A DNA stretch of 64,000 nucleotides from Planococcus lenghuensis. Its GTDB lineage: Bacteria; Bacillota; Bacilli; Bacillales_A; Planococcaceae. Shown in pieces: positions 1 to 64,000 of this stretch. The translations under genes were made by a program, and so were the position numbers. The stretch spans positions 2,398,001 through 2,462,000 of the forward strand of contig NZ_CP019640.1 of assembly GCF_001999905.1 (NCBI RefSeq), read 5' to 3'. The notes beneath the pieces were generated by a model, which was not told where the DNA came from, made no database searches, and worked only from the letters and a program-made list of their open reading frames with translations. Numbering within the stretch: position 1 is the stretch's first letter; each line of letters begins with the position of its first letter.

Positions 1-39
1 ACGATTCCCAGTGCCCAGCCCCCGCAATTCGCTTTTAAT

Positions 40-2277
40 TCACTCAGCAGCAGATTCAGCCGCTGTATCTTCTCCAGCAGGTATCGATGGTTCCGTCCCG
101 TCCCCCTCGGCAGCCTGCTGTTTATATACCGCTTCCGGCTGTGTCAGTTTAATCTTGATTTTGGTATTCCCCATAACAGGCGTGCCGGCTGGAACACTTT
201 GTTCAGCGGCAAAGCCATCTCCTTCCAATGTCATTGCCAAACCGCTTAATTGCTGGTATTGAAGCAGTTGCCGCTTCGACCAGCCGGTAAAGTCCGGAAT
301 GGCAATTTCGCCAGTGGTTTTCAGGAACACGAGTTCTCCTGCAAAAATCGATGTGCCGGATGCCGGCAGCTGCTCAGTTACAGTTCCCGGCTGGCCGATC
401 ATCACCGGCTCGACTCGCTGTTTTTGAAGTGCATCAGCAATATCTGCCGCCGGTTTCCCGCTGTAATCATCCAGTGTGACCGGTGTCGCTTCATTAATCT
501 GTTCAGGTTCTACATTCAAATACTTCAGGCTGTTATCTGTCACAGATTTAAAGATTTCAGAAACCGGCTGTGACCCGTATTCCGTCACTTCCAGATCCGG
601 CTGCTGAACGGCAACATAAACAAGCAGCTGCGGATTATCAGCGGGCGCGAATCCAAGGAAGGAAAACAGATAATTTTCGTGCCCGTACTGGTAGCCGCCT
701 TCCGGATCCGGCACTTGCGCAGTCCCTGTTTTCCCCGCTACCCGATAATCCTCAAGGGCAAACCGCTGCGCCGTCCCTTTTTCAGAAGTGACGGTCGATT
801 CCAGAATCCCCATCACTTTTTCGGCAGTCAATGCTGTCACGGGTTGATTTCCGCGTTCCGGTCCATGTTCCAGGCTCACTTCTCCAGTGTCAGGATTTGC
901 AATCCGATCAATTACATAAGGTTTCATCATAACACCGCCATTGGCAAATGCAGAAGCTCCTTGTATAAGCTGGACCGGTGTCACAGTTGATCCTTGACCG
1001 AACGTAAGCGCGAGGCGGTCCATCGGATAATCATTCAGGATTACACCGTCCGCTTCCTTGGGCAAATCGATTCCGGTTTTTTCCCCGAATCCGAAAGCAT
1101 CGATATATTCCATGAAGGTTTCAGGGCCGATTTTCTCCAATAAATAAGCCATTGATACGTTGGATGATCGCTGAAAACCTTCCAGGAATGTAATCTGCCC
1201 CCATCCAACCCGGTTATGATCCCGAATGGTATTGCTCAAAAGCGAATAAGATCCTGATTGATAATAGGCATTCGGATCCCATTTGTCTTCTTCGATTGCT
1301 GCCGCAAGCGTGAACATCTTCATCGGGGAACCTGGCTCGATCGTCAGCTGGATGATTTCATTCATCCAGTTTTCGGATAATCCTTCGAGCGTATTTGGAT
1401 TAAAGCTGGGCCGCTGGGACATCGCCAGCACTTCCCCGGTTTTTGGATCTGCAACCACTGCCATCATCCGTTTTGGAGAATACTCTTCTTCTACACGGGT
1501 CATGGCGTCTTCAAGGAAGTTCTGGATGGTTTTGTCGATTGTCAGCCGAATATCCGATCCATCAATAGGCGGAGTAACTTCTGCATCATTCCCAGGAAGC
1601 AAATATCCCCATGTATCGGTTTTAAATTCCATCTTGCCGTCCTGCCCGGTCAGCACTTCGTCATAGATTGCTTCAAGTCCCATTTTACCGCGTACAACGG
1701 CTTCTCCATTTTCCGTCTCTTCCTTTTGAGCAAAGCCGATCAGGTGAGAGGCGAATACGCCGTTCGGGTAAAGCCGCTTCAAGTCTCTGACGAAAATAAT
1801 GCCCGGCAGGTTCTCTTCATCGATTGCGAGCATTTCAGTATGACTCAAGTCTCTGCCTGCCGCCCCGAATTCAACCTGGTACCGTTCGGACTCGATTCCT
1901 TCTTCAATCCGCTTCAGAATCTTGTCCTCGGACGAACCGAGATGATCAGCCAGGACTGCAGCTGTCTCTTCAGGATTTATCACATGCTGTGGGTTTTCCG
2001 GGTTTTGGGTTGCCGCTTCGCTGACAACCGCAATAGCCCGGTAGGCAAGTGTATCTTCTGCCAGCACTTCGCCATTGCGATCCAGGATCCGGCCACGTTC
2101 TGCAGCAAGCCGCTCTTCATGATCATACTTTTCTGCTGCCCGAACTGCCAATTCCTGACCTTCTGCTTCCCCGGTTGCCTGAATGGTCACAATTCGTGTA
2201 AGCAAAATGAAAAAGAGCCCTGCAAAAAACAAAAATAGCAGAAAGGCTCCCCATTGAAATCGAAAAACTTTATTCAT
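40..2277 (-). CDS. pbpB: Penicillin-binding protein 2B (division transpeptidase)
   Basis: Class B penicillin-binding protein that cross-links septal peptidoglycan with FtsW and the FtsL/DivIB/DivIC complex. One N-terminal membrane segment (about residues 9-30) is followed by a dimerisation domain and a transpeptidase domain. The three active-site motifs are present: SPMK at 317-320, SSN at 371-373 and KTG at 516-518. Two PASTA repeats follow (about 597-655 and 657-712), then a Glu/Ala-rich tail. The start overlaps the ftsL stop by 4 bases (ATGA), indicating coupled translation. The gene is last in the visible mraZ-rsmH-ftsL-pbpB operon, and the cluster continues beyond the left window edge. 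The paralogue SpoVD is possible, but position next to ftsL favours PBP2B. Confidence 0.95.
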   Translation of the reverse strand: MNKVFRFQWGAFLLFLFFAGLFFILLTRIVTIQATGEAEGQELAVRAAEKYDHEERLAAERGRILDRNGEVLAEDTLAYRAIAVVSEAATQNPENPQHVINPEETAAVLADHLGSSEDKILKRIEEGIESERYQVEFGAAGRDLSHTEMLAIDEENLPGIIFVRDLKRLYPNGVFASHLIGFAQKEETENGEAVVRGKMGLEAIYDEVLTGQDGKMEFKTDTWGYLLPGNDAEVTPPIDGSDIRLTIDKTIQNFLEDAMTRVEEEYSPKRMMAVVADPKTGEVLAMSQRPSFNPNTLEGLSENWMNEIIQLTIEPGSPMKMFTLAAAIEEDKWDPNAYYQSGSYSLLSNTIRDHNRVGWGQITFLEGFQRSSNVSMAYLLEKIGPETFMEYIDAFGFGEKTGIDLPKEADGVILNDYPMDRLALTFGQGSTVTPVQLIQGASAFANGGVMMKPYVIDRIANPDTGEVSLEHGPERGNQPVTALTAEKVMGILESTVTSEKGTAQRFALEDYRVAGKTGTAQVPDPEGGYQYGHENYLFSFLGFAPADNPQLLVYVAVQQPDLEVTEYGSQPVSEIFKSVTDNSLKYLNVEPEQINEATPVTLDDYSGKPAADIADALQKQRVEPVMIGQPGTVTEQLPASGTSIFAGELVFLKTTGEIAIPDFTGWSKRQLLQYQQLSGLAMTLEGDGFAAEQSVPAGTPVMGNTKIKIKLTQPEAVYKQQAAEGDGTEPSIPAGEDTAAESAAE

Positions 2278-2633
2278 TGAACCGGCACTACCTTAACATT
2301 TTGCTCATTCAGTTTCAGTCCCTGGCTCTTCGCCTCTGACCAAATGTGCTCGTATGTAGAAAGTTCGCTTATTTGAACGGATAAGTCCGAATTCTGTTTC
2401 TGTACTTCTTCAACTGATTGTTCGATCATCTGAATTTCCTGCGCAGCCGCCCGGATGGAAGACTCGTTCTGAATGATCAGGATCGAACTGAAGATGAACA
2501 TCGCCAGAAAAGAAACGTAAAGGATTTTTTCGCCTTTTGTGATCAGTTTCTTTCTTCTGGCTGGCAGCCTTACCGGCGTTTCCTGCGGAAGCGGCTGCCG
2601 GATATGCGACTGCTGTTTTGCGTGCAAAGCCAT
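2274..2633 (-). CDS. ftsL: Cell division protein FtsL
   Basis: Small bitopic division protein of 119 residues. It has a basic N-terminal cytoplasmic part, one membrane segment (about residues 37-55) and an extracellular heptad-rich region (about 60-105) expected to form a coiled coil with DivIC. The sequence diverges as usual for FtsL, so the call rests mainly on size, topology and position between rsmH and pbpB. A GAGGG ribosome binding site lies about 10 bases before the ATG. Confidence 0.88.
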   Translation of the reverse strand: MALHAKQQSHIRQPLPQETPVRLPARRKKLITKGEKILYVSFLAMFIFSSILIIQNESSIRAAAQEIQMIEQSVEEVQKQNSDLSVQISELSTYEHIWSEAKSQGLKLNEQNVKVVPVQ

Positions 2634-2699
2634 TTGAACACATCCCTCTCTCTATTTATCCCAATTTCCTCTATTTCTATGTCTGACTGATTTGTCTGT

Positions 2700-3638
2700 T
2701 TATGACTGGTTTTTTTCTGCTATACGCAATTTCGCCGAACGTGAGCGGTTATTGACCGCCAGCTCTTCATCGCTTGGCAAGATTGGTTTTCTTGTGATTA
2801 ATTTCAGTTTCGGTTCCATTCCATGCGGAATCATAGGCATATTCGGCGGCAGCTCCGGAAGAGCAGCCGCTTCTTTGAATATCGTCTTTGTCAATCGGTC
2901 TTCAAGTGAATGAAAGGTAATAACGGAAATTCTTCCTTGCTCATTCAGAAGATCGATCGCATCCAGGATTGATGTCTCAGCAGCTCCGAGTTCATCATTG
3001 ACAGCAATGCGGATTGCCTGAAAGATCCGTTTGGCGGGGTGCCCCCCTTTTCGTCTTGCCGGTGCGGGAATTCCTTCCTTAATCAGATCAACAAGCTCGC
3101 CTGTTGTCCGGATTGGAGACTTTTCCCGTGCCGCTTCGATTTTCCGTGCAATTTGCTTAGAGAATTTCTCTTCTCCATAACGGTAGAAAATCCGGACGAG
3201 TTCAGCATATGGCCATTCGTTAACGACATGGTAAGCACTTAATGAAGCTGTCTGATCCATCCGCATATCAAGCGGTGCATCATTGTGATAGCTGAATCCC
3301 CGCTCAGGGGTATCCAGTTGCGGTGACGAGACGCCCAAATCATACATGACGCCATCAACTCCTGTAACACCATGGGCTGACAGTTCTTCTTTCAGAAACT
3401 TAAAATTGGAATGAATAAATGTGACTCTATCAGAATAAGCAGCAAGCTTTTCCTTTGCGAAACTGAGCGCATCCAGGTCCTGGTCAAAGCAATACAGATG
3501 ACCATTTCCCCCTAGCTGCTGTGCCAAATATTCACTGTGCCCAGCTCCGCCCAGCGTACAGTCTACATAAATTCCGTCAGGACGGACGTTCAGTCCATCG
3601 ACGGTTTCCTTGAGCAAAACCGTTGTATGGTTGAACAT
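2700..3638 (-). CDS. rsmH: 16S rRNA (cytosine-1402 N4)-methyltransferase RsmH
   Basis: S-adenosylmethionine-dependent enzyme that methylates C1402 in the ribosomal P site. The 312-residue length is normal for the family. The N terminus starts with the conserved NHTTVLLKE stretch, the SAM-binding GGAGHS motif lies at about residues 30-35, and the [12 protein letters not shown] stretch typical of MraW/RsmH is near residue 240. A GGAGG site precedes the ATG. It is the second gene of the mraZ operon, a near-universal arrangement. Confidence 0.96.
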
Positions 3639-3659
3639 ACCCGTTCCCTCCGTTCCGGC

Positions 3660-4091
3660 TTAGATGTCAAAATCAATCAATTCTTCTGCAATGTCATTGA
3701 ATGAATCCTCGGATTCAGTAAAATACTTTTCCCAGGCACCCTGTGACCATATTTCAAAGCGGTTCGATACGCCGAGGACGATGCAGTCTTTTTCAAGATT
3801 CGCATAGCTGCGGAGCATGGGCGGTACATTCACACGTCCCTGCTTATCAAGCTCCACTTCCGTGGCGCCAGAGAAGAAAAAACGGGTAAAAGCCCGTGCG
3901 TCGCGCTTTGTGACAGGAAGGGCTTTCAATTTCTCTTCCATCTTCCGCCACTCTTCCATCGGATAACCGAATAAGCAATTGTCAAGGCCCCGGGTCAGCA
4001 CAAATGCTTCCCCGAGCTGTTCACGGAATTTCGAAGGCACGATGATTCTGCCCTTCGCATCAACTGTGTGCTGATATTCGCCCATGAACAT
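3660..4091 (-). CDS. mraZ: Transcriptional regulator MraZ
   Basis: AbrB-like DNA-binding protein that forms a ring and represses its own division operon. The 143-residue form starting [16 protein letters not shown] is chosen: it has the normal MraZ length and a GGTGAAGGG ribosome binding site, whereas the longer frame would add 15 unrelated residues. The paired DxKGR motifs expected of the two half domains are seen: DAKGR near residue 12 and DKQGR near residue 85. It is the first gene of the operon, and three GTGGK repeats lie 31-55 bases upstream. Confidence 0.95.
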
Positions 4092-4121
4092 TCCCTTCAC
4101 CCCGCTTATTGTGTTAAATGT

Positions 4122-4146
4122 ACCACAATCCCCCACTCTCTACCAC
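4122..4146 (-). promoter_or_regulatory. mraZ: MraZ operator (three GTGGK boxes, 10-bp period)
   Basis: On the minus strand the boxes GTGGT, GTGGG and GTGGT occur at 4146-4142, 4136-4132 and 4126-4122. They are exactly one helical turn apart with 5-base spacers. MraZ of other bacteria is known to bind TGGG-type direct repeats with 5-base spacers upstream of its own gene. An AT-rich stretch upstream (about 4150-4190) probably holds the promoter, but no clean consensus pair is visible. Confidence 0.75.
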
Positions 4147-4207
4147 TTGTTTTTATAATATTTCTTTAATGTTTCAAAATTGACGATTTTTTTACTCTTA
4201 GACATGC

Positions 4208-4237
4208 AAAAAAAGTCCGTTTTTCACGAACTTTTTT
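4208..4237 (-). terminator. Terminator after bshC
   Basis: An inverted repeat pairs AAAAAAGT-CG with CG-ACTTTTTT around a short loop, immediately after the bshC stop. The minus-strand side ends in a T run. It separates bshC from the mraZ operon, supporting an independent promoter for mraZ. Confidence 0.75.
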
Positions 4238-4239
4238 GG

Positions 4240-5856
4240 CTAAAGGCATATGATCTTGTGGTTTCGGTCATAATTGAACGGCATTTTCAGCATATCGCCA
4301 ATCAGATCCGGTCCATACTGATTCAGATAAGGAACCGGTGAATAGATCCGTTCCTGAGGGTTCCCATCAGGGAGCAATTCCTGTTCAATCGTCCGGAATT
4401 GACTGAGCTGAACATCATGCTGCAATTCGACTTCCTCTTGCAGTTTCCGCTTCAGATACGTCAACTGGTCCAAGTGAATGGACAAATTTTTATCAACAGC
4501 CGGCAGGAGCCCTTTACTTACAGAAGAAAACTTTTCACGGACATCCTCATAGCGGGAAGTCAATTCCTGCTCGAGTGACGCCAAAAGCTGTTCCGCTTCT
4601 GTTTCCCGGGCTGCTTCAAGAAGCTCTTCCCTGCGGTTTCCTGCTTCATTATGCCCGATGGCAGCTGCCGGTTCCATACTATGCTTTTCCAGCAGAAACC
4701 CGACGCGCCGAGAAACCAGGGTCATATTCAGCCGGGGCATGACAACCGGCATTTCCAGGCCCATCACCTCGAATGCCGACTTCAGTTCTGCCCAATATGC
4801 AATTTCCCCCGGCCCTCCGATATAACTCAGCACCGGAAACACCATGTCTTGCATGAGTGGCCGTGTAACGACATTATTGCTGAACAACTCGGGATTATCC
4901 GCCAGCAGCTGCAGCAATTCTTCCTTTGTATATATCTTGTTTCCGCAGACGAAGCGGTCTCCGTCACGTTCAAGCAGCATCCGCTCGCTGCCGACTGCAA
5001 GGAACAGATTGGCAGACTCAGGATTCGCGTCAAGAGAAGTCGGATAGCCGTCCTGCCTCAAAGTCTGTTCGGTACTGCAAACAGCCTCTGCAATCTCTGC
5101 AGAACGATCAATCAGCACAGCAAAAAATTCAGCCTCGTATGCCCGTAAGGCAGGGTCTGCTGCGTCGATGAACAAGAGTCCGCTGTCTTTAAACAGCCAG
5201 TGAAGAAAGGCGGAAAAGAAATCCGTGAACGTATTAGCTCTGTCAAAAAGTTGCCGGATGGTTTCAAATAATTCTTTTGAATGCTCTGTCTCAGGCAGAC
5301 TTTTGAAGTACGCTTCCATATGGCTGCCGATTTTCTGCTTGTTAAGCCGGGCGGCAGAAGCACTGCGCTTGCCGTACTCCATGTGCGGAAAATTCATTTT
5401 GTCGACCCGCCGGTCCGTCTGCCGGTATACGTGAGCAATTTCTGCAATATCATGATCTTCACCAGCTACCCAGAATAACGGCACCACAATCCGGTCCAGT
5501 TCAGCAGAGGCTTTATCCGCCAGCACAATTGCAGAAATCGCCTTATGGACAGTATAGAGAGGACCGGTGAACAATCCGGCCTGCTGTCCTGTCACTACAA
5601 GCGGAGCTCCTTCAGAAAAGTGCTCCAAGGCCTCTCTTGCGGCCGGCGAATCTCCGAATCGTTCCATATAGCTGCCAATGATGCGGGCCAGCCGCGGACG
5701 GTCGGCCGGGTGCCGGCTGACTGTCCGTTCGTACCGATTCTTCAGCGAGGAAATCTCAGGCTTGTACTCGAAATACTTCAGTAACTTCCGGTCGTGCATT
5801 ATGTAATCATTCATCAGCCCGGATGCAGGCGCAATGAACGGTTCGAATAGCTCCAT
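4240..5856 (-). CDS. bshC: Bacillithiol biosynthesis cysteine ligase BshC
   Basis: Putative last enzyme of bacillithiol synthesis, adding cysteine to glucosaminyl-malate. The 538-residue length matches the family (B. subtilis YllA). Recognisable stretches include VVTGQQAGLFTGPLYT near residue 90, a VPLFWVAGEDHD motif of the nucleotide-binding-like fold near residue 145, and a C-terminal coiled-coil region (about 390-490). It is next to panE and the mraZ cluster, as in other Bacillales. Bacillithiol is the low-molecular-weight thiol of this phylum. Confidence 0.95.
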   Translation of the reverse strand: MELFEPFIAPASGLMNDYIMHDRKLLKYFEYKPEISSLKNRYERTVSRHPADRPRLARIIGSYMERFGDSPAAREALEHFSEGAPLVVTGQQAGLFTGPLYTVHKAISAIVLADKASAELDRIVVPLFWVAGEDHDIAEIAHVYRQTDRRVDKMNFPHMEYGKRSASAARLNKQKIGSHMEAYFKSLPETEHSKELFETIRQLFDRANTFTDFFSAFLHWLFKDSGLLFIDAADPALRAYEAEFFAVLIDRSAEIAEAVCSTEQTLRQDGYPTSLDANPESANLFLAVGSERMLLERDGDRFVCGNKIYTKEELLQLLADNPELFSNNVVTRPLMQDMVFPVLSYIGGPGEIAYWAELKSAFEVMGLEMPVVMPRLNMTLVSRRVGFLLEKHSMEPAAAIGHNEAGNRREELLEAARETEAEQLLASLEQELTSRYEDVREKFSSVSKGLLPAVDKNLSIHLDQLTYLKRKLQEEVELQHDVQLSQFRTIEQELLPDGNPQERIYSPVPYLNQYGPDLIGDMLKMPFNYDRNHKIICL

Positions 5857-5927
5857 GAAAAAGTCCCCTTTTAATCAACATTCCCTTTCACTATAGCATT
5901 CTGTCTGCAGCTTGAGAAAACATACGC

Positions 5928-6302
5928 TTACAGGAACAGCCCGGTTGTGAACCAGACAGCTGCTGCAATCCAGATGGACGCGTATATCCCAAACAGAATC
6001 AGGAAATAAGCCCGCCAGGTTTTCCGGAAATACACAAACACATCGATTTCCTTCGTGCGCTTCCATTCAATGTAGAGCATGACGATTGCTGTGGCGACGG
6101 CAATTATGGCTGTCAATGAAAAAAACGGCAAACGCCATAATGCCTCGACCGATAGCGGAACAGCCGCAAACAACAGAAACGTGGCAGCATCCGCTGCTTT
6201 GCCCGTCGGTCGTTGCCGTCTGATCAATTTCGCGCGCAGGAAAAAATATACCGGCAGTGGAAGTGCAATTACAAATGCACCGATTATTGTCCAACTATCC
6301 AT
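5928..6302 (-). CDS. DUF3397 family membrane protein
   Basis: Protein of 124 residues with four predicted membrane helices (about 5-22, 41-55, 60-80 and 95-118) separated by short basic loops. It looks like the DUF3397 proteins that sit between panE and bshC in many Bacillaceae, and no function is established. Its ATG follows directly on the panE stop codon with no gap, so the two are almost certainly translated from one mRNA. Confidence 0.75.
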   Translation of the reverse strand: MDSWTIIGAFVIALPLPVYFFLRAKLIRRQRPTGKAADAATFLLFAAVPLSVEALWRLPFFSLTAIIAVATAIVMLYIEWKRTKEIDVFVYFRKTWRAYFLILFGIYASIWIAAAVWFTTGLFL

Positions 6303-7163
6303 TTAGTCCACCTCTGTTGCCTTCAATAAATAATATAGCGTATTAAGAACCGGAAGTTCCTGGCCTGCCCGCTTCAGCGTGTAGCCGACTATCGTATCAA
6401 GCTCGAGCCGCCTGCCGGATAGCCGGTCTGCGAGCATCGAAGAAGTATTAGCAGCCGTCGAACGGCAGAGCGCTACCACTTGAGCGAATGGCAGAAGGTG
6501 TTCCATTTCGGGATATGCTTCCGACAATTCCTTATAAATCGACTGTAAAAGTGTGAAGGCATGCGGATTGGTCAGCAGCTCTCCGTTTTTCAGCTCAAGC
6601 ACAGCCGTCAGCGGGTTGATCAGACAATTGAGCAGGACCTTCCGGAACAGCAACGCACCTGCATCTTCATGCCAAGCCGCCGGGAAATACGGAAGATGCA
6701 GCAATGGCTGAAAGACTTCCTTTTCTCCTCGGAGAACCGCCAATGTCACTTTCCCGCGTCCGGTATGACAGACTTCATTTGAGCTGACTTTTTGGGCGCC
6801 ATGCTCTACACTCCCCACTGCAATCTGTTGCTGAGGGAGAGATTCGGCGAATTGCAGATGCAGCATGCCATTCTGCAGGAACACGAGCGGCAGTTCTGCG
6901 GGCAGTGCAGCCAGCTTATGCCGCAGACCGGCAAGATCGCCATATTTCACCGTTAGCACCAGCATGGCACCAAGCGGTACCGCTTCCCAGTCAGGTATCG
7001 CTTTAACGCGGAAATCCTCTCCATTTTTAACGATCCCTTCAGCATTGAGCAGATCCGCCTGCTCTTTGCTTCGGGTCAGAAGCGTCACCCTGCAGCCGCT
7101 CTCCTGTAGTAAACATGACAATAGCATGCCGACAGCTCCTGCTCCTGCTATGATCACATTCAT
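6303..7163 (-). CDS. panE: 2-dehydropantoate 2-reductase (ketopantoate reductase)
   Basis: NADPH-dependent enzyme reducing ketopantoate to pantoate for coenzyme A synthesis. The chosen start is MNVIIAGAGAVGML, placing the Rossmann GxGxxG motif at residues 7-12. A GTAGGG site sits 6 bases before this ATG, while the longer frame would add 24 residues partly encoded by a repeat. The ApbA C-terminal helical domain covers about residues 165-285. The gene corresponds by order to B. subtilis ylbQ. Confidence 0.88.
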   Translation of the reverse strand: MNVIIAGAGAVGMLLSCLLQESGCRVTLLTRSKEQADLLNAEGIVKNGEDFRVKAIPDWEAVPLGAMLVLTVKYGDLAGLRHKLAALPAELPLVFLQNGMLHLQFAESLPQQQIAVGSVEHGAQKVSSNEVCHTGRGKVTLAVLRGEKEVFQPLLHLPYFPAAWHEDAGALLFRKVLLNCLINPLTAVLELKNGELLTNPHAFTLLQSIYKELSEAYPEMEHLLPFAQVVALCRSTAANTSSMLADRLSGRRLELDTIVGYTLKRAGQELPVLNTLYYLLKATEVD

Positions 7164-7184
7164 GGTCATCCCTACTTTCTCAAA

Positions 7185-7292
7185 GGCTCTGTTAAAGAAC
7201 AGTGTTGATTTTTTACTACAAAAAATATGGAACAAAAAGCGGAAACGCCCACGGCAAGTGGAGCTGTTTTGCGGAAAATCAACAGAGATAGC
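7185..7292 (+). repeat. Dispersed MITE-like repeat, copy 1
   Basis: The unit begins GGCTCTGTTAAAGAACAGTG and ends in GGAAAATCAACAGAGATAGC. Its two ends are partly inverted copies of each other (CTCTGTT..TTGATTTT against AAAATCAACAGAG). About 60 bases of its left part recur in inverse orientation at 60191-60252. It lies in the leader of panE, between panE and the carboxylase operon. No coding capacity is seen. Confidence 0.6.
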
Positions 7293-7345
7293 TTGCTCAA
7301 AAAGAAGCCTGCCTTCTGCAGGCAGACTTCACAATGATTATTCCA

Positions 7346-8896
7346 TTATACCGGATTCACCGGGTGTTTTCGAGATGGCTGCGCTAATTCTTTTCCGGAA
7401 TAGTAAGCAAAGCGTGCATCCAGTACTTCCCGGAGCTCCCCGGGTGACACAATCTCATCTACGATGAGTTCGGATGCCAGTTTGTAAATATCAATCTGCT
7501 CCTTGTACTCCCGGTGTTTCTCCTGCACATATTTAAGCCGCTCTTTCGGATCATCAATCGCTTCGATCTTATTTGAATAAACCGCATTCACAGCGGCTTC
7601 CGGCCCCATGACGGCGATTTGTGCGGTTGGCAGTGCTATGCAGACGTCCGGTTCAAACGCCGGACCTGCCATTGCGTATAATCCCGCCCCATACGCTTTA
7701 CGGACAATCACTGAAATTTTCGGCACAGTCGCAGAGCTCATAGCTGCAATCAATTTCGCACCATGCCGGATAATACCGGCCCGTTCCACTTTTGTGCCGA
7801 TCATGAAGCCCGGCACATCAGCCAGGAAAAGCAGCGGAATGGAAAACGCATCGCATAAACTGATGAACTTTGCGCCTTTGTCCGCCGAGTCATGGAATAG
7901 GACTCCGCCTTTTGCTTTCGGCTGATTAGCAACAATTCCGATCGGTCGGCCATTGATCCGAGCCAATCCCGTAATCAATTCCGGTGCAAATAGTTTTTTT
8001 ACATCAAAAAAGCTGTCTTCATCCACCAGCTGATCGATCAGCTCGTACATATCGAATGGCGCATTTTGATTTTCCGGGATGATTTCTTCTAATGTACGAC
8101 CGGCTTTCTGTGCTTTCCCTTCAACCTTCTCCGGTTTTTTTGCAAAATTCGCCGGGAAAAAGGACAAATAGCGCTGTGCTTCTGCAATCGCTTCTTCTTC
8201 CGTCTGGACGAGCACATCGCCGCATCCGCTGACCGTACAATGCATTCGTGCACCGCCCATTTCTTCAAGCGTCACTTTTTCACCGATCACTTTTTCCGCC
8301 ATGCGCGGTGATCCCAGGTACATGGAGGCGTTGCCTTCCACCATGATGACAAGATCACAAAATGCAGGAATGTAAGCGCCGCCGGCAGCGGACGGACCAA
8401 ACAGCAGGCAGATTTGCGGGACCATGCCCGACATCCGGACCTGATTATGGAAGATGCGGCCGGCTCCGCGCCGGTTCGGAAACATATCCAATTGGTCGGT
8501 GATTCGGGCGCCTGCGGAATCCACCAGATACAGCATCGGCACTTGGTTCTTTTCCGCCGTCTCCTGAATGCGGATAATTTTTTCTACTGTGCGGGATCCC
8601 CATGATCCGGCTTTCACCGTAGAATCATTGGCCATCACGCATACCGATTGGCCACCGATTTTGCCCATTGCTGTTACCACGCCATCGGCCGGAAGATCCT
8701 CAGCTTCCACATTGGCAAAGCGGCCATCTTCAATATACTCCCCGTCATCGAACAGAAGCGCGAGCCTGTCACGCACAAACAGCTTGCCCTGTTCTTTCAT
8801 TTTCTCATGGTACTTTTCCTGCCCCCCTGCGAAAATGCCGGACAGTTTCTCCTGCAGCCGTTCGTTATACCCCTTTTGTTCGGTCGTGTTGGTCAT
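7346..8896 (-). CDS. Acyl-CoA carboxylase, carboxyltransferase subunit
   Basis: Carboxyltransferase of a biotin-dependent acyl-CoA carboxylase (PccB/MccB/YngE type, both half domains in one chain). The start MTNTTEQKGYNERLQ follows a GGGAGG site by 8 bases and gives 516 residues, normal for the family. Glycine-rich oxyanion-hole stretches (GPSAAGGAYIPAFCD, KAYGAGLYAM) mark the two crotonase-like halves. It is downstream of the carrier and biotin carboxylase genes, which together make a complete enzyme. Synteny with B. subtilis yngE-yngHB-yngHA suggests methylcrotonyl-CoA, but propionyl-CoA cannot be excluded. Confidence 0.9.
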   Translation of the reverse strand: MTNTTEQKGYNERLQEKLSGIFAGGQEKYHEKMKEQGKLFVRDRLALLFDDGEYIEDGRFANVEAEDLPADGVVTAMGKIGGQSVCVMANDSTVKAGSWGSRTVEKIIRIQETAEKNQVPMLYLVDSAGARITDQLDMFPNRRGAGRIFHNQVRMSGMVPQICLLFGPSAAGGAYIPAFCDLVIMVEGNASMYLGSPRMAEKVIGEKVTLEEMGGARMHCTVSGCGDVLVQTEEEAIAEAQRYLSFFPANFAKKPEKVEGKAQKAGRTLEEIIPENQNAPFDMYELIDQLVDEDSFFDVKKLFAPELITGLARINGRPIGIVANQPKAKGGVLFHDSADKGAKFISLCDAFSIPLLFLADVPGFMIGTKVERAGIIRHGAKLIAAMSSATVPKISVIVRKAYGAGLYAMAGPAFEPDVCIALPTAQIAVMGPEAAVNAVYSNKIEAIDDPKERLKYVQEKHREYKEQIDIYKLASELIVDEIVSPGELREVLDARFAYYSGKELAQPSRKHPVNPV

Positions 8897-8927
8897 TCCC
8901 GAATTCCTCCCTGTGTGAAGTAGTGCA

Positions 8928-9143
8928 TCATTCACTGAATGTCAGCAATGTGTCCCCTTCGTTTACAAATGCCCCGATTTCCACTTGGACACTTTCCACT
9001 TTCCCGCTTACTTCCGCTTCCACCGGAATTTCCATTTTCATGGATTCCAGCGTGCATACCGCCTGTCCGGCTTCAATTGCCTGCCCTTCTGCCACGAGTA
9101 CATTAAGCACCGTGCCTGCCATTGTCGCTTTTAATTCTTTCAT
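8928..9143 (-). CDS. Biotin/lipoyl carrier protein of the acyl-CoA carboxylase
   Basis: Single-domain biotin carrier of 71 residues. The start MKELKATMAG is chosen because an AGGAGGAG site lies upstream and the ATG overlaps the biotin carboxylase stop by 4 bases. The biotinylation motif is ESMKME with the acceptor lysine at residue 36. It shuttles carboxybiotin between the two neighbouring subunits. This free-standing form resembles B. subtilis YngHB rather than the longer AccB. Confidence 0.9.
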   Translation of the reverse strand: MKELKATMAGTVLNVLVAEGQAIEAGQAVCTLESMKMEIPVEAEVSGKVESVQVEIGAFVNEGDTLLTFSE

Positions 9144-10489
9144 GAGTTCTGCTCCTCCTTCATGTTCTCGAGCCATTTTCCTAAAGTGGCTGTCGAGTAA
9201 TTGCCGGCAGTAAATGCTTCTGCCTCTAAAAACATCCTGAACAGCGGGATGTTCGTTTTTACGCCTTCTATTGCGGCAGACGCAAAGAATTCCCGCGATT
9301 GCCGCAGTATTTCTTCCCGGCTCTCTCCCTTGATAATGACTTTCGCAATCATCGGATCGTAATAAGGCGTAACTGCATTGCCTTCTTCGTAACCGCTGTC
9401 AATCCGGGCGCCTTCCCCCCATTGCAGGCGTTCAAGTGTGCCAGGAGAAGGGAAAAACGTAACCGGGTCTTCCGCATAGATCCGGTATTCGATAGCATGG
9501 CCGGCAGCAGAAATTTCTTCCTGGCCGGGTACTGGTTCACCTGATGCAACCTTTAGCTGCCATTCCACCAAATCCAAACCTGTCACTTCCTCGGTCACCG
9601 GATGCTCCACCTGCAGCCGGGTATTCATCTCGAGAAAATAAAACCGGTTGCTTTGATCAACGATGAATTCCACAGTGCCGGCATTTTGATAACCGACCGC
9701 TTTTCCTGCCCGGACGGCAGCTTCGCACAATTCCTGCCGCACGTCTTCCGGCAACTCCGGTGATGGTGATTCTTCAATCACTTTCTGGTTGCGCCGCTGG
9801 ACAGAACAATTCCGTTCAAATAAATGAATGACGTTCCCTTGGTCATCTCCAAAAATCTGAACTTCGATATGCCTAGCTTCCGGAAGGAATTTCTCCAGAA
9901 AGACAAGGTCATCACCAAAATAGGCTTTCGCCCGGTTCTTAACGGAATTGAACTGCTGAGTGAGCGCTTGCTCATTTTCACAGCGGACCATGCCGATTCC
10001 GCCCCCGCCTGCACTTGCCTTCAACATGATTGGGTAACCAATGTTTTCTGCTTCTGCCACCGCTTCTTCAAGTGATGTCACGCCATTTTCTGTCCCCGGC
10101 ACAACAGGTACCCCTGCCTGCTGCATCGTGCGGCGCGCTTCGATTTTATCACCCATCTTCTCGATGACCGTAGCGTCCGGACCGATGAATACGAGACCGG
10201 CTTCAGCTGTTTTTCGTGCAAAGCCCGCATTTTCAGACAGCAGGCCATACCCCGGATGGATGGCATCCACTCCCAGCCGCTTTGCTTCGTCAATGATTGT
10301 ATCTGCCTGCAAGTAAGACTGGGCCACTTGACTGGGCCCGATCAACACAGCTTCATCCGCTTCCCTTACATATGGAAGATCAGCATCCGCTTCTGAGTAG
10401 ACAGCAACCGTTTCGATACCCAGCCGCTTGCACGTCCGGATAATGCGCCGGGCGATTTCTCCCCGGTTTGCCACTAGCACTTTCCTCAT
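9140..10489 (-). CDS. Biotin carboxylase subunit of an acyl-CoA carboxylase
   Basis: ATP-grasp enzyme that carboxylates biotin on the carrier protein using bicarbonate and ATP. The start MRKVLVANRGEIARRI follows a GGGAGG site and gives 449 residues, the size of stand-alone biotin carboxylases. The ATP-binding loop KASAGGGGIGM lies near residues 158-168 and EMNTRLQVEHPVTE near 287-300. It is the first gene of the carboxylase operon and is distinct from the fused biotin carboxylase domain of pycA in this window. Confidence 0.92.
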   Translation of the reverse strand: MRKVLVANRGEIARRIIRTCKRLGIETVAVYSEADADLPYVREADEAVLIGPSQVAQSYLQADTIIDEAKRLGVDAIHPGYGLLSENAGFARKTAEAGLVFIGPDATVIEKMGDKIEARRTMQQAGVPVVPGTENGVTSLEEAVAEAENIGYPIMLKASAGGGGIGMVRCENEQALTQQFNSVKNRAKAYFGDDLVFLEKFLPEARHIEVQIFGDDQGNVIHLFERNCSVQRRNQKVIEESPSPELPEDVRQELCEAAVRAGKAVGYQNAGTVEFIVDQSNRFYFLEMNTRLQVEHPVTEEVTGLDLVEWQLKVASGEPVPGQEEISAAGHAIEYRIYAEDPVTFFPSPGTLERLQWGEGARIDSGYEEGNAVTPYYDPMIAKVIIKGESREEILRQSREFFASAAIEGVKTNIPLFRMFLEAEAFTAGNYSTATLGKWLENMKEEQNS

Positions 10490-10640
10490 GATATGTACCT
10501 CCCGTGTTTTATCCCCCACTTCTATAGAATATACGAAATTTGAAAGCGATTTCAACTTTTCTTCCGTTTGAATTGCAAAAAGCTAATCAATCCAAGACAT
10601 ACAGCCCTCCCTGTCTCGATAATAAAGGAGGATATTCGCA

Positions 10641-10680
10641 AAAAAACACACAAGGATGACTGTTATTGTCATTCCTGTGC
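10641..10680 (-). terminator. Terminator after the enoyl-CoA hydratase
   Basis: An imperfect 12-bp inverted repeat (CACAAGGATGAC and GTCATTCCTGTG) encloses a 7-base loop. On the minus strand it is followed by a GTGTGTTTTTT run. It lies just downstream of the hydratase gene. Confidence 0.7.
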
Positions 10681-10712
10681 GCTTGTATCTAACACTGTGA
10701 ATCGCTCATTGA

Positions 10713-11462
10713 CTACCGGCTTTTATTGAGAAAGCGGTCCACAGCGGCATGATGGGCATCCAGCGCCCATAATTTTGCACAGTGGCGGACTTCCAGGTCG
10801 ACGCGGCTCTTAAGGCCATTTGTTTCCCAGCGCTGCACAGCCAGCTGTTTATACGCTCGGTGGACATTGGAATCGATTTTCCTGAAACGGTCCAGAAACC
10901 CGGTGATGTCGGTGTCCTGCTCATACAATTCCGTTGCCCAGCCGTTGCCCTTCAATTCTTCAGCCGAATACATCCGCGCGGAAGTGAGCATTTGCATTGC
11001 CCGGTCATGCTGAAGGGTTTCGAGCAGGTAACTTCCGCCTCCCCAGCCGGTCGTGATAGCAAGTGTGCCTTGGATAAAGCCACATTTCGCCTCTCTTTTC
11101 ACCAGGCGAAAATCACAGGCGGTTGCAATCTCACACCCTCCCCCCACTGCGCTGCCATTCACCACAGCAATTACCGGAACAGGCAGCATCTTGATCCGGT
11201 ATAGGAGATCGGCCATCCGTGACAGCATGGGGAACGCTTCTTCTTCTGTTTTCAGCTCATGGAATACAGACAGATCGCCGCCTGAACAAAATGCCTCTCC
11301 ACCCGCGCCTGTAATGACAGCGCAATGGGCACGGCTGTCTTGCACTGCGGCAATAAACTTTTCAAATCCGTCCATTACACTGTGATTGATGGCATTCCGG
11401 ATTTCAGACCGGTTGATTGTCATTGTTAGCACGCCATCCGTTTCTTCGATGCGATAAGTCAC
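10713..11462 (-). CDS. Enoyl-CoA hydratase/isomerase family protein
   Basis: Crotonase-fold protein of 249 residues. A GTG start (VTYRIEETDG) is chosen because GGAGGG lies 8 bases upstream, while the frame further upstream runs through the rpmF terminator. The oxyanion-hole segments AFCSGGDLSVF (about residues 59-69) and NGSAVGGGCEIATACDF (about 101-117) are clear. Next to an acyl-CoA carboxylase it could hydrate methylglutaconyl-CoA in leucine breakdown (B. subtilis YngF role). The exact substrate cannot be read from the sequence. Confidence 0.85.
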   Translation of the reverse strand: MTYRIEETDGVLTMTINRSEIRNAINHSVMDGFEKFIAAVQDSRAHCAVITGAGGEAFCSGGDLSVFHELKTEEEAFPMLSRMADLLYRIKMLPVPVIAVVNGSAVGGGCEIATACDFRLVKREAKCGFIQGTLAITTGWGGGSYLLETLQHDRAMQMLTSARMYSAEELKGNGWATELYEQDTDITGFLDRFRKIDSNVHRAYKQLAVQRWETNGLKSRVDLEVRHCAKLWALDAHHAAVDRFLNKSR

Positions 11463-11493
11463 CCTGATCCCTCCACACTGATTATATGTATGC

Positions 11494-11530
11494 AAAAAAC
11501 CGCCAAGAGCCATGGTCTCTCGGCGGTTTT
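11494..11530 (-). terminator. Terminator after rpmF
   Basis: AAAAAACCGCCAAGAG pairs with TCTCTCGGCGGTTTT with one mismatch, giving a strong hairpin ending in a T run on either strand. It closes the yceD-rpmF unit on the minus strand. Confidence 0.85.
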
Positions 11531-11548
11531 CAAGCAGCAAACACTTAC

Positions 11549-11722
11549 TTATTTGCTGACAACTTCTTTTCCTTTATAGTGACCGCAATTTTTGCAGACA
11601 CGATGAGTCAATTTCGATTCGCCACAGTTCGGGCAGGAAATCATGCCAGGCACTTCGATTTTGAAATGCGTACGGCGCTTTCTCTTCGCTGTTTTGGAAG
11701 TTCTTCTAAACGGTACAGCCAT
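11549..11722 (-). CDS. rpmF: 50S ribosomal protein L32
   Basis: Ribosomal protein of 57 residues starting [20 protein letters not shown], the classical L32 N terminus. Two CxxC-type pairs (CPNCG and CKNCG) form a zinc-binding form of L32. AAGGAGGTG lies before the ATG. It follows the DUF177 gene by 24 bases, a pairing conserved from Firmicutes to Proteobacteria. Confidence 0.97.
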
Positions 11723-11746
11723 TGGTGACACCTCCTTACACGGGTT

Positions 11747-12280
11747 CTATTCCTCAGTCTGATCAAAGAACTTAGCCAGATCGGCAAGTCTTGGATCGGT
11801 TTTTGGTTGGGCGTTTGCCGTCTCTTCCCGGAGCTGGTCATCCGTCTTATATGACCAGTTTTCTCCACCTTCAATGACGACTTCATCCGCACCTTCTCTA
11901 AATACTTGGAGCGGCACTTCCAGCAGAATCAGTTCTTCGAGCACCGGCTGGAGATCGACGACATCCCCTTCCACCGCATGAACATTGTCATCTCCAGAAT
12001 CCTCTGCGTATTCCGACCATGTGAAAATTTCATCTGATTTAATATCAAACGGAAATTCAACGTCTTCCCATGTGCGGGCGCAAGGAAGAATCATTACGCC
12101 TTCCACCCTGAGCTGACAAGTCATTTTCTTGGAACCGACTGTGCAATGTCCTGTGACGTGAACAGGTGAAATGGACCGAATATCTGAATTTCGTTCCTTA
12201 ACTTCGTCAAGCCGGACCGTTTCATCCAGCTGCAATCCACTACGCTGATACTTTTGCAGTTGAATAACTGACCATTTCAT
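11747..12280 (-). CDS. YceD/DUF177 family protein (YlbN)
   Basis: Protein of 177 residues beginning MKWSVIQLQKYQRSG after a GAGGTGG site. The DUF177 core includes GHCTVGSKKMTCQLRVEGVMILPCART, where two cysteines flank the central strand. Members of this family are almost always coupled to rpmF and in E. coli and plants are linked to 23S rRNA accumulation. It is transcribed from a near-perfect promoter at 12309-12337. Confidence 0.9.
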   Translation of the reverse strand: MKWSVIQLQKYQRSGLQLDETVRLDEVKERNSDIRSISPVHVTGHCTVGSKKMTCQLRVEGVMILPCARTWEDVEFPFDIKSDEIFTWSEYAEDSGDDNVHAVEGDVVDLQPVLEELILLEVPLQVFREGADEVVIEGGENWSYKTDDQLREETANAQPKTDPRLADLAKFFDQTEE

Positions 12281-12308
12281 GTGTAACCACCTCAAGACAA
12301 CAGAATTG

Positions 12309-12337
12309 ATTATATAATGAGCACCGGTGGATGTCAA
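12309..12337 (-). promoter_or_regulatory. Consensus promoter for yceD-rpmF
   Basis: TTGACA (minus strand 12337-12332) and TATAAT (12314-12309) are separated by exactly 17 bases, a perfect SigA-type consensus. Transcription would start about 25 bases before the yceD ribosome binding site. This fits the high expression required for ribosomal protein L32. Confidence 0.88.
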
Positions 12338-12346
12338 GATAATTTC

Positions 12347-12376
12347 TTGTCACCATCCGGTTTTCATCGCTATAAT
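12347..12376 (+). promoter_or_regulatory. Promoter for tmcAL
   Basis: TTGTCA (12347-12352) and TATAAT (12371-12376) are 18 bases apart on the plus strand, 33 bases before the tmcAL start. It is divergent from the yceD promoter, only 9 bases separating the two -35 hexamers. Confidence 0.7.
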
Positions 12377-12408
12377 TAAACTATAATTTTATCAGAGGAG
12401 TCCTTCAA

Positions 12409-13608
12409 ATGAAAGCAACTGGAATCGTCGTTGAATATAACCCTTTTCACAACGGACATTTGCATCACGCTGAAAAAGCCCGGGAACTGTCAGGTGCCGA
12501 TACGGTGATTGCTGTTATGAGCGGTCAATTTCTGCAGCGCGGTGAACCTGCGTTCGTTGATAAATGGACCCGTACACGCATGGCGCTCGCATCAGGTGTC
12601 GATCTTGTCATCGAACTCCCATATGGATATGCAACAGCACAGGCGGCGGAATTCGCAAAAGGTGCCATCACGCTGCTCGATGCTCTGAACTGCAGCTCCT
12701 TTTGCTTCGGAAGCGAGCAGGGAGAAATCGTTCCCTTCCTTAATACACTGGATCTTCTCACCGACCAGCGAGAGCTGTATGAACAGGAAATCCGGCGTTT
12801 CGTCCAATCCGGCATCAGCTATCCGAAAGCGCTGAACGAAGCCTATCGGTCACTGTTGCCTTCCCAGACAGCATTTGCCGATCTGACTCAGCCAAACAAT
12901 ATTCTTGGCTTCCATTATATCGAAGCCGCCCGCATTCTTGGCTCCGCAATTCAGCCGCTCACCATCAGCCGGCTTGGTGCCGGCTATCATGATCCGATTG
13001 TGTCAGGCGTTCCGATTGCCAGTGCCACCGGCATTCGACAAGCTATATCTGAAGGAAGTGCCATCAGTGAAATGGTGGACTTTCTTCCGGCGGCATCTGT
13101 GGAAGAAATGCATCATTTCCTCTCAGAACATCATACGTTTGGCAGCTGGGACCTCTTTTATCCGCTTTTACGGGCAGCCATTCTGCGGGACAGGCCTTCC
13201 CGGTTGTCAGCTTACGCGGAAGTAACGGAAGGCATCGAGAACCTGCTTTACGAAGCAGCGAAGAATGCAGCCGGCTTTTCTGATTTCATGCAGCATGCAA
13301 AGTCAAAGCGATACACATGGACCCGAATTCAGCGGATGCTGACGCATATCTATACCGGATTCACCTGGGAACAACTGAAAGCGTTTGACCGCCCTGAATA
13401 CATCCGCATACTTGGTATGACCCATACTGGGCGGCAGTATTTGAATTCACAGAAAAAAGAGGCCAAACTGCCCCTCATCAGCCGGGCAGCGGATCTGCCT
13501 GGTGAAATGGGCGCATTCGACCTCCATGCATCGTACATGTATTTGCTTGGACTCGGGGCAAGCGATGTAAGAAAAGAATTCATTGTGCCGCCCATCTATG
13601 CCGGCTGA
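12409..13608 (+). CDS. tmcAL: tRNA(Met) cytidine acetate ligase TmcAL
   Basis: Forms N4-acetylcytidine at the wobble base of elongator tRNA-Met from acetate and ATP (B. subtilis YlbM). The nucleotidyltransferase-like motif NPFHNGHLHH (HxGH) is at residues 11-20, followed by MSGQFLQRGEPA, both diagnostic. The length of 399 is normal. A GAGGAG site precedes the ATG. The 3' end overlaps the convergent ylbL gene by 13 bases. Confidence 0.93.
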   Translation: MKATGIVVEYNPFHNGHLHHAEKARELSGADTVIAVMSGQFLQRGEPAFVDKWTRTRMALASGVDLVIELPYGYATAQAAEFAKGAITLLDALNCSSFCFGSEQGEIVPFLNTLDLLTDQRELYEQEIRRFVQSGISYPKALNEAYRSLLPSQTAFADLTQPNNILGFHYIEAARILGSAIQPLTISRLGAGYHDPIVSGVPIASATGIRQAISEGSAISEMVDFLPAASVEEMHHFLSEHHTFGSWDLFYPLLRAAILRDRPSRLSAYAEVTEGIENLLYEAAKNAAGFSDFMQHAKSKRYTWTRIQRMLTHIYTGFTWEQLKAFDRPEYIRILGMTHTGRQYLNSQKKEAKLPLISRAADLPGEMGAFDLHASYMYLLGLGASDVRKEFIVPPIYAG

Positions 13609-14618
13609 AGCGTTTCAAGGTATTCCAAAGCATCCGTAAATGTCTCAATCGGCACGATTTCCATATCCGTCCCGATTTCCACAGCTGTTTCCGCAGCGAC
13701 GGAATAATTACTTTCCAGATCGCCGACTTTGTCGTTTGGCGCAAAGAACACTTCGATACCCGCTTTGTCTGCGGCAATCACTTTCTGATCGATTCCGCCG
13801 ATGCGGCCAACTTCACCATCCGATGAAATCGTACCAGTTCCTGCAATTTCAAGACCATGTGTTATGTCTTCATCCACAAGCTGATTATAGATTTCAAGAG
13901 AATACATCAGTCCGGCTGACGGGCCTCCGATATCTTCCGACTCAAACCGGATATCGGGCTCCGATTCCACGCCTAAGTCTTCCGTAAAAGCAATACCGAG
14001 ACCAATCCGCTCCTCGGCTCCCGGAATAGGCGCAACTTCAATCGTTTCTTCAATGATCCTGCCGTTCCGTTCGGCCTCCACGGTCACTGTGTCACCGGAC
14101 TCCAGCCCTGCCAGGTGTTCGGTGAATTGGTCAAGCGTTTCATACAGCATACCGTCGATTGAAACGATTCGGTCACCAGGTTCAAGAATCCCCTCAGCAG
14201 CTGCTGCAGGCAGGATATTTATAACAAATACACCTTCATGAACCAGCTCAAAATACTCTCCCGCTGCTTCGTAAGCCACCTGAATCGCATAGATTTGCGA
14301 TTCCGACATCAGCTGCAGCTGGCGCACGTTATATTCAGCCTCGCTCTCATGCGGATTCCGGAACCGGCTCGGCGAAACAATTTTATAGCCATCGGCAAAA
14401 GCAGCCCAGGCATATAGTGCTGGTGTTGCCTGCATCATCGTCACCGTCATAAGACTCAGACTACCTTCATCATCTTCATCGCCGCCTTCAACTTCCACAA
14501 TGGGCGATAACTCGAAAGCATGTCCCGGGCGGGTGATATACGTATTAAGCGGATAAAGGGAAATCAGAAGCGCGATGACAGTGATCACCAAAAGAAAGAC
14601 CACTTGCTTTATTCTCAT
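13596..14618 (-). CDS. Membrane-anchored PDZ-Lon serine protease (YlbL/SepM family)
   Basis: Protease of 340 residues with one N-terminal membrane helix (about 5-24), a PDZ domain (about 120-190) and a C-terminal Lon proteolytic domain. The catalytic dyad is visible as Ser234 in GGPSAG and Lys279 in GGIDQKV. The streptococcal homologue SepM trims the competence peptide. B. subtilis YlbL has been linked to DNA-damage checkpoint recovery by degrading YneA. The substrate here is unknown. It overlaps tmcAL tail to tail. Confidence 0.92.
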   Translation of the reverse strand: MRIKQVVFLLVITVIALLISLYPLNTYITRPGHAFELSPIVEVEGGDEDDEGSLSLMTVTMMQATPALYAWAAFADGYKIVSPSRFRNPHESEAEYNVRQLQLMSESQIYAIQVAYEAAGEYFELVHEGVFVINILPAAAAEGILEPGDRIVSIDGMLYETLDQFTEHLAGLESGDTVTVEAERNGRIIEETIEVAPIPGAEERIGLGIAFTEDLGVESEPDIRFESEDIGGPSAGLMYSLEIYNQLVDEDITHGLEIAGTGTISSDGEVGRIGGIDQKVIAADKAGIEVFFAPNDKVGDLESNYSVAAETAVEIGTDMEIVPIETFTDALEYLETLQPA

Positions 14619-14640
14619 CCAATTCCTCCTTCCTATCGAA

Positions 14641-15688
<1,048 letters not shown>

Positions 15689-15796
15689 TTTCTTGCACTC
15701 CTTCTTTTTTCCGGCATACCAAACAAGCCGGCATACCATTTGATATCCTTCCTTCTTCAGTCATGCTAAAATATGAAACGGAAAGGACGTGATGTA

Positions 15797-16177
15797 ATGA
15801 ATCAGCGTTTTATAGAATTAGGAGAAGGCTTCGGAGACATCTATGAGCTGCTGGAATTGCTTTCCTCCAACTCGCACCGTTTTCTGAATGCATTTATTTT
15901 TAATACAGTTACAGAGTCAGGCCAGCCTGCCCTGTCAGTCGCTGTCGCTTTTTCACCGGGAGGAGCGAGTAATTTCACTCCGATTTATATTTGCCGGGAA
16001 GGCATTCAGCCGAATTCGAAGCGGGTCAAATTATTCGAAGAAAGTGTGAAGGAGATCGGCAGGACGCCGATCAAACTTGACGTGAAGCCATCTTACTTGT
16101 TCGCGGATACCCGGCTCTACTTTAATTATTTGATCGGAATCCTGCGACTCAACCACTACCTGCCGCCTCTCGCCTGA
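15797..16177 (+). CDS. Conserved hypothetical protein next to rsmD
   Basis: Soluble protein of 126 residues starting MNQRFIELGEGFGDIYEL, with AAAGGA about 10 bases before the ATG; the earlier in-frame ATG at 15773 has no ribosome binding site. It resembles short proteins found between rsmD and ylbG in Bacillales that databases sometimes mislabel as methylthioribose kinase. No kinase motif is seen. The last codons lie inside a terminator hairpin. Function unknown. Confidence 0.7.
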   Translation: MNQRFIELGEGFGDIYELLELLSSNSHRFLNAFIFNTVTESGQPALSVAVAFSPGGASNFTPIYICREGIQPNSKRVKLFEESVKEIGRTPIKLDVKPSYLFADTRLYFNYLIGILRLNHYLPPLA

Positions 16178-16195
16178 GTTGGGCGGCATTTTTAT
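16161..16195 (+). terminator. Terminator overlapping a gene end
   Basis: TGCCGCC (16161-16167) pairs with GGCGGCA (16182-16188), followed by TTTTTATT. The left arm encodes the C-terminal residues of the preceding gene and the stop codon is in the loop. The T-run side also meets the end of the convergent ylbG gene. Confidence 0.75.
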
Positions 16196-16467
16196 TATAG
16201 ACCCATCTTATAATCATATTCTTTTGCTTTATCAGGCTTGGCATTTTCGTACTCCGTTTTCACGAACGGCCGGTACGATTCCAAAACGGCCTTTACATAA
16301 GGCAATTTTTCAAGTTTTTCTTTCATGGCAGCCACAGATTCCTGGTCCACGTAAACCACAGCATATTTGAGTTTTCTGGAGATGAACTGGACATGTCCGT
16401 ACTTACGCAGGGATTTTGCCTGTTTTAAATGATGAACATATACGATCAGCCCTTGGCGATCACGCAT
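16195..16467 (-). CDS. YlbG family protein (DUF2129)
   Basis: Small protein of 90 residues, [20 protein letters not shown], with the alternating strand/helix pattern of the DUF2129 family (B. subtilis YlbG). It is cytoplasmic with no cofactor motif, and the family has no assigned function. Position between ricF and rsmD matches B. subtilis. Confidence 0.88.
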
Positions 16468-16532
16468 AACTATCCCTCTTTTCTTAGATTTTAGAATACC
16501 ATAGGAAAGAAAATTACCGCAACTTGCTGTGA

Positions 16533-16562
16533 TTCACATAAAACTGCATAATCCGGTATAAT
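16533..16562 (+). promoter_or_regulatory. Promoter for the glycerophosphodiesterase gene
   Basis: TTCACA (16533-16538) and TATAAT (16557-16562) are 18 bases apart, with GAGGAGG and the ATG following about 20-38 bases later. Confidence 0.55.
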
Positions 16563-16599
16563 GGCACTATACGTTATTTTGAGGAGGCTTACATAAATC

Positions 16600-17517
16600 A
16601 TGGGAAAGAAAACAAAAATCGGCATAGCCGCTGCTGCGGCCGGAGCCGCAGCATGGGCAGGCTCAAAAGCACTCATCCACCCTGAACTCCGATCTGCTAA
16701 AGAAGCACTGAGCTATGAACGGCCGGTTGTACTCGCCCATCGTGGCGGCATGCTTCTGGCACCCGAACATTCAATGGCGGCATTCCAAAATGCGGCAGAG
16801 CTGGGCGTGGACGGATTCGAAACGGATATCCGTCTTACAAAAGATGAAGAAATCATCATGTTCCATGATTCACATGTTGACCGCACAACGGACGGGGCAG
16901 GCCGCGTGGCTGACATGACACTTGAAGAACTGAAGAAGCTCGATGCCGGGTATCAATTCACCGATCTGGAAGGCAATAACTCTTACCGGGGCAAAGGCGA
17001 GATAATTGTGACGCTAAAAGAAGTATTACGCAAGTTTCCTGATATGTTTATTAATATTGATATAAAAGATGCGCCTGAGACATACGAAGGCAGCCTCATT
17101 CCTTCGAAACTCTGGCGGCTCCTGGAGTCGGAAGGCGCTCTCGACCGGGTCGTCGTCACCAGCTTCTTTGACGAGCAGATCGACCGCTTCAATTTATATG
17201 CCCAGAACCGGACTGCCATCGGCGCAGGCGTGAACGAAATCAAAAAGGCCTATTCCGCTTTTACAAGCCAGTTTGGTCATTTGTATAAGCCGCGCGCAGA
17301 TTTATTTCAACTGCCAGTTCGTTATAAATCAATTCCACTTGATTCACCCCGGTTCATCTCATTCCTGGAGCAGTTGAATGTACCCGTTCATTACTGGGTG
17401 ATCGACGATAAAGATGAAATGAAAATTTTGCTGGCAAGCGGTGCAAGAGGAATCGTCACGGACCGTCCAGATCTAGCGGTTGACGCTCTCCGTACGCATA
17501 TCGCCCAACAGGATTAA
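16600..17517 (+). CDS. Glycerophosphodiester phosphodiesterase
   Basis: Hydrolyses glycerophosphodiesters to glycerol 3-phosphate and an alcohol. The GDPD signature is complete: AHRGG near residue 46, PEHSMAAF with its catalytic region, GVDGFETDIRLTKDEEIIMFHD with metal-binding Glu/Asp and the second His near residue 90. A hydrophobic Ala-rich N terminus (residues 8-22) suggests a membrane anchor or uncleaved signal, so the enzyme probably acts outside the membrane. The 305-residue length is normal. It is not part of the B. subtilis ylb order and is followed by a repeat array. Confidence 0.9.
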   Translation: MGKKTKIGIAAAAAGAAAWAGSKALIHPELRSAKEALSYERPVVLAHRGGMLLAPEHSMAAFQNAAELGVDGFETDIRLTKDEEIIMFHDSHVDRTTDGAGRVADMTLEELKKLDAGYQFTDLEGNNSYRGKGEIIVTLKEVLRKFPDMFINIDIKDAPETYEGSLIPSKLWRLLESEGALDRVVVTSFFDEQIDRFNLYAQNRTAIGAGVNEIKKAYSAFTSQFGHLYKPRADLFQLPVRYKSIPLDSPRFISFLEQLNVPVHYWVIDDKDEMKILLASGARGIVTDRPDLAVDALRTHIAQQD

Positions 17518-17790
17518 CAGAAAAGCGCAAGCGCCCCGCAAACCCCGACAAGCGCTGGAGGGCTTACCGAAGATGGTGTTCTTTGTCATCGCGGGTAAGA
17601 TCGAAGCGACCTCGAGAGTCTGGCCGCCGGAGCTGGACACAAGAAAAGCGGAGTGAGCCGCGAAAGACCGAAAGCGGATTGGAACGGCCGACCCGGAAAC
17701 CTGTTTCCGGTGGAGGGCGTGAAATCAGCGTACGGTCTGGCGAACGAGCTGGACAAAGAAAAGCGCAAGCGGCCTTTCTTGTCCACAAAA
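17518..17790 (+). repeat. Tandem modular intergenic repeat (GAAAAGCG family)
   Basis: Three copies of the boundary motif GAAAAGCG occur at about 17521, 17643 and 17759, the second and third directly preceded by GAGCTGGACA. They divide the stretch into two modules of about 120 bases plus a partial third. Each module is GC-rich with short self-complementary stretches (GCGCAAGCGC, CGGAAACCTGTTTCCG). The only reading frames run through it without a start signal and are rejected. The look is that of a dispersed intergenic repeat family, not a gene. Confidence 0.6.
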
Positions 17791-17792
17791 TA

Positions 17793-17825
17793 AAAAAATG
17801 CGCAACAGACTGTTGCGCATTTTTC
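17793..17825 (-). terminator. Terminator after ricF
   Basis: AAAAAATGCGCAACAG pairs with CTGTTGCGCATTTTT around a two-base centre, immediately after the ricF stop. It works as a strong intrinsic terminator on the minus strand and possibly on both. Confidence 0.88.
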
Positions 17826-17833
17826 TTTATAAT

Positions 17834-18280
17834 TCAGGCAGAGCAGGAACAGGCACCGCCTGAACCGCAGCCGCTACCACAGGATGAATCGGAATTGAAA
17901 AATGGATTGCCTGATGGAATCTTAACTGCTTCCGATACGGACCGTCCGAGAATGAAACTGACTTCGTCCAGCAGATCCTGCAAGTCATTTTCAGCCAGTC
18001 GGAGAGCTGCCACTTTTTCATGCATATCCAGCCGGCGTTTATCTACACGGATCTGCTTCATGACCCGGGAATAGTCAGGATGATACTTGCCGAAGCGCTG
18101 CACCTCATCATACTGGTCTTTCAAGCGCTGAAATGCAGCAACTTCTGCTGCGAGCTGTTTATCGGTATAGACGGTATTCCATGCAGCGGCATAACGAGCT
18201 GCCTGCTCTGATTCAAGAATCATTTGACTCAATTCGTCTGAAACGTCTGTTACTAACATCCATTCAGAAGTCATGAACAT
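17834..18280 (-). CDS. ricF: RicF (YlbF), iron-sulfur RNA-maturation complex subunit
   Basis: Helical protein of 148 residues of the YlbF/YmcA family. With RicA (YmcA) and RicT (YaaT) it forms the Y-complex that assists RNase Y in mRNA maturation and promotes competence, biofilm formation and sporulation. The C terminus is a short flexible Gly/Ser/Cys tail with five cysteines in the last 16 residues, consistent with the reported [4Fe-4S] cluster binding of the Ric complex. GGGGGAAG precedes the ATG. Confidence 0.93.
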   Translation of the reverse strand: MFMTSEWMLVTDVSDELSQMILESEQAARYAAAWNTVYTDKQLAAEVAAFQRLKDQYDEVQRFGKYHPDYSRVMKQIRVDKRRLDMHEKVAALRLAENDLQDLLDEVSFILGRSVSEAVKIPSGNPFFNSDSSCGSGCGSGGACSCSA

Positions 18281-18443
18281 ATGGCTTCCCCCTTTGCGAA
18301 TTTATCATAGCAGAAATTTACCAAATTTAATACCAGTTAATCCGGATGAATAATCTTCTTTCGGTGAAAAATTATATCGAATGCCAAATGATACCGACTG
18401 TTTGGTCCAGATGATCCCTAAAACGAGAAAGGTTTGAGACTAA

Positions 18444-18929
18444 ATGACTGACTTAACTGAACAGTTCCGTCAAGTGCTGGCCCGCAGCACTGCTGAAGAC
18501 CGGAAAATGCTGGCTGATTGGCTGGCAGGCTTTGAACAGAAGCAGCAAGGTGCCTACTCCACTTACTTGAATGCGGCTCTGCAAATGAATAGAGAACTTT
18601 TGGATGACCGGTGTATTATATCACTTCCGAACACACCATTTATACATAATTCCCTCGGCATTCCGCACGGCGGGATTATTGCCACTCTGCTGGATACAGC
18701 AATGGGCACTCTTGCCAGCAGCCGCTGTCCAGAGGGATTTGTAACTGTAACTTCGACTTTCAATGTTCATTATCTTTCTGTTGCTGATACTTCCGCGCTC
18801 ATTGCTGAAGCGCATATTCTGCGTGCCGGCCGGCATATGATGATTGTTGAAGGGAAAGTCGAAAAGTCAGATGGTGAACTCGTCGCGCATGCTACAGGTT
18901 CTTTTTTCATTATTCCTACACCGCAGTAG
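18444..18929 (+). CDS. Hotdog-fold (PaaI-type) acyl-CoA thioesterase
   Basis: Protein of 161 residues with the hotdog motif HNSLGIPHGGIIATLLDTAMGT (about 69-90), where the HGG loop and following helix form the CoA site. The conserved VTVTSTFNVHYL strand follows. A helical extension of about 50 residues precedes the fold. It probably hydrolyses small or aromatic acyl-CoAs; the substrate is unknown. It converges on ylbC with 10 bases between the stops. Confidence 0.85.
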   Translation: MTDLTEQFRQVLARSTAEDRKMLADWLAGFEQKQQGAYSTYLNAALQMNRELLDDRCIISLPNTPFIHNSLGIPHGGIIATLLDTAMGTLASSRCPEGFVTVTSTFNVHYLSVADTSALIAEAHILRAGRHMMIVEGKVEKSDGELVAHATGSFFIIPTPQ

Positions 18930-18939
18930 AATGGTTACA

Positions 18940-20004
18940 TTAGTCTGAAAGAACAGAGGCAGCATCCCGCCTTAAAAATTCCTGTGTGTAGAATTGATTG
19001 AATACACCCGCCCCGGTATGAGTAAACTCCTCTGCCAGCAAAATGCTCCGGTGCTTGTCAGAATTCAGCCAGCCATGCACTGCCTCTGCTGCATCATAGT
19101 ACTCTACTGCAGTATTCGCGGCCGCCTCATCGTATGCGATATCCGCTGCTTCCAGCCGTTCAGCCAGGCTCATTGGCTCTGAATCTGCATCACCTAACGT
19201 ATTTTGGGCCATGTCGGCACTATGCGCCTTTGCCACTTCGTGCAATTCAGGGAGAACCGGCAGTAACGGCTGGCCGTGATGATTCCGGTATACGTTTGCA
19301 ATTTCAACAAGCTGACGTGTGTTTGCCGCATCCACTGCCTGCTGGTCTCGGGAAGACGGTTTTTCACGCGGCAGCAATTCACCCATATAAATCATATCGT
19401 ATGGCCGATGGCTGATCAGCGTCTGCGCATCGATGAAACGGGCCGCCTCAAGCCGGCCATCTTCCTGATCAAGATATAATTGTGCATAAACACCATTAAA
19501 CTTAACCAGCAGCCGCTTATTCAAGTCGTCTGTGGCCAGGTGGAAAGTATAGACATTAGAATCGAACTCGACGGACACTTCACTCTGTACGATTGTAAAC
19601 CGGTACAATTCCTCAAGTGTCTGTCCGATTGTGAAGGGCTCGATATTCGTTTCTGCTCCAGCAGCATAAACCTGGACCACTTTTCCGTCCCGGACACCTG
19701 CCATCTTGTATTCAGCCAGCGGCTCAGGATAGACCCACCATTCGTACTCGAAAGCAGAAGGCTCGATTCTGGCTGGCTCACCAAATTGCGCCAACCACTC
19801 CTCAACGGATTTTCCAATGAACATGGAAACTCCTGCGTCAGGCCGTGCAGCCCCCAGTGAAACATCAGCGGATTCATTCGCCGGCAAAGGATCGATGGTT
19901 TCCGGAGCCAGGAGCGGTTCGTTTTCCTGAATCGGTGAATCCCATATGAACAGAGCGAGCAGTACAATCAGCCCTGCAATTAAGAAGCGGAGACCTTTCT
20001 TCAA
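18940..20004 (-). CDS. YlbC-like secreted CAP-domain protein
   Basis: Protein of 354 residues with an N-terminal signal/anchor (about 5-22), a CAP-associated domain (about 60-200) and a C-terminal CAP/SCP domain (about 230-345). In the CAP domain the AKAHSADMAQN and AVHGWLNSDKHRSILLAEEFTHTGAG motifs carry the conserved His/Glu residues. Bacterial CAP proteins lie outside the membrane, and their biochemical role is mostly unknown. Synteny matches B. subtilis ylbC. Confidence 0.88.
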   Translation of the reverse strand: MKKGLRFLIAGLIVLLALFIWDSPIQENEPLLAPETIDPLPANESADVSLGAARPDAGVSMFIGKSVEEWLAQFGEPARIEPSAFEYEWWVYPEPLAEYKMAGVRDGKVVQVYAAGAETNIEPFTIGQTLEELYRFTIVQSEVSVEFDSNVYTFHLATDDLNKRLLVKFNGVYAQLYLDQEDGRLEAARFIDAQTLISHRPYDMIYMGELLPREKPSSRDQQAVDAANTRQLVEIANVYRNHHGQPLLPVLPELHEVAKAHSADMAQNTLGDADSEPMSLAERLEAADIAYDEAAANTAVEYYDAAEAVHGWLNSDKHRSILLAEEFTHTGAGVFNQFYTQEFLRRDAASVLSD

Positions 20005-20152
20005 ATAAGCAACTCCTTAGTCAGCTGTTGGCTTTATTATAACGGGATGGCTCACCCGACACAATGTTGTCATTGCATCCCTATTTAATATGTTTTATTA
20101 TAGAAGGAGCATGATTACGTATAATGACGACGCAATTGAGGAGGAATCACCC

Positions 20153-20518
20153 ATGGATTTCGAGAACACAGGACTGGAACAGACCCGTGCAGATATACAG
20201 GTAATGACAGAGATCATGAACAAATATGGCATGACGAGCGAAGGCGCATGGGATTACGAGCGGATTACATATGACCGCAAATTTATCATTCAGGAAGGTG
20301 TCTATTACCTCCGTGTGTTTGGATATGCAGTCAGCGGCGACATTGATGCAAACGATGCGATGGTCCAGCTCATGACACCTGTATTAGGAAAACATTATTA
20401 CCCACACGGCATTGAATATGGAGCGGATGAAATTTTCCCGGAACATCTGGTAAAGAAATGTTTCGATATTCTGACGTCTATTAAAGCAGACTTACAGGAA
20501 TTTGAAATTCATGTATAG
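20153..20518 (+). CDS. YugN-like family protein (YlbA position)
   Basis: Protein of 121 residues starting MDFENTGLEQTRADIQ, with GAGGAGG 8 bases before this ATG. The two earlier in-frame ATGs have poor or badly spaced sites. The stretch WDYERITYDRKF...YYLRVFGYAVSGDID...LGKHYYPHGIEYG is the family core. It is cytoplasmic and of unknown function. Confidence 0.8.
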   Translation: MDFENTGLEQTRADIQVMTEIMNKYGMTSEGAWDYERITYDRKFIIQEGVYYLRVFGYAVSGDIDANDAMVQLMTPVLGKHYYPHGIEYGADEIFPEHLVKKCFDILTSIKADLQEFEIHV

Positions 20519-20524
20519 TGATTT

Positions 20525-20557
20525 GCTGCAGCCTTCTCGTCGGCTGCAGCTTTTTCT
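20525..20557 (+). terminator. Terminator after the YugN-like gene
   Basis: GCTGCAGCC and GGCTGCAGC form a 9-bp stem with an 8-base loop, followed by TTTTTCTT. Confidence 0.9.
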
Positions 20558-20614
20558 TCCGATTAAATTATCAGATTGTTTTCAAAATGAAAAATGGACT
20601 GATGGGGGAGCGTT

Positions 20615-21679
20615 ATGAGTTCTGTAAAATGGATCAGTAAAAAAACAGTAGGAGTCACGGCTGGTATCATACTGGCTATCATTCTTGCGGTTTTTGTGGT
20701 GCCAGTCTCACTCCCGCTGCTTGCTGCACTGGTGATGGCGTTTTTTCTTGAGCCAATTGTTTTATGGGTTTCCGGTTACTTCAGGGGAAAACGAAAACCG
20801 GCTGTCATCATTGTGTTCACGTTATTTCTTCTAATTATTTCATTCCTGCTGTATTTGACCGTCACCCAATTGGTCGGCCAGGTAATCCAGTTGTCAAAAT
20901 CCGCGCCTGTCTACTTGGATTCCCTATCAACGATGTGGTTCGATCTGGAGGCTTTCTTCTTCAGGGCAGCTGAAGGTCTACCGGCTGAAGTTGTGGCAGT
21001 ATTCGAAGAGGAATTTGCCGGCTTCCTCGTTGGCGTGCAGGATGGTATTTTAACTTTAGTAAATTACGATACGGTCACGAACCTGCTGACAGGAATTCCC
21101 GGCTTCCTTGTAAGCTTCCTTGTTTTTCTTATCGCCCTGTTCCTGTTCATGCTGGAACTGCCCAATTTAAAACTGATGATTTTCCGTCAATTTACTGATC
21201 AGACCGCTGAAAAAGTTCGCTTTATGCAAGGCCGGCTCCATCGCATGGTGTTTGGTTTCTTAAAGGCCCAGTTCCTTGTCAGTATTGTGATTTTCGTCGC
21301 TTCCTTGATCGGTCTGTTAATAATTATCCCGGAATACGCTATTATTATGTCGCTTGTCATATGGATTATTGATTTCATCCCCATTCTTGGTTCCATTCTC
21401 GTTTTGGCCCCATGGGCGGCTTATTATTTTATCATCGGCAACACAGTACTCGGTGTTGAGATGGCGATTCTCGCATTCATCTTACTGCTCATCCGGCGTA
21501 CTTTGGAACCAAAAGTGATGGGAACTTACATCGGCCTGTCACCGCTTGCTACGCTGATTTCGATGTTCCTTGGACTGAAACTATTTGGTTTCCTTGGATT
21601 TTTCCTCGGCCCGCTTCTGGTGATTCTCTATACATCCGCTCGTGAAGCTGAAATGATCAGATGGAAAATTAAAATATGA
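20615..21679 (+). CDS. AI-2E family (YtvI-like) membrane transporter
   Basis: Integral membrane protein of 354 residues with about eight hydrophobic helices: two at the N terminus, one near 70-90, then a loop of about 75 residues before the C-terminal group from residue 160 on. The conserved C-terminal patterns WIIDFIPILGSILVLAPWA and RRTLEPKVMGTYIGLSPLATLIS identify the AI-2 exporter/UPF0118 family, which includes B. subtilis YtvI. The family contains exporters and Na+/H+ antiporters, so the substrate is not assigned. GGGGGAG precedes the ATG. Confidence 0.85.
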   Translation: MSSVKWISKKTVGVTAGIILAIILAVFVVPVSLPLLAALVMAFFLEPIVLWVSGYFRGKRKPAVIIVFTLFLLIISFLLYLTVTQLVGQVIQLSKSAPVYLDSLSTMWFDLEAFFFRAAEGLPAEVVAVFEEEFAGFLVGVQDGILTLVNYDTVTNLLTGIPGFLVSFLVFLIALFLFMLELPNLKLMIFRQFTDQTAEKVRFMQGRLHRMVFGFLKAQFLVSIVIFVASLIGLLIIIPEYAIIMSLVIWIIDFIPILGSILVLAPWAAYYFIIGNTVLGVEMAILAFILLLIRRTLEPKVMGTYIGLSPLATLISMFLGLKLFGFLGFFLGPLLVILYTSAREAEMIRWKIKI

Positions 21680-21715
21680 AAAAGAGCCGCTTCCCTTTTG
21701 GGAGCGGCTCTTTTG
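21680..21715 (+). terminator. Bidirectional terminator between the AI-2E gene and ctaM
   Basis: AAAAGAGCCGCTTCCC pairs with GGGAGCGGCTCTTTT with one wobble. It separates two convergent genes. Confidence 0.9.
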
Positions 21716-21721
21716 TTGTAC

Positions 21722-22183
21722 TTAGAATCCTAATATCGCCTTGAAAACAGAAGTGGTTTCCCCACCCTTATAGAATACATAGAGCAAGAGATAAACGAGC
21801 ACACCGGTAATAGCGGTAAAAAACCAGATGATGCTTGTAATCGGACCGATCTTCCGGTGGATCCCAAGGCGATTCCGATAGCCGGTGGTAATTGAGACGA
21901 TACCAAATACCGCACCTGTCGTTGCCAGGAAAATATGAAAGATCAGAAACACGGTATAGTAAATCTTGTACTCGGCTGGACCGCCGAATGATGTATTGCC
22001 TATGAATATAGTTCGGGAAGCGTAAATGATGAAAAAGATCAATGCAGCAGCTCCTGCTGCCCACATCACTTTTTTATGCGCTTCAATCTTGCGCCGGATG
22101 ACAAGTGACCAGCCAATGGCCACAAGTATGGCACTCAACACGATGAAAAAGGTACTGATCGTCGGTAGCAACGGCAAATTCAT
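21722..22183 (-). CDS. ctaM: DUF420 protein, cytochrome oxidase assembly factor CtaM
   Basis: Membrane protein of 153 residues with four helices (about 8-25, 40-58, 80-105 and 115-140) and conserved histidines in the helices (for example FLIFHIFLATTGAVFG and YRNRLGIHRKIG). It belongs to the DUF420 family, whose B. subtilis member YozB is CtaM, reported to be required for heme-copper oxidase maturation. It is last in the ctaG-ctaM unit, which supports that role. Confidence 0.88.
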   Translation of the reverse strand: MNLPLLPTISTFFIVLSAILVAIGWSLVIRRKIEAHKKVMWAAGAAALIFFIIYASRTIFIGNTSFGGPAEYKIYYTVFLIFHIFLATTGAVFGIVSITTGYRNRLGIHRKIGPITSIIWFFTAITGVLVYLLLYVFYKGGETTSVFKAILGF

Positions 22184-22215
22184 TTAATCCATTCTCCTTT
22201 AAGCAGCATCTGCCA

Positions 22216-23139
22216 TTACTGGCCTCTCTGATACGCAAGCATCGTTTTTCGGTCACGCAATGCTTGTGCTGTGATTTCATCCGCATTGTCCTGTTCTCGG
22301 CGGAACCACTGATAGAAGACCATTCCAAGGAAATAGGTCAGAATCAGTTCCTGCAGCACCTTCATGGCTATCCCGCCCACCTGCTGATCTTCCAAAGGAC
22401 TCATGCTCGTGAAGAGCTCCGGACCCGTCAGATTCAATCCAGCGAGCGTGGAGACCGGCACACAGAGCGCCATGGCCTGAAGCCATGCTTCCGGATCAGA
22501 ATATGTAGCATAAAATGCTGAATTACTGAAGATGATCAAGGCACAGGCAGGTGTCAGCATGGCTCCGCTGCCGACAATATATCCGACTCGGATTAGTCCA
22601 TGAACTTTATGTGTGTCAGGCAGTGTATTCATGATCGGCCACCACATAAAGAATGCAGACAAAAACAATACGAGTGTATAGAGACCGTGATAAACTTCAT
22701 CCTGTTTGATGATGTCGAATATCACCGGCAGATGATAGAAAGAGAATAGAATACCGAATAAAACCAATGCGATTGCGGGCCGCGTCATTACGGCAAAAAT
22801 ACTGCGTACAACAGGTAACCCGATAAAAGACTGCCAAACCCACGCGGGGATCCCCACGATTAAAAGCGGCGGGACCAAAAACAAGAAAAATGCCATCTGT
22901 GTCATGTGTACAGAAAAGAGAATATGACTAAGCAAATCGATCGGCGAGCCTTTTAGGACATAGAGCAGAACCATACCCGAAACAAAAGCGATTGCTTCTT
23001 TTTTCTTCAATGGTTGACTTACTGCAAAATCATGACGCCATTTTACCGTAATCAAAAAATACAGTACTGTTAAAAACACCAGCACTCCGATGAAAACCGG
23101 ACTCCACAGCGCCTGAAATCCGAAAATACTAAGCGGCAT
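22216..23139 (-). CDS. ctaG: Cytochrome c oxidase assembly factor CtaG (caa3 type)
   Basis: Membrane protein of 307 residues with seven to eight helices. Conserved histidine-containing loops such as SHILFSVHMTQMAFFLFLVPPLLIVGIPAW and SFYHLPVIFDIIKQDEVYHGLYT identify the CtaG_caa3 family. The protein is needed for insertion of copper or maturation of the caa3 oxidase and is unrelated to the CtaG/Cox11 of Proteobacteria. A terminator stands between ctaF and this gene, and it has its own promoter. Confidence 0.93.
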   Translation of the reverse strand: MPLSIFGFQALWSPVFIGVLVFLTVLYFLITVKWRHDFAVSQPLKKKEAIAFVSGMVLLYVLKGSPIDLLSHILFSVHMTQMAFFLFLVPPLLIVGIPAWVWQSFIGLPVVRSIFAVMTRPAIALVLFGILFSFYHLPVIFDIIKQDEVYHGLYTLVLFLSAFFMWWPIMNTLPDTHKVHGLIRVGYIVGSGAMLTPACALIIFSNSAFYATYSDPEAWLQAMALCVPVSTLAGLNLTGPELFTSMSPLEDQQVGGIAMKVLQELILTYFLGMVFYQWFRREQDNADEITAQALRDRKTMLAYQRGQ

Positions 23140-23172
23140 CAGCTCTTACCTCCTTACAGTCCAAGTAGTTTC

Positions 23173-23201
23173 ATTATAAAGCCGTTACTCTATGATATCA
23201 A
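23173..23201 (-). promoter_or_regulatory. Promoter for ctaG-ctaM
   Basis: On the minus strand TTGATA (23201-23196) and TATAAT (23178-23173) are exactly 17 bases apart, 34 bases upstream of the ctaG start. It allows assembly factors to be made independently of the oxidase subunits. Confidence 0.8.
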
Positions 23202-23227
23202 TGAACGAACTATGACATTTCAAAACA

Positions 23228-23260
23228 GAAAAACCCTCTGCAGCAAGTGCAGAGGGTTTG
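23228..23260 (-). terminator. Terminator after ctaF
   Basis: AAACCCTCTGCA and TGCAGAGGGTTT form a perfect 12-bp stem with a 5-base loop, directly after the ctaF stop. On the minus strand the stem is followed by TTTCTG. Confidence 0.88.
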
Positions 23261-23263
23261 GGA

Positions 23264-23596
23264 TCAGATCCAAATAATTGTGACAAAGGTAACAAGGATT
23301 GTAAATGCAATCAACATGCCACCGTACATGAAAAACAGCGGTGTTCCGTGACCTTTTTCTTTTCCGTGCATGAAGTAGTACAGCTGAAGCACAACCTGGA
23401 CAGCGGCCAATAGCAGGATCAACGGTACAACATAATATGCTGAGAAATCAGCGACAACAGCAGTGAATGCAATCAGTGTCAGAAAAATCATCAGTGCAAA
23501 TGTCGCAACTTGACCGCGCATTTCATGTTCGCGTTTACGTTTTGCATACTCATACTCCGCCTGGGATCTTTTGTGTGTCTCAACATCATGTGCCAT
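23264..23596 (-). CDS. ctaF: caa3 cytochrome c oxidase subunit IV
   Basis: Small subunit of 110 residues with a charged N terminus and three membrane helices (about 30-50, 55-72 and 85-107). Size, topology and position after ctaE identify it as CtaF (COX4 pro family). It stabilises the oxidase and has no metal ligands. Its ATG lies next to the ctaE stop. Confidence 0.93.
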   Translation of the reverse strand: MAHDVETHKRSQAEYEYAKRKREHEMRGQVATFALMIFLTLIAFTAVVADFSAYYVVPLILLLAAVQVVLQLYYFMHGKEKGHGTPLFFMYGGMLIAFTILVTFVTIIWI

Positions 23597-23597
23597 G

Positions 23598-24227
23598 TTA
23601 TCCGACCACTCCCATCAAGTAGACTACTGTGAAAATGAATACCCATACAACGTCAATGAAGTGCCAGTACAGCGATACCGTATAGAACTTCGATGCATTA
23701 TACAAGTTCAGTCCGCGTTTTGCGTTTCTCAGCATCAACAGGATGAACCAGCCGAGACCGAGCGCCACGTGCAGTCCGTGTGTACCTACAAGTGTGTAAA
23801 ACGCGGAACTGAATGCACTTTGACCATATGTGAAGCCAAATTCATGTACGTAGTGATTGAACTCATAAATCTCAAATCCAAGGAATGTTGCCCCCAGCAG
23901 AACCGTTACAGCCATCCATGCCTGCATCGCCTTGAAATTATGGCTCTTCATATGGAACATTGCATAAACGCTTGTCAGAGATGAAGTCAAAAGAAGCATC
24001 GTCATGATAAAGACGAGCGGAAGCTCGAACAGCTGATTTGCCGTGAGCTCCATTCCCTGCGGCCCTTTATCCTTCAAAGCTAAATATGTTGCGAACAGTG
24101 TGGCAAACAGTACAGTCTCTCCACCGAGAAACAGCCAGAATCCGACAAACTTATTTTTACCTTCCAGTGTGGCCGTCTCGGGATGGTCCGGCCACGTCTG
24201 AGGGGAATACTGTTTATTGATGTCCAC
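23598..24227 (-). CDS. ctaE: caa3 cytochrome c oxidase subunit III
   Basis: Membrane subunit of 209 residues with five helices, matching the short CtaE form of Bacillales. A GTG start (VDINKQYSPQTW) is chosen because GGGGGG lies 7 bases upstream; the longer frame would overlap ctaD much further. Conserved stretches GFWLFLGGETVLFATLFATYLAL and LVGTHGLHVALGLGWF are typical. It overlaps the end of ctaD by 14 bases. Confidence 0.94.
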   Translation of the reverse strand: MDINKQYSPQTWPDHPETATLEGKNKFVGFWLFLGGETVLFATLFATYLALKDKGPQGMELTANQLFELPLVFIMTMLLLTSSLTSVYAMFHMKSHNFKAMQAWMAVTVLLGATFLGFEIYEFNHYVHEFGFTYGQSAFSSAFYTLVGTHGLHVALGLGWFILLMLRNAKRGLNLYNASKFYTVSLYWHFIDVVWVFIFTVVYLMGVVG

Positions 24228-26100
24228 CTGTATGCCCCCCTTCTTCCAACAATTCTTCTTTATGGATATGGTAACCGAGATCATCCTTCAGTGAACGGGC
24301 TGCCATCGAGCCGAATGTGATCAGCATTCCGATAATCAGCACCGGCAGCGTCCATGCCTTGTCACCATCGATATGGAATAGTGCACCGAATGCGGCGACG
24401 AACAAGCCGAATGACATAATGAATGGAATGATCGAGTTGTTCGGCATATGAATATCCCCGATCGGTTCAGCATAGGTCATGCCTTCCGGATTACCTTCCA
24501 TTTTTTCGAGCCAGTACGTATCCAGACTCCGGACAAGCGGTGTCTGTTTGAAATTGTAATACGGCGGCGGAGACGGGATAGCCCATTCGAGTGTACGGCC
24601 GTCGCCCCATGGGTCATTGCCGACCCGCTCATTTTTGACCGAAGTCATAATGATGTTGATCACCAAAGTAATTACACCAAGAGCCATGAAAATTGCTCCG
24701 ACTGAACTGATCAGGTTATACAGATCCCAGCCTTGGTCGCCGACATACGTGTATACGCGTCGTGGCATACCCAACAGTCCAAGGAAATGTTGGATAAAGA
24801 ATGTTAAATGGAATCCGATAAAGAATAACGTGAAGGTGATTTTACCGATTTTATCGCTCAGCATAGTACCAAACATCTTCGGCCAGTAGAAATGCAATCC
24901 GCCGAGAAGTCCCAGTACAACCCCACCGACAATTACATAGTGGAAGTGCGCTACGATGAAGTAGGAATCATGCAGCTGGTAATCGAGCGGTGCGATGGCC
25001 TGCATAACGCCGGTTACCCCGCCTGCTACGAATGACGGAATGAATCCGAGTGCATACAGCATTGGAGTCGTAAAGGAAATATTTCCGCCCCATATGGTTA
25101 AGAGCCAGTTGAAGATCTTAACCCCTGTCGGAACGGCAATCGCCATTGTGGCTACCGCGAAAATCGCATTTGCCGTGGCGCCAAGTCCGGACGTGAACAT
25201 ATGGTGTGCCCAAACCATGAAGCCGTAGAAACCGATGATAATGGTCGCAAATACCATGGCCGAGTAACCGAATAGCCTTTTTCTTGAAAACGTCTGGAAA
25301 ATTTCAGAGAAAATCCCGAATGCCGGAAGGATGAGAATGTATACTTCCGGGTGGCCGAAGATCCAGAACAGGTGCTCCCAGATGATGGTATTACCTCCCA
25401 TTTCCACGTTAAAGAAATTACCGTGGAATAGCCGGTCAAGGATCAGGAAGAACAGACCGACAGTCAGTGGAGGGAAAGCAAAGAGAATCAGTGCAGACGC
25501 GATAAAAGTTGTCCACGTAAACAGCGGCATTCTCATATAGGTCATTCCTGGTGCACGCATGTTGATGATCGTAACCAGGAAGTTGATTCCCGCAATCAGG
25601 GTCCCTGCCCCTGAAATCTGAAGTCCCAGTGCATAGAAGTCAACTCCGTGCCCTTCAGATGCCAGTGCAAGTGATGCATAAGATGTCCACCCTGCATCCG
25701 GTGCTCCACCGAAGAACCATGAAAGGTTCAGGAAGATCCCGCCAAAGAAAAACAGCCAGAATCCGAGCGAGTTCAGGAATGGAAATGCAACGTCCCGCGC
25801 TCCGATCTGGAGCGGAACGACGGCATTCATGAATGCGAATAATAATGGCATCGCAGCCAGGAAGATCATCGTCGTACCGTGCATCGTCATAATTTCATTA
25901 TAAAGTCGCGCGCTCAGGAATTCATTTGCCGGCACTGCCAGCTGAATCCGGATGAGCATCGCTTCAATTCCGCCGAGGACGAAAAAGAAGCCGCCTGAGA
26001 CTAAGTACAGAATCGCAATCTTCTTATGGTCAACGGTCGTGAGATAATCCCATAAAGTTGCGCCAAAGCCCTTTTTCCGTGCTTGTGCAGTAGAACTCAC
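24214..26100 (-). CDS. ctaD: caa3 cytochrome c oxidase subunit I
   Basis: Catalytic subunit of 628 residues carrying heme a and the heme a3-CuB centre. The low-spin ligand region TMHGTTMIFLAAMP and the CuB/cross-link motif WIFGHPEVYILILPAFG are seen, with AHHMFTSG and HDSYFIVAHFHYVIVGG supplying the remaining histidines. There are 12 core helices plus extra C-terminal ones, as in B. subtilis CtaD. The PEVY sequence fits a type A2/caa3 proton path. Confidence 0.97.
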   Translation of the reverse strand: MSSTAQARKKGFGATLWDYLTTVDHKKIAILYLVSGGFFFVLGGIEAMLIRIQLAVPANEFLSARLYNEIMTMHGTTMIFLAAMPLLFAFMNAVVPLQIGARDVAFPFLNSLGFWLFFFGGIFLNLSWFFGGAPDAGWTSYASLALASEGHGVDFYALGLQISGAGTLIAGINFLVTIINMRAPGMTYMRMPLFTWTTFIASALILFAFPPLTVGLFFLILDRLFHGNFFNVEMGGNTIIWEHLFWIFGHPEVYILILPAFGIFSEIFQTFSRKRLFGYSAMVFATIIIGFYGFMVWAHHMFTSGLGATANAIFAVATMAIAVPTGVKIFNWLLTIWGGNISFTTPMLYALGFIPSFVAGGVTGVMQAIAPLDYQLHDSYFIVAHFHYVIVGGVVLGLLGGLHFYWPKMFGTMLSDKIGKITFTLFFIGFHLTFFIQHFLGLLGMPRRVYTYVGDQGWDLYNLISSVGAIFMALGVITLVINIIMTSVKNERVGNDPWGDGRTLEWAIPSPPPYYNFKQTPLVRSLDTYWLEKMEGNPEGMTYAEPIGDIHMPNNSIIPFIMSFGLFVAAFGALFHIDGDKAWTLPVLIIGMLITFGSMAARSLKDDLGYHIHKEELLEEGGHTGGHQ

Positions 26101-26132
26101 AACGTAACCCTCCCTTTTAAATTAAAATGTCC

Positions 26133-27236
26133 TTAATCTTGTTCTTCTTCAACCGTCAGGCTGAACAAGTATGCAGCAAGTGCATTCAGTTCTTCTTCCG
26201 TGAACCCTTCGCCATCACGCCCCGGAAGACTTCCCGGATCCGGCATCAGGTTACCCGGCTTGTATTCCTGCGGCTCAGAGATCCATTTTATGAGGTTCTC
26301 TTCGGAATGCGGCAGGAAGCCGGCGATCCGGTTACGGTCGCCGAATGTTGCAAGGTTAGGAGCGATTCCGCCGGTTGTCTGTGCGCCGGAAACTGCATGG
26401 CAGGCAATACAGCTTTCTTCAAACAAGTCCTGTCCTGCTTCTGCAAGTTCTCCTGCTTCTGCAACGTCTCCTGTAGATTCCTGCATTGCTGCTACCCAGG
26501 CGTTGAATTCCACTTCACTGAGCACTTTTACTTTAAAATCCATCAAGGCGTGTGAAGGTCCGCACAATTCAGCACATTTCCCGTAAAATACGCCATCTTC
26601 AAGATCAGCTGATTCTTCATCAAATGTCAGATAAAAAGTGTTGACCCCGTCAACGTTCGCATCCACTTTTCCTCCGATGGATGGAACCCAGAACGAGTGT
26701 TTTACGTCAGCTGCAGTAAGATTGAAATAAACTGTTTCATCTGCAGGAACGACAAGCTCCTGTGCTGTGTAGATTCCAAGGTCCGGATAAGCAAATTCCC
26801 ACCAGTAAAGTTTTGCGGTCACATCGACCGTCAAGCTTGCAGGCGTTCCTTCTGCATCAAGAACTCCCATGTCGTCCACGTCTTCCAATTGATATGTAAT
26901 TGCTACGGTTGGAACAGCGAGGAACAGGACAATCGCAATCGGAATTGCTGTCCAGAGAAACTCAAGACGCTGGCTTCCTTCCACTTGCTCAGGCATGAAG
27001 TCGTCTCCAACTTTTTTCCGGCGGAACTTGACGATTGCTAATACATAAATAATAGTTACAACAAGTATAACAAATACCATAACGCCAGTAGACAGCAGCA
27101 ATAGATCATACTGATCTTCCGCCACTTGACCGGCCGGCTGAAGGATCGATATCTGTTCTTCCCCACAGCCTGCCAGGAAGGCCGTCAGTGCAGCCAGCAA
27201 TCCAAACAGTCGCCACTTTTTAAGACCTTTCATCAT
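26133..27236 (-). CDS. ctaC: caa3 cytochrome c oxidase subunit II with fused cytochrome c
   Basis: Lipoprotein of 367 residues: the lipobox LAGC places the lipidated cysteine at residue 24. Two membrane helices follow (about 44-70 and 93-114). The CuA site is complete: His180, Cys221, Cys225, His229 and Met232. A C-terminal cytochrome c domain carries CIACH at 276-280 and the likely Met ligand at 331. The fusion is what makes this a caa3 oxidase that accepts electrons from cytochrome c. It precedes ctaD by 32 bases. Confidence 0.97.
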   Translation of the reverse strand: MMKGLKKWRLFGLLAALTAFLAGCGEEQISILQPAGQVAEDQYDLLLLSTGVMVFVILVVTIIYVLAIVKFRRKKVGDDFMPEQVEGSQRLEFLWTAIPIAIVLFLAVPTVAITYQLEDVDDMGVLDAEGTPASLTVDVTAKLYWWEFAYPDLGIYTAQELVVPADETVYFNLTAADVKHSFWVPSIGGKVDANVDGVNTFYLTFDEESADLEDGVFYGKCAELCGPSHALMDFKVKVLSEVEFNAWVAAMQESTGDVAEAGELAEAGQDLFEESCIACHAVSGAQTTGGIAPNLATFGDRNRIAGFLPHSEENLIKWISEPQEYKPGNLMPDPGSLPGRDGEGFTEEELNALAAYLFSLTVEEEQD

Positions 27237-27291
27237 AGCTTTTTAAACCTCTCTTTCATATGAATAATAATGGTGCTTCACAACACTGTTC

Positions 27292-28209
27292 TCAGACAAA
27301 CAAAGCGAAAATGATCATCGAGACAAACAGTATGGTCATGTAATTCAGCGAATAGATGAACATCTGCATTGCCCATTTTAAATCATTTTTGGCACTGAAA
27401 CCGCGAAGGGCTAAAATGAGCCAGCCGATATTCAATACAGTCGCCAGGATTACGAATCCTGCACCGAGTTCCAGCAGAAGCAACGGAAGCGGGAACAGCA
27501 CAAGCACCCATGCAAGCATGGATTTCTTCGTGCGTGCGAACCCTTTGATGACCGGAAGCATCGGAATTCCGGCTGCCCGGTATTCTTCCGTCCGTTTCAT
27601 CGCCAGCGCATAAAAATGGGGCGGCTGCCAGGCAAACATGATCAGGAACAATGCCCATGCCCCCGGCCCGAGGGCCGGTTCGACTGCAGCCCAGCCGATT
27701 AGCGGCGGGATGGCTCCGGAAATACTGCCAACAATCGTATTGCTGACATGGCGGCGTTTTGACCACATGGAGTACAGCACCACATATGCCAGCACTCCTG
27801 CAATGCCCCACAGACCCGCAGCCACTGAAGCGGAAAACAATAAGATTTCGCCTACAACAATGAAAGACAATGCCATCGCCAGAACAGCTGACGGTTTAAA
27901 TCTGCCGGTGACTGTCGGCCGCGACTTTGTCCGGGACATGACCGGATCGATATCCTGGTCAATATAATTGTTCATAGCCGCAGATCCGGCAATAATGAAA
28001 GCAGATCCTGCTATGGCGAGCACCAGAAGGTCCAATTCCTGAAGAAAATGTCTTCCTGAAAACTGGAAAGCCAGCCAGAGGCCGGTGAAAACTGTGATCA
28101 GATTGGAATTGACAATCCCAATTTTGATCAGCGCTAAAAAGTCCTGTATGAAGGTTGCAGTTTCCGTCTCCGCGGTTTGCGGTGCGGAAAGCGACCGGCC
28201 ATTAGACAT
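27292..28209 (-). CDS. ctaB: Protoheme IX farnesyltransferase (heme O synthase)
   Basis: UbiA-family prenyltransferase of about 305 residues starting MSNGRSLSAPQ, preceded by AAAGGAGGAGG. It attaches a farnesyl group to heme b, giving heme O. The Asp-rich motif NYIDQDIDPVMSRTKSRP lies at about residues 80-97, followed by about eight further membrane helices. It is the first gene of the cta run and divergent from ctaA, which uses its product. Confidence 0.96.
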   Translation of the reverse strand: MSNGRSLSAPQTAETETATFIQDFLALIKIGIVNSNLITVFTGLWLAFQFSGRHFLQELDLLVLAIAGSAFIIAGSAAMNNYIDQDIDPVMSRTKSRPTVTGRFKPSAVLAMALSFIVVGEILLFSASVAAGLWGIAGVLAYVVLYSMWSKRRHVSNTIVGSISGAIPPLIGWAAVEPALGPGAWALFLIMFAWQPPHFYALAMKRTEEYRAAGIPMLPVIKGFARTKKSMLAWVLVLFPLPLLLLELGAGFVILATVLNIGWLILALRGFSAKNDLKWAMQMFIYSLNYMTILFVSMIIFALFV

Positions 28210-28471
28210 AGAACCTCCTCCTTTCAATGTTGTAAGCTGATTCCGCTAATCCTTACTATATCGAATTCCCACCCATATTTCTACACGCAACTAGCAATTC
28301 ACAGGAAATGCGGGGATTTCGAATGATTTCGCAGGAATACATACTCTTCCATGATACAGCACGAATCTGTTTTTTTTTAGATGTAAACGATGCCTTTTTT
28401 GAACAGTTTGTGAAAGAGCAGGCAATAGTTTTGTCCATTTTCCGAAACTTACCGGTCCTGCCCGTTTTTCA

Positions 28472-28500
28472 TTGTTTTTTAAAAGGACATTCGCTATTAT
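28472..28500 (+). promoter_or_regulatory. Promoter for ctaA
   Basis: TTGTTT (28472-28477) and TATTAT (28495-28500) are 17 bases apart in the 360-bp divergent ctaB-ctaA region. Just downstream is the short palindrome GGGCATACGCCC, which could be an operator. The rest of the region (28210-28470) shows no gene. Confidence 0.5.
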
Positions 28501-28569
28501 CGAGTATGCGGGCATACGCCCATGCATATTAAGCAATTGGTTTGTTCAGATAGAAAAGTAGGTGTCTCC

Positions 28570-29487
28570 ATGCGCGGAAAACAATCGACATATTTAAAAT
28601 GGCTGGCCGTTGCGGCAACGGTCGGCATGCTTCTGATCCTGCTTGGCGGGGCGCTTGTCACAAAAACAGAAAGCGGAATGGGATGCGGCCGCAGTTGGCC
28701 CGGCTGCAATGGTGAACTGATTCCGACAGAAATTACTGCTGAAGTGCTTATTGAATTTTCACACCGGCTCGTAACTGGATCGGTCGGCATTTTAATTGTT
28801 GTTCTGGCTGTTTGGGCATGGCTGGCATACGGTCATATTCGGGAGACAAAATTCCTTGCTTTCATGGCTGTGTTCTTTCTCATTCTCCAAGCTCTCATTG
28901 GAGCAGCCCAAGTGCTGTGGGGACAGGGAGATTTCATTCTTGCCCTGCATTTCGGCATTTCCCTGCTTTCCTTTGCGGCAGTTCTTCTGCTGACACTTCT
29001 GATTTTCGAAGTGGACAGGAAGTTCAATGCTGACCGGCTCCGAATTGGAAACAAGTTAAAAGTGCATACCATCGGCGTAACCCTTTATTCGTACATCGTC
29101 ATCTATACCGGGGCTCTCGTCCGTCATACGGAATCAAGTCTTGTATGTGCCGATTGGCCTCTGTGCAGAAACGATCAATTCGCTCTTCCGTATAACCGGT
29201 TTGAGTGGGTACAGATGGGACACCGCCTGGCGGCTGCGCTTATTGTTGTGTGGCTTGGCTATATCGCCTGGCATACCTATAAGCAGTACCGGGACCAGAA
29301 AGTGCTGCAGCGCGGCTGGCTGATTGCTTTTACGCTTGTCCTGCTGCAGGCGACGACCGGCATGCTCGTGGTCCTGACCCAGCTGAACCTGGTCATTTCA
29401 CTTCTGCACTCCCTGTTCATCTCGCTGCTGTTCGGGCTTCTGTGCTATATGATTATGCTGATTTCAAGAAGCAAGCATTCTTTATGA
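28570..29487 (+). CDS. ctaA: Heme A synthase
   Basis: Membrane enzyme of about 305 residues oxidising the C8 methyl of heme O to the formyl group of heme A. The start MRGKQSTYLKWL follows AGGTG. Eight helices are arranged as two four-helix halves. The first half has the Cys39/Cys46 pair (GCGRSWPGC) and His65 in the FSHR motif; the second half has CADWPLC and MGHRLAAAL. The pattern is that of B. subtilis CtaA. An IS element inserts just after its stop. Confidence 0.96.
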   Translation: MRGKQSTYLKWLAVAATVGMLLILLGGALVTKTESGMGCGRSWPGCNGELIPTEITAEVLIEFSHRLVTGSVGILIVVLAVWAWLAYGHIRETKFLAFMAVFFLILQALIGAAQVLWGQGDFILALHFGISLLSFAAVLLLTLLIFEVDRKFNADRLRIGNKLKVHTIGVTLYSYIVIYTGALVRHTESSLVCADWPLCRNDQFALPYNRFEWVQMGHRLAAALIVVWLGYIAWHTYKQYRDQKVLQRGWLIAFTLVLLQATTGMLVVLTQLNLVISLLHSLFISLLFGLLCYMIMLISRSKHSL

Positions 29488-29585
29488 TCTTTATAAAAAA
29501 ACAAACGGGGCTGTCCCGAAAGGTCATGAAAAATGACCTCGAGGGGCAGTTCCTTTTTCTATTCGTAAAGAAGTAGCTGGGGTTC

Positions 29586-29690
29586 GGCCCGGCGGACGCT
29601 TTCCGCGGGCACGGCTTCAGACGCTTCCCTCGCTGGGCTCGGTCCAGGGTCTTCAGCTCGTGCTGGTCCCGCAGGAGTCGCCGCCGGCCT
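29586..29690 (+). repeat. Structured GC-rich repeat, copy A (in IS leader)
   Basis: A stretch of about 105 bases with inverted ends (GGCCCGGCGG and CCGCCGGCC) and inner motifs GCTTTCCGCGGGC, CAGGGTCTTC and CGCAGGAGTC. The same motifs in the same order occur in reverse orientation at 46532-46634. It lies between the left IS end and the transposase start. Confidence 0.65.
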
Positions 29691-29780
29691 TCCCGCTAGT
29701 CAAGTCATCAGCGCATACAAAAATCGTCCGTTTCTGTAAAATGGGAGTTACCACACCACCACTCAGAAAGGACGATTTTT

Positions 29781-31270
29781 ATACGCAATCCAACGATTGC
29801 TTACACCGATTATACCACGCAACCGGCTCTTCCGTCAGGTAAATTACTTGAACACGAAACCGCAGTTTCCACCCAAGGGCGCCGGCCGGCTCCCGCATTC
29901 AAACCGTATGATCCGAACCAGACCTTATGCATTCCTGATATTGGCGCCCTGATTCCCGACCATCATGTGGCTCGTGTGGTGGATCAACTGGTTGAGGCTT
30001 ACCCTGAGGAAGTGTTGACCGCCTGCTACCCTGGCGGCGGGCGGCCACCCTTCCACCCGAAACTGATGCTCAAAGTTATTCTCTATGCCTATTCCCAAAA
30101 AGTTTATTCCTGCCGGGGCATCGCCACGATGCTGCACGAGGATCTTCCGGCGATCTGGCTGGCGGCGATGCAGAAACCGGATTTCCGGACCATCAACCAT
30201 TTCCGGAGCGTCCGAATGGGAGCGGTCATCGATCAGTTATTCGAGTTCACTGTTTTGGAACTTCACCGGCAAGGGTTTGTCGAGTTTGAGAACTACTTCC
30301 TGGACGGGACGAAGATGGAAGCGGACGCCAATAAGTATAGCTTTGTCTTCCGTAAGGCGGTGACGGGGCAGGAAGCGAAACTGAAAATCAGAATCCAGGA
30401 AACGCTTCAGGAAATCCAGGAGATTGCCAAGGCGGAGGGATTGGAACTGGGCCAGCTGGCCGAGGAGCCGGCGGCTGTGGAATTGGCTTCAGTTGCGAAC
30501 CGGCTGGAAGACCAAGTGGATATCCTGACGGATCTCATCGCTGAGGAAAAGCTCGTGGAAAACAGAAAAGGACTCCGCAAACGGCACAGTCTCCTGAAAA
30601 AGAAAGTGAAACTGATTCGTGAAAACTTCATTCCTCGCCAAGAAACGTATGCGGAACAGCTCGCCGTCTGTGGAGAGCGCAACAGCTTCTCGAAGACGGA
30701 CCCGGACGCCACATTCATGCGGATGAAGGAAGATCATATGAAGAATGGCCAGCTGAAACCCGGATACAATATCCAGATGGCGACCGAGAATCAATTCGTG
30801 CTGTTCTATACCATTCATCAGCGCCCGGGAGATGCTCGCTGCCTGATTCCACATCTGGAAGCGCTGCAGGCATCTGCCCTGCCTATGCCGAAGACCATCG
30901 TCGCGGATGCCGGCTATGGAAGCGAAGAGAACTACCTCTACCTGATCGGGGATGAAAAAGAACCGCTTGCCGGCTTCCTGATCCCGTATGGCACCTATCT
31001 GAAAGAGCAGACGAAGAAGTTTAAAAACAATGAATGGAACGTGAAAAACTGGACGTATGAAGAAGCGGATGACCGATTCATCTGTCCAAACGGCCGCCGC
31101 GTCGTTTTCAAAAAATATCAGGAGAAGAAAACATCGAATTTGGACTTATCGCCATGGCGCATAATTTTCGGAAAGTGGCCGGTTTCCTCCGTTCACTTTC
31201 CGAAAAAGTAGACTTTAAAAAACAGGGAGAGAACAACCAATTGGTTATTCTCTCCCTGTTTTTAATTTAG
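29781..31270 (+). pseudogene. IS1182 family transposase, broken
   Basis: The frame from 29781 continues to 31211 and encodes a DUF772-type N terminus (KPYDPNQT...IPDHHVARVVDQL) and part of the DDE domain, with DGTKMEADAN and VADAGYGSEEN supplying the first two Asp. After the zinc-like segment FICPNGRRVVFKKYQ the protein jumps out of frame. The true C terminus (EFGLIAMAHNFRKVAGF) continues in another frame from 31136 to 31270. Roughly 60-80 residues including the expected catalytic Glu are missing. The position where a start is expected, 8 bases after AAAGGA, reads ATA (29781) rather than ATG; the first standard start is a GTG at 29967. It is therefore inactive. Confidence 0.85.
31219..31266 (+). 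terminator. Terminator of the IS transposase
   Basis: AACAGGGAGAGAA..AACC pairs with GGTT..TTCTCTCCCTGTT around AATT with one mismatch, followed by TTTTTAATTT. This stem of about 18 bp overlaps the end of the transposase remnant. Confidence 0.85.
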
Positions 31271-31304
31271 GGGGGCTTTTTGGACAGCCCCGTTTGTTTT
31301 TTTA

Positions 31305-34300
31305 TTATTTCCGATCCATTTCAATCAGCAGATCGCCTGTTGCAATCCCTTCATTCGGACTGACGTAAATCTCTCGGATGGTTCCATCAAATGGTGCCTG
31401 AACGGTCGTTTCCATCTTCATCGCCTCTGTTACCAGCAAATGGTCTCCGCGTCTTACTTCAGCACCTTTTTCTGTAACAACTTTCAGCACAGTGCCCGGC
31501 ATGGTCGCTCCGATATGGCTGTCGTCAGCAGGATTCGCCTTCAGGTGGGCCGCATTGTCAGTCTCTACTGCCATATCCTGAATGTTGATCTCCCGCGGCT
31601 GGCCATTCAGCTCAAAGTACATCGTCCGCATTCCGTTTTTCTGCGGTTCACCGATGGACACAAGCTTGATCATCAACGTTTTTCCTTTTTCAATCTCTAC
31701 TTGAATTTCCTCACCGAGACGCATGCCATATAGGAACGTCATCGTGTCCAACACCGAAACATTGCCGAACTGCTCATTGGTCGCTGTGTACTGATCAAAG
31801 ACTTTTGGATACAGCGCATATGCAAGCATTTCATGACTTGTTACCGGCCGATCCAGCTTCTGGAATAATTCTTCATTAATTCTTTCAAAATCAGCCGGCT
31901 CCAGCAATTCTCCTGGACGTACCGTAATCGGTTTTCTTCCTTTTAGAATGACTTTCTGAAGATCTTCAGGAAATCCGCCGTAAGGCTGACCGATATATCC
32001 TTCAAAGAATTCGATGACAGAATCCGGAAAATCAAGGGCTTCCCCTTTTGTCAAAACAGTTTCTTCATCCAGGTTATTCTGTACCATGAAGAGCGCCATA
32101 TCGCCCACCACTTTCGATGATGGAGTTACTTTGACCACATCGCCGAACAGCAGGTTCACCCGGGAATACATGTCTTTCACTTGCTCCCACCGGGCACCGA
32201 GACCAACGGCTTTCGACTGTTGCTGGAGATTTGAATATTGCCCACCCGGCATTTCGTGAACGTAAATTTCAGAATGCGGACTGTTCATTCCGCTCTCGAA
32301 ATCATGGTAGTAACGTCGCACATCTTCCCAGTAACGTGATAATTTCTCAAGCGACGCGACATCACCGCGCACTTCCCGCTTTCCGCCGCTCAATGCATAG
32401 TGAAGCGTACTTGCAGAAGGCTGGGAAGTCAGCCCCGCCATGGAACTCAACGCCGTATCCACGATGTCTGCTCCTGCTTCAATGGCTTTTGCATACAGGA
32501 ACACACCATTACCGCTTGTGTCATGCGTATGCAGATGGATCGGAAGCGAAACAGTCTCTTTAAGTTCTGAAATCAGGCGGTAAGCAGCTTCAGGCTTCAA
32601 GAGGCCGGCCATATCCTTGATCGCCAGAATGTGTGCGCCGGAATCTTCCAATGCTTTCGCCATTTCCTTATAGTAATTCAGTGTATACTTATCGCGGGAT
32701 GGATTCAGAATATCACCAGTATAGCAAATCGCCGCTTCCGCCACTTTTCCGGACTGCCGAACTTCATCAATTGCCACTTCCATGCCTTTCAGCCAATTGA
32801 GTGAATCGAAAATGCGGAATACATCAATTCCGGCGTGACCGGCCTGCCGGATGAATTCCCGAATAACGTTGTCGGGATAGTTCTTGTAACCGACCGCATT
32901 CGCACCCCGGAACAGCATTTGGAACATGACGTTCGGGATTTCTTTCCGGAGCTGGATCAGCCGCTGCCATGGATCTTCTTTGAGGAATCGGTACGACACA
33001 TCAAACGTCGCCCCTCCCCACATCTCTAGTGAAAACAGGTCCGGCTGCAGTCTGGCTGTCTCTTTGGCAATATCAAACAAGTCATAGGACCGGACACGGG
33101 TAGCGAGCAGCGACTGATGGGCATCACGCATCGTCGTATCCGTCAGCAGCACGTCCTGCTGGTTCTTGACCCATTTAATCAGCCCATCCACGCCTTCACG
33201 TTCAAGAATCTGTTTTGTTCCTTCCGATGCCGGTTGCCGGAGATCGACTTCCGGTTTCCGCGGGTCCGCATAAATCGGTTTAAGCTTTTTCTCAATTCCA
33301 GGAAATCCATTTACAGTAACGTTTCCGATATAGCTGAGCAGTTTCGTTCCACGGTCTTTCCGGACCGGAAAAATGAACAGTTCAGGTGTTGAGTCGATGA
33401 AACCGGTATCAAATTCACCGCTCAGGAATTTTTCGTGTTTTACTACGTTTTCCAGGAATGGAATATTCGTTTTAATCCCGCGGATTCGGAATTCCTGTAA
33501 GTTCCGATCCATTTTCGCAGCTGCTTCCTGGAAAGTAACCCCCCACGTGGATACTTTCACCAGCAACGAATCGTAGAAAGGTGTAATGACAGCTCCCTGG
33601 AATCCATTGCCTGCATCAAGCCGGACGCCAAAGCCGCCGCCAGACCGGTATGTCATCAATTTGCCTGCATCCGGCATAAAGCCATTCAGCGGATCTTCTG
33701 TTGTCACACGGGATTGAATGGCATGTCCGAACAGCGGAATTTCGTTTTGCTGCGGAATCCTCACTTCCGGCGAATGCAGGCTATATCCTTGGGCAATGTG
33801 AATTTGTGCATGCACAATATCGATCCCTGTCACCATTTCCGTAATTGTGTGTTCCACTTGGATTCTTGGATTTACTTCAATGAAGTAAAATTCATCATCT
33901 GCTACCAGGAATTCAACAGTTCCTGCGTTAACATAGGACACGTTATTCATCAGTTTAACAGCAGCTTCACAAATGCGGTTTCGGAGCTCGTCGGAAAGCG
34001 AATTTGAAGGAGCAATTTCCACTACTTTCTGGTGGCGCCGCTGAATGGAGCAATCCCGTTCGTACAGGTGGATGATATTTCCTGACATGTCCCCAAGGAT
34101 TTGGACTTCGATATGCTTGGGCTTACTGATGAATTTCTCCACATACATTTCATCCGATCCAAATGCCGCTTTTGCTTCAGATTTCGCCCGCTCGTATGCT
34201 TCCGGCAATTCCTCTGCGTTGTTCACAATCCGCATACCGCGTCCTCCGCCACCCAGTGACGCTTTAATCATCAGCGGAAAACCTGCGGATGCAGCAAAAT

Positions 34301-34745
34301 CCTGCACTTCCTCAAGGGATGCAACAGGACCGTCAGACCCTGGAATGACCGGGATGCCAGCCTTGATGGCTTGGTCGCGCGCTTTCACTTTATCGCCGAA
34401 CATATCAAGATGCTTCGATTCCGGGCCGATAAAAACGATGCCTTCTTCTTCACAGCGCCGGGCAAAATGAACGTTTTCTGACAGAAATCCGTAACCGGGA
34501 TGGATGGCATCTGATCCCGAATCCTTTGCGATTTCGATGATTCCTTCAATATCAAGATAAGCATCAATCGGCTTTTTCCCTTCGCCGACCAGATACGATT
34601 CATCAGCCTTATAACGGTGAAATGATCCCTTATCTTCCCGGGAATAAATCGCAACTGTGCGAAGATTCAGTTCTGTACAGGCGCGGAAAATCCGAATAGC
34701 GATTTCTCCGCGGTTAGCAACCAATATTTTTTTAATCGTCTTCAA
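31305..34745 (-). CDS. pycA: Pyruvate carboxylase
   Basis: Biotin enzyme of 1146 residues converting pyruvate and bicarbonate to oxaloacetate. Domains in order: biotin carboxylase (about 4-450, with KASLGGGGRGMR and EVNPRIQVEHTITE), carboxyltransferase (about 530-800, with LLTDTTMRDAHQS and the HTHDTSGNG metal site), the conserved PYC_OADA region, and the biotinyl domain with EAMKME near residue 1112. Length and order are normal. It lies 15 bases after ftsW on the same strand. The IS right end abuts its stop codon, so the original terminator is displaced or replaced. Confidence 0.97.
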   Translation of the reverse strand: MKTIKKILVANRGEIAIRIFRACTELNLRTVAIYSREDKGSFHRYKADESYLVGEGKKPIDAYLDIEGIIEIAKDSGSDAIHPGYGFLSENVHFARRCEEEGIVFIGPESKHLDMFGDKVKARDQAIKAGIPVIPGSDGPVASLEEVQDFAASAGFPLMIKASLGGGGRGMRIVNNAEELPEAYERAKSEAKAAFGSDEMYVEKFISKPKHIEVQILGDMSGNIIHLYERDCSIQRRHQKVVEIAPSNSLSDELRNRICEAAVKLMNNVSYVNAGTVEFLVADDEFYFIEVNPRIQVEHTITEMVTGIDIVHAQIHIAQGYSLHSPEVRIPQQNEIPLFGHAIQSRVTTEDPLNGFMPDAGKLMTYRSGGGFGVRLDAGNGFQGAVITPFYDSLLVKVSTWGVTFQEAAAKMDRNLQEFRIRGIKTNIPFLENVVKHEKFLSGEFDTGFIDSTPELFIFPVRKDRGTKLLSYIGNVTVNGFPGIEKKLKPIYADPRKPEVDLRQPASEGTKQILEREGVDGLIKWVKNQQDVLLTDTTMRDAHQSLLATRVRSYDLFDIAKETARLQPDLFSLEMWGGATFDVSYRFLKEDPWQRLIQLRKEIPNVMFQMLFRGANAVGYKNYPDNVIREFIRQAGHAGIDVFRIFDSLNWLKGMEVAIDEVRQSGKVAEAAICYTGDILNPSRDKYTLNYYKEMAKALEDSGAHILAIKDMAGLLKPEAAYRLISELKETVSLPIHLHTHDTSGNGVFLYAKAIEAGADIVDTALSSMAGLTSQPSASTLHYALSGGKREVRGDVASLEKLSRYWEDVRRYYHDFESGMNSPHSEIYVHEMPGGQYSNLQQQSKAVGLGARWEQVKDMYSRVNLLFGDVVKVTPSSKVVGDMALFMVQNNLDEETVLTKGEALDFPDSVIEFFEGYIGQPYGGFPEDLQKVILKGRKPITVRPGELLEPADFERINEELFQKLDRPVTSHEMLAYALYPKVFDQYTATNEQFGNVSVLDTMTFLYGMRLGEEIQVEIEKGKTLMIKLVSIGEPQKNGMRTMYFELNGQPREINIQDMAVETDNAAHLKANPADDSHIGATMPGTVLKVVTEKGAEVRRGDHLLVTEAMKMETTVQAPFDGTIREIYVSPNEGIATGDLLIEMDRK

Positions 34746-34760
34746 ACATAACCCCTGCCT

Positions 34761-35930
34761 TTACTCGTTTAATTTTTCATACTTGTGAACCGTTGAAACA
34801 TTCAGAAGAATCCCCATAGCTAACGATAACAAAACGATGGACGTTCCGCCATAGCTGATGAATGGCAGCGGCACACCGGTCAGTGGAATGATTCCCGTCA
34901 GACCGCCCAGGTTAACAAAGCTCTGGATTCCGATCATACTGCCGACCCCGGCAGCCAGCATCCGGGCAAGCGGATCTTTCGTTGTCATCGCGATGGATAA
35001 AGCTTTCAGCACGATAAACGCCAGACCGCCGATAACAAAAGCTACACCAAGCACGCCTAGTTCTTCCGCAATGACCGCCATGATGAAATCGGTATGGGGT
35101 TCCGGCAGATATCCGAGCTTCTGTATCGACTGACCAAGGCCGAGTCCCGATAAACCGCCGGATCCTATGGCCAGATAGCCGTTCACAATCTGAAATCCAT
35201 AGCCGAGTTCATCGGAAAACGGATTAAAGAAGGCATCGACCCGGCCAAGGCGTTTCTCGGTGAAAATCTGATCGCCGGCGAAGATCATGAAAGGAATGAT
35301 AAAAATGGCGACAGCCCCGACCACGATACTTGAGAGCCGCATAAAAACGTTAAAGCGGATTCCGCTTGCCGCCATAACACAAAGACCGATCATACCAATT
35401 AGCGTGGCCGTCCCAAGATCGGGCTCAAGGAACACAAGAAAAATTGCAAACGTCATGACTACCACCGGCGGAATGATTCCTTGGTTTAACTGATTGATCG
35501 TCCCGTTATCGTATTTATTGGCAAATGCACCGGCCAGATAAAGGATGATGCCGATTTTCGCCACTTCCGAAGGCTGCATGTTCACGAGTCCCATAATACT
35601 GATCCAGCTCTGTGCACCGCCATTTGCTTCCCCGATGAAATGGACGAGTATCAGTCCAAGGAACATCACTGCAAGGATTGCCGTCAGTACTCTTCGATTG
35701 CGGAAATATTTATAAGGGAATAAAGCAGCAACGGCCAGCACCGGAAGCGAAATGGCCAAGTTGAACAGCTGCCGGATGAAGTAATGGTTCGGTGATTGAT
35801 CGAGGACGTTATAGGCCCATGCTATACTGGCGCTGTAAATCATGATCAGCCCGAAAATCGAAAGTGCTATGTATGTAAAGAATAAGTGAAAATCAAAATA
35901 CCGTCTATATTTCTCTATGTACGCTTTCAT
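34761..35930 (-). CDS. ftsW: FtsW/RodA family peptidoglycan polymerase (FtsW)
   Basis: SEDS glycosyltransferase of 389 residues with ten membrane helices. The central SEDS motifs are present: GGAQSWISIMGLVNMQPSEVAKIG, FLEPDLGTA and the C-terminal PFISYGGTSIVLLSLAMG. It polymerises septal glycan with PBP2B. Position directly upstream of pycA and downstream of ylaN matches B. subtilis ftsW (ylaO), distinguishing it from rodA and spoVE. Confidence 0.93.
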   Translation of the reverse strand: MKAYIEKYRRYFDFHLFFTYIALSIFGLIMIYSASIAWAYNVLDQSPNHYFIRQLFNLAISLPVLAVAALFPYKYFRNRRVLTAILAVMFLGLILVHFIGEANGGAQSWISIMGLVNMQPSEVAKIGIILYLAGAFANKYDNGTINQLNQGIIPPVVVMTFAIFLVFLEPDLGTATLIGMIGLCVMAASGIRFNVFMRLSSIVVGAVAIFIIPFMIFAGDQIFTEKRLGRVDAFFNPFSDELGYGFQIVNGYLAIGSGGLSGLGLGQSIQKLGYLPEPHTDFIMAVIAEELGVLGVAFVIGGLAFIVLKALSIAMTTKDPLARMLAAGVGSMIGIQSFVNLGGLTGIIPLTGVPLPFISYGGTSIVLLSLAMGILLNVSTVHKYEKLNE

Positions 35931-35967
35931 GCAGTTCCCTCATTCTGTCCATGTAGTTGAGATTAGT

Positions 35968-35997
35968 AAAAAAACTCAAACTGGGTGGTTTGAGTTT
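35968..35997 (-). terminator. Terminator after ylaN
   Basis: AAACTCAAAC and GTTTGAGTTT form a perfect 10-bp stem with a 6-base loop and a T run on the minus strand, 4 bases after the ylaN stop. Confidence 0.88.
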
Positions 35998-36000
35998 CAG

Positions 36001-36282
36001 TCATTTATTCGTATACGCCTCATGAAGGAGTGACAGCTTCTTCTCAAGTGTATCGATCAATAGTTTGCCTTCTTCCCGGTCAATCAGGCCGAGTTTAACA
36101 GCAAAATCAATTTCACGCGATAAGCCAAACATCTGGGTATCCAGAACCTCTTCATAGAGCGGGCATTGAGGCATTGTCAGATGATCCATCTGGACCTTGA
36201 TCAGTTGCTCAATTTTCGCGGCATCTGCTCTGAGGAGTTCTGTAGCTTTCAGCTGATATGATTGTTCCTTTGTATGTTCCAT
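36001..36282 (-). CDS. ylaN: YlaN family iron-responsive protein
   Basis: Helical protein of 93 residues. The family core [20 protein letters not shown] and [27 protein letters not shown] is nearly invariant in Bacillales. In Staphylococcus and Bacillus YlaN is reported to bind iron and to modulate Fur activity, being needed under iron limitation. GGGGAG precedes the ATG. Confidence 0.93.
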
Positions 36283-36454
36283 GAGGACTCCCCCATACTT
36301 GATATTTCTTCTCAGTGTCGCTTGTCTTAAAGTGTAGCTGTAATTCCGGCAAATTGCAAGCTCGTTTACAGGAATGGGCTGAATCCCTTTGTCGTTTCAC
36401 CAGGAACAGTTATACTGGTAATAATGACTATTTTATTTTTGGAGGCTTTTAATT

Positions 36455-36967
36455 ATGGAAATGATTATACCTGTTAAAGGAGCTGTGGCTTTCCAGATCA
36501 CATTGGACCCCGGCACATGGATTTTTGATGACCGCAAAATTGAGCTGACTGATTTCTTCAGCGGCAATACAGAAGAAACAGATGAGCTGGAAGAATACAA
36601 ACGGGCAACCGGTGCACATTGGTCCCGTGAAATCATGGAAGGGGCAGTATTTCCGCCTACGCTGAAGACAGAACGCAAATTCAAGAAATCAGAATTGCTG
36701 ACAGGGACGTTCGGCATGCGCCTGGAACCTTTCCTCAATAATGCCCAGCCGCTGGAAGGGGCGAATCAGGTGGTGATCGAGACAAAAGATGGCGAAACAG
36801 CTTTTGATATCGAAACGGCGAAGTCCCTTCTGCTGAAGTTCAGCCATGAAGGGAAACCGCTCCAGGAAGATGGACCCGCACACGTGCTGCTTCCGGATGG
36901 TTCGAACAGCGATCATCCCATCACGGATGTCCGGGCGATCCGTGTGGAGAAGGTGACAGCCGTATGA
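36455..36967 (+). CDS. Conserved protein of unknown function (YlaL position)
   Basis: Soluble acidic protein of 170 residues with no signal, membrane helix or cofactor motif. It starts MEMIIPVKGAVAFQITLDPGTWIFDDRKIEL, and a central stretch HWSREIMEGAVFPPTLKTERKFKK looks conserved. By gene order it may correspond to B. subtilis ylaL, but I cannot confirm this from sequence. GGAGGC lies before the ATG. It overlaps the next gene by 4 bases (ATGA). Confidence 0.65.
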   Translation: MEMIIPVKGAVAFQITLDPGTWIFDDRKIELTDFFSGNTEETDELEEYKRATGAHWSREIMEGAVFPPTLKTERKFKKSELLTGTFGMRLEPFLNNAQPLEGANQVVIETKDGETAFDIETAKSLLLKFSHEGKPLQEDGPAHVLLPDGSNSDHPITDVRAIRVEKVTAV

Positions 36968-37173
36968 TGGTGCAGTGTGTGATCTGTGACATCCTTGAGG
37001 AGTTGGACAACACGGCACCTGAGGCAAAGCGATTGCGCAATCGGCCGATCCACACGTATATGTGCGCGGCTTGCCACGAACGCGTGACCGCACGGACGAA
37101 TGAGCGCATTGCGACCGGCAAGTTCCGATTTTACAGAAGTTCCCGAAGAATCGAAGGGGATTTCTATTCATGA
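36964..37173 (+). CDS. YlaI family zinc-ribbon protein (DUF2197)
   Basis: Small protein of 69 residues with two cysteine pairs (CVIC near the N terminus and CAACH in the middle) forming a zinc ribbon, and the conserved AKRLRNRPIHTYMC segment. The second ATG at 36967 is an equally good start. It is coupled by ATGA overlaps to both neighbours. Function unknown; matches B. subtilis ylaI in order. Confidence 0.88.
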   Translation: MMVQCVICDILEELDNTAPEAKRLRNRPIHTYMCAACHERVTARTNERIATGKFRFYRSSRRIEGDFYS

Positions 37174-37616
37174 AACTGCTGAAAGGTATTTGGATCGGGT
37201 TCTGGAGCGGCTTTATCCTCGCAGGTGTTTTGCGCTGGCTGGAAGCACTTACCGGCAAGCAAGTTTATTCGCTGCTGCTGAACATTGATTTCCTGCCTTT
37301 TGTAACCTCTGGAGATTGGTCGGAAACCGGGCTGTTCGTTCTCCATATCGGACTGTCTGTCGTCATCGGGATTGTTTATGTTTTCCTTGCAAAGAGACAG
37401 CGCTACACTTTCGGCCAGCTTTTTCTGATTAGCTTTCTGGTCGGTCTTCCTTTCTTCCTGCTGTACTTTCCGTTGGCCGCTTTAGCTGTGGAGCCACTCG
37501 TGTCGCCATTGGATCTCAATGCCTTTCTGTATTGGACTTTCGGACATTTTACATTTATCCTCGCCCTTCCGGTGCTCTATAAATTATTTGAACGCGAAAA
37601 CGCTGCCTCTCAATGA
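37170..37616 (+). CDS. Four-helix membrane protein of unknown function
   Basis: Protein of 148 residues with four hydrophobic helices (about 5-24, 50-70, 82-104 and 117-140). It looks like small YqhR-like membrane proteins, but the match is not certain. It is coupled to ylaI by an ATGA overlap. Its stop codon (37614-37616) lies in the loop of a long palindrome and its last residues RENAAS are encoded by the left arm. The convergent gene ylaH ends with the same residues from the right arm, and the two coding regions overlap by 7 bases. Confidence 0.7.
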   Translation: MKLLKGIWIGFWSGFILAGVLRWLEALTGKQVYSLLLNIDFLPFVTSGDWSETGLFVLHIGLSVVIGIVYVFLAKRQRYTFGQLFLISFLVGLPFFLLYFPLAALAVEPLVSPLDLNAFLYWTFGHFTFILALPVLYKLFERENAASQ

Positions 37617-37640
37617 GAAGCAGCGTTTTCGCGTTTTTCA
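37591..37640. terminator. Bidirectional terminator inside two convergent coding ends
   Basis: AACGCGAAAACGCTGC (37591-37606) pairs perfectly with GCAGCGTTTTCGCGTT (37620-37635), extended by TCTC/GAGA inside the loop. TTTTT follows on the plus side. The stop codons of both flanking genes (37614-37616 plus, 37612-37610 minus) are in the loop, so each arm is coding sequence for one gene and terminator for both. Confidence 0.9.
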
Positions 37641-37942
37641 CGCCATAAGCGAACTTTATAAAGCACTAAGATCAGCATCGCGATCAGCAATCCTTCAACG
37701 ACCGGCAGGAAGACCGCCAGAAACGTCAGGATTAAGCCGCCAAGCAAAAGAAACACACCGATGATGGCATTTTGCCAGAAGCCAAGCTTTTTGGCAAAAC
37801 CCAGCTTGTACACAATTGCTGACAGCACGAATATGATGGCGAGAAGTGCAACTCCCGCTACATCATAATTCGGCAAGGTGCTATACAGAAAACGTGCGAC
37901 AGGGTACATATTTTCATACACGAATTGCTGTTCGGCTCCCAC
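37610..37942 (-). CDS. YlaH-like membrane protein
   Basis: Protein of 110 residues with three hydrophobic helices (about 28-48, 55-75 and 77-96) of the YlaH family. It starts MGAEQQFVYENMYPVARFLY after a GGGTG site and ends KRENAASH, the RENAAS being encoded by the palindrome shared with the convergent gene. The B. subtilis homologue is also next to typA. Function unknown. Confidence 0.85.
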   Translation of the reverse strand: MGAEQQFVYENMYPVARFLYSTLPNYDVAGVALLAIIFVLSAIVYKLGFAKKLGFWQNAIIGVFLLLGGLILTFLAVFLPVVEGLLIAMLILVLYKVRLWREKRENAASH

Positions 37943-37965
37943 GCTTTACACCCTTTCAGCAGAAC

Positions 37966-39816
37966 TTATGCTTCAAGCTCAGCATATTTTTTCTTTTTCG
38001 CAAGCCGTTCCCGCTCGTTTTTATCCAGAATCTTTTTCCGAAGGCGGATCGATTCCGGCGTCACTTCACAGTATTCATCGTCATTCAAATACTCGAGGGC
38101 TTCTTCAAGCGTCATGATTCTTGGTTTTTTCATCGTAGTGGTCTGCTCTTTATTCGCAGAGCGGATGTTGTTGGCCGCTTTCACTTTTACAATGTTGACG
38201 GTCAAATCATTATCCCGGCTATGTTCGCCGACGATCATGCCTTCGTACACTTCCGTACCCGGCTCAACGAAGACAATACCACGGTCTTCTACACCGAGCA
38301 GGCCGTATGAAGATGCCTTGCCGCGTTCCATCGATACGAGTACACCTTGTCGTCTGCCGCCGACCCGGCCGGCTGCAAGCGGCTGGTAGCTATCAAATGT
38401 GTGGTTGATGATTCCATATCCACGCGTTTGCGTCATGAACTCAGTTGAATAACCAATCAGACCGCGTGCCGGTACGTTAAAAATCATCCGGACCTGTCCG
38501 CTTCCGTTATTGATCATATCAAGCATTTCACCTTTTCGTTCACCGAGTGATTCAATAATCGCACCGGTATACTCTTCAGGCACATCCACTTGAACCCGTT
38601 CAACCGGTTCACATCTGACTCCATCGATGACTCTGACGATGACCTGAGGTTTTGACACTTGAAGTTCAAAACCTTCGCGTCGCATATTCTCGATCAGGAT
38701 GGACAAGTGCAACTCGCCGCGTCCCGATACGATCCACTCATCCGGTGAATCTGTATTATCGACACGGAGCGATACATCCGTCTGGAGTTGTTGTTCCAGA
38801 CGCTCCTGAATTTTGCGTGACGTGACGAATTTCCCTTCTTTCCCTGCGAACGGACTATTGTTCACGAGAAATGTCATCTGCAGCGTCGGCTCATCGATGC
38901 GAAGAAGCGGCAACGCTTCGGGATGATCCTGCGGACATACCGTCTCACCGACGTTGATGTCTTCCATTCCGGAAATCGCAATCAAATCTCCCGCTTCCGC
39001 ACGTTCGATTTCAACCCGTTTCAGGCCGAGGAAGCCATGGATTTTAGTAACCCGGAAATTTTTCACTTTTCCATCAAGCTTCATGAGAGAAACTTGCTGA
39101 CCGACTTCGATCGCGCCGCGGAATACACGGCCGATCCCGATTCGCCCAACATAGTCGCTGTAATCCAGCAAAGCTACTTGGAACTGAAGCGGCTCGTCCC
39201 GATTATCGACAGGAGCTGGAACGTGATCAACGATGGAATCGTAGATGACCTGCATGTTTTCTTCCTGATCAGCCGGATCCGGTGAATCAGATGCCGTACC
39301 ATTCATGCCGGAAGCATAAATGACCGGGAACTCCAACTGGTCATCATTTGCATCCAATTCGATGAACAATTCGATGACTTCATCGACAACCTCTTCCGGT
39401 CGTGCAAAGTCACGGTCGACTTTATTGACAACGACGATCGGCTGCAAATTCTGTTCAAGGGCTTTTTTCAAAACGAAACGCGTTTGCGGCATACAGCCTT
39501 CATACGCATCCACAACGAGAAGGACGCCATCCACCATTTTCATGATGCGCTCAACTTCTCCGCCGAAATCCGCATGTCCTGGGGTATCAAGGATATTAAT
39601 CTTCGTATCCTTGTACTGGATCGCTGTATTTTTCGCCAGAATCGTGATTCCGCGCTCTCTCTCAATATCATTCGAATCCATTGCACGTTCATCCACATGC
39701 TCATTCGAACGGAAAATTCCTGACTGCTTCAAAAGCTGATCGACAAGTGTTGTTTTCCCGTGGTCAACGTGTGCGATGATCGCAATATTTCTGATATCTT
39801 GACGTAACTTTGTCAT
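37966..39816 (-). CDS. typA: Ribosome-associated translational GTPase TypA/BipA
   Basis: EF-G-like GTPase of 616 residues that binds 70S ribosomes and aids 50S assembly at low temperature or stress. The GTPase motifs are clear: AHVDHGKT (G1, about 15-22), DTPGHADFGGEVER (G3, about 77-90) and NKVDR (G4, about 131-135). The EF-G domain III and V homologies and the TypA-specific C-terminal domain follow. TATAAT lies in the upstream region, suggesting a monocistronic unit. Confidence 0.96.
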   Translation of the reverse strand: MTKLRQDIRNIAIIAHVDHGKTTLVDQLLKQSGIFRSNEHVDERAMDSNDIERERGITILAKNTAIQYKDTKINILDTPGHADFGGEVERIMKMVDGVLLVVDAYEGCMPQTRFVLKKALEQNLQPIVVVNKVDRDFARPEEVVDEVIELFIELDANDDQLEFPVIYASGMNGTASDSPDPADQEENMQVIYDSIVDHVPAPVDNRDEPLQFQVALLDYSDYVGRIGIGRVFRGAIEVGQQVSLMKLDGKVKNFRVTKIHGFLGLKRVEIERAEAGDLIAISGMEDINVGETVCPQDHPEALPLLRIDEPTLQMTFLVNNSPFAGKEGKFVTSRKIQERLEQQLQTDVSLRVDNTDSPDEWIVSGRGELHLSILIENMRREGFELQVSKPQVIVRVIDGVRCEPVERVQVDVPEEYTGAIIESLGERKGEMLDMINNGSGQVRMIFNVPARGLIGYSTEFMTQTRGYGIINHTFDSYQPLAAGRVGGRRQGVLVSMERGKASSYGLLGVEDRGIVFVEPGTEVYEGMIVGEHSRDNDLTVNIVKVKAANNIRSANKEQTTTMKKPRIMTLEEALEYLNDDEYCEVTPESIRLRKKILDKNERERLAKKKKYAELEA

Positions 39817-39924
39817 TCTTTCACTCCACTATTCTTTTTTTCGAATGTCTAACTGTGCTATTATAACATAAACAAATAAAAATCCATATTAATTGATTTT
39901 GAATGTATGACAGGAGGAAATGAT

Positions 39925-40110
39925 TTGAAAGACATTAAATGGGTCTTCGTGTTTTATTCCCTCGCTGCACTTGCTGCCATGGCAGGAATCGGTGTGGCGG
40001 TCGGTGAACGGAGTGCCATCGGCATTTTCCTCATGATTGCGGTCCTCGGCCTGGTGATGGCCATGGGATTCAAGACGAAGAGAAAAATGATCGATGCCGG
40101 ATTGCTGTAG
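39925..40110 (+). CDS. YlaF-like small membrane protein (DUF5325)
   Basis: Protein of 61 residues with two helices and a basic C terminus. A TTG start (MKDIKWVFVFYSL) is chosen because AGGAGG lies 7 bases before it; the ATG at 39907 has no site, and the ATG just upstream of the TTG is in another frame. Synteny matches B. subtilis ylaF beside typA. Function unknown. Confidence 0.8.
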   Translation: MKDIKWVFVFYSLAALAAMAGIGVAVGERSAIGIFLMIAVLGLVMAMGFKTKRKMIDAGLL

Positions 40111-40130
40111 GAAAAGTAACTTTCTTCATT

Positions 40131-40162
40131 AAAACAGGGAACGCCGCGGCGTTCCCTGTTTT
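40131..40162. terminator. Perfect-palindrome bidirectional terminator
   Basis: AAAACAGGGAACGCCG and CGGCGTTCCCTGTTTT are directly adjacent perfect arms of 16 bases between the convergent ylaF and yktC genes. Confidence 0.88.
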
Positions 40163-40163
40163 G

Positions 40164-40955
40164 TCATTTCAATTTAATATACCGATCCAGAAGCAATGGA
40201 TGAATTGATGGATTTGCGATCAAAAAAGAATCCGATTGCAATAAATTCGCCGAGTCTCCATGAAAATTGGAAGCGACTGCTCCTGTCTCCAACGCAATAA
40301 CCAGTCCCCCGGCAATATCCCAGGGTGACAGCCGCATGGACACATAGGCGTCCAGTCGCCCGCTTGCCACATAAGCGATTTCAAGAGAAGCCGCTCCGTA
40401 AGAACGGGCGCCGCGGATATCCCTGATCAGCTGAATCACTGCTTCGTGATCAATGTACCGGTTGGGTGTGAGCCAAGTGGAATTTATACCGACCATCGCT
40501 TCACTGATCGCCGTCTCCGTAAGATCAGGCAAACGTTCATCATTCAGATACGCCCCTTTTCCCTGCTGGGCGCTATAGAGATCATCATTTACGACATCGT
40601 ATATGTATCCCAGCACACCTGTTCCTTCTTGATATATTCCGAGTGATATTGCAAAATTACGCTTTTGATGCACAAAATTCATTGTCCCGTCAATCGGGTC
40701 GAGTATCCAGATAATGCCCGATAAATCCTCTACAGGGTCCCCGAACCCTTCTTCTCCGAATATCCGGTGATCGGGAAAATCGTTTTTAATCCGTCCGATA
40801 AAGAATTGTTCAATTTCCTTATCAATATTCGTAACCAAGTCATTCGCATCGGCTTTCGTTTCCACCTGAATATCCTGTACGAATGAATTCCGGATGCGGT
40901 GGCCCGCTTCTTTAATCAATGATTTGGCATATTTATCGATGCTGCTGAAATCCAT
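40164..40955 (-). CDS. yktC: Inositol monophosphatase family protein (YktC)
   Basis: Mg2+-dependent phosphatase of 263 residues. Metal-binding motifs are GEEGFG (about 68-73) and DPIDGTMNFVHQ (about 87-98), with the C-terminal SPWDIAGGLVIALETGA motif near 205-221. B. subtilis YktC dephosphorylates inositol phosphates. The role in Gram-positives without inositol lipids is unclear, and NADP or fructose bisphosphate phosphatase activity is possible. Confidence 0.9.
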   Translation of the reverse strand: MDFSSIDKYAKSLIKEAGHRIRNSFVQDIQVETKADANDLVTNIDKEIEQFFIGRIKNDFPDHRIFGEEGFGDPVEDLSGIIWILDPIDGTMNFVHQKRNFAISLGIYQEGTGVLGYIYDVVNDDLYSAQQGKGAYLNDERLPDLTETAISEAMVGINSTWLTPNRYIDHEAVIQLIRDIRGARSYGAASLEIAYVASGRLDAYVSMRLSPWDIAGGLVIALETGAVASNFHGDSANLLQSDSFLIANPSIHPLLLDRYIKLK

Positions 40956-40993
40956 GTCGACTCTCCTCCTCTTCCCTCATTATAACGACAGAA

Positions 40994-41019
40994 GCACCTG
41001 AACAGAAGCATTCAGGTGC
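40994..41019 (-). terminator. Hairpin after the YkzI-like gene
   Basis: GCACCTGAA and TTCAGGTGC form a perfect 9-bp stem with an 8-base loop just after the stop. The T run is poor, so termination efficiency is uncertain. Confidence 0.45.
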
Positions 41020-41026
41020 CAACGTC

Positions 41027-41221
41027 CTACAGAGCATGAAGAGCACTCAATTCCGAATGAATTTCAGTCAGCCGTTCTATGCTCTTCTTCCGTTGCTTTT
41101 CGTCCTGGTTTTGCATGGCATCAAACAATGAGCTCAATTCATAATCCAGTTCCAGCCTTAGTGTCTGAACGTGTTCTTTTTCGAGATGGGCTTTGCGGAT
41201 AATGTGGACAGCCTGCTTCAT
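41027..41221 (-). CDS. Small helical protein (YkzI position)
   Basis: Protein of 64 residues starting MKQAVHIIRKAHLEKEHV, with GGGAGG 8 bases before the ATG. It is predicted wholly helical and highly charged (HLEKEHVQTLRLELDYEL, QDEKQRKKSIERLTEIHSEL). No motif is recognised. It sits between yktC and yktB exactly where B. subtilis has ykzI, on which the tentative link rests. Confidence 0.7.
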   Translation of the reverse strand: MKQAVHIIRKAHLEKEHVQTLRLELDYELSSLFDAMQNQDEKQRKKSIERLTEIHSELSALHAL

Positions 41222-41372
41222 CGGGCGCACCTCCCTGCCGAGACAATCGTCAGAATTGTTTTATAGTTAACTTACAATACCCCCATATTATCGGAAGAAA
41301 ACGTTTTTTGAATTTTTTCCTTATGATTTGGTACACTGGATGGTGATGAATTTAAAATCAGGAGGTCTGCAG

Positions 41373-42008
41373 ATGAATCACTTTTGGACAGATGAAGATT
41401 TTCATGTTTTCGATGTGCCTGGACTCGACGAGCGGATGGATGAACTTAAGCGGCGGATCCGCCCGAAATTCGAAGAACTGGGACAAATCTATTCCTCTTA
41501 CTTATCTGAAGTTGACGGGCAGGAATTTTTTGCGCATATCGCCAAACATGCCCGGCGTACAGTCAACCCGCCACAAGACAGCTGGGTGGCGTTTGCCGCC
41601 AATAAGCGGGGATATAAAGCTCATCCACATTTTCAAATCGGTTTATGGGGCAGTCACATCTTTGTGATTCTGGCTGTTATTTATGAAGCAGCTGAAAAGA
41701 CCAGGATGGCATCGGATTTATTGGAAACCCGTGAAGTCCATGAACTGCCGGAGGATTTTGTCTTAAGCGGAGATCACACAAAACCTGAAGCGGGAAGAAT
41801 GGATGACATGACTTCGGAAGATGTGACCGGACTGCTAATCCGGCTTCGGGATGTGAAAAAAGGAGAGCTGGTCATCGGCCGCCATTTATCCCGCGCTGAC
41901 GCGGTCACCATGTCAAAGGAGGAATTCCGGGCATTCACTGAAAACACATTCGATCAGCTCCTGCCGATCTATAAGACACTTACACATGGCCCGAAAATTT
42001 CCCAATGA
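41373..42008 (+). CDS. DUF1054 family protein (YktB)
   Basis: Cytoplasmic protein of 211 residues starting MNHFWTDEDFHVFDVPGLDERM after AGGAGG. The family core VNPPQDSWVAFAANKRGYKAHPHFQIGLWGSHIFVILAVIYE is unmistakable. Structures are known for the family but no function is assigned. Between ykzI and yktA as in B. subtilis. Confidence 0.92.
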   Translation: MNHFWTDEDFHVFDVPGLDERMDELKRRIRPKFEELGQIYSSYLSEVDGQEFFAHIAKHARRTVNPPQDSWVAFAANKRGYKAHPHFQIGLWGSHIFVILAVIYEAAEKTRMASDLLETREVHELPEDFVLSGDHTKPEAGRMDDMTSEDVTGLLIRLRDVKKGELVIGRHLSRADAVTMSKEEFRAFTENTFDQLLPIYKTLTHGPKISQ

Positions 42009-42044
42009 AAAATCTCGCAGCGACAAATTGCTGCGGGATTTTTC
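42008..42044. terminator. Bidirectional terminator between yktB and yktA
   Basis: AAAAATCTCGCAGC pairs with GCTGCGGGATTTTT with one wobble around an 8-base loop. Confidence 0.88.
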
Positions 42045-42322
42045 TATTTAGCGGATACTTTCAGTTTCTCGCCATTTTGTGAAGCTTTCATTTGCTTGAT
42101 GACCGGGTAGCCGGCGTAGCCGCTGACTTCTTCAAACTCGCGCAGCAATGTTTTTTCTTCGGCCATCGAAGGCACAATGTCCTTAAAGCGTCGATAGCGG
42201 TCCATCATGTCTTCTCTGGCGATTCCTTTTTCGTACGCCAGTTCAATTCCCTCGAAAAACTCGATGACTTGGACAATTTCCCCGGTTGACCAGTCGGTGG
42301 ATAATGGATAAGCATACTCCAT
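42044..42322 (-). CDS. UPF0223 family protein (YktA)
   Basis: Protein of 92 residues starting MEYAYPLSTDWSTGEIVQVIEFFEGIELAYE, with AAGGAGAG 9 bases before the ATG. This is the UPF0223 signature. Small, helical, cytoplasmic, of unknown function. Convergent with yktB. Confidence 0.9.
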   Translation of the reverse strand: MEYAYPLSTDWSTGEIVQVIEFFEGIELAYEKGIAREDMMDRYRRFKDIVPSMAEEKTLLREFEEVSGYAGYPVIKQMKASQNGEKLKVSAK

Positions 42323-42345
42323 TAATGTCACTCTCCTTCTTCCAC

Positions 42346-43305
42346 TTACTTACCCCATTTTCGCCTGATTAATTCAGCTTCTCCAATCATTCGCTCAATC
42401 AATTCTGCAACGGAAGGCACGTCCCGAATCATACCGGTCACCTGACCAGCCCAGCCGAAGCCGGACTCTGCCTGACCGTCATGAATATAGCGCTTATTCG
42501 CTTCCCCGCTTATGTAGGACTTCAGCGCTTCATATGTCGGCGTCTCCTGTTCGATTTCCAGAATCTTTTCCGTCCAGTCGTTTTTGAGAACCCGCGCCGG
42601 TGCACCGATGCTCCGTTTGATGATCTGGGTACCGCTTTCCTGACTGCTGATGAGCGCTTTTTTGTACGCTTCGGAAGCATGGATGCATTCTTCCGTCGCA
42701 ATAAACCGCGTGCCCATTTCCACCCCTTCCGCTCCAAGTGCAAGAGCTGCCATTAACCCGCGGCCGTCTCCGATTCCACCGGAGGCAATTACGGGAATGT
42801 CCACCGCGTCCACTACTTGCGGCACGAGAACCATCGTGCCGATGTCATCACGGCCCAAATGACCGCCCCCTTCCTGACCGACAACCATTACGGCATCAGC
42901 CCCGAGCTGCTCCGCTTTTTCTGCCTGCCGTCTGGCAGCAACCAATACGAGTTTTCTGATGGCTGTTCCTTTCAGCTGTTCAAAAATCGGTGTCGGGTTG
43001 CCGCCCGTCATCGAAACGACTGGCACTTCTTCCTGGATCGCCACGTCCAACATGTGATCAAAGCGCCTTCCGTGTTCACCGATTGCAAAGTTTACACCGA
43101 ACGGTTTATCGGTCAAGCGACGCACTTTCCGGATTTCTTCCCGCAATTCCTCTGGCGATGACAGACTCATCGCTGTAATCTGCCCCAGTCCGCCTGCATT
43201 CGAAACGGCTGCTGCCAAATCAGCATATGCCAAATAAGCCAGCCCTCCCTGAATGATCGGATACTTGATATTAAGCAATTCTGTAATTCGCGTTGAAAAT
43301 TCCAT
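42346..43305 (-). CDS. FMN-dependent nitronate monooxygenase / FabK-like oxidoreductase
   Basis: TIM-barrel flavoprotein of 319 residues starting MEFSTRITELLNIKYPIIQGG. The FMN phosphate motif IPVIASGGIGDGRGLMAALALGAEGVEMGTRF (about residues 172-203) and the GQEGGGHLGRD loop (about 144-154) are typical of the 2-nitropropane dioxygenase/enoyl-ACP reductase II family. It may detoxify nitronates; use as FabK is less likely without a fatty-acid context. It is inserted between yktA and speA compared with B. subtilis. Confidence 0.85.
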   Translation of the reverse strand: MEFSTRITELLNIKYPIIQGGLAYLAYADLAAAVSNAGGLGQITAMSLSSPEELREEIRKVRRLTDKPFGVNFAIGEHGRRFDHMLDVAIQEEVPVVSMTGGNPTPIFEQLKGTAIRKLVLVAARRQAEKAEQLGADAVMVVGQEGGGHLGRDDIGTMVLVPQVVDAVDIPVIASGGIGDGRGLMAALALGAEGVEMGTRFIATEECIHASEAYKKALISSQESGTQIIKRSIGAPARVLKNDWTEKILEIEQETPTYEALKSYISGEANKRYIHDGQAESGFGWAGQVTGMIRDVPSVAELIERMIGEAELIRRKWGK

Positions 43306-43444
43306 TTCTTCCATCCCCCTTTTCCTACCTCAATTTACTCTATTCGGGAGCAATTCTAAAATTCCTTCATTATTCCTAGTATCGGCCCTTCCGGCATGCT
43401 ATAATGCTTTTGTTTTCATTTTATAAGTGAGGTGATACGGCCAA

Positions 43445-44914
43445 TTGTCACAATCAGAAACCCCGTTATTCGATGTGCTGAAGAAGCATCGGAACCGGAA
43501 TCCTATTCAATTCCATATTCCAGGCCATAAAAAAGGACAGGGAGTCGACCCGGAATTCCGGGAATTTGTCGGAGACAATGTCCTTTCAATCGACTTGATC
43601 AATATTGCTCCACTTGATGACCTTCATTCACCAAAAGGCGCCATCAAACAAGCACAGGAACTTGCCGCCCAGGCATTCGGTGCTGATTATACGTTTTTCT
43701 CGGTCCAGGGAACAAGCGGTGCTATTATGACCATGATTTTGAGCGTCGTTGGACCCGGAGATAAAATTCTGGTTCCCCGGAATGTCCATAAGTCGATCAT
43801 GTCTGCCATCGTTTTCGCCGGAGCGGTGCCGGTTTTCATTCATCCGGAAGTAGATCCGGAATTGGGCATTTCCCATGGCATCACACCGGAAGCAGTAGAA
43901 AAAGCACTGGAAGAGTATCCTGACACTAAAGCGGTGCTCGTCATTAATCCGACGTATTTCGGTATTGCAGCAGATCTGAAACGGATCGTTGATATTGCAC
44001 ATAATTATGCTATTCCTGTACTTGTAGATGAAGCGCACGGCGTCCATATTCATTTCCATGAGTCTCTGCCAATATCAGCAATGACAGCCGGGGCAGATAT
44101 GGCAGCGACCAGTGTTCATAAGCTCGGCGGCTCCATGACACAGAGCTCTGTTCTGAATGTCCAAGGCGAACTCGTATCTGCCAAACGGGTGCAGTCAATT
44201 TTGTCGATGCTCACGACAACTTCCACATCTTATCCGATTCTGGCATCGCTGGATACGGCACGCAGGCAACTTGCGATGCACGGGCAGGAATTGATTGACC
44301 AATCGATCCGGCTTTCCCGTGAAGCCCGGAAGCGGATTAACAAAATTCCGCATCTTTTATGCGTCGGGCAGGAAATCCTGAAAACCTCAGCTACGTACGA
44401 TATGGATCCGACGAAACTGCTGATCAGCGTAAAAGATCTTGGCATCACTGGCCATCAGGCAGAGGAATGGCTGCGAACGCAGGCAAACATTGAAGTGGAA
44501 TTGTCGGACCTCTATAACATCTTATGTATCATCACGATCGGCGACACCCAAAAAGAGATTAATCTCCTGGTGAATGCCTTAAAACGGATGAGCGATTCCG
44601 TTAAAACAGATTCCGTCATTCAGGAAGCGGAAGTGCTGCTTCCGGATATTCCCCGGCTGGCGATGACACCGCGTGATGCTTTTTATGCCACCACGGAAGT
44701 GGTTCTCATGGAAGAAAGTGTCGGACGCATTTCAGCGGAGTTTGTCATGGTGTATCCGCCGGGAATCCCGATTTTCATCCCGGGGGAAATTATCACGCAG
44801 GAAAACATCGAATACATCCATAAAAATATTGAAGCGGGACTTCCAGTGCAAGGCCCGGAAGATAACCGCCTTCAATACTTGCGCGTAATCAAAGAACAAG
44901 TGGCGATCCGCTGA
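43445..44914 (+). CDS. speA: Arginine/lysine/ornithine decarboxylase (SpeA type)
   Basis: PLP-dependent decarboxylase of 489 residues in the short Orn/Lys/Arg group I form. The start is a TTG with GAGGTG about 11 bases before it. The PLP lysine lies in the segment TSVHKLGGSMTQSS (about 220-233), and LVDEAHGVHIHFH (about 195-207) contacts the cofactor. Position matches B. subtilis speA, the biosynthetic arginine decarboxylase leading to agmatine and spermidine. A TATAAT sits at 43400-43405. Confidence 0.88.
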   Translation: MSQSETPLFDVLKKHRNRNPIQFHIPGHKKGQGVDPEFREFVGDNVLSIDLINIAPLDDLHSPKGAIKQAQELAAQAFGADYTFFSVQGTSGAIMTMILSVVGPGDKILVPRNVHKSIMSAIVFAGAVPVFIHPEVDPELGISHGITPEAVEKALEEYPDTKAVLVINPTYFGIAADLKRIVDIAHNYAIPVLVDEAHGVHIHFHESLPISAMTAGADMAATSVHKLGGSMTQSSVLNVQGELVSAKRVQSILSMLTTTSTSYPILASLDTARRQLAMHGQELIDQSIRLSREARKRINKIPHLLCVGQEILKTSATYDMDPTKLLISVKDLGITGHQAEEWLRTQANIEVELSDLYNILCIITIGDTQKEINLLVNALKRMSDSVKTDSVIQEAEVLLPDIPRLAMTPRDAFYATTEVVLMEESVGRISAEFVMVYPPGIPIFIPGEIITQENIEYIHKNIEAGLPVQGPEDNRLQYLRVIKEQVAIR

Positions 44915-44949
44915 ACCGGATTCCATCTTGCCGGCATAATACGAACCAA

Positions 44950-44992
44950 AACAGGCAGCCATTCTCTTCACTGGAGGAGCGGCTGCCTGTTG
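44950..44992. terminator. Terminator between speA and the unknown membrane protein
   Basis: AACAGGCAGCC and GGCTGCCTGTT form an 11-bp perfect stem with a 20-base loop, between convergent genes. Confidence 0.75.
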
Positions 44993-44996
44993 TCTT

Positions 44997-45857
44997 CTAC
45001 TCTTCCATTCTATAATAACTCCGGTCCAATTCACCGGGAATTCGGACAATCAGCCGTTTAGCTTCCGAAATCACCTGTGCTTTTCGGCCATCAAGAAACC
45101 GGAGGGGACTCTCTGAATGAGTGGATATGGTTCCTTCGATTTCAAATCCTGGAAATTCATTATCCAAGTGAATAGTGTAATTATCCGGTTCTTTATCCCA
45201 GTAACCGCTTGACGATAATTCATCGAAATGAACGGCGTACTTCCGGCCTGTGTTATACATCTCACTTTCTTCCATGTGGATATTGTAATAATAATTGCCG
45301 CCCGGTTCTTCCTGATAAGTTCCTTCAATCCCTTTCAGTGCGACCGCTTCCTGAAATGGAATATTCACAGATTCAGCCGTATAAGTTTCCGCTCCATACT
45401 GGATTGTGTATGTGTGTTTCCCTTTGCAAATCTTAGAATCACAGCTGCTTTCATCCACTGTGAAACCGATTGTCAGCACGACCGGCCCTTCCGTGTGATA
45501 ATCGCCTCCACTTCCTCCGAAATGAGTGGGAAAGTCCGTTTCAACTTGGCTATCCGCGTATTCAAGTTCATACCCCAATTCCTGTTCCAGTTCCGCAAGT
45601 TTTTCCCGTGAGTGCGCTTTTACGTCACCTTCAAAGATAAGGTCTTCCACGGCATTCTCCATGAACCGGTTCCCAACGGTTCCGTGGATATGCATCACTG
45701 AATGAAAGACAATGAAGCCAAGGAAGTTATATGTGATGAGCTTGAGAAAAAACGTTTTGGTCCTGCGCAGCTTTACCCATTTAGCCACCAGAATCATTAT
45801 TCCCAGATCCACAAGGAAAACAATGATCGGCAGCCCGATAAAAGCGCCAAAAAACAT
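44997..45857 (-). CDS. Unknown membrane protein with large outside domain
   Basis: Protein of 286 residues not recognised as a known family. Two membrane helices (about 3-25 and 37-56) form a hairpin, and residues 57-286 would be extracytoplasmic. That part is rich in Tyr, Glu and Gly strands, carries one close cysteine pair (SSCDSKICKG, about 138-143) and ends with IVRIPGELDRSY. It has no ribosome binding site of its own close to the ATG; it starts in the stop codon of a 41-codon gene (TAATG), so translation is probably coupled. It lies in an accessory gap between speA and pdhD. Confidence 0.65.
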   Translation of the reverse strand: MFFGAFIGLPIIVFLVDLGIMILVAKWVKLRRTKTFFLKLITYNFLGFIVFHSVMHIHGTVGNRFMENAVEDLIFEGDVKAHSREKLAELEQELGYELEYADSQVETDFPTHFGGSGGDYHTEGPVVLTIGFTVDESSCDSKICKGKHTYTIQYGAETYTAESVNIPFQEAVALKGIEGTYQEEPGGNYYYNIHMEESEMYNTGRKYAVHFDELSSSGYWDKEPDNYTIHLDNEFPGFEIEGTISTHSESPLRFLDGRKAQVISEAKRLIVRIPGELDRSYYRMEE

Positions 45858-45982
45858 TAATCCGGCAAACAGATTCGTTGGTCATACCAACTGTCCCACA
45901 CGCAAACCACATAAATCACAATCAATGCCGCATTGCCGATGACAGCAACACACCATTCCTTCGACCACCCATCCATGCACAT
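45857..45982 (-). CDS. Tiny membrane protein coupled to the next gene
   Basis: A 41-codon frame, MCMDGWSKEWCVAVIGNAAL followed by IVIYVVCVWDSWYDQRICLPD. AAGGA lies about 8 bases before the ATG at 45982 (a second ATG is at 45976). Residues 11-27 form one hydrophobic helix, with Trp and Cys at its borders. The TAA stop overlaps the ATG of the 286-residue membrane protein by one base. Single-helix coding with a site, a stop-start overlap and a membrane partner argues for a real gene. I recognise no family. Confidence 0.6.
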   Translation of the reverse strand: MCMDGWSKEWCVAVIGNAALIVIYVVCVWDSWYDQRICLPD

Positions 45983-46103
45983 CCCACGCTTCCTTGTCCT
46001 CAGACTGCATACTCTTTATTGTATAGAATCCATGATTGGCACTAAATTCCCTTGACTCCTTGACTATACATGGGCGGTCAGCAAGGCCTGCGGTTTTGGA
46101 CAT

Positions 46104-46136
46104 TTAAAAACAGCACCGCAAGTCAGCGATGCTGTC
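46104..46136 (-). terminator. Orphan minus-strand terminator
   Basis: ACAGCACCGC (46110-46119) pairs with GCGATGCTGT (46126-46135) with one mismatch, and on the minus strand it is followed by TTTTTAAATG. No gene ends directly in front of it; the nearest upstream minus-strand gene ends 600 bases away at 46733, beyond a repeat nest. A similar hairpin sits at 46694-46721. Confidence 0.65.
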
Positions 46137-46210
46137 AGACTGTAGACAAAAGATTTTTTATACAAATAACTGGATATGAACGAGTCTCGTTCAATTAAAA
46201 GAAAGTGAAA

Positions 46211-46401
46211 ACAGGAAAAAGGACGCTCCCGTCCTTTCCGCGGACTGACTGCCGAGCCTCCCCGTCCTGAAGGACGAGGGGATCTCGTCAGCCAGTTATT
46301 CCGCAGGAAAGGCAGGGACCGAAAGGATTGAGGAGTCTGCCTTTGCGACGAGCTTGCGCAGGAGCATCTCTTTTTGACAGGAGCGTTTCCCTTTTTCCTG
46401 T
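46211..46401. repeat. MITE-like element with terminal inverted repeats and a cruciform
   Basis: The ends match perfectly over 12 bases (ACAGGAAAAAGG at 46211-46222 and CCTTTTTCCTGT at 46390-46401), then again over 7 bases (ACGCTCC and GGAGCGT) after a 3-base bulge. Inside, 46233-46312 folds on itself: CCTTTCC-GCGG with CCGC-A-GGAAAGG, CTGAC with GTCAG, and an apical stem CCCC-GTCC with GGAC-GA-GGGG. No reading frame with a start signal is present. It looks like a non-autonomous mobile element or a structured RNA; the apical hairpin is reminiscent of IS200/IS605 ends. Confidence 0.6.
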
Positions 46402-46531
46402 CTTATTTTCATTAGGATTCGTTATGCCGCTAAGCGTTCTGAAACAGTAAAGATCACCAAACGAGGCTGGATAACTAGTAAGGATATTCTTTACGGTCAT
46501 CCCGTAACTGTTCTCACAGCACAGTCGAAGT

Positions 46532-46634
46532 AAAACTCGCGAGACTCCAGCAGGAGAGCGGACAAAGGAAGACCCTGCAGGCCGCTTGCGGCCGAAGCGG
46601 CTTGCCGTCCGCCTGCGGAAAGCGAGCGGGTTTT
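46532..46634 (-). repeat. Structured GC-rich repeat, copy B
   Basis: Read on the minus strand, this stretch of about 103 bases carries CGCTTTCCGCAGGC, CAGGGTCTTC and CTGGAGTC in the same order and spacing as the repeat in the IS leader at 29586-29690. It has AAAAC-CGC type inverted ends and inner hairpins such as CCGCTT..AAGCGG. Confidence 0.6.
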
Positions 46635-46693
46635 GCCGACTGCTGCCGAAGGTAATCCGTTTATGCAATCTGCTCCGAGTTTATCTACACTCT

Positions 46694-46721
46694 GATAGCA
46701 CCGCAAGTCTGCGGTGTTGTC
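46694..46721 (-). other. Hairpin after the deacetylase gene, similar to the orphan terminator
   Basis: GATAGCACCGCA pairs with TGCGGTGTTGTC with wobble pairs, just after the deacetylase stop. It shares AGCACCGCAAGTC and the following arm with the hairpin at 46110-46135, but no T run follows on the minus strand. The two hairpins flank the repeat nest. Apart from these repeats, the 750-bp gap 45983-46732 holds no gene I can support. Confidence 0.5.
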
Positions 46722-46732
46722 TATGTCATCTG

Positions 46733-47671
46733 TTATTCCTGGTCTCCGACTGTTCCTCCACCTTCAATCAGGTCCGGATCCGCAAATGTATATCCCTTGT
46801 CACGCAGGCCTTGAACGATGTCCGGAAGGGCTTCCGCTGTCCATTCCCGGTCATGCATCAGCAGAATGGCACCGTCTGTCAGCAGTTCTGTATTTACCAT
46901 GACATCAGCCAAAACTTCTGCTTCCATGTATTCTGCATTCCAGTCATAGCCATATGTCCAATTCATCGTCAGCATATTCAACTGGTCTGCAACAAGGTAA
47001 CTTGTTTCCGTATTCACTCCAAAAGGTGCGCGGAAAAAGCGCGGCTGCTCACCAATAGTTGTCTGGACCTGTTCTGTAACAATTTGAATTTCTTCCGTCT
47101 GGTCTTCAGGTGGCAGCTCAGAGAGGTTTTCGTGTCCCCAGGTATGATTGCCGATTGCAAATCCCATATCCTCAATTTGCTCGAGCTTCTCTTTCCCTTC
47201 AGGTGTATCGATGAAATGTCCGTTTACAAAGAAAATCGCCGGAACGTCGAGTTCTTCGAGCGTTTCCGCCATTTGTACCGCATACTCATCCGGTGCATCA
47301 TCAATCGTCAGCAGAACGACATTCTCAGGCGCTTCTTCCGTTAAAGGCAAAAGCGTCCAAGTATCAGGGTTAACGCGGTATATCGGTTCGTAAGTTGTTT
47401 CTTCCGCTACTTCTTCTTCCTCTGTTTGCTCTGTTTCTTCCACCACTTGTTCGTCCGTCTCTCCGGTCACTTCCACTTCATCTGTATCAGCAGCGCCATC
47501 GTCGGTATCTTCTTCCAGCGCTTCGGTCTCTTCCTCGACATCTTCTGCGCCTTCATCAATCTCTTGTTCAACAGCTTCAGTTTCAGCTGCAAGTTCATCC
47601 ACTTCTTCGTCTCCGCATGCAGCAAGTACTGCCAGCGAAGCAGTAAGAATAATCCAGTTCTTCCGTTTCAT
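46733..47671 (-). CDS. Polysaccharide deacetylase lipoprotein
   Basis: Surface lipoprotein of 312 residues: lipobox AAC at about residues 17-19, then a very acidic Glu/Asp/Thr linker (about 20-95), then a NodB-type deacetylase domain (about 110-300). Motifs are TIDDAP (two Asp kept, Gly of TFDDG replaced), HTWGHENL (metal His pair), FRAPFG and LLMHDR. It probably deacetylates cell-wall glycan. The acidic linker lets the domain reach out through the wall. There is no counterpart at this place in B. subtilis. Confidence 0.85.
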   Translation of the reverse strand: MKRKNWIILTASLAVLAACGDEEVDELAAETEAVEQEIDEGAEDVEEETEALEEDTDDGAADTDEVEVTGETDEQVVEETEQTEEEEVAEETTYEPIYRVNPDTWTLLPLTEEAPENVVLLTIDDAPDEYAVQMAETLEELDVPAIFFVNGHFIDTPEGKEKLEQIEDMGFAIGNHTWGHENLSELPPEDQTEEIQIVTEQVQTTIGEQPRFFRAPFGVNTETSYLVADQLNMLTMNWTYGYDWNAEYMEAEVLADVMVNTELLTDGAILLMHDREWTAEALPDIVQGLRDKGYTFADPDLIEGGGTVGDQE

Positions 47672-47740
47672 TTGTTCATCCCCTTATCCTTTTTCAATCG
47701 TCTTTCTTAACCATACCCTTACTAAGATAAGAATACACGA

Positions 47741-47772
47741 AAAACCCGTCCGGCAGTTTTGCCGGACGGGGT
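47741..47772 (-). terminator. Terminator after the pdh operon
   Basis: CCCGTCCGGC and GCCGGACGGG form a perfect 10-bp stem with a 6-base loop just after the pdhD stop, followed by a TTTTT run on the minus strand. Confidence 0.9.
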
Positions 47773-47782
47773 CATTGCTATC

Positions 47783-49192
47783 TTACTTTACAATATGAAT
47801 CGGTGTGCCAAGTGCCACTTCAGCAGCTTCCATCGCGATTTCTCCAAGCGTTGGGTGCGCATGAATGGTCATGGCAAGGTCTTCGACTGTAACACCGGTT
47901 TCGATTGCCAGACCCAGCTCTGCAATCATATCCGAAGCGCCCTGGCCGACAATTTGAGCACCGAGCAGCAGACCGTCGGATTTACGTGAAACGAGTTTCA
48001 CAAAACCATCCGTTGCATTCAGCGCAAGCGCACGGCCGTTGGCTCCGAACGGGAATTTAGCGGCTGTCACTTCAAAACCTTCTTCTTTTGCCTGATCTTC
48101 AGACAGCCCGACTGTTGCCAGTTCAGGATCCGTAAAGCAGACAGCAGGAATCGCAAGATAATCGACTTCGGATTTTTCACCGGCGATCGCTTCTGCTGCG
48201 ACTTTCCCTTCATATGATGCTTTATGTGCAAGCTGCGGACCTTCAACGATATCGCCGATTGCATAAATGCTTGAGATATTTGTGCGGCATTGCTTATCCA
48301 CATCGATCAGTCCGCGTTCACCCATCTTCAAGCCGAGCTCTTCAAGCCCGAGCTCATCGGTGTTTGGACGGCGGCCAACTGTAACGAGCACATAATCCGC
48401 ATCCACTTTCTGTTCTTCGCCTTTGGCTTCATACGTGACTGTGACGCCGTCTTTTGATTCTTCGACACCTTTCGCCATCGCTTCCGTGACGACTTCAACA
48501 CCTTTTTTCTTCAGGTGTTTTTTGACGATTTGTGTCATTCCTTTTTCAAATCCGGCAAGAATATCTTTCGTTCCTTCCAGAATCGTCACCTCAGAACCAA
48601 GGTTGGCATAAGCCGTACCCAGTTCAGTTCCGATATAGCCGCCGCCGATGACAACGAGTTTTTTCGGAACTTCTTTCAGGTCAAGTGCCCCTGTTGAACT
48701 CAGTACACGGTCTGAGAATTTGAATGACGGAATTTCAACTGGCCGTGAACCCGTTGCAATGATGGCATTTTTGAATTTATACGTCTGTGAATTCTTCTCA
48801 TCCATCACTTTCACTGTGTTCTCATCCACGAAATAGGCTTCTCCGTTCACGATCTCCACTTTATTGCCTTTGAGGAGCTGCTCAACGCCGCCCGTCAGCT
48901 TTTTCACAACGCCGTTCTTGAACTCCTGCGCTTTTTCAAAGTTGATCGACACTTCTTTTGCGACGATTCCCATGTCATCTGAATCCTGGGCATGCGCAAA
49001 GCGGTGTCCGACTGAGATCAATGCTTTTGAAGGGATACAGCCGACGTTCAGGCAGACACCTCCGATGTATTCTTTTTCTACAATCGTTACTTTCTGACCG
49101 GTTTGTGCAGCACGGATGGCTGCAACATAACCGCCAGGGCCTGAGCCAATGACGAGCGTATCTGTTTCGATTGGGAAATCTCCTACTACCAT
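47783..49192 (-). CDS. pdhD: Dihydrolipoamide dehydrogenase (E3)
   Basis: FAD-dependent E3 subunit of 469 residues that reoxidises lipoamide in pyruvate and other 2-oxoacid dehydrogenases. FAD motif [12 protein letters not shown] (about 14-25), redox disulfide [13 protein letters not shown] (about 44-56), NAD motif [13 protein letters not shown] and the C-terminal HAHPTLGE with the catalytic His/Glu are present. GGAGG precedes the ATG. Last gene of pdhABCD. Confidence 0.97.
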
Positions 49193-49196
49193 AAGT

Positions 49197-50594
49197 TTAC
49201 GCCTCCATTAATAAAAGTTCTGGTTCGCTGAGCAATCGTTTAATGTGATTCAGTGCATGCTGGGCAGTTGCTCCATCGATCATGCGGTGATCGAAGCTCA
49301 ATGATAATGCTAACACAGGAGCAGCTGCAACTTCACCATTTTTAATAACCGGTTTTTCGGCAATGCGACCTACGCCGAGAATTGCCACTTCCGGATGGTT
49401 GATGACCGGTGTGAACCACTGGCCGCCGGCTGAACCAATATTCGTAATCGATGTTGATGCACCTTTCATTTCACCTGGTGCCAATTTTCCGGACCGAGCT
49501 TTTTCCGCCAATTCATTGATTTCGCTGGAAATCGAGAATACTGACTTACGGTCCGCATTTTTCACCACCGGCACGAGCAAGCCACGTTCTGTATCCGCTG
49601 CGATTCCGATATTGTAATAATGCTTGTGGATAATTTCCTCTGTCGCATCATCATACGAGACGTTCAGTGACGGGAACTCACGCAGTGTGCTGACGAGCGC
49701 TTTGACGATATATGGCAAGTACGTGAGTTTGATGTCTCTCTCTGCGGCCACAGCCTTGAATTTCTTGCGGTGGGCCACCAGTTCCGTTACATCGACTTCG
49801 TCCATCAGTGTAACGTGAGGAGCCGTGTGTTTTGAATTGACCATCGCTTTGGCGATCGCTTTTCGGATGTTCGAAATCTTCTCGCGTGTTTCCGGGAATT
49901 CACCTTCCGGAACCTGCGGTGCTTTCGCTGCAGGTGCTGCCTGCTCCTGAGCTGCTGCCGGAGCGGCTTCCTGTGGCTGAGCTGCCGGCTGCTGTCCGCC
50001 TTCTTTGAATCCATCGATATCTTCTTTCAGTACGCGGCCGTTATTGCCTGAACCGGCCACCGAACGGATATCGACGCCTTGTTCACGTGCGTATTTCCGC
50101 ACGGATGGCATTGCGATCACGCGCCGGTTCGGATCCGCTTCTGCGGCTTGAGGTTGCGCTCCCGCACCGGTGGATCCTTCTGATCCCTGCGGCTCCGCTT
50201 CGTCCTTCGCCTGATCTTTATCGATGTCCTGTCCCTGTTCCATTGAACCGGACTGAGCAAGCTCTTCGGTTCTTTCCTGACCAGCATCGCCAGCCTGCTT
50301 TTCATCGGAACCTTTCTCGCCCGCATGCTCGCCCTTGAACTGAATATCTTCAGCATCCGGTGCATCGATTCGAATAAGCACGTCGCCGACGACTGCCACA
50401 GTCCCTTCTTCCACAAGCACTTCTTCAATTGTCCCTGCAACAGGAGATGGAATTTCCACTACTGCTTTATCGTTCTGTACTTCACATAAAATGTCGTCTT
50501 CTTCGATGGTGTCACCGGCTTTGACAAACCACTTGACGATTTCGCCTTCGTGAATGCCTTCACCGATGTCCGGTAAACGGAATTCAAATGCCAT
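49197..50594 (-). CDS. pdhC: Dihydrolipoyl acetyltransferase (E2)
   Basis: Core subunit of 465 residues starting [17 protein letters not shown], with GGAAGG before the ATG. Domains: one lipoyl domain (lipoylated Lys43 in NDKAVVE), a long linker (about 80-150) that is Glu/Gln/Gly-rich, a peripheral subunit-binding domain ([15 protein letters not shown]...GRVLKEDI), an Ala/Pro/Gln linker, and the catalytic acetyltransferase domain with [10 protein letters not shown]. It makes acetyl-CoA. Confidence 0.97.
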
Positions 50595-50623
50595 CTCTTT
50601 CACCCTTCCTGTTGTTTACTGAC

Positions 50624-51601
50624 TTAAAAATTCAATACTTTTTTCGCTGTTTCTACTATATCCTTTGCGTTCGGCAGCCAAACCGCTTCAGCTTGAGAGA
50701 ACGGGAATACTGTATCAGGCGCAGTCACACGCAATACCGGCGCTTCAAGGCTCAGGATGGCACGGTCATTAATTTCGGCGACAACATTCGCTGCTACTCC
50801 GCCTTGTTTCTGCGCTTCCTGCACGACAATTGCACGATTTGTTTTTTCAACGGATGCGATGATTGTATCGATATCAAGCGGCTGGATTGTACGGAGATCC
50901 ACCACTTCCACTGAATGGCCTTCTTTTTCCAACTCTTCAGCTGCTTTAATGCTTTCCTGTACCATCGCACCATACGCAATGATCGACAGGTCCGTTCCTT
51001 CCCGCTTCACGTCCGCTTTTCCGAGAGGAATCGTGTACTCCTCTTCCGGGACTTCCTGACGGAATGAACGGTACAGCTTCATGTGTTCCAGGAAAATGAC
51101 CGGGTCATTGTCACGGATGGCAGAAATCAGCAGTCCTTTTGCGTCATAAGGCGTAGACGGGATTACCACTTTCAGTCCTGGCTGCTGGGCGACAAGCCCT
51201 TCCAGGGAATCCGCATGGAGTTCAGGTGTGTGTACACCGCCGCCGAACGGAGAACGGATAGTGATCGGCATATTGAATGCACCGCCTGTACGGTAACGGT
51301 AACGGGCCATCTGGCCATTGATGGAGTCCATTACTTCATAAACGAAACCAAAGAACTGAATCTCCGGTACAGGACGGTAGTTCTCCAGTGACAGACCGAT
51401 TGCCAGGCCGCCGATGCCCGATTCAGCGAGCGGTGTATCGAATACGCGATCCTCCCCGAATTCTTTCTGAAGCCCTTCCGTCGCCCGGAATACGCCGCCG
51501 TTGTTTCCGACGTCTTCTCCGAATACAAGGACATTCTCATCATTTTTCAGCTCTGTCCGGAGAGCTTCCGTAATCGCTTGGATCATTGTTAATTGCGCCA
51601 T
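50624..51601 (-). CDS. pdhB: Pyruvate dehydrogenase E1 beta subunit
   Basis: Thiamine-diphosphate enzyme subunit of 325 residues. The N-terminal [27 protein letters not shown] contains the catalytic Glu, and [19 protein letters not shown] is typical of the beta chain. It pairs with PdhA to decarboxylate pyruvate. Its ATG follows the pdhA stop by 3 bases. Confidence 0.97.
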
Positions 51602-51604
51602 CGG

Positions 51605-52786
<1,182 letters not shown>

Positions 52787-52943
52787 TCAGTATACTTGAG
52801 TTATTTTAGCCGGTCAAACATTGAAATCCCAGTGCCCCGGCCCACTTTCAGTTAACAGAAAAATCTTATAACACAAAACTGTACCAACTATTTTTATCCC
52901 CTGTTATATATGCTGTTAAACCTGAAATAGACTTTTATCCAAC

Positions 52944-52968
52944 AAAAAAACGGCCGGAAATCCGGCCG
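52944..52968 (-). terminator. Terminator after ykyA
   Basis: CGGCCGG and CCGGCCG enclose AAAT, and seven T residues follow on the minus strand. Confidence 0.9.
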
Positions 52969-52974
52969 CCTATC

Positions 52975-53616
52975 CTACTCTTCTTCCTCTAACTGTTCAA
53001 TAATGCTGTTTTTCAACGTGTTGAATTCTTCTGTTTTTTGGTTAAAAGCCTCTACGCTTGTCAGCACCGCTTCATTTTGCTCGTTAACAAGCGTCGTCTG
53101 CTCCTGCAGCTGCTCCAAGTCTGTTTCCTCATCGCCGAGCAGGTTGTAAAGCTCGTTTTGCAATACCGCCAACTCCTCATATTCAGCGATGAAGGTCTGA
53201 TGAGCAGCATAACGTTCTTCCATTACAGTCTTCAATGCTTCCAGTTCGCTGATAATCGCTTCGTCTTCCGCTTCGGCGATCACGCTGTCAATTTCCTCGA
53301 ATTGTTCAGCCGCAGCCGCTATGGATTCTTTCTCGGTTTCAAGCAAGGCCAGGCGCTCTTCTACCGAGGCGAGCGCTTCAGCTGAAAGTTCATTGACTTC
53401 TTTCATCTCTTCCTGGGTCAGAGCCATAACCGATTCGAACATCTGCTGTTCTGACTGTTCCAATTCTTCCAGTTCACTCTGTACATTCAAATATTCTTCT
53501 TCTGCAGCCAGCGTATCATTCAGCACACTGTTCAAATCTTCCCTCACTGAAGATTCAGAACAGGCACCAAGCAATAACGCACTTGATAAAACCGCAGCTG
53601 TAATTGTCTTTTTCAC
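52975..53616 (-). CDS. ykyA: YkyA-like coiled-coil lipoprotein
   Basis: Lipoprotein of 213 residues: signal with lipobox LGAC (Cys at about 19), then almost entirely helical, Glu/Gln/Leu-rich sequence with heptads, suggesting a long extracellular coiled coil. The YkyA family (annotated as cell-wall-binding lipoprotein) lies between def and pdhA in Bacillales, as here. Function unknown. Confidence 0.88.
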   Translation of the reverse strand: MKKTITAAVLSSALLLGACSESSVREDLNSVLNDTLAAEEEYLNVQSELEELEQSEQQMFESVMALTQEEMKEVNELSAEALASVEERLALLETEKESIAAAAEQFEEIDSVIAEAEDEAIISELEALKTVMEERYAAHQTFIAEYEELAVLQNELYNLLGDEETDLEQLQEQTTLVNEQNEAVLTSVEAFNQKTEEFNTLKNSIIEQLEEEE

Positions 53617-53762
53617 CGGTTGACCCCCTTTTAACGATACTTTTAACTATAGGCGACACACACCTAAAACTCAACAGTTTTCGGGCTTTTTTCCTTCCCA
53701 GCACATCCGGGTTTCGCTATACTAATAGGCAGGTTGATTTTAAGAAAGGAAGTTTCAGAGAT

Positions 53763-54329
53763 ATGATTTTGATGAAAGATATCATCAGGGAAGGCAATGA
53801 ACTTCTCCGCACATGCGCAGAAGAAGTTTCATTTCCACTGGCACCTGAAATTGAACAGCTCGGGCGCGAACTGCTGGAGTATGTACAAAACAGCCAGGAC
53901 GATGATTTAGCAGAAAAATACGGACTTCGCCCCGGTGTCGGCATCGCAGCACCGCAGGTCGGACAGCTTCACCGACTATTCGCTCTTCATCTGGAGCAGG
54001 ATAACGGGGAGTGGCTGAGCTTTGTCGCAGTCAATCCGAAAATCGTCAGTCATTCCATTGAACTGGCTTATTTATCCACAGGTGAAGGTTGCCTGTCCGT
54101 CGACCGGTCTGTGCCGGGTTATGTGCCGCGCTACGCCCGCATCACCGTGAAATTCAAAGACCTATCCGGCAATGAAAAACGAATGCGCCTGAAAGGGTTT
54201 CCCGCTATTGCATTCCAGCATGAGCTGGATCACTTGAATGGCGTGCTGTTCTATGACCGGATCAATTCCGATGATCCATATGCGGAAATCGAAAACGGAA
54301 TCATGATTGATATGGGCAAAGACCAGTGA
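53763..54329 (+). CDS. def: Peptide deformylase
   Basis: Metalloenzyme of 188 residues removing the formyl group from nascent proteins. The start MILMKDIIREGNELLR is chosen by resemblance to B. subtilis DefB and an AAAGGAAG site 10 bases upstream. The three catalytic motifs are GVGIAAPQ, EGCLS (metal Cys) and QHELDH (two His and catalytic Glu). The longer upstream frame overlaps ykyA and is rejected. Confidence 0.95.
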   Translation: MILMKDIIREGNELLRTCAEEVSFPLAPEIEQLGRELLEYVQNSQDDDLAEKYGLRPGVGIAAPQVGQLHRLFALHLEQDNGEWLSFVAVNPKIVSHSIELAYLSTGEGCLSVDRSVPGYVPRYARITVKFKDLSGNEKRMRLKGFPAIAFQHELDHLNGVLFYDRINSDDPYAEIENGIMIDMGKDQ

Positions 54330-54349
54330 CTCCAGTCATTGGCGTCCGG

Positions 54350-54392
54350 CTGCAGACAACCCCTGACCAAGAGGTTTGCCTGCAGTTTTTTT
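54350..54392 (+). terminator. Terminator after def
   Basis: CTGCAG..CAA pairs with TTG..CTGCAG in an imperfect stem followed by TTTTTTTATTTT. Confidence 0.75.
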
Positions 54393-54448
54393 ATTTTCAA
54401 AATCGGTCTTTAACCGGAAAATTTCTTTTAAGAAGTCTGCGGATCCAT

Positions 54449-55225
54449 TCAAATCAGTCCAAGATGCGTGAATGCCTTCGCCAATCCATGTTCATCCACG
54501 TGATCCGTAATATAATCCGCTTTTTTCTTCACTTCTTCGTGGCCATTCCCCATTACGACACTGTAGCCGGCAAGGTCCATCATCTGCACGTCATTCAATC
54601 CATCTCCAAACGCAATCGTGTCTTCGAGGGCATGACCAGTGGCTTTAATGAGTTTTTTGATTCCCTCCGCTTTTGAACCCCCAGCAGGCAGAATGTCACA
54701 GGAAACGCGGTGCCATCTCACAAAGTCCAAATCCGGAAACGATTCATGGTAAGCAGGCTCTTCTTCCCGGGCGCAGAATACAAGAGCCTGATACACAGGA
54801 CTGTTCAAGTAGAAATCCTGTTCTTCCGGCGGATGGGTAAAACCGATTTTCAGACTCTTGATACTTTCGCTGATATGCGGATGAAAATCAATTGTCGATA
54901 CCATCCTGGCTTCGTCCATGTAAACGATGGGATGATCCCGAAGTTCTGCAAACCGGGATACATCTTTCAGCAATTGCTTGTCGATCGCTCCTTTATGAAT
55001 CGGCTGGCCTGAATGCACGACATACTGGCCATTGAACGAGATAAATGAGTCGACCTCCAATTCCGCAGCCAACCTTTTGAACATGAACGGCGCCCGGCCT
55101 GTTGCAATGGCCAAATCATGTCCGTTTGCCCGCGCTTTCTCTAATGCTGATTTTGCCGAGTCAGGCAAACGCTTATTTGTATCCAGCAGTGTTCCGTCAA
55201 TATCTAACAGCAATAACTTCTTCAT
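54449..55225 (-). CDS. ykrA: Cof-type HAD phosphatase (YkrA)
   Basis: HAD superfamily hydrolase of 258 residues starting MKKLLLLDIDGTLLDTNK after a GGAG site. Catalytic DIDGT at 8-12, the C2B cap in the middle, and the C-terminal FGDGLNDVQMMDLAGYSVVMGNG metal motif. These enzymes dephosphorylate sugar or cofactor phosphates; the substrate is not predictable. Position next to def as in B. subtilis. Confidence 0.9.
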   Translation of the reverse strand: MKKLLLLDIDGTLLDTNKRLPDSAKSALEKARANGHDLAIATGRAPFMFKRLAAELEVDSFISFNGQYVVHSGQPIHKGAIDKQLLKDVSRFAELRDHPIVYMDEARMVSTIDFHPHISESIKSLKIGFTHPPEEQDFYLNSPVYQALVFCAREEEPAYHESFPDLDFVRWHRVSCDILPAGGSKAEGIKKLIKATGHALEDTIAFGDGLNDVQMMDLAGYSVVMGNGHEEVKKKADYITDHVDEHGLAKAFTHLGLI

Positions 55226-55274
55226 CCAGTCCATCTCCAATCAAAAATATACCAAATTATTAGAACTTTTTTCT

Positions 55275-55304
55275 CTGTCAAGGAAAAATCCGTTGCAGTA
55301 TAAT
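55275..55304 (+). promoter_or_regulatory. Promoter of the 23-codon gene
   Basis: TATAAT at 55299-55304 with a CTGTCA -35-like hexamer at 55275-55280 (18-base spacing). Transcription would start only about 17 bases before the TTG start. Confidence 0.6.
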
Positions 55305-55327
55305 TGCCTGTAAGGGAGGGATTTATC

Positions 55328-55399
55328 TTGCTAAAACGCATCAAGCGGAAAATCCTCAGACAGCTGAACGGCGTAATGAATAAGAAAAAAATTGCATAG
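55328..55399 (+). CDS. 23-residue basic peptide gene
   Basis: A frame of 23 codons, TTG start, with AAGGGAGGG exactly 7 bases before it. The peptide is very basic (MLKRIKRKILRQLNGVMNKK and three further residues), and its first half would be an amphipathic helix. It is followed 9 bases later by a perfect terminator and preceded by a TATAAT box, so a transcript of about 125 bases carries just this frame. Small basic antimicrobial, membrane-active, leader or RNA-only functions are all possible; I recognise no family. Confidence 0.55.
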   Translation: MLKRIKRKILRQLNGVMNKKKIA

Positions 55400-55407
55400 T
55401 ATCATTC

Positions 55408-55440
55408 GCCCTTCTGCCTTGCAGAAGGGCCTTTCTTTAT
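55408..55440 (+). terminator. Terminator after the 23-codon gene
   Basis: GCCCTTCTGC and GCAGAAGGGC form a perfect 10-bp stem with loop CTT, followed by CTTTCTTTAT. It stands upstream of rpoY, isolating that operon from the tiny gene. Confidence 0.9.
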
Positions 55441-55511
55441 TTTACGTGATTGCCGTGATAAGATAAAGAAAGGCATTTTAATTATCGTACGTGAAAAAAG
55501 GAGAGCAAACG

Positions 55512-55730
55512 ATGATTTTTAAAGTTTATTATCAGACAAACCGATCTGAGGTTCCAGTCCGCGAAAATACCAAGAGCCTCTATGTCGACGCATCGAACGA
55601 GCGTGAAGTTCGCAGACATTTGAAAGATCGGGACTTGAACATTGAGTACATTCAGCTGCTTGAGGGCAACCACCTTGAGTATGAACAGGCCAATCCCCAC
55701 TATGAAGTGGAGACAGCTGATAACCGATGA
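55512..55730 (+). CDS. rpoY: DNA-directed RNA polymerase epsilon subunit
   Basis: Small subunit of 72 residues starting [25 protein letters not shown], with AAAGGAGAG before the ATG. The family (B. subtilis YkzG) binds RNA polymerase and resembles phage Gp2; deletion has mild effects. It overlaps rnjA by 4 bases (ATGA), the conserved arrangement in Firmicutes. Confidence 0.95.
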
Positions 55731-57394
55731 AGGCAGTAAAGAATGATCAGACAGCTGTTTTCGCACTGGGCGGACTGGGCGAAATCGGCAAAAACACATA
55801 CGGTGTCCAATTCCAGGATGAAATCATCCTGATTGATGCCGGCATCAAATTTCCGGACGATGATCTGCTTGGAATCGACTATGTGATTCCGGATTATACG
55901 TACCTCGTCAAAAATGCGGATAAGATCAAAGGGCTTTTCATCACGCACGGCCACGAAGATCATATCGGCGGCATTCCCTACTTGCTGAAGCAAGTAAATG
56001 TGCCAGTATATGGCGGGAAGCTGGCCCTCGGGCTGCTCCGCAACAAACTTGAAGAACACGGATTGATCCGGCAGACGAAGCTGATCGAAATCGGAGAAGA
56101 TGATGTCATCAAATTCCGGAAAACATCCGTGTCCTTTTTCCGGGTCACACACAGTATACCGGATGCTTATGGTGTAGTAGTAAAAACGCCTCCCGGCAAT
56201 GTAGTTCACACGGGCGATTTCAAGTTCGATTTCACTCCGGTCGGTGAGCCGGCTAATTTGCGGAAAATGGCGGAAATCGGTGCAGAAGGCGTCTTATGCC
56301 TCCTGTCGGATTCCACGAATGCTGAAGTGCCGAATTTCACGATGTCAGAACGCAAAGTCGGGGAGACAATCGAAGAGATTATGCGCAGCGTGGAAGGCCG
56401 GCTGATTTTTGCGACGTTCGCGTCCAATATTTACCGGGTTCAGCAAGTAATTGATGCAGCGGTCAAAGATGGACGGAAAATTGCGATTTTCGGACGAAGC
56501 ATGGATAACGCAATAACAATTGGCCGGGAACTCGGCTATGTCAACGCGCCGGAAGAGTCTTTCATTGATTCGCATATGATCAACCGGCTGCCGGCTGATA
56601 AAGTCCTGATCCTCTGTACCGGATCCCAGGGCGAGCCGATGGCGGCACTGTCACGGATCGCTAATGGCACGCACCGTCAAATTTCAATCCAGCCTTCGGA
56701 TACGGTCGTCTTCTCGTCTTCCCCGATTCCAGGGAATACGCGAAGCGTCAACCGGACCATTAACCTGCTGTTCCGGGCGGGTGCGGATGTTATCTATGGC
56801 TCACTTAATAATATCCACACATCCGGGCACGGTTCACAGGAAGAACAGAAACTGATGCTGCGGCTGATCAATCCAAAGTTTTTCATGCCGATTCACGGCG
56901 AATTCCGGATGCTGAAAATGCATAAAGAACTTGGTGAGGACTGCGGAATTCCGACCGAAAATATTTTCATTATGGAAAACGGAGATGTACTTTCCTTAAG
57001 TCCCGATGAAGCAGCACGGGCAGGCCGGGTGCCATCAGGCGATGTATACATCGACGGAAAAGGCATCGGGGATATCGGCAACATCGTCCTGAAGGACCGC
57101 CGGGTTCTTTCAGAAGAGGGACTTGTGATTGTCGTCGTTTCTGTCGACAAAGAAAAACGCAAAGTTGTTTCCGGACCTGATATCATCTCCCGCGGCTTTA
57201 TTTATATGCGGGAATCCGGGTCGATGATCTATGAAGCGCAGCAGATGCTGAACCGGCATCTTAATAAGAAGATCAAGCAACAGCCGGACGATTGGCCAGA
57301 GTTGAAAAGTGAGATTTCCGATGTGCTCGGCCCCTATCTGTATGATAAGACGAAGCGCAGACCGATGATCATGCCGGTTATCATGGAAGTGTAA
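55727..57394 (+). CDS. rnjA: Ribonuclease J1
   Basis: Metallo-beta-lactamase/beta-CASP ribonuclease of 555 residues with 5'-3' exonuclease and endonuclease activity, central in mRNA decay and rRNA maturation. Zinc motif HGHEDHIGG (about 66-81 region), VHTGDFKFD, the beta-CASP motif SDSTNAE, and C-terminal [11 protein letters not shown] and [10 protein letters not shown] are clear. Length matches RNase J1. Confidence 0.97.
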
Positions 57395-57403
57395 AGAATA
57401 TAA

Positions 57404-57452
57404 ACAAGAAAAGAAGTTCCGGAGGCATCCCCTCCGGAACTTCTTTTCTTGT
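57404..57452. terminator. Very long bidirectional terminator between rnjA and ktrC
   Basis: Two perfect 22-base arms (57404-57425 and 57431-57452) with a 5-base loop; the inner part is GAAGTTCCGGAGG with CCTCCGGAACTTC and the outer part is A/T-rich. Confidence 0.92.
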
Positions 57453-57476
57453 TGTAATTATTTTAGTGTGCTTTTA

Positions 57477-58136
57477 CTACTGCATCATCTTTTTCTCAAA
57501 ACGGTTGATGTCTGCGTCAGAACCGATAATAATCAGGATATCTTCTTCTCTGATCCGGAAATCTGCTTGTGGTGAGACATTTATGTCCTCTCCGCGTTTA
57601 ATGCCGACAATATTGATGCCGTATTTTGCACGAATGTCCAGGTCTTTAAGGGTATACCCTTTCAGCTTACCGTTCGCCCGAAGTTCCATGATAGAATACT
57701 CTTCAGACAATTCCAGGTAATCGAGCACATTATTCGACAACATATTATGTGCAATGCGCCGGCCCATATCCCGTTCAGGATGCACCACTTGGTCTGCACC
57801 TATCTTCCGAAGCACTTTTTCATGGTAGTTATTTTGCGCTTTTGCTGTAACGTTGCGGACACCGATTTCCTTCAGCATGATCGTCGTCAAAATGCTGGAC
57901 TGAATATCATCACCGATTGCTACGATCACATGCTCAAAATTACGGATACCAAGTGATTTCAGCACCGTTTCATCCGTCGTATCCGCAGCAACCGCCTGCG
58001 TCGCAACGGTTGCAAATTCATCCACCCGTTCAGTATCTTTATCAATCGCCATGACGTCCGCACCCTGTTCAATCAGTTCACGGACAATACTTGAACCGAA
58101 CCGGCCGAGTCCGATTACCACAAATTCCTTTTTCAT
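57477..58136 (-). CDS. ktrC: Potassium channel regulatory subunit KtrC (RCK)
   Basis: Cytoplasmic protein of 219 residues: an RCK N-domain with the nucleotide motif VIGLGRFGSSIVREL (about 6-20) and DKDTERV, and a C-terminal TrkA_C domain (about 135-219) that in B. subtilis KtrC/KtrA binds c-di-AMP. It gates a KtrB/KtrD-type K+ channel encoded elsewhere. Neighbour of rnjA as in B. subtilis. Confidence 0.92.
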   Translation of the reverse strand: MKKEFVVIGLGRFGSSIVRELIEQGADVMAIDKDTERVDEFATVATQAVAADTTDETVLKSLGIRNFEHVIVAIGDDIQSSILTTIMLKEIGVRNVTAKAQNNYHEKVLRKIGADQVVHPERDMGRRIAHNMLSNNVLDYLELSEEYSIMELRANGKLKGYTLKDLDIRAKYGINIVGIKRGEDINVSPQADFRIREEDILIIIGSDADINRFEKKMMQ

Positions 58137-58330
58137 GTTTCTGCCTCCGTCTGTTCATGCATGTCTTATATAAATCGAACCACTGTTTTTCATTTGCCGA
58201 TCTTCCATAAACCAGCGGCGCCGGCATTTCCGCAGGTTGGGCTCATCGCAAAAGCCATGTCCGGATCATCCAAGGCACGCTATAAACATTTTAGTTCTTT
58301 GATTCATCATATACAATTTACCATAAGATG

Positions 58331-58361
58331 AAAATGTTCCCCGGCTCAAGCCAGGGAACAT
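58331..58361 (-). terminator. Terminator after the zinc-ribbon gene
   Basis: ATGTTCCC-C-GGCT pairs with AGCC-A-GGGAACAT, with TTTTC following on the minus strand, directly after the gene's stop. Confidence 0.8.
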
Positions 58362-58365
58362 AATT

Positions 58366-58665
58366 TTATCGCTGTTTGCGGTCCGATGGCTTGGCTGGCC
58401 GGTTCTTACAATACTCGCAGTGCAAGTCAGCGCAGATTTCTTCGCGCCATTCATCGCATTCGGTGCAATAACTGGCATCGAATGCATCATGGAAAGCCAG
58501 CGGCGACAGGCATGTATGGCAATAGGAATGAACATCTGTCCATTCAATCACTTGCCGCTTTGCCAAGAGATACAACCCTTTCTCGCCTTCTTTGTAATTC
58601 ATGATGGATGGCTTCCGTGCTTTCCTGTTTTTAGGATCGAGGAGAAATCTCAACTTGTCATCCAT
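58366..58665 (-). CDS. Small zinc-ribbon-like protein of unknown function
   Basis: Protein of 99 residues starting MDDKLRFLLDPKNRKARKPS, with AGGAAG upstream. Three cysteine pairs are seen: CHTC, CTEC and CEYC, enough for one or two zinc ribbons, plus several His and Trp. It carries no DNA-binding helix I can name. Flanked by a good terminator; the 228 bases between it and ktrC hold no other gene. Confidence 0.65.
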   Translation of the reverse strand: MDDKLRFLLDPKNRKARKPSIMNYKEGEKGLYLLAKRQVIEWTDVHSYCHTCLSPLAFHDAFDASYCTECDEWREEICADLHCEYCKNRPAKPSDRKQR

Positions 58666-58920
58666 TCTGTTCACTTCCTGTCCGAACTATCATTCCCCTC
58701 ATCATAGGGGATGCAAGGCCATAAAATCAATAGCTGCCCATCAGTTTTTCTTTTTCTGTCACGGATCAGCCCAATAGCAAACAGAATCGTTGACGGATTG
58801 ACTTTATCCCTTCAGTCCATTCTGTGAAATCCAGCTGCATTCCGTGTGTCCTGCCCCAACCTGTGGTAAACTGTTTTTTAGCAATACGAAATACTTTTTT
58901 TTGAAAGAAGGAACTCCTTT

Positions 58921-60123
58921 ATGGCGCAGACAAATCGGTTCGCCTTGTATATCCTTATGTTTAATATGTTTATCGCAATGAGCGGAATCGGTTTGATTAT
59001 TCCTATTATGCCAGCTTATTTGGAAACGTTCGGTGTTGCCGGACAGGCACTCGGAACGCTGATCGCCACTTTTGCATTGGCCCAGTTTCTGTTTTCTCCG
59101 CTGGCAGGTGATTTGTCCGATAAATACGGACGTAAAAAACTCATTATTTTCGGACTGGTCGTTTTCGGCTTATCTCAACTTCTTTTCGGTTTGGCCACTG
59201 AGTTATGGCTGCTCTATGTAGCCAGATTCTTCAGCGGTCTTGGCGGCGCTTTCCTTGTTCCGCCAATGATGGCCTTTGTCGCTGATATCACGACTTACGA
59301 AGAACGCGGACGGGGCATGGGACTGCTCGGCGCTTCCATGTCGCTCGGCTTCATGATCGGACCGGGGATTGGCGGTTTCCTCGCTGAAGTTAGTCTGCGG
59401 TTTCCATTCATCATTGCGACCATTGTGGCACTTATTGCAGCTGTCATTTCAATGATTGCGCTGCCAAATGTCCAGCCAACCGTTACAAATGCGCTTGCTA
59501 AAAGTGAAAATATCTTCCAACAGATGCGCCGGTCAACGGCTACGCCTTATTTTGTTCTGCTGATCGTCATGTTTGTTTTTTCTTTCGGTCTTGCTAATTT
59601 CCAGTCCACATTATCGCTCTACGTCGATCAGCGATTTAATTATTCCCCTCAGGACATCGCGATCCTGATTACTGCCGGCGGTTTTGTCGGGGTAGTTGTG
59701 CAGACTTTTGTAATCGACAAGCTGTTCCGGCGTTTCGGTGAGATGAATGTTATTCAAGTCAACTTGGTTATTGCTTCACTTGCTATGATTGGTATTCTCG
59801 CTGTCAGTTCGTTCTGGACCATTCTTTTTGTTTCTATGGTCTTCTTTACATCAACTGCGTTACTCCGGCCGGCGATTAACACATTGATTTCCAAACTGGC
59901 CGGTGAACAGCAGGGATTTGCCGCCGGAATGAACAATGCATATATGAGTCTCGGGAATATGTTCGGGCCTGCCATTGCAGGAATTCTTTTTGATATTGAT
60001 ATGACATTCCCTTATATCGCAGGCACACTCATTTTATTGATCAGCTTTTTCATTGCCACCCGCTGGTCTTCAAGAAATCGGCAGCTGATTGCTTCAAGCC
60101 GGGAAAGTGTACAGTCATCTTAA
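58921..60123 (+). CDS. Major facilitator superfamily multidrug-type exporter
   Basis: Protein of 400 residues with 12 membrane helices. Motif A GDLSDKYGRKKLI (about 62-74) follows helix 2, and motif C-like GASMSLGFMIGPGIGG (about 137-152) in helix 5 marks drug:H+ antiporters of the NorA/Bmr/Blt type. The substrate cannot be told. It stands alone with its own terminator; the 255 bases upstream show no other gene. Confidence 0.88.
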   Translation: MAQTNRFALYILMFNMFIAMSGIGLIIPIMPAYLETFGVAGQALGTLIATFALAQFLFSPLAGDLSDKYGRKKLIIFGLVVFGLSQLLFGLATELWLLYVARFFSGLGGAFLVPPMMAFVADITTYEERGRGMGLLGASMSLGFMIGPGIGGFLAEVSLRFPFIIATIVALIAAVISMIALPNVQPTVTNALAKSENIFQQMRRSTATPYFVLLIVMFVFSFGLANFQSTLSLYVDQRFNYSPQDIAILITAGGFVGVVVQTFVIDKLFRRFGEMNVIQVNLVIASLAMIGILAVSSFWTILFVSMVFFTSTALLRPAINTLISKLAGEQQGFAAGMNNAYMSLGNMFGPAIAGILFDIDMTFPYIAGTLILLISFFIATRWSSRNRQLIASSRESVQSS

Positions 60124-60161
60124 AAAGCGAAGGAGAGCTCACTTGCTCTTCTTCGCTTTTA
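60122..60161 (+). terminator. Terminator after the MFS exporter
   Basis: AAAAGCGAAGGAGAGC pairs with GCTCTTCTTCGCTTTT with one wobble, starting within the stop codon. Confidence 0.9.
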
Positions 60162-60190
60162 TGGATTTTGGCGCTTCGCTTTCCAGCTGA

Positions 60191-60252
60191 GTTCCCCTTT
60201 TTGCTCTATGTTTTTTGAAGCGAAAAATCAACATTGTTCTTTAACAAGATCT
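60191..60252 (-). repeat. Dispersed MITE-like repeat, copy 2 (partial)
   Basis: On the minus strand this reads TTGTTAAAGAACAATGTTG, then ATTTTT, CAAAAAACAT and CAAAAAG, matching the left 60 bases of the repeat at 7185-7292 in order and spacing. It lies between the MFS exporter and the ABC permease. The right end of the element seems absent here. Confidence 0.6.
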
Positions 60253-60265
60253 TATTGTCCTTTTC

Positions 60266-61114
60266 TCACTTATATCTGTGCATGTTCACACGGAGGGTTT
60301 TCACTGCTACTAAAAGCGCAGCAGCTGTCAGCAAACTATAGAAAATGACATACGTAACCCAGAGCGGAAACCGGATGCCCGTCAAGCCGTATACTTCTTC
60401 CAGTGTCTGCGGTTCCAGCAATGACAGCAGCACGATCACCGGATTGATCGCTCCGAGAAAATAACTCAGTGGTGATACGGTGTTTTCCGGATACAGTCCG
60501 GCTGCGTTGTTGAATTGCAGTGATAACAGCAGAAAAAAAGCAGTCATACCGGCGAAGAAAACCATGGTCCCATAAGTGGAGATCATGGAGACGATCGTGC
60601 GCCTCGTCACAGTTGAATACATAACACCGACAGATCCGAATGCCAAGAGTGTAGTAATGTCAAACATCAGAATCATGAAAACCTGTCCCGGTGAAACACC
60701 ACCGTACAGAAAGACCAGACTGTAAATGGGCAGTCCGGCTATAATCAGTAACAGTAGAAATACAACAGAGGATGTCAGCTTGCCGAAGATAATCTGGAAA
60801 GATGTCTGTGAAGTGGTCAGCAAAATATTGAGCGTCTGTTTTTCCCTTTCTGTGCTGATTGCACCGGCTGTCAGCCCAGGTGTGATGAATAAAATCAGAC
60901 CCAGCTGAATAAAGGAAATCATCATGAACAGGATAATGCTGTCCGCTGGCCGGAAAAACCCGTTTCCTGAAAAGGCCGTCTGCAAATAGATGAATCCAAA
61001 GACAAAAATACTCATAGCGAGCAGATAAAACAGCACACCCACAAAACTTTTGGCATTGCGGAACCGCAGTTTCAGCTCTTTGATGAGCACCGGATTTATC
61101 AGGATCACTCTCAT
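60266..61114 (-). CDS. ABC-2 type transporter permease
   Basis: Membrane protein of 282 residues with six helices, typical for ABC-2 permeases. The N-terminal NPVLIKELKLRFRNAKSF motif before helix 1 and FITPGLTAGAISTEREKQTLNILLTTSQTSFQIIFGKL are characteristic. It overlaps the ATPase gene by 4 bases. Export of an unknown molecule, or a membrane-stress role, is possible. Confidence 0.85.
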   Translation of the reverse strand: MRVILINPVLIKELKLRFRNAKSFVGVLFYLLAMSIFVFGFIYLQTAFSGNGFFRPADSIILFMMISFIQLGLILFITPGLTAGAISTEREKQTLNILLTTSQTSFQIIFGKLTSSVVFLLLLIIAGLPIYSLVFLYGGVSPGQVFMILMFDITTLLAFGSVGVMYSTVTRRTIVSMISTYGTMVFFAGMTAFFLLLSLQFNNAAGLYPENTVSPLSYFLGAINPVIVLLSLLEPQTLEEVYGLTGIRFPLWVTYVIFYSLLTAAALLVAVKTLRVNMHRYK

Positions 61115-62046
61115 GCCGTATCGCCTCTTTCAGTGATTGCCATATAGACGTCTTCCAAATCGGTCTCTTCTTCTGCAAAGGACACGATCGGCAATTCTGC
61201 CTGAAGTGCCTTCTTCAGCAACTCCTGCTGTTCCTGCTCTGTGCCTTGGTAAAAAAAGGTGAACACTTTCTTCTGAAAATCAACGTTGACCCGGCTAATG
61301 GATGGATCTTGTTCAAAAAAGACAGCAGCTGTTTCAAGCTGATCGAGCAGCCGCACTGTAATCATTTTTTCGCTCTTCAGTTTTTCCTGAATCGCATGGA
61401 CAGACCCAAAGGCTTTCAGCTTCCCTGCGTCAATAACACCGATCGTGTCGCACATATCCGCCAGTTCCGGCAAAATATGCGATGAAATCAGGATCGTTTT
61501 CCCTAATTTTTTCAGCTCGATCAAAATCTCCCGCATTTCAACACGCGCCCGTGGATCCAGACCGGAAGCCGGTTCATCGAGAATCAGAATATCCGGATCA
61601 TGAATCAGCGCCCTGGCAAGACAAAGACGCTGCTTCATGCCCCGCGATAAATCATCCACATAGTCATACCGTTTATGCTCCAAGTTCACCAATTCCAGCA
61701 ATTTCGGAATAGCCGAATCCCGCGCCACTTTGCTCAATCCATAGCTGGCGCCGTAAAAGTCCAGATACTCCTCTGCCTTCAACTGATCGTAAACACCGAA
61801 AAAATCCGGCATGTATCCGATTCGCTTGCGTACTTCTTGGGGGTTTTCAGTGAGACTGATTCCGTCGACAGTCACTTGGCCGGCTGTCGGCTGCAGAAGA
61901 GTTGCAATAATTGAAAATGCTGTGGATTTTCCGGCCCCATTCGCTCCGACAAATCCAAACACTGTACCGGATTCAATCATCAGATTCAAATCCTGAAGCG
62001 CATAGAACGAGCCGAATTTTTTGGTCAGTCCTTTAATTTCAATCAT
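61111..62046 (-). CDS. ABC transporter ATP-binding protein
   Basis: ATPase of 311 residues. Walker A GANGAGKST (about 34-42), signature LSRGMKQRL (about 133-141), Walker B LILDEPASGLDP (about 153-164) and a C-terminal extension (about 220-311) typical of ATPases driving ABC-2 permeases. Overlaps both neighbours by 4 bases, so the three genes form one coupled operon. Confidence 0.92.
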   Translation of the reverse strand: MIEIKGLTKKFGSFYALQDLNLMIESGTVFGFVGANGAGKSTAFSIIATLLQPTAGQVTVDGISLTENPQEVRKRIGYMPDFFGVYDQLKAEEYLDFYGASYGLSKVARDSAIPKLLELVNLEHKRYDYVDDLSRGMKQRLCLARALIHDPDILILDEPASGLDPRARVEMREILIELKKLGKTILISSHILPELADMCDTIGVIDAGKLKAFGSVHAIQEKLKSEKMITVRLLDQLETAAVFFEQDPSISRVNVDFQKKVFTFFYQGTEQEQQELLKKALQAELPIVSFAEEETDLEDVYMAITERGDTA

Positions 62047-64000
62047 TCTGCAATGACTCCTCTCACTGACAGCTGCGGTAATGTGATTTCCGGATCAGCC
62101 GCTGCCGACTGACGGACTTCGAACTCCAATATAATTTGGCCGTCAGCAGACATATACTGCCCGGCGTTTTCTGTTAACCTCTCCTGCTCGGGGCTGAGCG
62201 TTTTGTATTCCCCGGACCGCTGATTCAAAATGGCCATCCGCATCCCCCGACTGATTCCAGAGAAGTTCAATTCCTCCAGTGAAAGCCGGGCTGCGAGCTC
62301 AAGGTCAGTCATAGAATAGGTGAGCGTATAGATTCCATCCTGCATGAAATAAACCGGCGGCATTTCCGAAATCTGTTCAGCGTAACCGCCGGGTTCCTGT
62401 GAAGTGACTGCTGTGTCAAAGAATGGGCTATCCAGCTCTACGTCACCGGCCATAATATGTCCCGGGGCAATCGGCTGCAGCAGCAGATTGACTGCCGAAA
62501 CGTCCGCACGCTGCCCCTGAAGTTCCACTGGCGCAATTGCTTCCCGGGTAAAGCCGATTAAATACACCGACCGGTCACCGTCCGCTGTCACATGGTCGTA
62601 AGCCACTGAAAGGGCAGCCTGTTTCCGCGCCGGCAGGATATCTTCGGGCTCTGCGACCGGCTGAAAACCGTAGTACTGAGCGGCAGGAGACGCAGGCGCC
62701 AGTACATTCGACTGGACTGCTTTACTGACAGCCTGTTCTTCTCCCGGGCCCAGTGAACCGATTTCCATCATCCGTGTCCCCGACCATATCGTGATATCTT
62801 CTACAGCGAATGAAAAGCCATTACGAATCGAACCGGTCAGCTGACCATCTTTAACCGTCAGGTTGGTTTCGAATTTCCCGGCCTGTTCAAGAAAAGTGTG
62901 ACCTACTATGGACGACACCGACCAATAACGCATATTCCGGATGATCAGCGCTGTCTCTTCCGCGTTCTGTTCAACTATTGCTGCCTGATGCAGATTCCGG
63001 TCTGCAAATAAACCGGTCAGTGAGCTGGCCAGCTCTGTGCCGCCCGGTGCTTCAAACCGGTAATCACCGTCTCTGTTGGACAGCAGGGAGTTGACAAAGT
63101 ATCCATCCAGGCTTCCTTCACCGCTGGCTTTAAAGAGACCGGTCTGCTGAATTTGCGGGTTTCCGAGCCGGTCTTTTGCTCCTGCTGCAAATAACAGGAC
63201 AGATGCCAGCAATGCCAGCAGAGGGATTATTAGCCAGGCGTATTCCCTGCGGTCTTTCCATTTCAGCACAGCATAAAGTACAGGCACTGCCAGCAGGATA
63301 TAAAGAGCCACAAGGATTATTGCCAGTGGCAGGGAGACCGCAAAACTTTCAAACAACTCATTGACTGAACCGATATCGTAGACGAGCCGGTCCTGAATCA
63401 GCTGCTCCGGAGGCAGTACGGTCTTCTGTGACTGCCCGGTACTCAATAATGACTGCATATACGTCGCATAACCGCTGTCACTGGTGATTCGTGGATCTCC
63501 GATCGAAAAAGCGATTCCGATCACCTGCCCGCTGCCCAGTTCCCGCGATGCTGCGACTGGCTGTTCCCGGTTTTCAGAAAGGACCATTGCACCTTCGTTC
63601 AGCACGGCCTTATACCCGGGAACCGGTTCATCAAATCCTTGGATGTCCAATTCTTTTGCCGCTGCTATCGTCAGTGGCAGGTAATCCGTCAAGTTCGCCG
63701 CTGTCCCGGCTGCCGCTGATCCAGCTCCGAAAACAACAGTACCTCCTTCCTTAATCCATTGCAGCACGGCATTTTGAGCTTCAGCCGGCAATTCTCTGTA
63801 TGCCGCTTCATCCGCAATCAGGTAGTCGAGCGATTCCAGTGCTGCCGGGTCCGTCGGAAATTGGAAGTCGCGGAGCCGGTTCAGCTGAAACAACTCCGTT
63901 GCTGCGCCTTGAGAAGCTAACCCTGTCCGCAATGAAATAAAGCTGTCTGCGTTGCTAGACAGAACACCGATAAAGCGGGTGGCGGGATCCATAAATAAGG
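62043..64000 (-). CDS. Large membrane protein of the ABC operon (5' end cut by window)
   Basis: At least 649 residues; the frame is open to the window edge, and the ATG at 63992 is unlikely to be the true start because a secretion signal is missing. The visible N-terminal part (about 1-200) resembles a glutamine-amidotransferase-like/DUF4350 Rossmann region (YLIADEAAYRELP, WIKEGGTVVFGAG). Two membrane helices follow (about 217-243 and 255-274), then a long outside region with strand-rich repeats. Coupled to the ATPase gene by 4-base overlap. A GldG-like auxiliary role for the transporter is an inference. Confidence 0.6.
   Translation of the reverse strand, partial: LFMDPATRFIGVLSSNADSFISLRTGLASQGAATELFQLNRLRDFQFPTDPAALESLDYLIADEAAYRELPAEAQNAVLQWIKEGGTVVFGAGSAAAGTAANLTDYLPLTIAAAKELDIQGFDEPVPGYKAVLNEGAMVLSENREQPVAASRELGSGQVIGIAFSIGDPRITSDSGYATYMQSLLSTGQSQKTVLPPEQLIQDRLVYDIGSVNELFESFAVSLPLAIILVALYILLAVPVLYAVLKWKDRREYAWLIIPLLALLASVLLFAAGAKDRLGNPQIQQTGLFKASGEGSLDGYFVNSLLSNRDGDYRFEAPGGTELASSLTGLFADRNLHQAAIVEQNAEETALIIRNMRYWSVSSIVGHTFLEQAGKFETNLTVKDGQLTGSIRNGFSFAVEDITIWSGTRMMEIGSLGPGEEQAVSKAVQSNVLAPASPAAQYYGFQPVAEPEDILPARKQAALSVAYDHVTADGDRSVYLIGFTREAIAPVELQGQRADVSAVNLLLQPIAPGHIMAGDVELDSPFFDTAVTSQEPGGYAEQISEMPPVYFMQDGIYTLTYSMTDLELAARLSLEELNFSGISRGMRMAILNQRSGEYKTLSPEQERLTENAGQYMSADGQIILEFEVRQSAAADPEITLPQLSVRGVIAE

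Follow-up and report, generated by a model that had tools for sequence, protein, structure and literature searches.

Gene content of the locus

The window, by which we mean the whole 64,000-nt stretch of DNA that was analyzed, belongs to a host genome of the Planococcus group of Bacillota. Two convergent genes meet within it. A conserved membrane-protein gene encoding 148 aa lies on the plus strand (37170 to 37616), and ylaH, encoding 110 aa and assigned to PF14036 (Pfam E 1.5e-22), lies on the minus strand (37610 to 37942). The neighborhood consists of typA, ylaH, the plus-strand gene, a DUF2197 gene (PF09963), a 170-aa ORF, a DUF1507 gene (PF07408), and ftsW. By position, we take the DUF2197 gene to be ylaI and the 170-aa ORF to be ylaL; the DUF1507 gene is presumably ylaN.

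The plus-strand protein matched no Pfam or NCBIfam family above the cut-off and had no relatives in the viral contigs searched. Relatives at E<1e-20 were found in 56 of 261 genomes, covering 3 of the 19 genera of the family, and the closest named relative that we found was from Indiicoccus explosivorum (76% identity). Throughout the genus, both ORFs of the pair are conserved and show constraint at the protein level, and they overlap at their coding ends. No ylaH match at E<=0.001 was obtained in either g10 genome searched (G010 and G028), whereas all other family genomes searched have one.

Anatomy of the shared palindrome

The last codons and the stop codon of each gene lie in one palindrome at 37591 to 37635. 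Its left arm (AACGCGAAAACGCTGC, 37591 to 37606), on the A-tract side, encodes RENAA of the plus-strand protein, and its right arm (GCAGCGTTTTCGCGTT, 37620 to 37635), on the T-tract side for plus-strand transcription, encodes RENAA of YlaH on the minus strand. A preliminary description of this DNA had placed the last codons of both genes in a perfect 16-bp inverted repeat and had given the overlap of the reading frames as 7 bases; both statements hold, in coordinates as well as anatomy, with TCA-A-TGA as the 7-nt overlap. It had also placed both stop codons in the loop. The stop codon of the plus-strand gene (TGA, 37614 to 37616) and that of ylaH (TGA, read as TCA on the plus strand, 37610 to 37612) are indeed within the palindrome, but they occupy an inner stem and a 3-nt loop rather than an open loop. 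What had been called the loop is mostly palindromic because the inverted repeat continues inward past one C.A mismatch (37607/37619) into TCTCA/TGAGA. This inner palindrome, C-TCTCA-A-TGAGA-A (37607 to 37619), holds the mirror-symmetric stop word TCA-N-TGA around the center base, 37613. The full element is an inverted repeat of 22 positions with that single mismatch and a 1-base center.

The plus-strand protein ends in FERENAASQ and YlaH in EKRENAASH. The codon register of the arm is the same on each strand, which gives these two unrelated proteins the same C-terminal codons. The single stop word terminates both reading frames, and the A-tract is read as Lys/Glu-Asn, the stem as Ala-Ala-Ser, and the center as Gln or His.

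Each strand is predicted to fold into a single long hairpin (-33.6 and -36.4 kcal/mol; z of -8.2 and -7.4), and none of 200 shuffles folded equally well. Given its sequence, its folding, and its conservation with compensatory change, the whole hairpin (37590 to 37639) is a putative bidirectional intrinsic terminator. Against a terminator, the T-tracts in the window are interrupted (T4-CGCG-T5 after the plus-strand stem core and T4-CGCG-TT after the minus-strand stem core, that is, U4-CGCG-U5 and U4-CGCG-UU in the transcripts), and a simple terminator scan did not include this site. The corresponding tracts are T4/T5 in relatives and T5 to T6 on both sides at a second locus, described below.

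The 4.15-Mb genome contains a single copy of the arm pair AACGCTGC...GCAGCGTT, on which ground we rejected a repeat family or an uptake signal. Among 57 strong hairpins in a 384-kb sample of the same genome, only this one has an ORF ending from each side.

Conservation and paired change in relatives

We extracted junction sequences from the genomes with relatives of the plus-strand gene. The identical 7-nt overlap and hairpin are present in 44 distinct sequences from the window's genus and Planococcus, representing more than 40 species; one genus-mate (L004) has a variant with a 4-nt overlap. Tails on both sides follow the pattern R[E/K]NA[A/V]S[Q/H]. The RENAAS that the preliminary description gave for both proteins is correct for this genome, but full identity is special to it, with relatives mostly having RKNA[A/V]S in the plus-strand protein and RENA[A/V]S in YlaH.

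Offsets 1 to 16 from the center are complementary in all 44 sequences, except for a C.A at offset 6 in seven of them, and the outer pair is mismatched (A.C) in 43. At offset 7, a replacement of C-G by T-A, which occurred once on the tree, turned Ala into Val in both proteins (AAS/AAS to AVS/AVS). Offset 6 holds the wobble position of this codon in each gene and changed about six times, mostly from A-T to T-A; since paired bases share their codon position in the two genes, a change at the wobble position leaves both proteins unaltered. The center base flipped between A and T five times on the tree, each flip exchanging Gln and His between the proteins. Across 16 distinct sequences, 95% of cells are paired and two pairs covary, and the covariation score of 0.070 was reached in none of 500 shuffles, compared with 0.000 to 0.019 for slid controls. 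Overall, the stem is conserved by compensatory change, and an alignment of both 3' ends, the check that the preliminary description had called for, finds arm sequence, register, and peptide covarying across relatives.

More distant relatives differ. The ylaH hairpin in other genera is mostly past the stop codon, with coding overlap in several. Three species of genus g12 have a different palindrome at the ylaH pair, with a 14-nt overlap and the tails KKRSTSLR/KKRSASAS; in other g12 species the two genes are 41 to 437 nt apart, and the plus-strand protein of this genus can lack the tail and finish at YKKM. Ends that are unrelated, with a terminator past the stop codons, which the preliminary description had regarded as the mark of a chance event, are confined to these more remote relatives and to a few lineages in which the genes are separated, whereas 44 sequences keep both overlap and palindrome.

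In one sequence that matches Planococcus koreensis (L095, from G129), the arm region is shifted so that the plus frame loses its register and runs on as an ORF antisense through ylaH for more than 500 nt, with the hairpin and the ylaH tail intact. The shift may be genuine or may reflect a sequencing error in a homopolymer.

A second locus with the same design

The best second case of a hairpin that ends two ORFs was found in Planococcus, where a MATE transporter gene (PF01554) is convergent with a gene for a conserved 79-aa protein present in 45 of 46 Planococcus genomes. The pair has the same TCA-N-TGA overlap, and both tails read KKLAA[Q/H], apart from one species with KKLAT in the small protein. 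Some relatives have KKIAA in both proteins, a paired replacement of Leu by Ile. All cells of the hairpin are paired across nine distinct sequences (100%), with three covarying pairs; its stem, too, is conserved by compensatory change, and G-U intermediates are present. The center takes all four bases. In other Planococcus species, the MATE and 79-aa genes are 54 to 87 nt apart and have a separate intergenic hairpin.

The preliminary description had called a terminator that codes in both directions unusual, which is right as far as it goes, but the arrangement is not unique, since the MATE gene pair repeats the design. Bidirectional terminators (PMC12207403) and overlapping convergent genes (PMC2174442) are each known in bacteria, and one could picture a single lineage in which a terminator lies by chance at the ends of two genes. 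Given that register and paired changes are conserved in 44 sequences and recur in design at the MATE locus, we regard chance as extremely improbable; with the same design in relatives, the palindrome is not a single-lineage accident.

Origin of the paired changes

Double changes between A-T and T-A at one pair of the ylaH palindrome occurred about four times, with no A.A or T.T intermediate remaining. In addition, all five central changes were exchanges of A and T, compared with 28% of A/T-origin changes at fourfold sites in the same genes, a test that was chosen post hoc. Template-switch (quasipalindrome) mutation predicts paired arm changes and spacer flips such as these, and homogenized arms with inverted spacers match its published signature (PMC8604942, PMC8794818). 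Unlike the described cases, which concern single genes or RNA genes, one putative event here would alter two unrelated proteins. Template switching is a plausible driver of the paired changes.

A stronger version would have template switching as the main process that keeps the arms identical, homogenizing them and inverting the spacer so that one event alters both proteins, with selection for termination secondary. Mutation alone cannot explain the absence of synonymous change at invariant pairs over deep divergence, and the outer mismatch has been long-lived (43 of 44 sequences). One-sided changes and intermediates also exist, as the C.A in seven sequences and the G-U pairs at the MATE locus illustrate, and the MATE-locus center is free to vary. 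Weighing both sides, we treat this stronger version as possible but doubtful.

Constraint on the shared tail

Counting backward from the last residue as codon 1, tail codons 2 (Ser), 4 (Ala), 5 (Asn), and 6 (Lys/Glu) show no synonymous differences in either gene across the 44 sequences. In the gene bodies, the median synonymous difference among same-residue comparisons is 0.60 for the plus-strand gene and 0.51 for ylaH. The gene bodies use three of these invariant codons only in a minority of cases: the tail Asn codon is AAC in 88 of 88 cases versus an AAT:AAC ratio of 172:62 in the bodies, where GCT accounts for 17% of Ala codons and TCT for 15% of Ser codons. Tail codons that are both disfavored and devoid of synonymous variation therefore indicate a constraint on the nucleotides, not on the peptide.

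Lineages in which the gene pairs have been split bear on the same question. In one Planococcus lineage (L006), the genes of the ylaH pair are 113 nt apart, the plus-strand protein ends in NAVPQ with a hairpin of its own, YlaH still ends in NAASH, and the spacer retains a remnant of a plus-like tail. At the MATE locus, the genes are 476 to 937 nt apart in seven species, and the tail cores differ in five of these, as with KKLADH/KKLAAH and KKLADR/KKLAAQ; in L260, part of the earlier MATE tail can still be recognized next to the small gene. Tails mostly differ in split pairs, and identical tails are therefore found mostly where the palindrome is physically shared.

The preliminary description had offered a degradation or interaction tag as one role for the tail. 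Selection on a C-terminal peptide common to two membrane proteins would fit a tail that is nearly identical in both and kept across more than 40 species, but the frozen synonymous sites are not expected from peptide selection. In addition, the last residue flips between Gln and His with the central base, the tails vary by genus (RENAAS, KKRSAS) and by locus (KKLAA), identity is mostly lost in the split pairs, and the g12 plus-strand protein can do without the tail. The terminal residues are thus not conserved independently of the nucleotide structure; tail identity does not look to be maintained by a need for the same peptide, and we consider a tag very unlikely.

Two of the split MATE loci contain additional sequence. 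In L260 (G144), a 199-aa ORF (1197 to 1796) that looks by eye like an alpha/beta hydrolase separates the MATE gene from the small gene, and four further species have a gap of similar length (906 to 937 nt). In L259 (G140), an insertion of about 600 bp (1364 to 1960) parts the MATE gene from the 79-aa gene, with a full copy of the coding hairpin on each side; the insertion ends resemble inverted repeats (TTGTTGAGAAA...TTTCTCAACAA).

A putative terminator that codes in both directions

Taken together, the sequence comparisons make it likely that the palindrome is a bidirectional intrinsic terminator turned coding 3' end of both convergent genes, with the shared peptide as a by-product. Both transcripts would probably end at the palindrome, and we infer that selection acts on the hairpin and that the peptide is tolerated as its by-product. 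Terminators of B. subtilis and other Gram-positive bacteria often have an A-tract upstream (PMC12207403, PMC4824070), and A-tract terminators are able to act on both strands (PMC4824070). Alternatively, the hairpin could act mainly after transcription, by protecting mRNA 3' ends from exonucleases, as an RNase III site, or through 3'-end pairing of the two mRNAs. In favor of this, it is highly stable on either strand, and at the palindrome the two transcripts would complement each other. At both the ylaH and MATE loci, however, A/T-tracts flank a GC stem, as termination predicts, and we found no processing-specific evidence; we judge a mainly post-transcriptional role unlikely.

In E. coli, a ribosome arriving at a stop codon beside a terminator represses that terminator (PMC4824070), which counts against the terminator reading. 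In B. subtilis, stop-to-terminator distances are short, a setting in which tight ribosome-polymerase coupling would interfere, and transcription-translation coupling is reported to be weak or absent (PMC12207403). Given the repression seen in E. coli, the arrangement best fits a polymerase that outruns the ribosome, and we infer that this may be the case in Planococcus.

Bidirectional terminators, overlapping convergent genes, and terminators that overlap coding ends are already known. Like a bidirectional intrinsic (Rho-independent) terminator, the element has a GC-rich stem and flanking A and T runs between convergent genes; unlike it, the stem, A-tract, and stop words are coding sequence of the two proteins, read in mirror register, and the changes by which the hairpin evolves affect the two proteins jointly. 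As in other convergent (tail-to-tail) overlapping genes, two coding 3' ends overlap briefly, but here the C-terminal peptides are alike and covary because a single palindrome is shared in place of separate terminators. In the coding palindromes of Nematomorpha mitochondria (PMC6649704), both inverted-repeat arms likewise code for protein and are maintained along with secondary structure; those lie within mitochondrial genes, whereas this palindrome is terminator-like and joins the ends of genes on opposite strands. Within the open-access literature covered by our search, we found no case of two unrelated proteins that owe an identical C-terminus, changing in step, to one coding palindrome shared between their genes.

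The palindrome offers a clear example from nature of a single regulatory DNA element that sets the amino-acid ends of two unrelated proteins, so that a replacement in one is coupled to the same replacement in the other. It also shows how far a transcription signal can invade coding sequence where RNA polymerase may outrun the ribosome. With more than 40 species, two loci, and both coupled and uncoupled lineages, it provides a comparative system for distinguishing stepwise compensatory changes in a stem from single template-switch events. A more speculative proposal, to which we give only tentative credence, is that shared coding palindromes tie unrelated C-termini into concerted evolution in Planococcus-type bacteria: a tail would first have been copied, reverse-complemented, onto the convergent neighbor, and later template switches would have changed both proteins in single steps. 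If so, an identical amino-acid replacement would arise in two unrelated genes simultaneously.

Other hairpins at paired gene ends

We scanned sampled stretches of five genomes, totaling 1.98 Mb, for hairpins. Those that end two ORFs are rare but recurrent in this sample; nearly all other strong hairpins are not common to two gene ends, a point against the terminator reading. Plausible doubly coding hairpins comprise about five independent in-register loci (ylaH, MATE, L137, L196, and L210), in addition to the g12 form of the ylaH pair, versus two off-register, numbers too small for a test. Some of the in-register excess is mechanical, as a stop codon inside a palindrome comes with its own mirror image. 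The shorter doubly coding cases end in KNK on both sides (L137) or NR on both sides (L196), in each case directly before the stop.

We also considered the CTCA-N-TGAG core as a genus-wide module and rejected it: a few more such hairpins were found in six genomes, and those examined, barring the ylaH and MATE loci, were ordinary or one-sided. Elsewhere in the window (31211 to 31305) and in L122 (12082 to 12202), two genes have the identical C-terminus VSSVHFPKK and are followed by 46-nt hairpins of nearly the same sequence; these may be copies of a mobile element.
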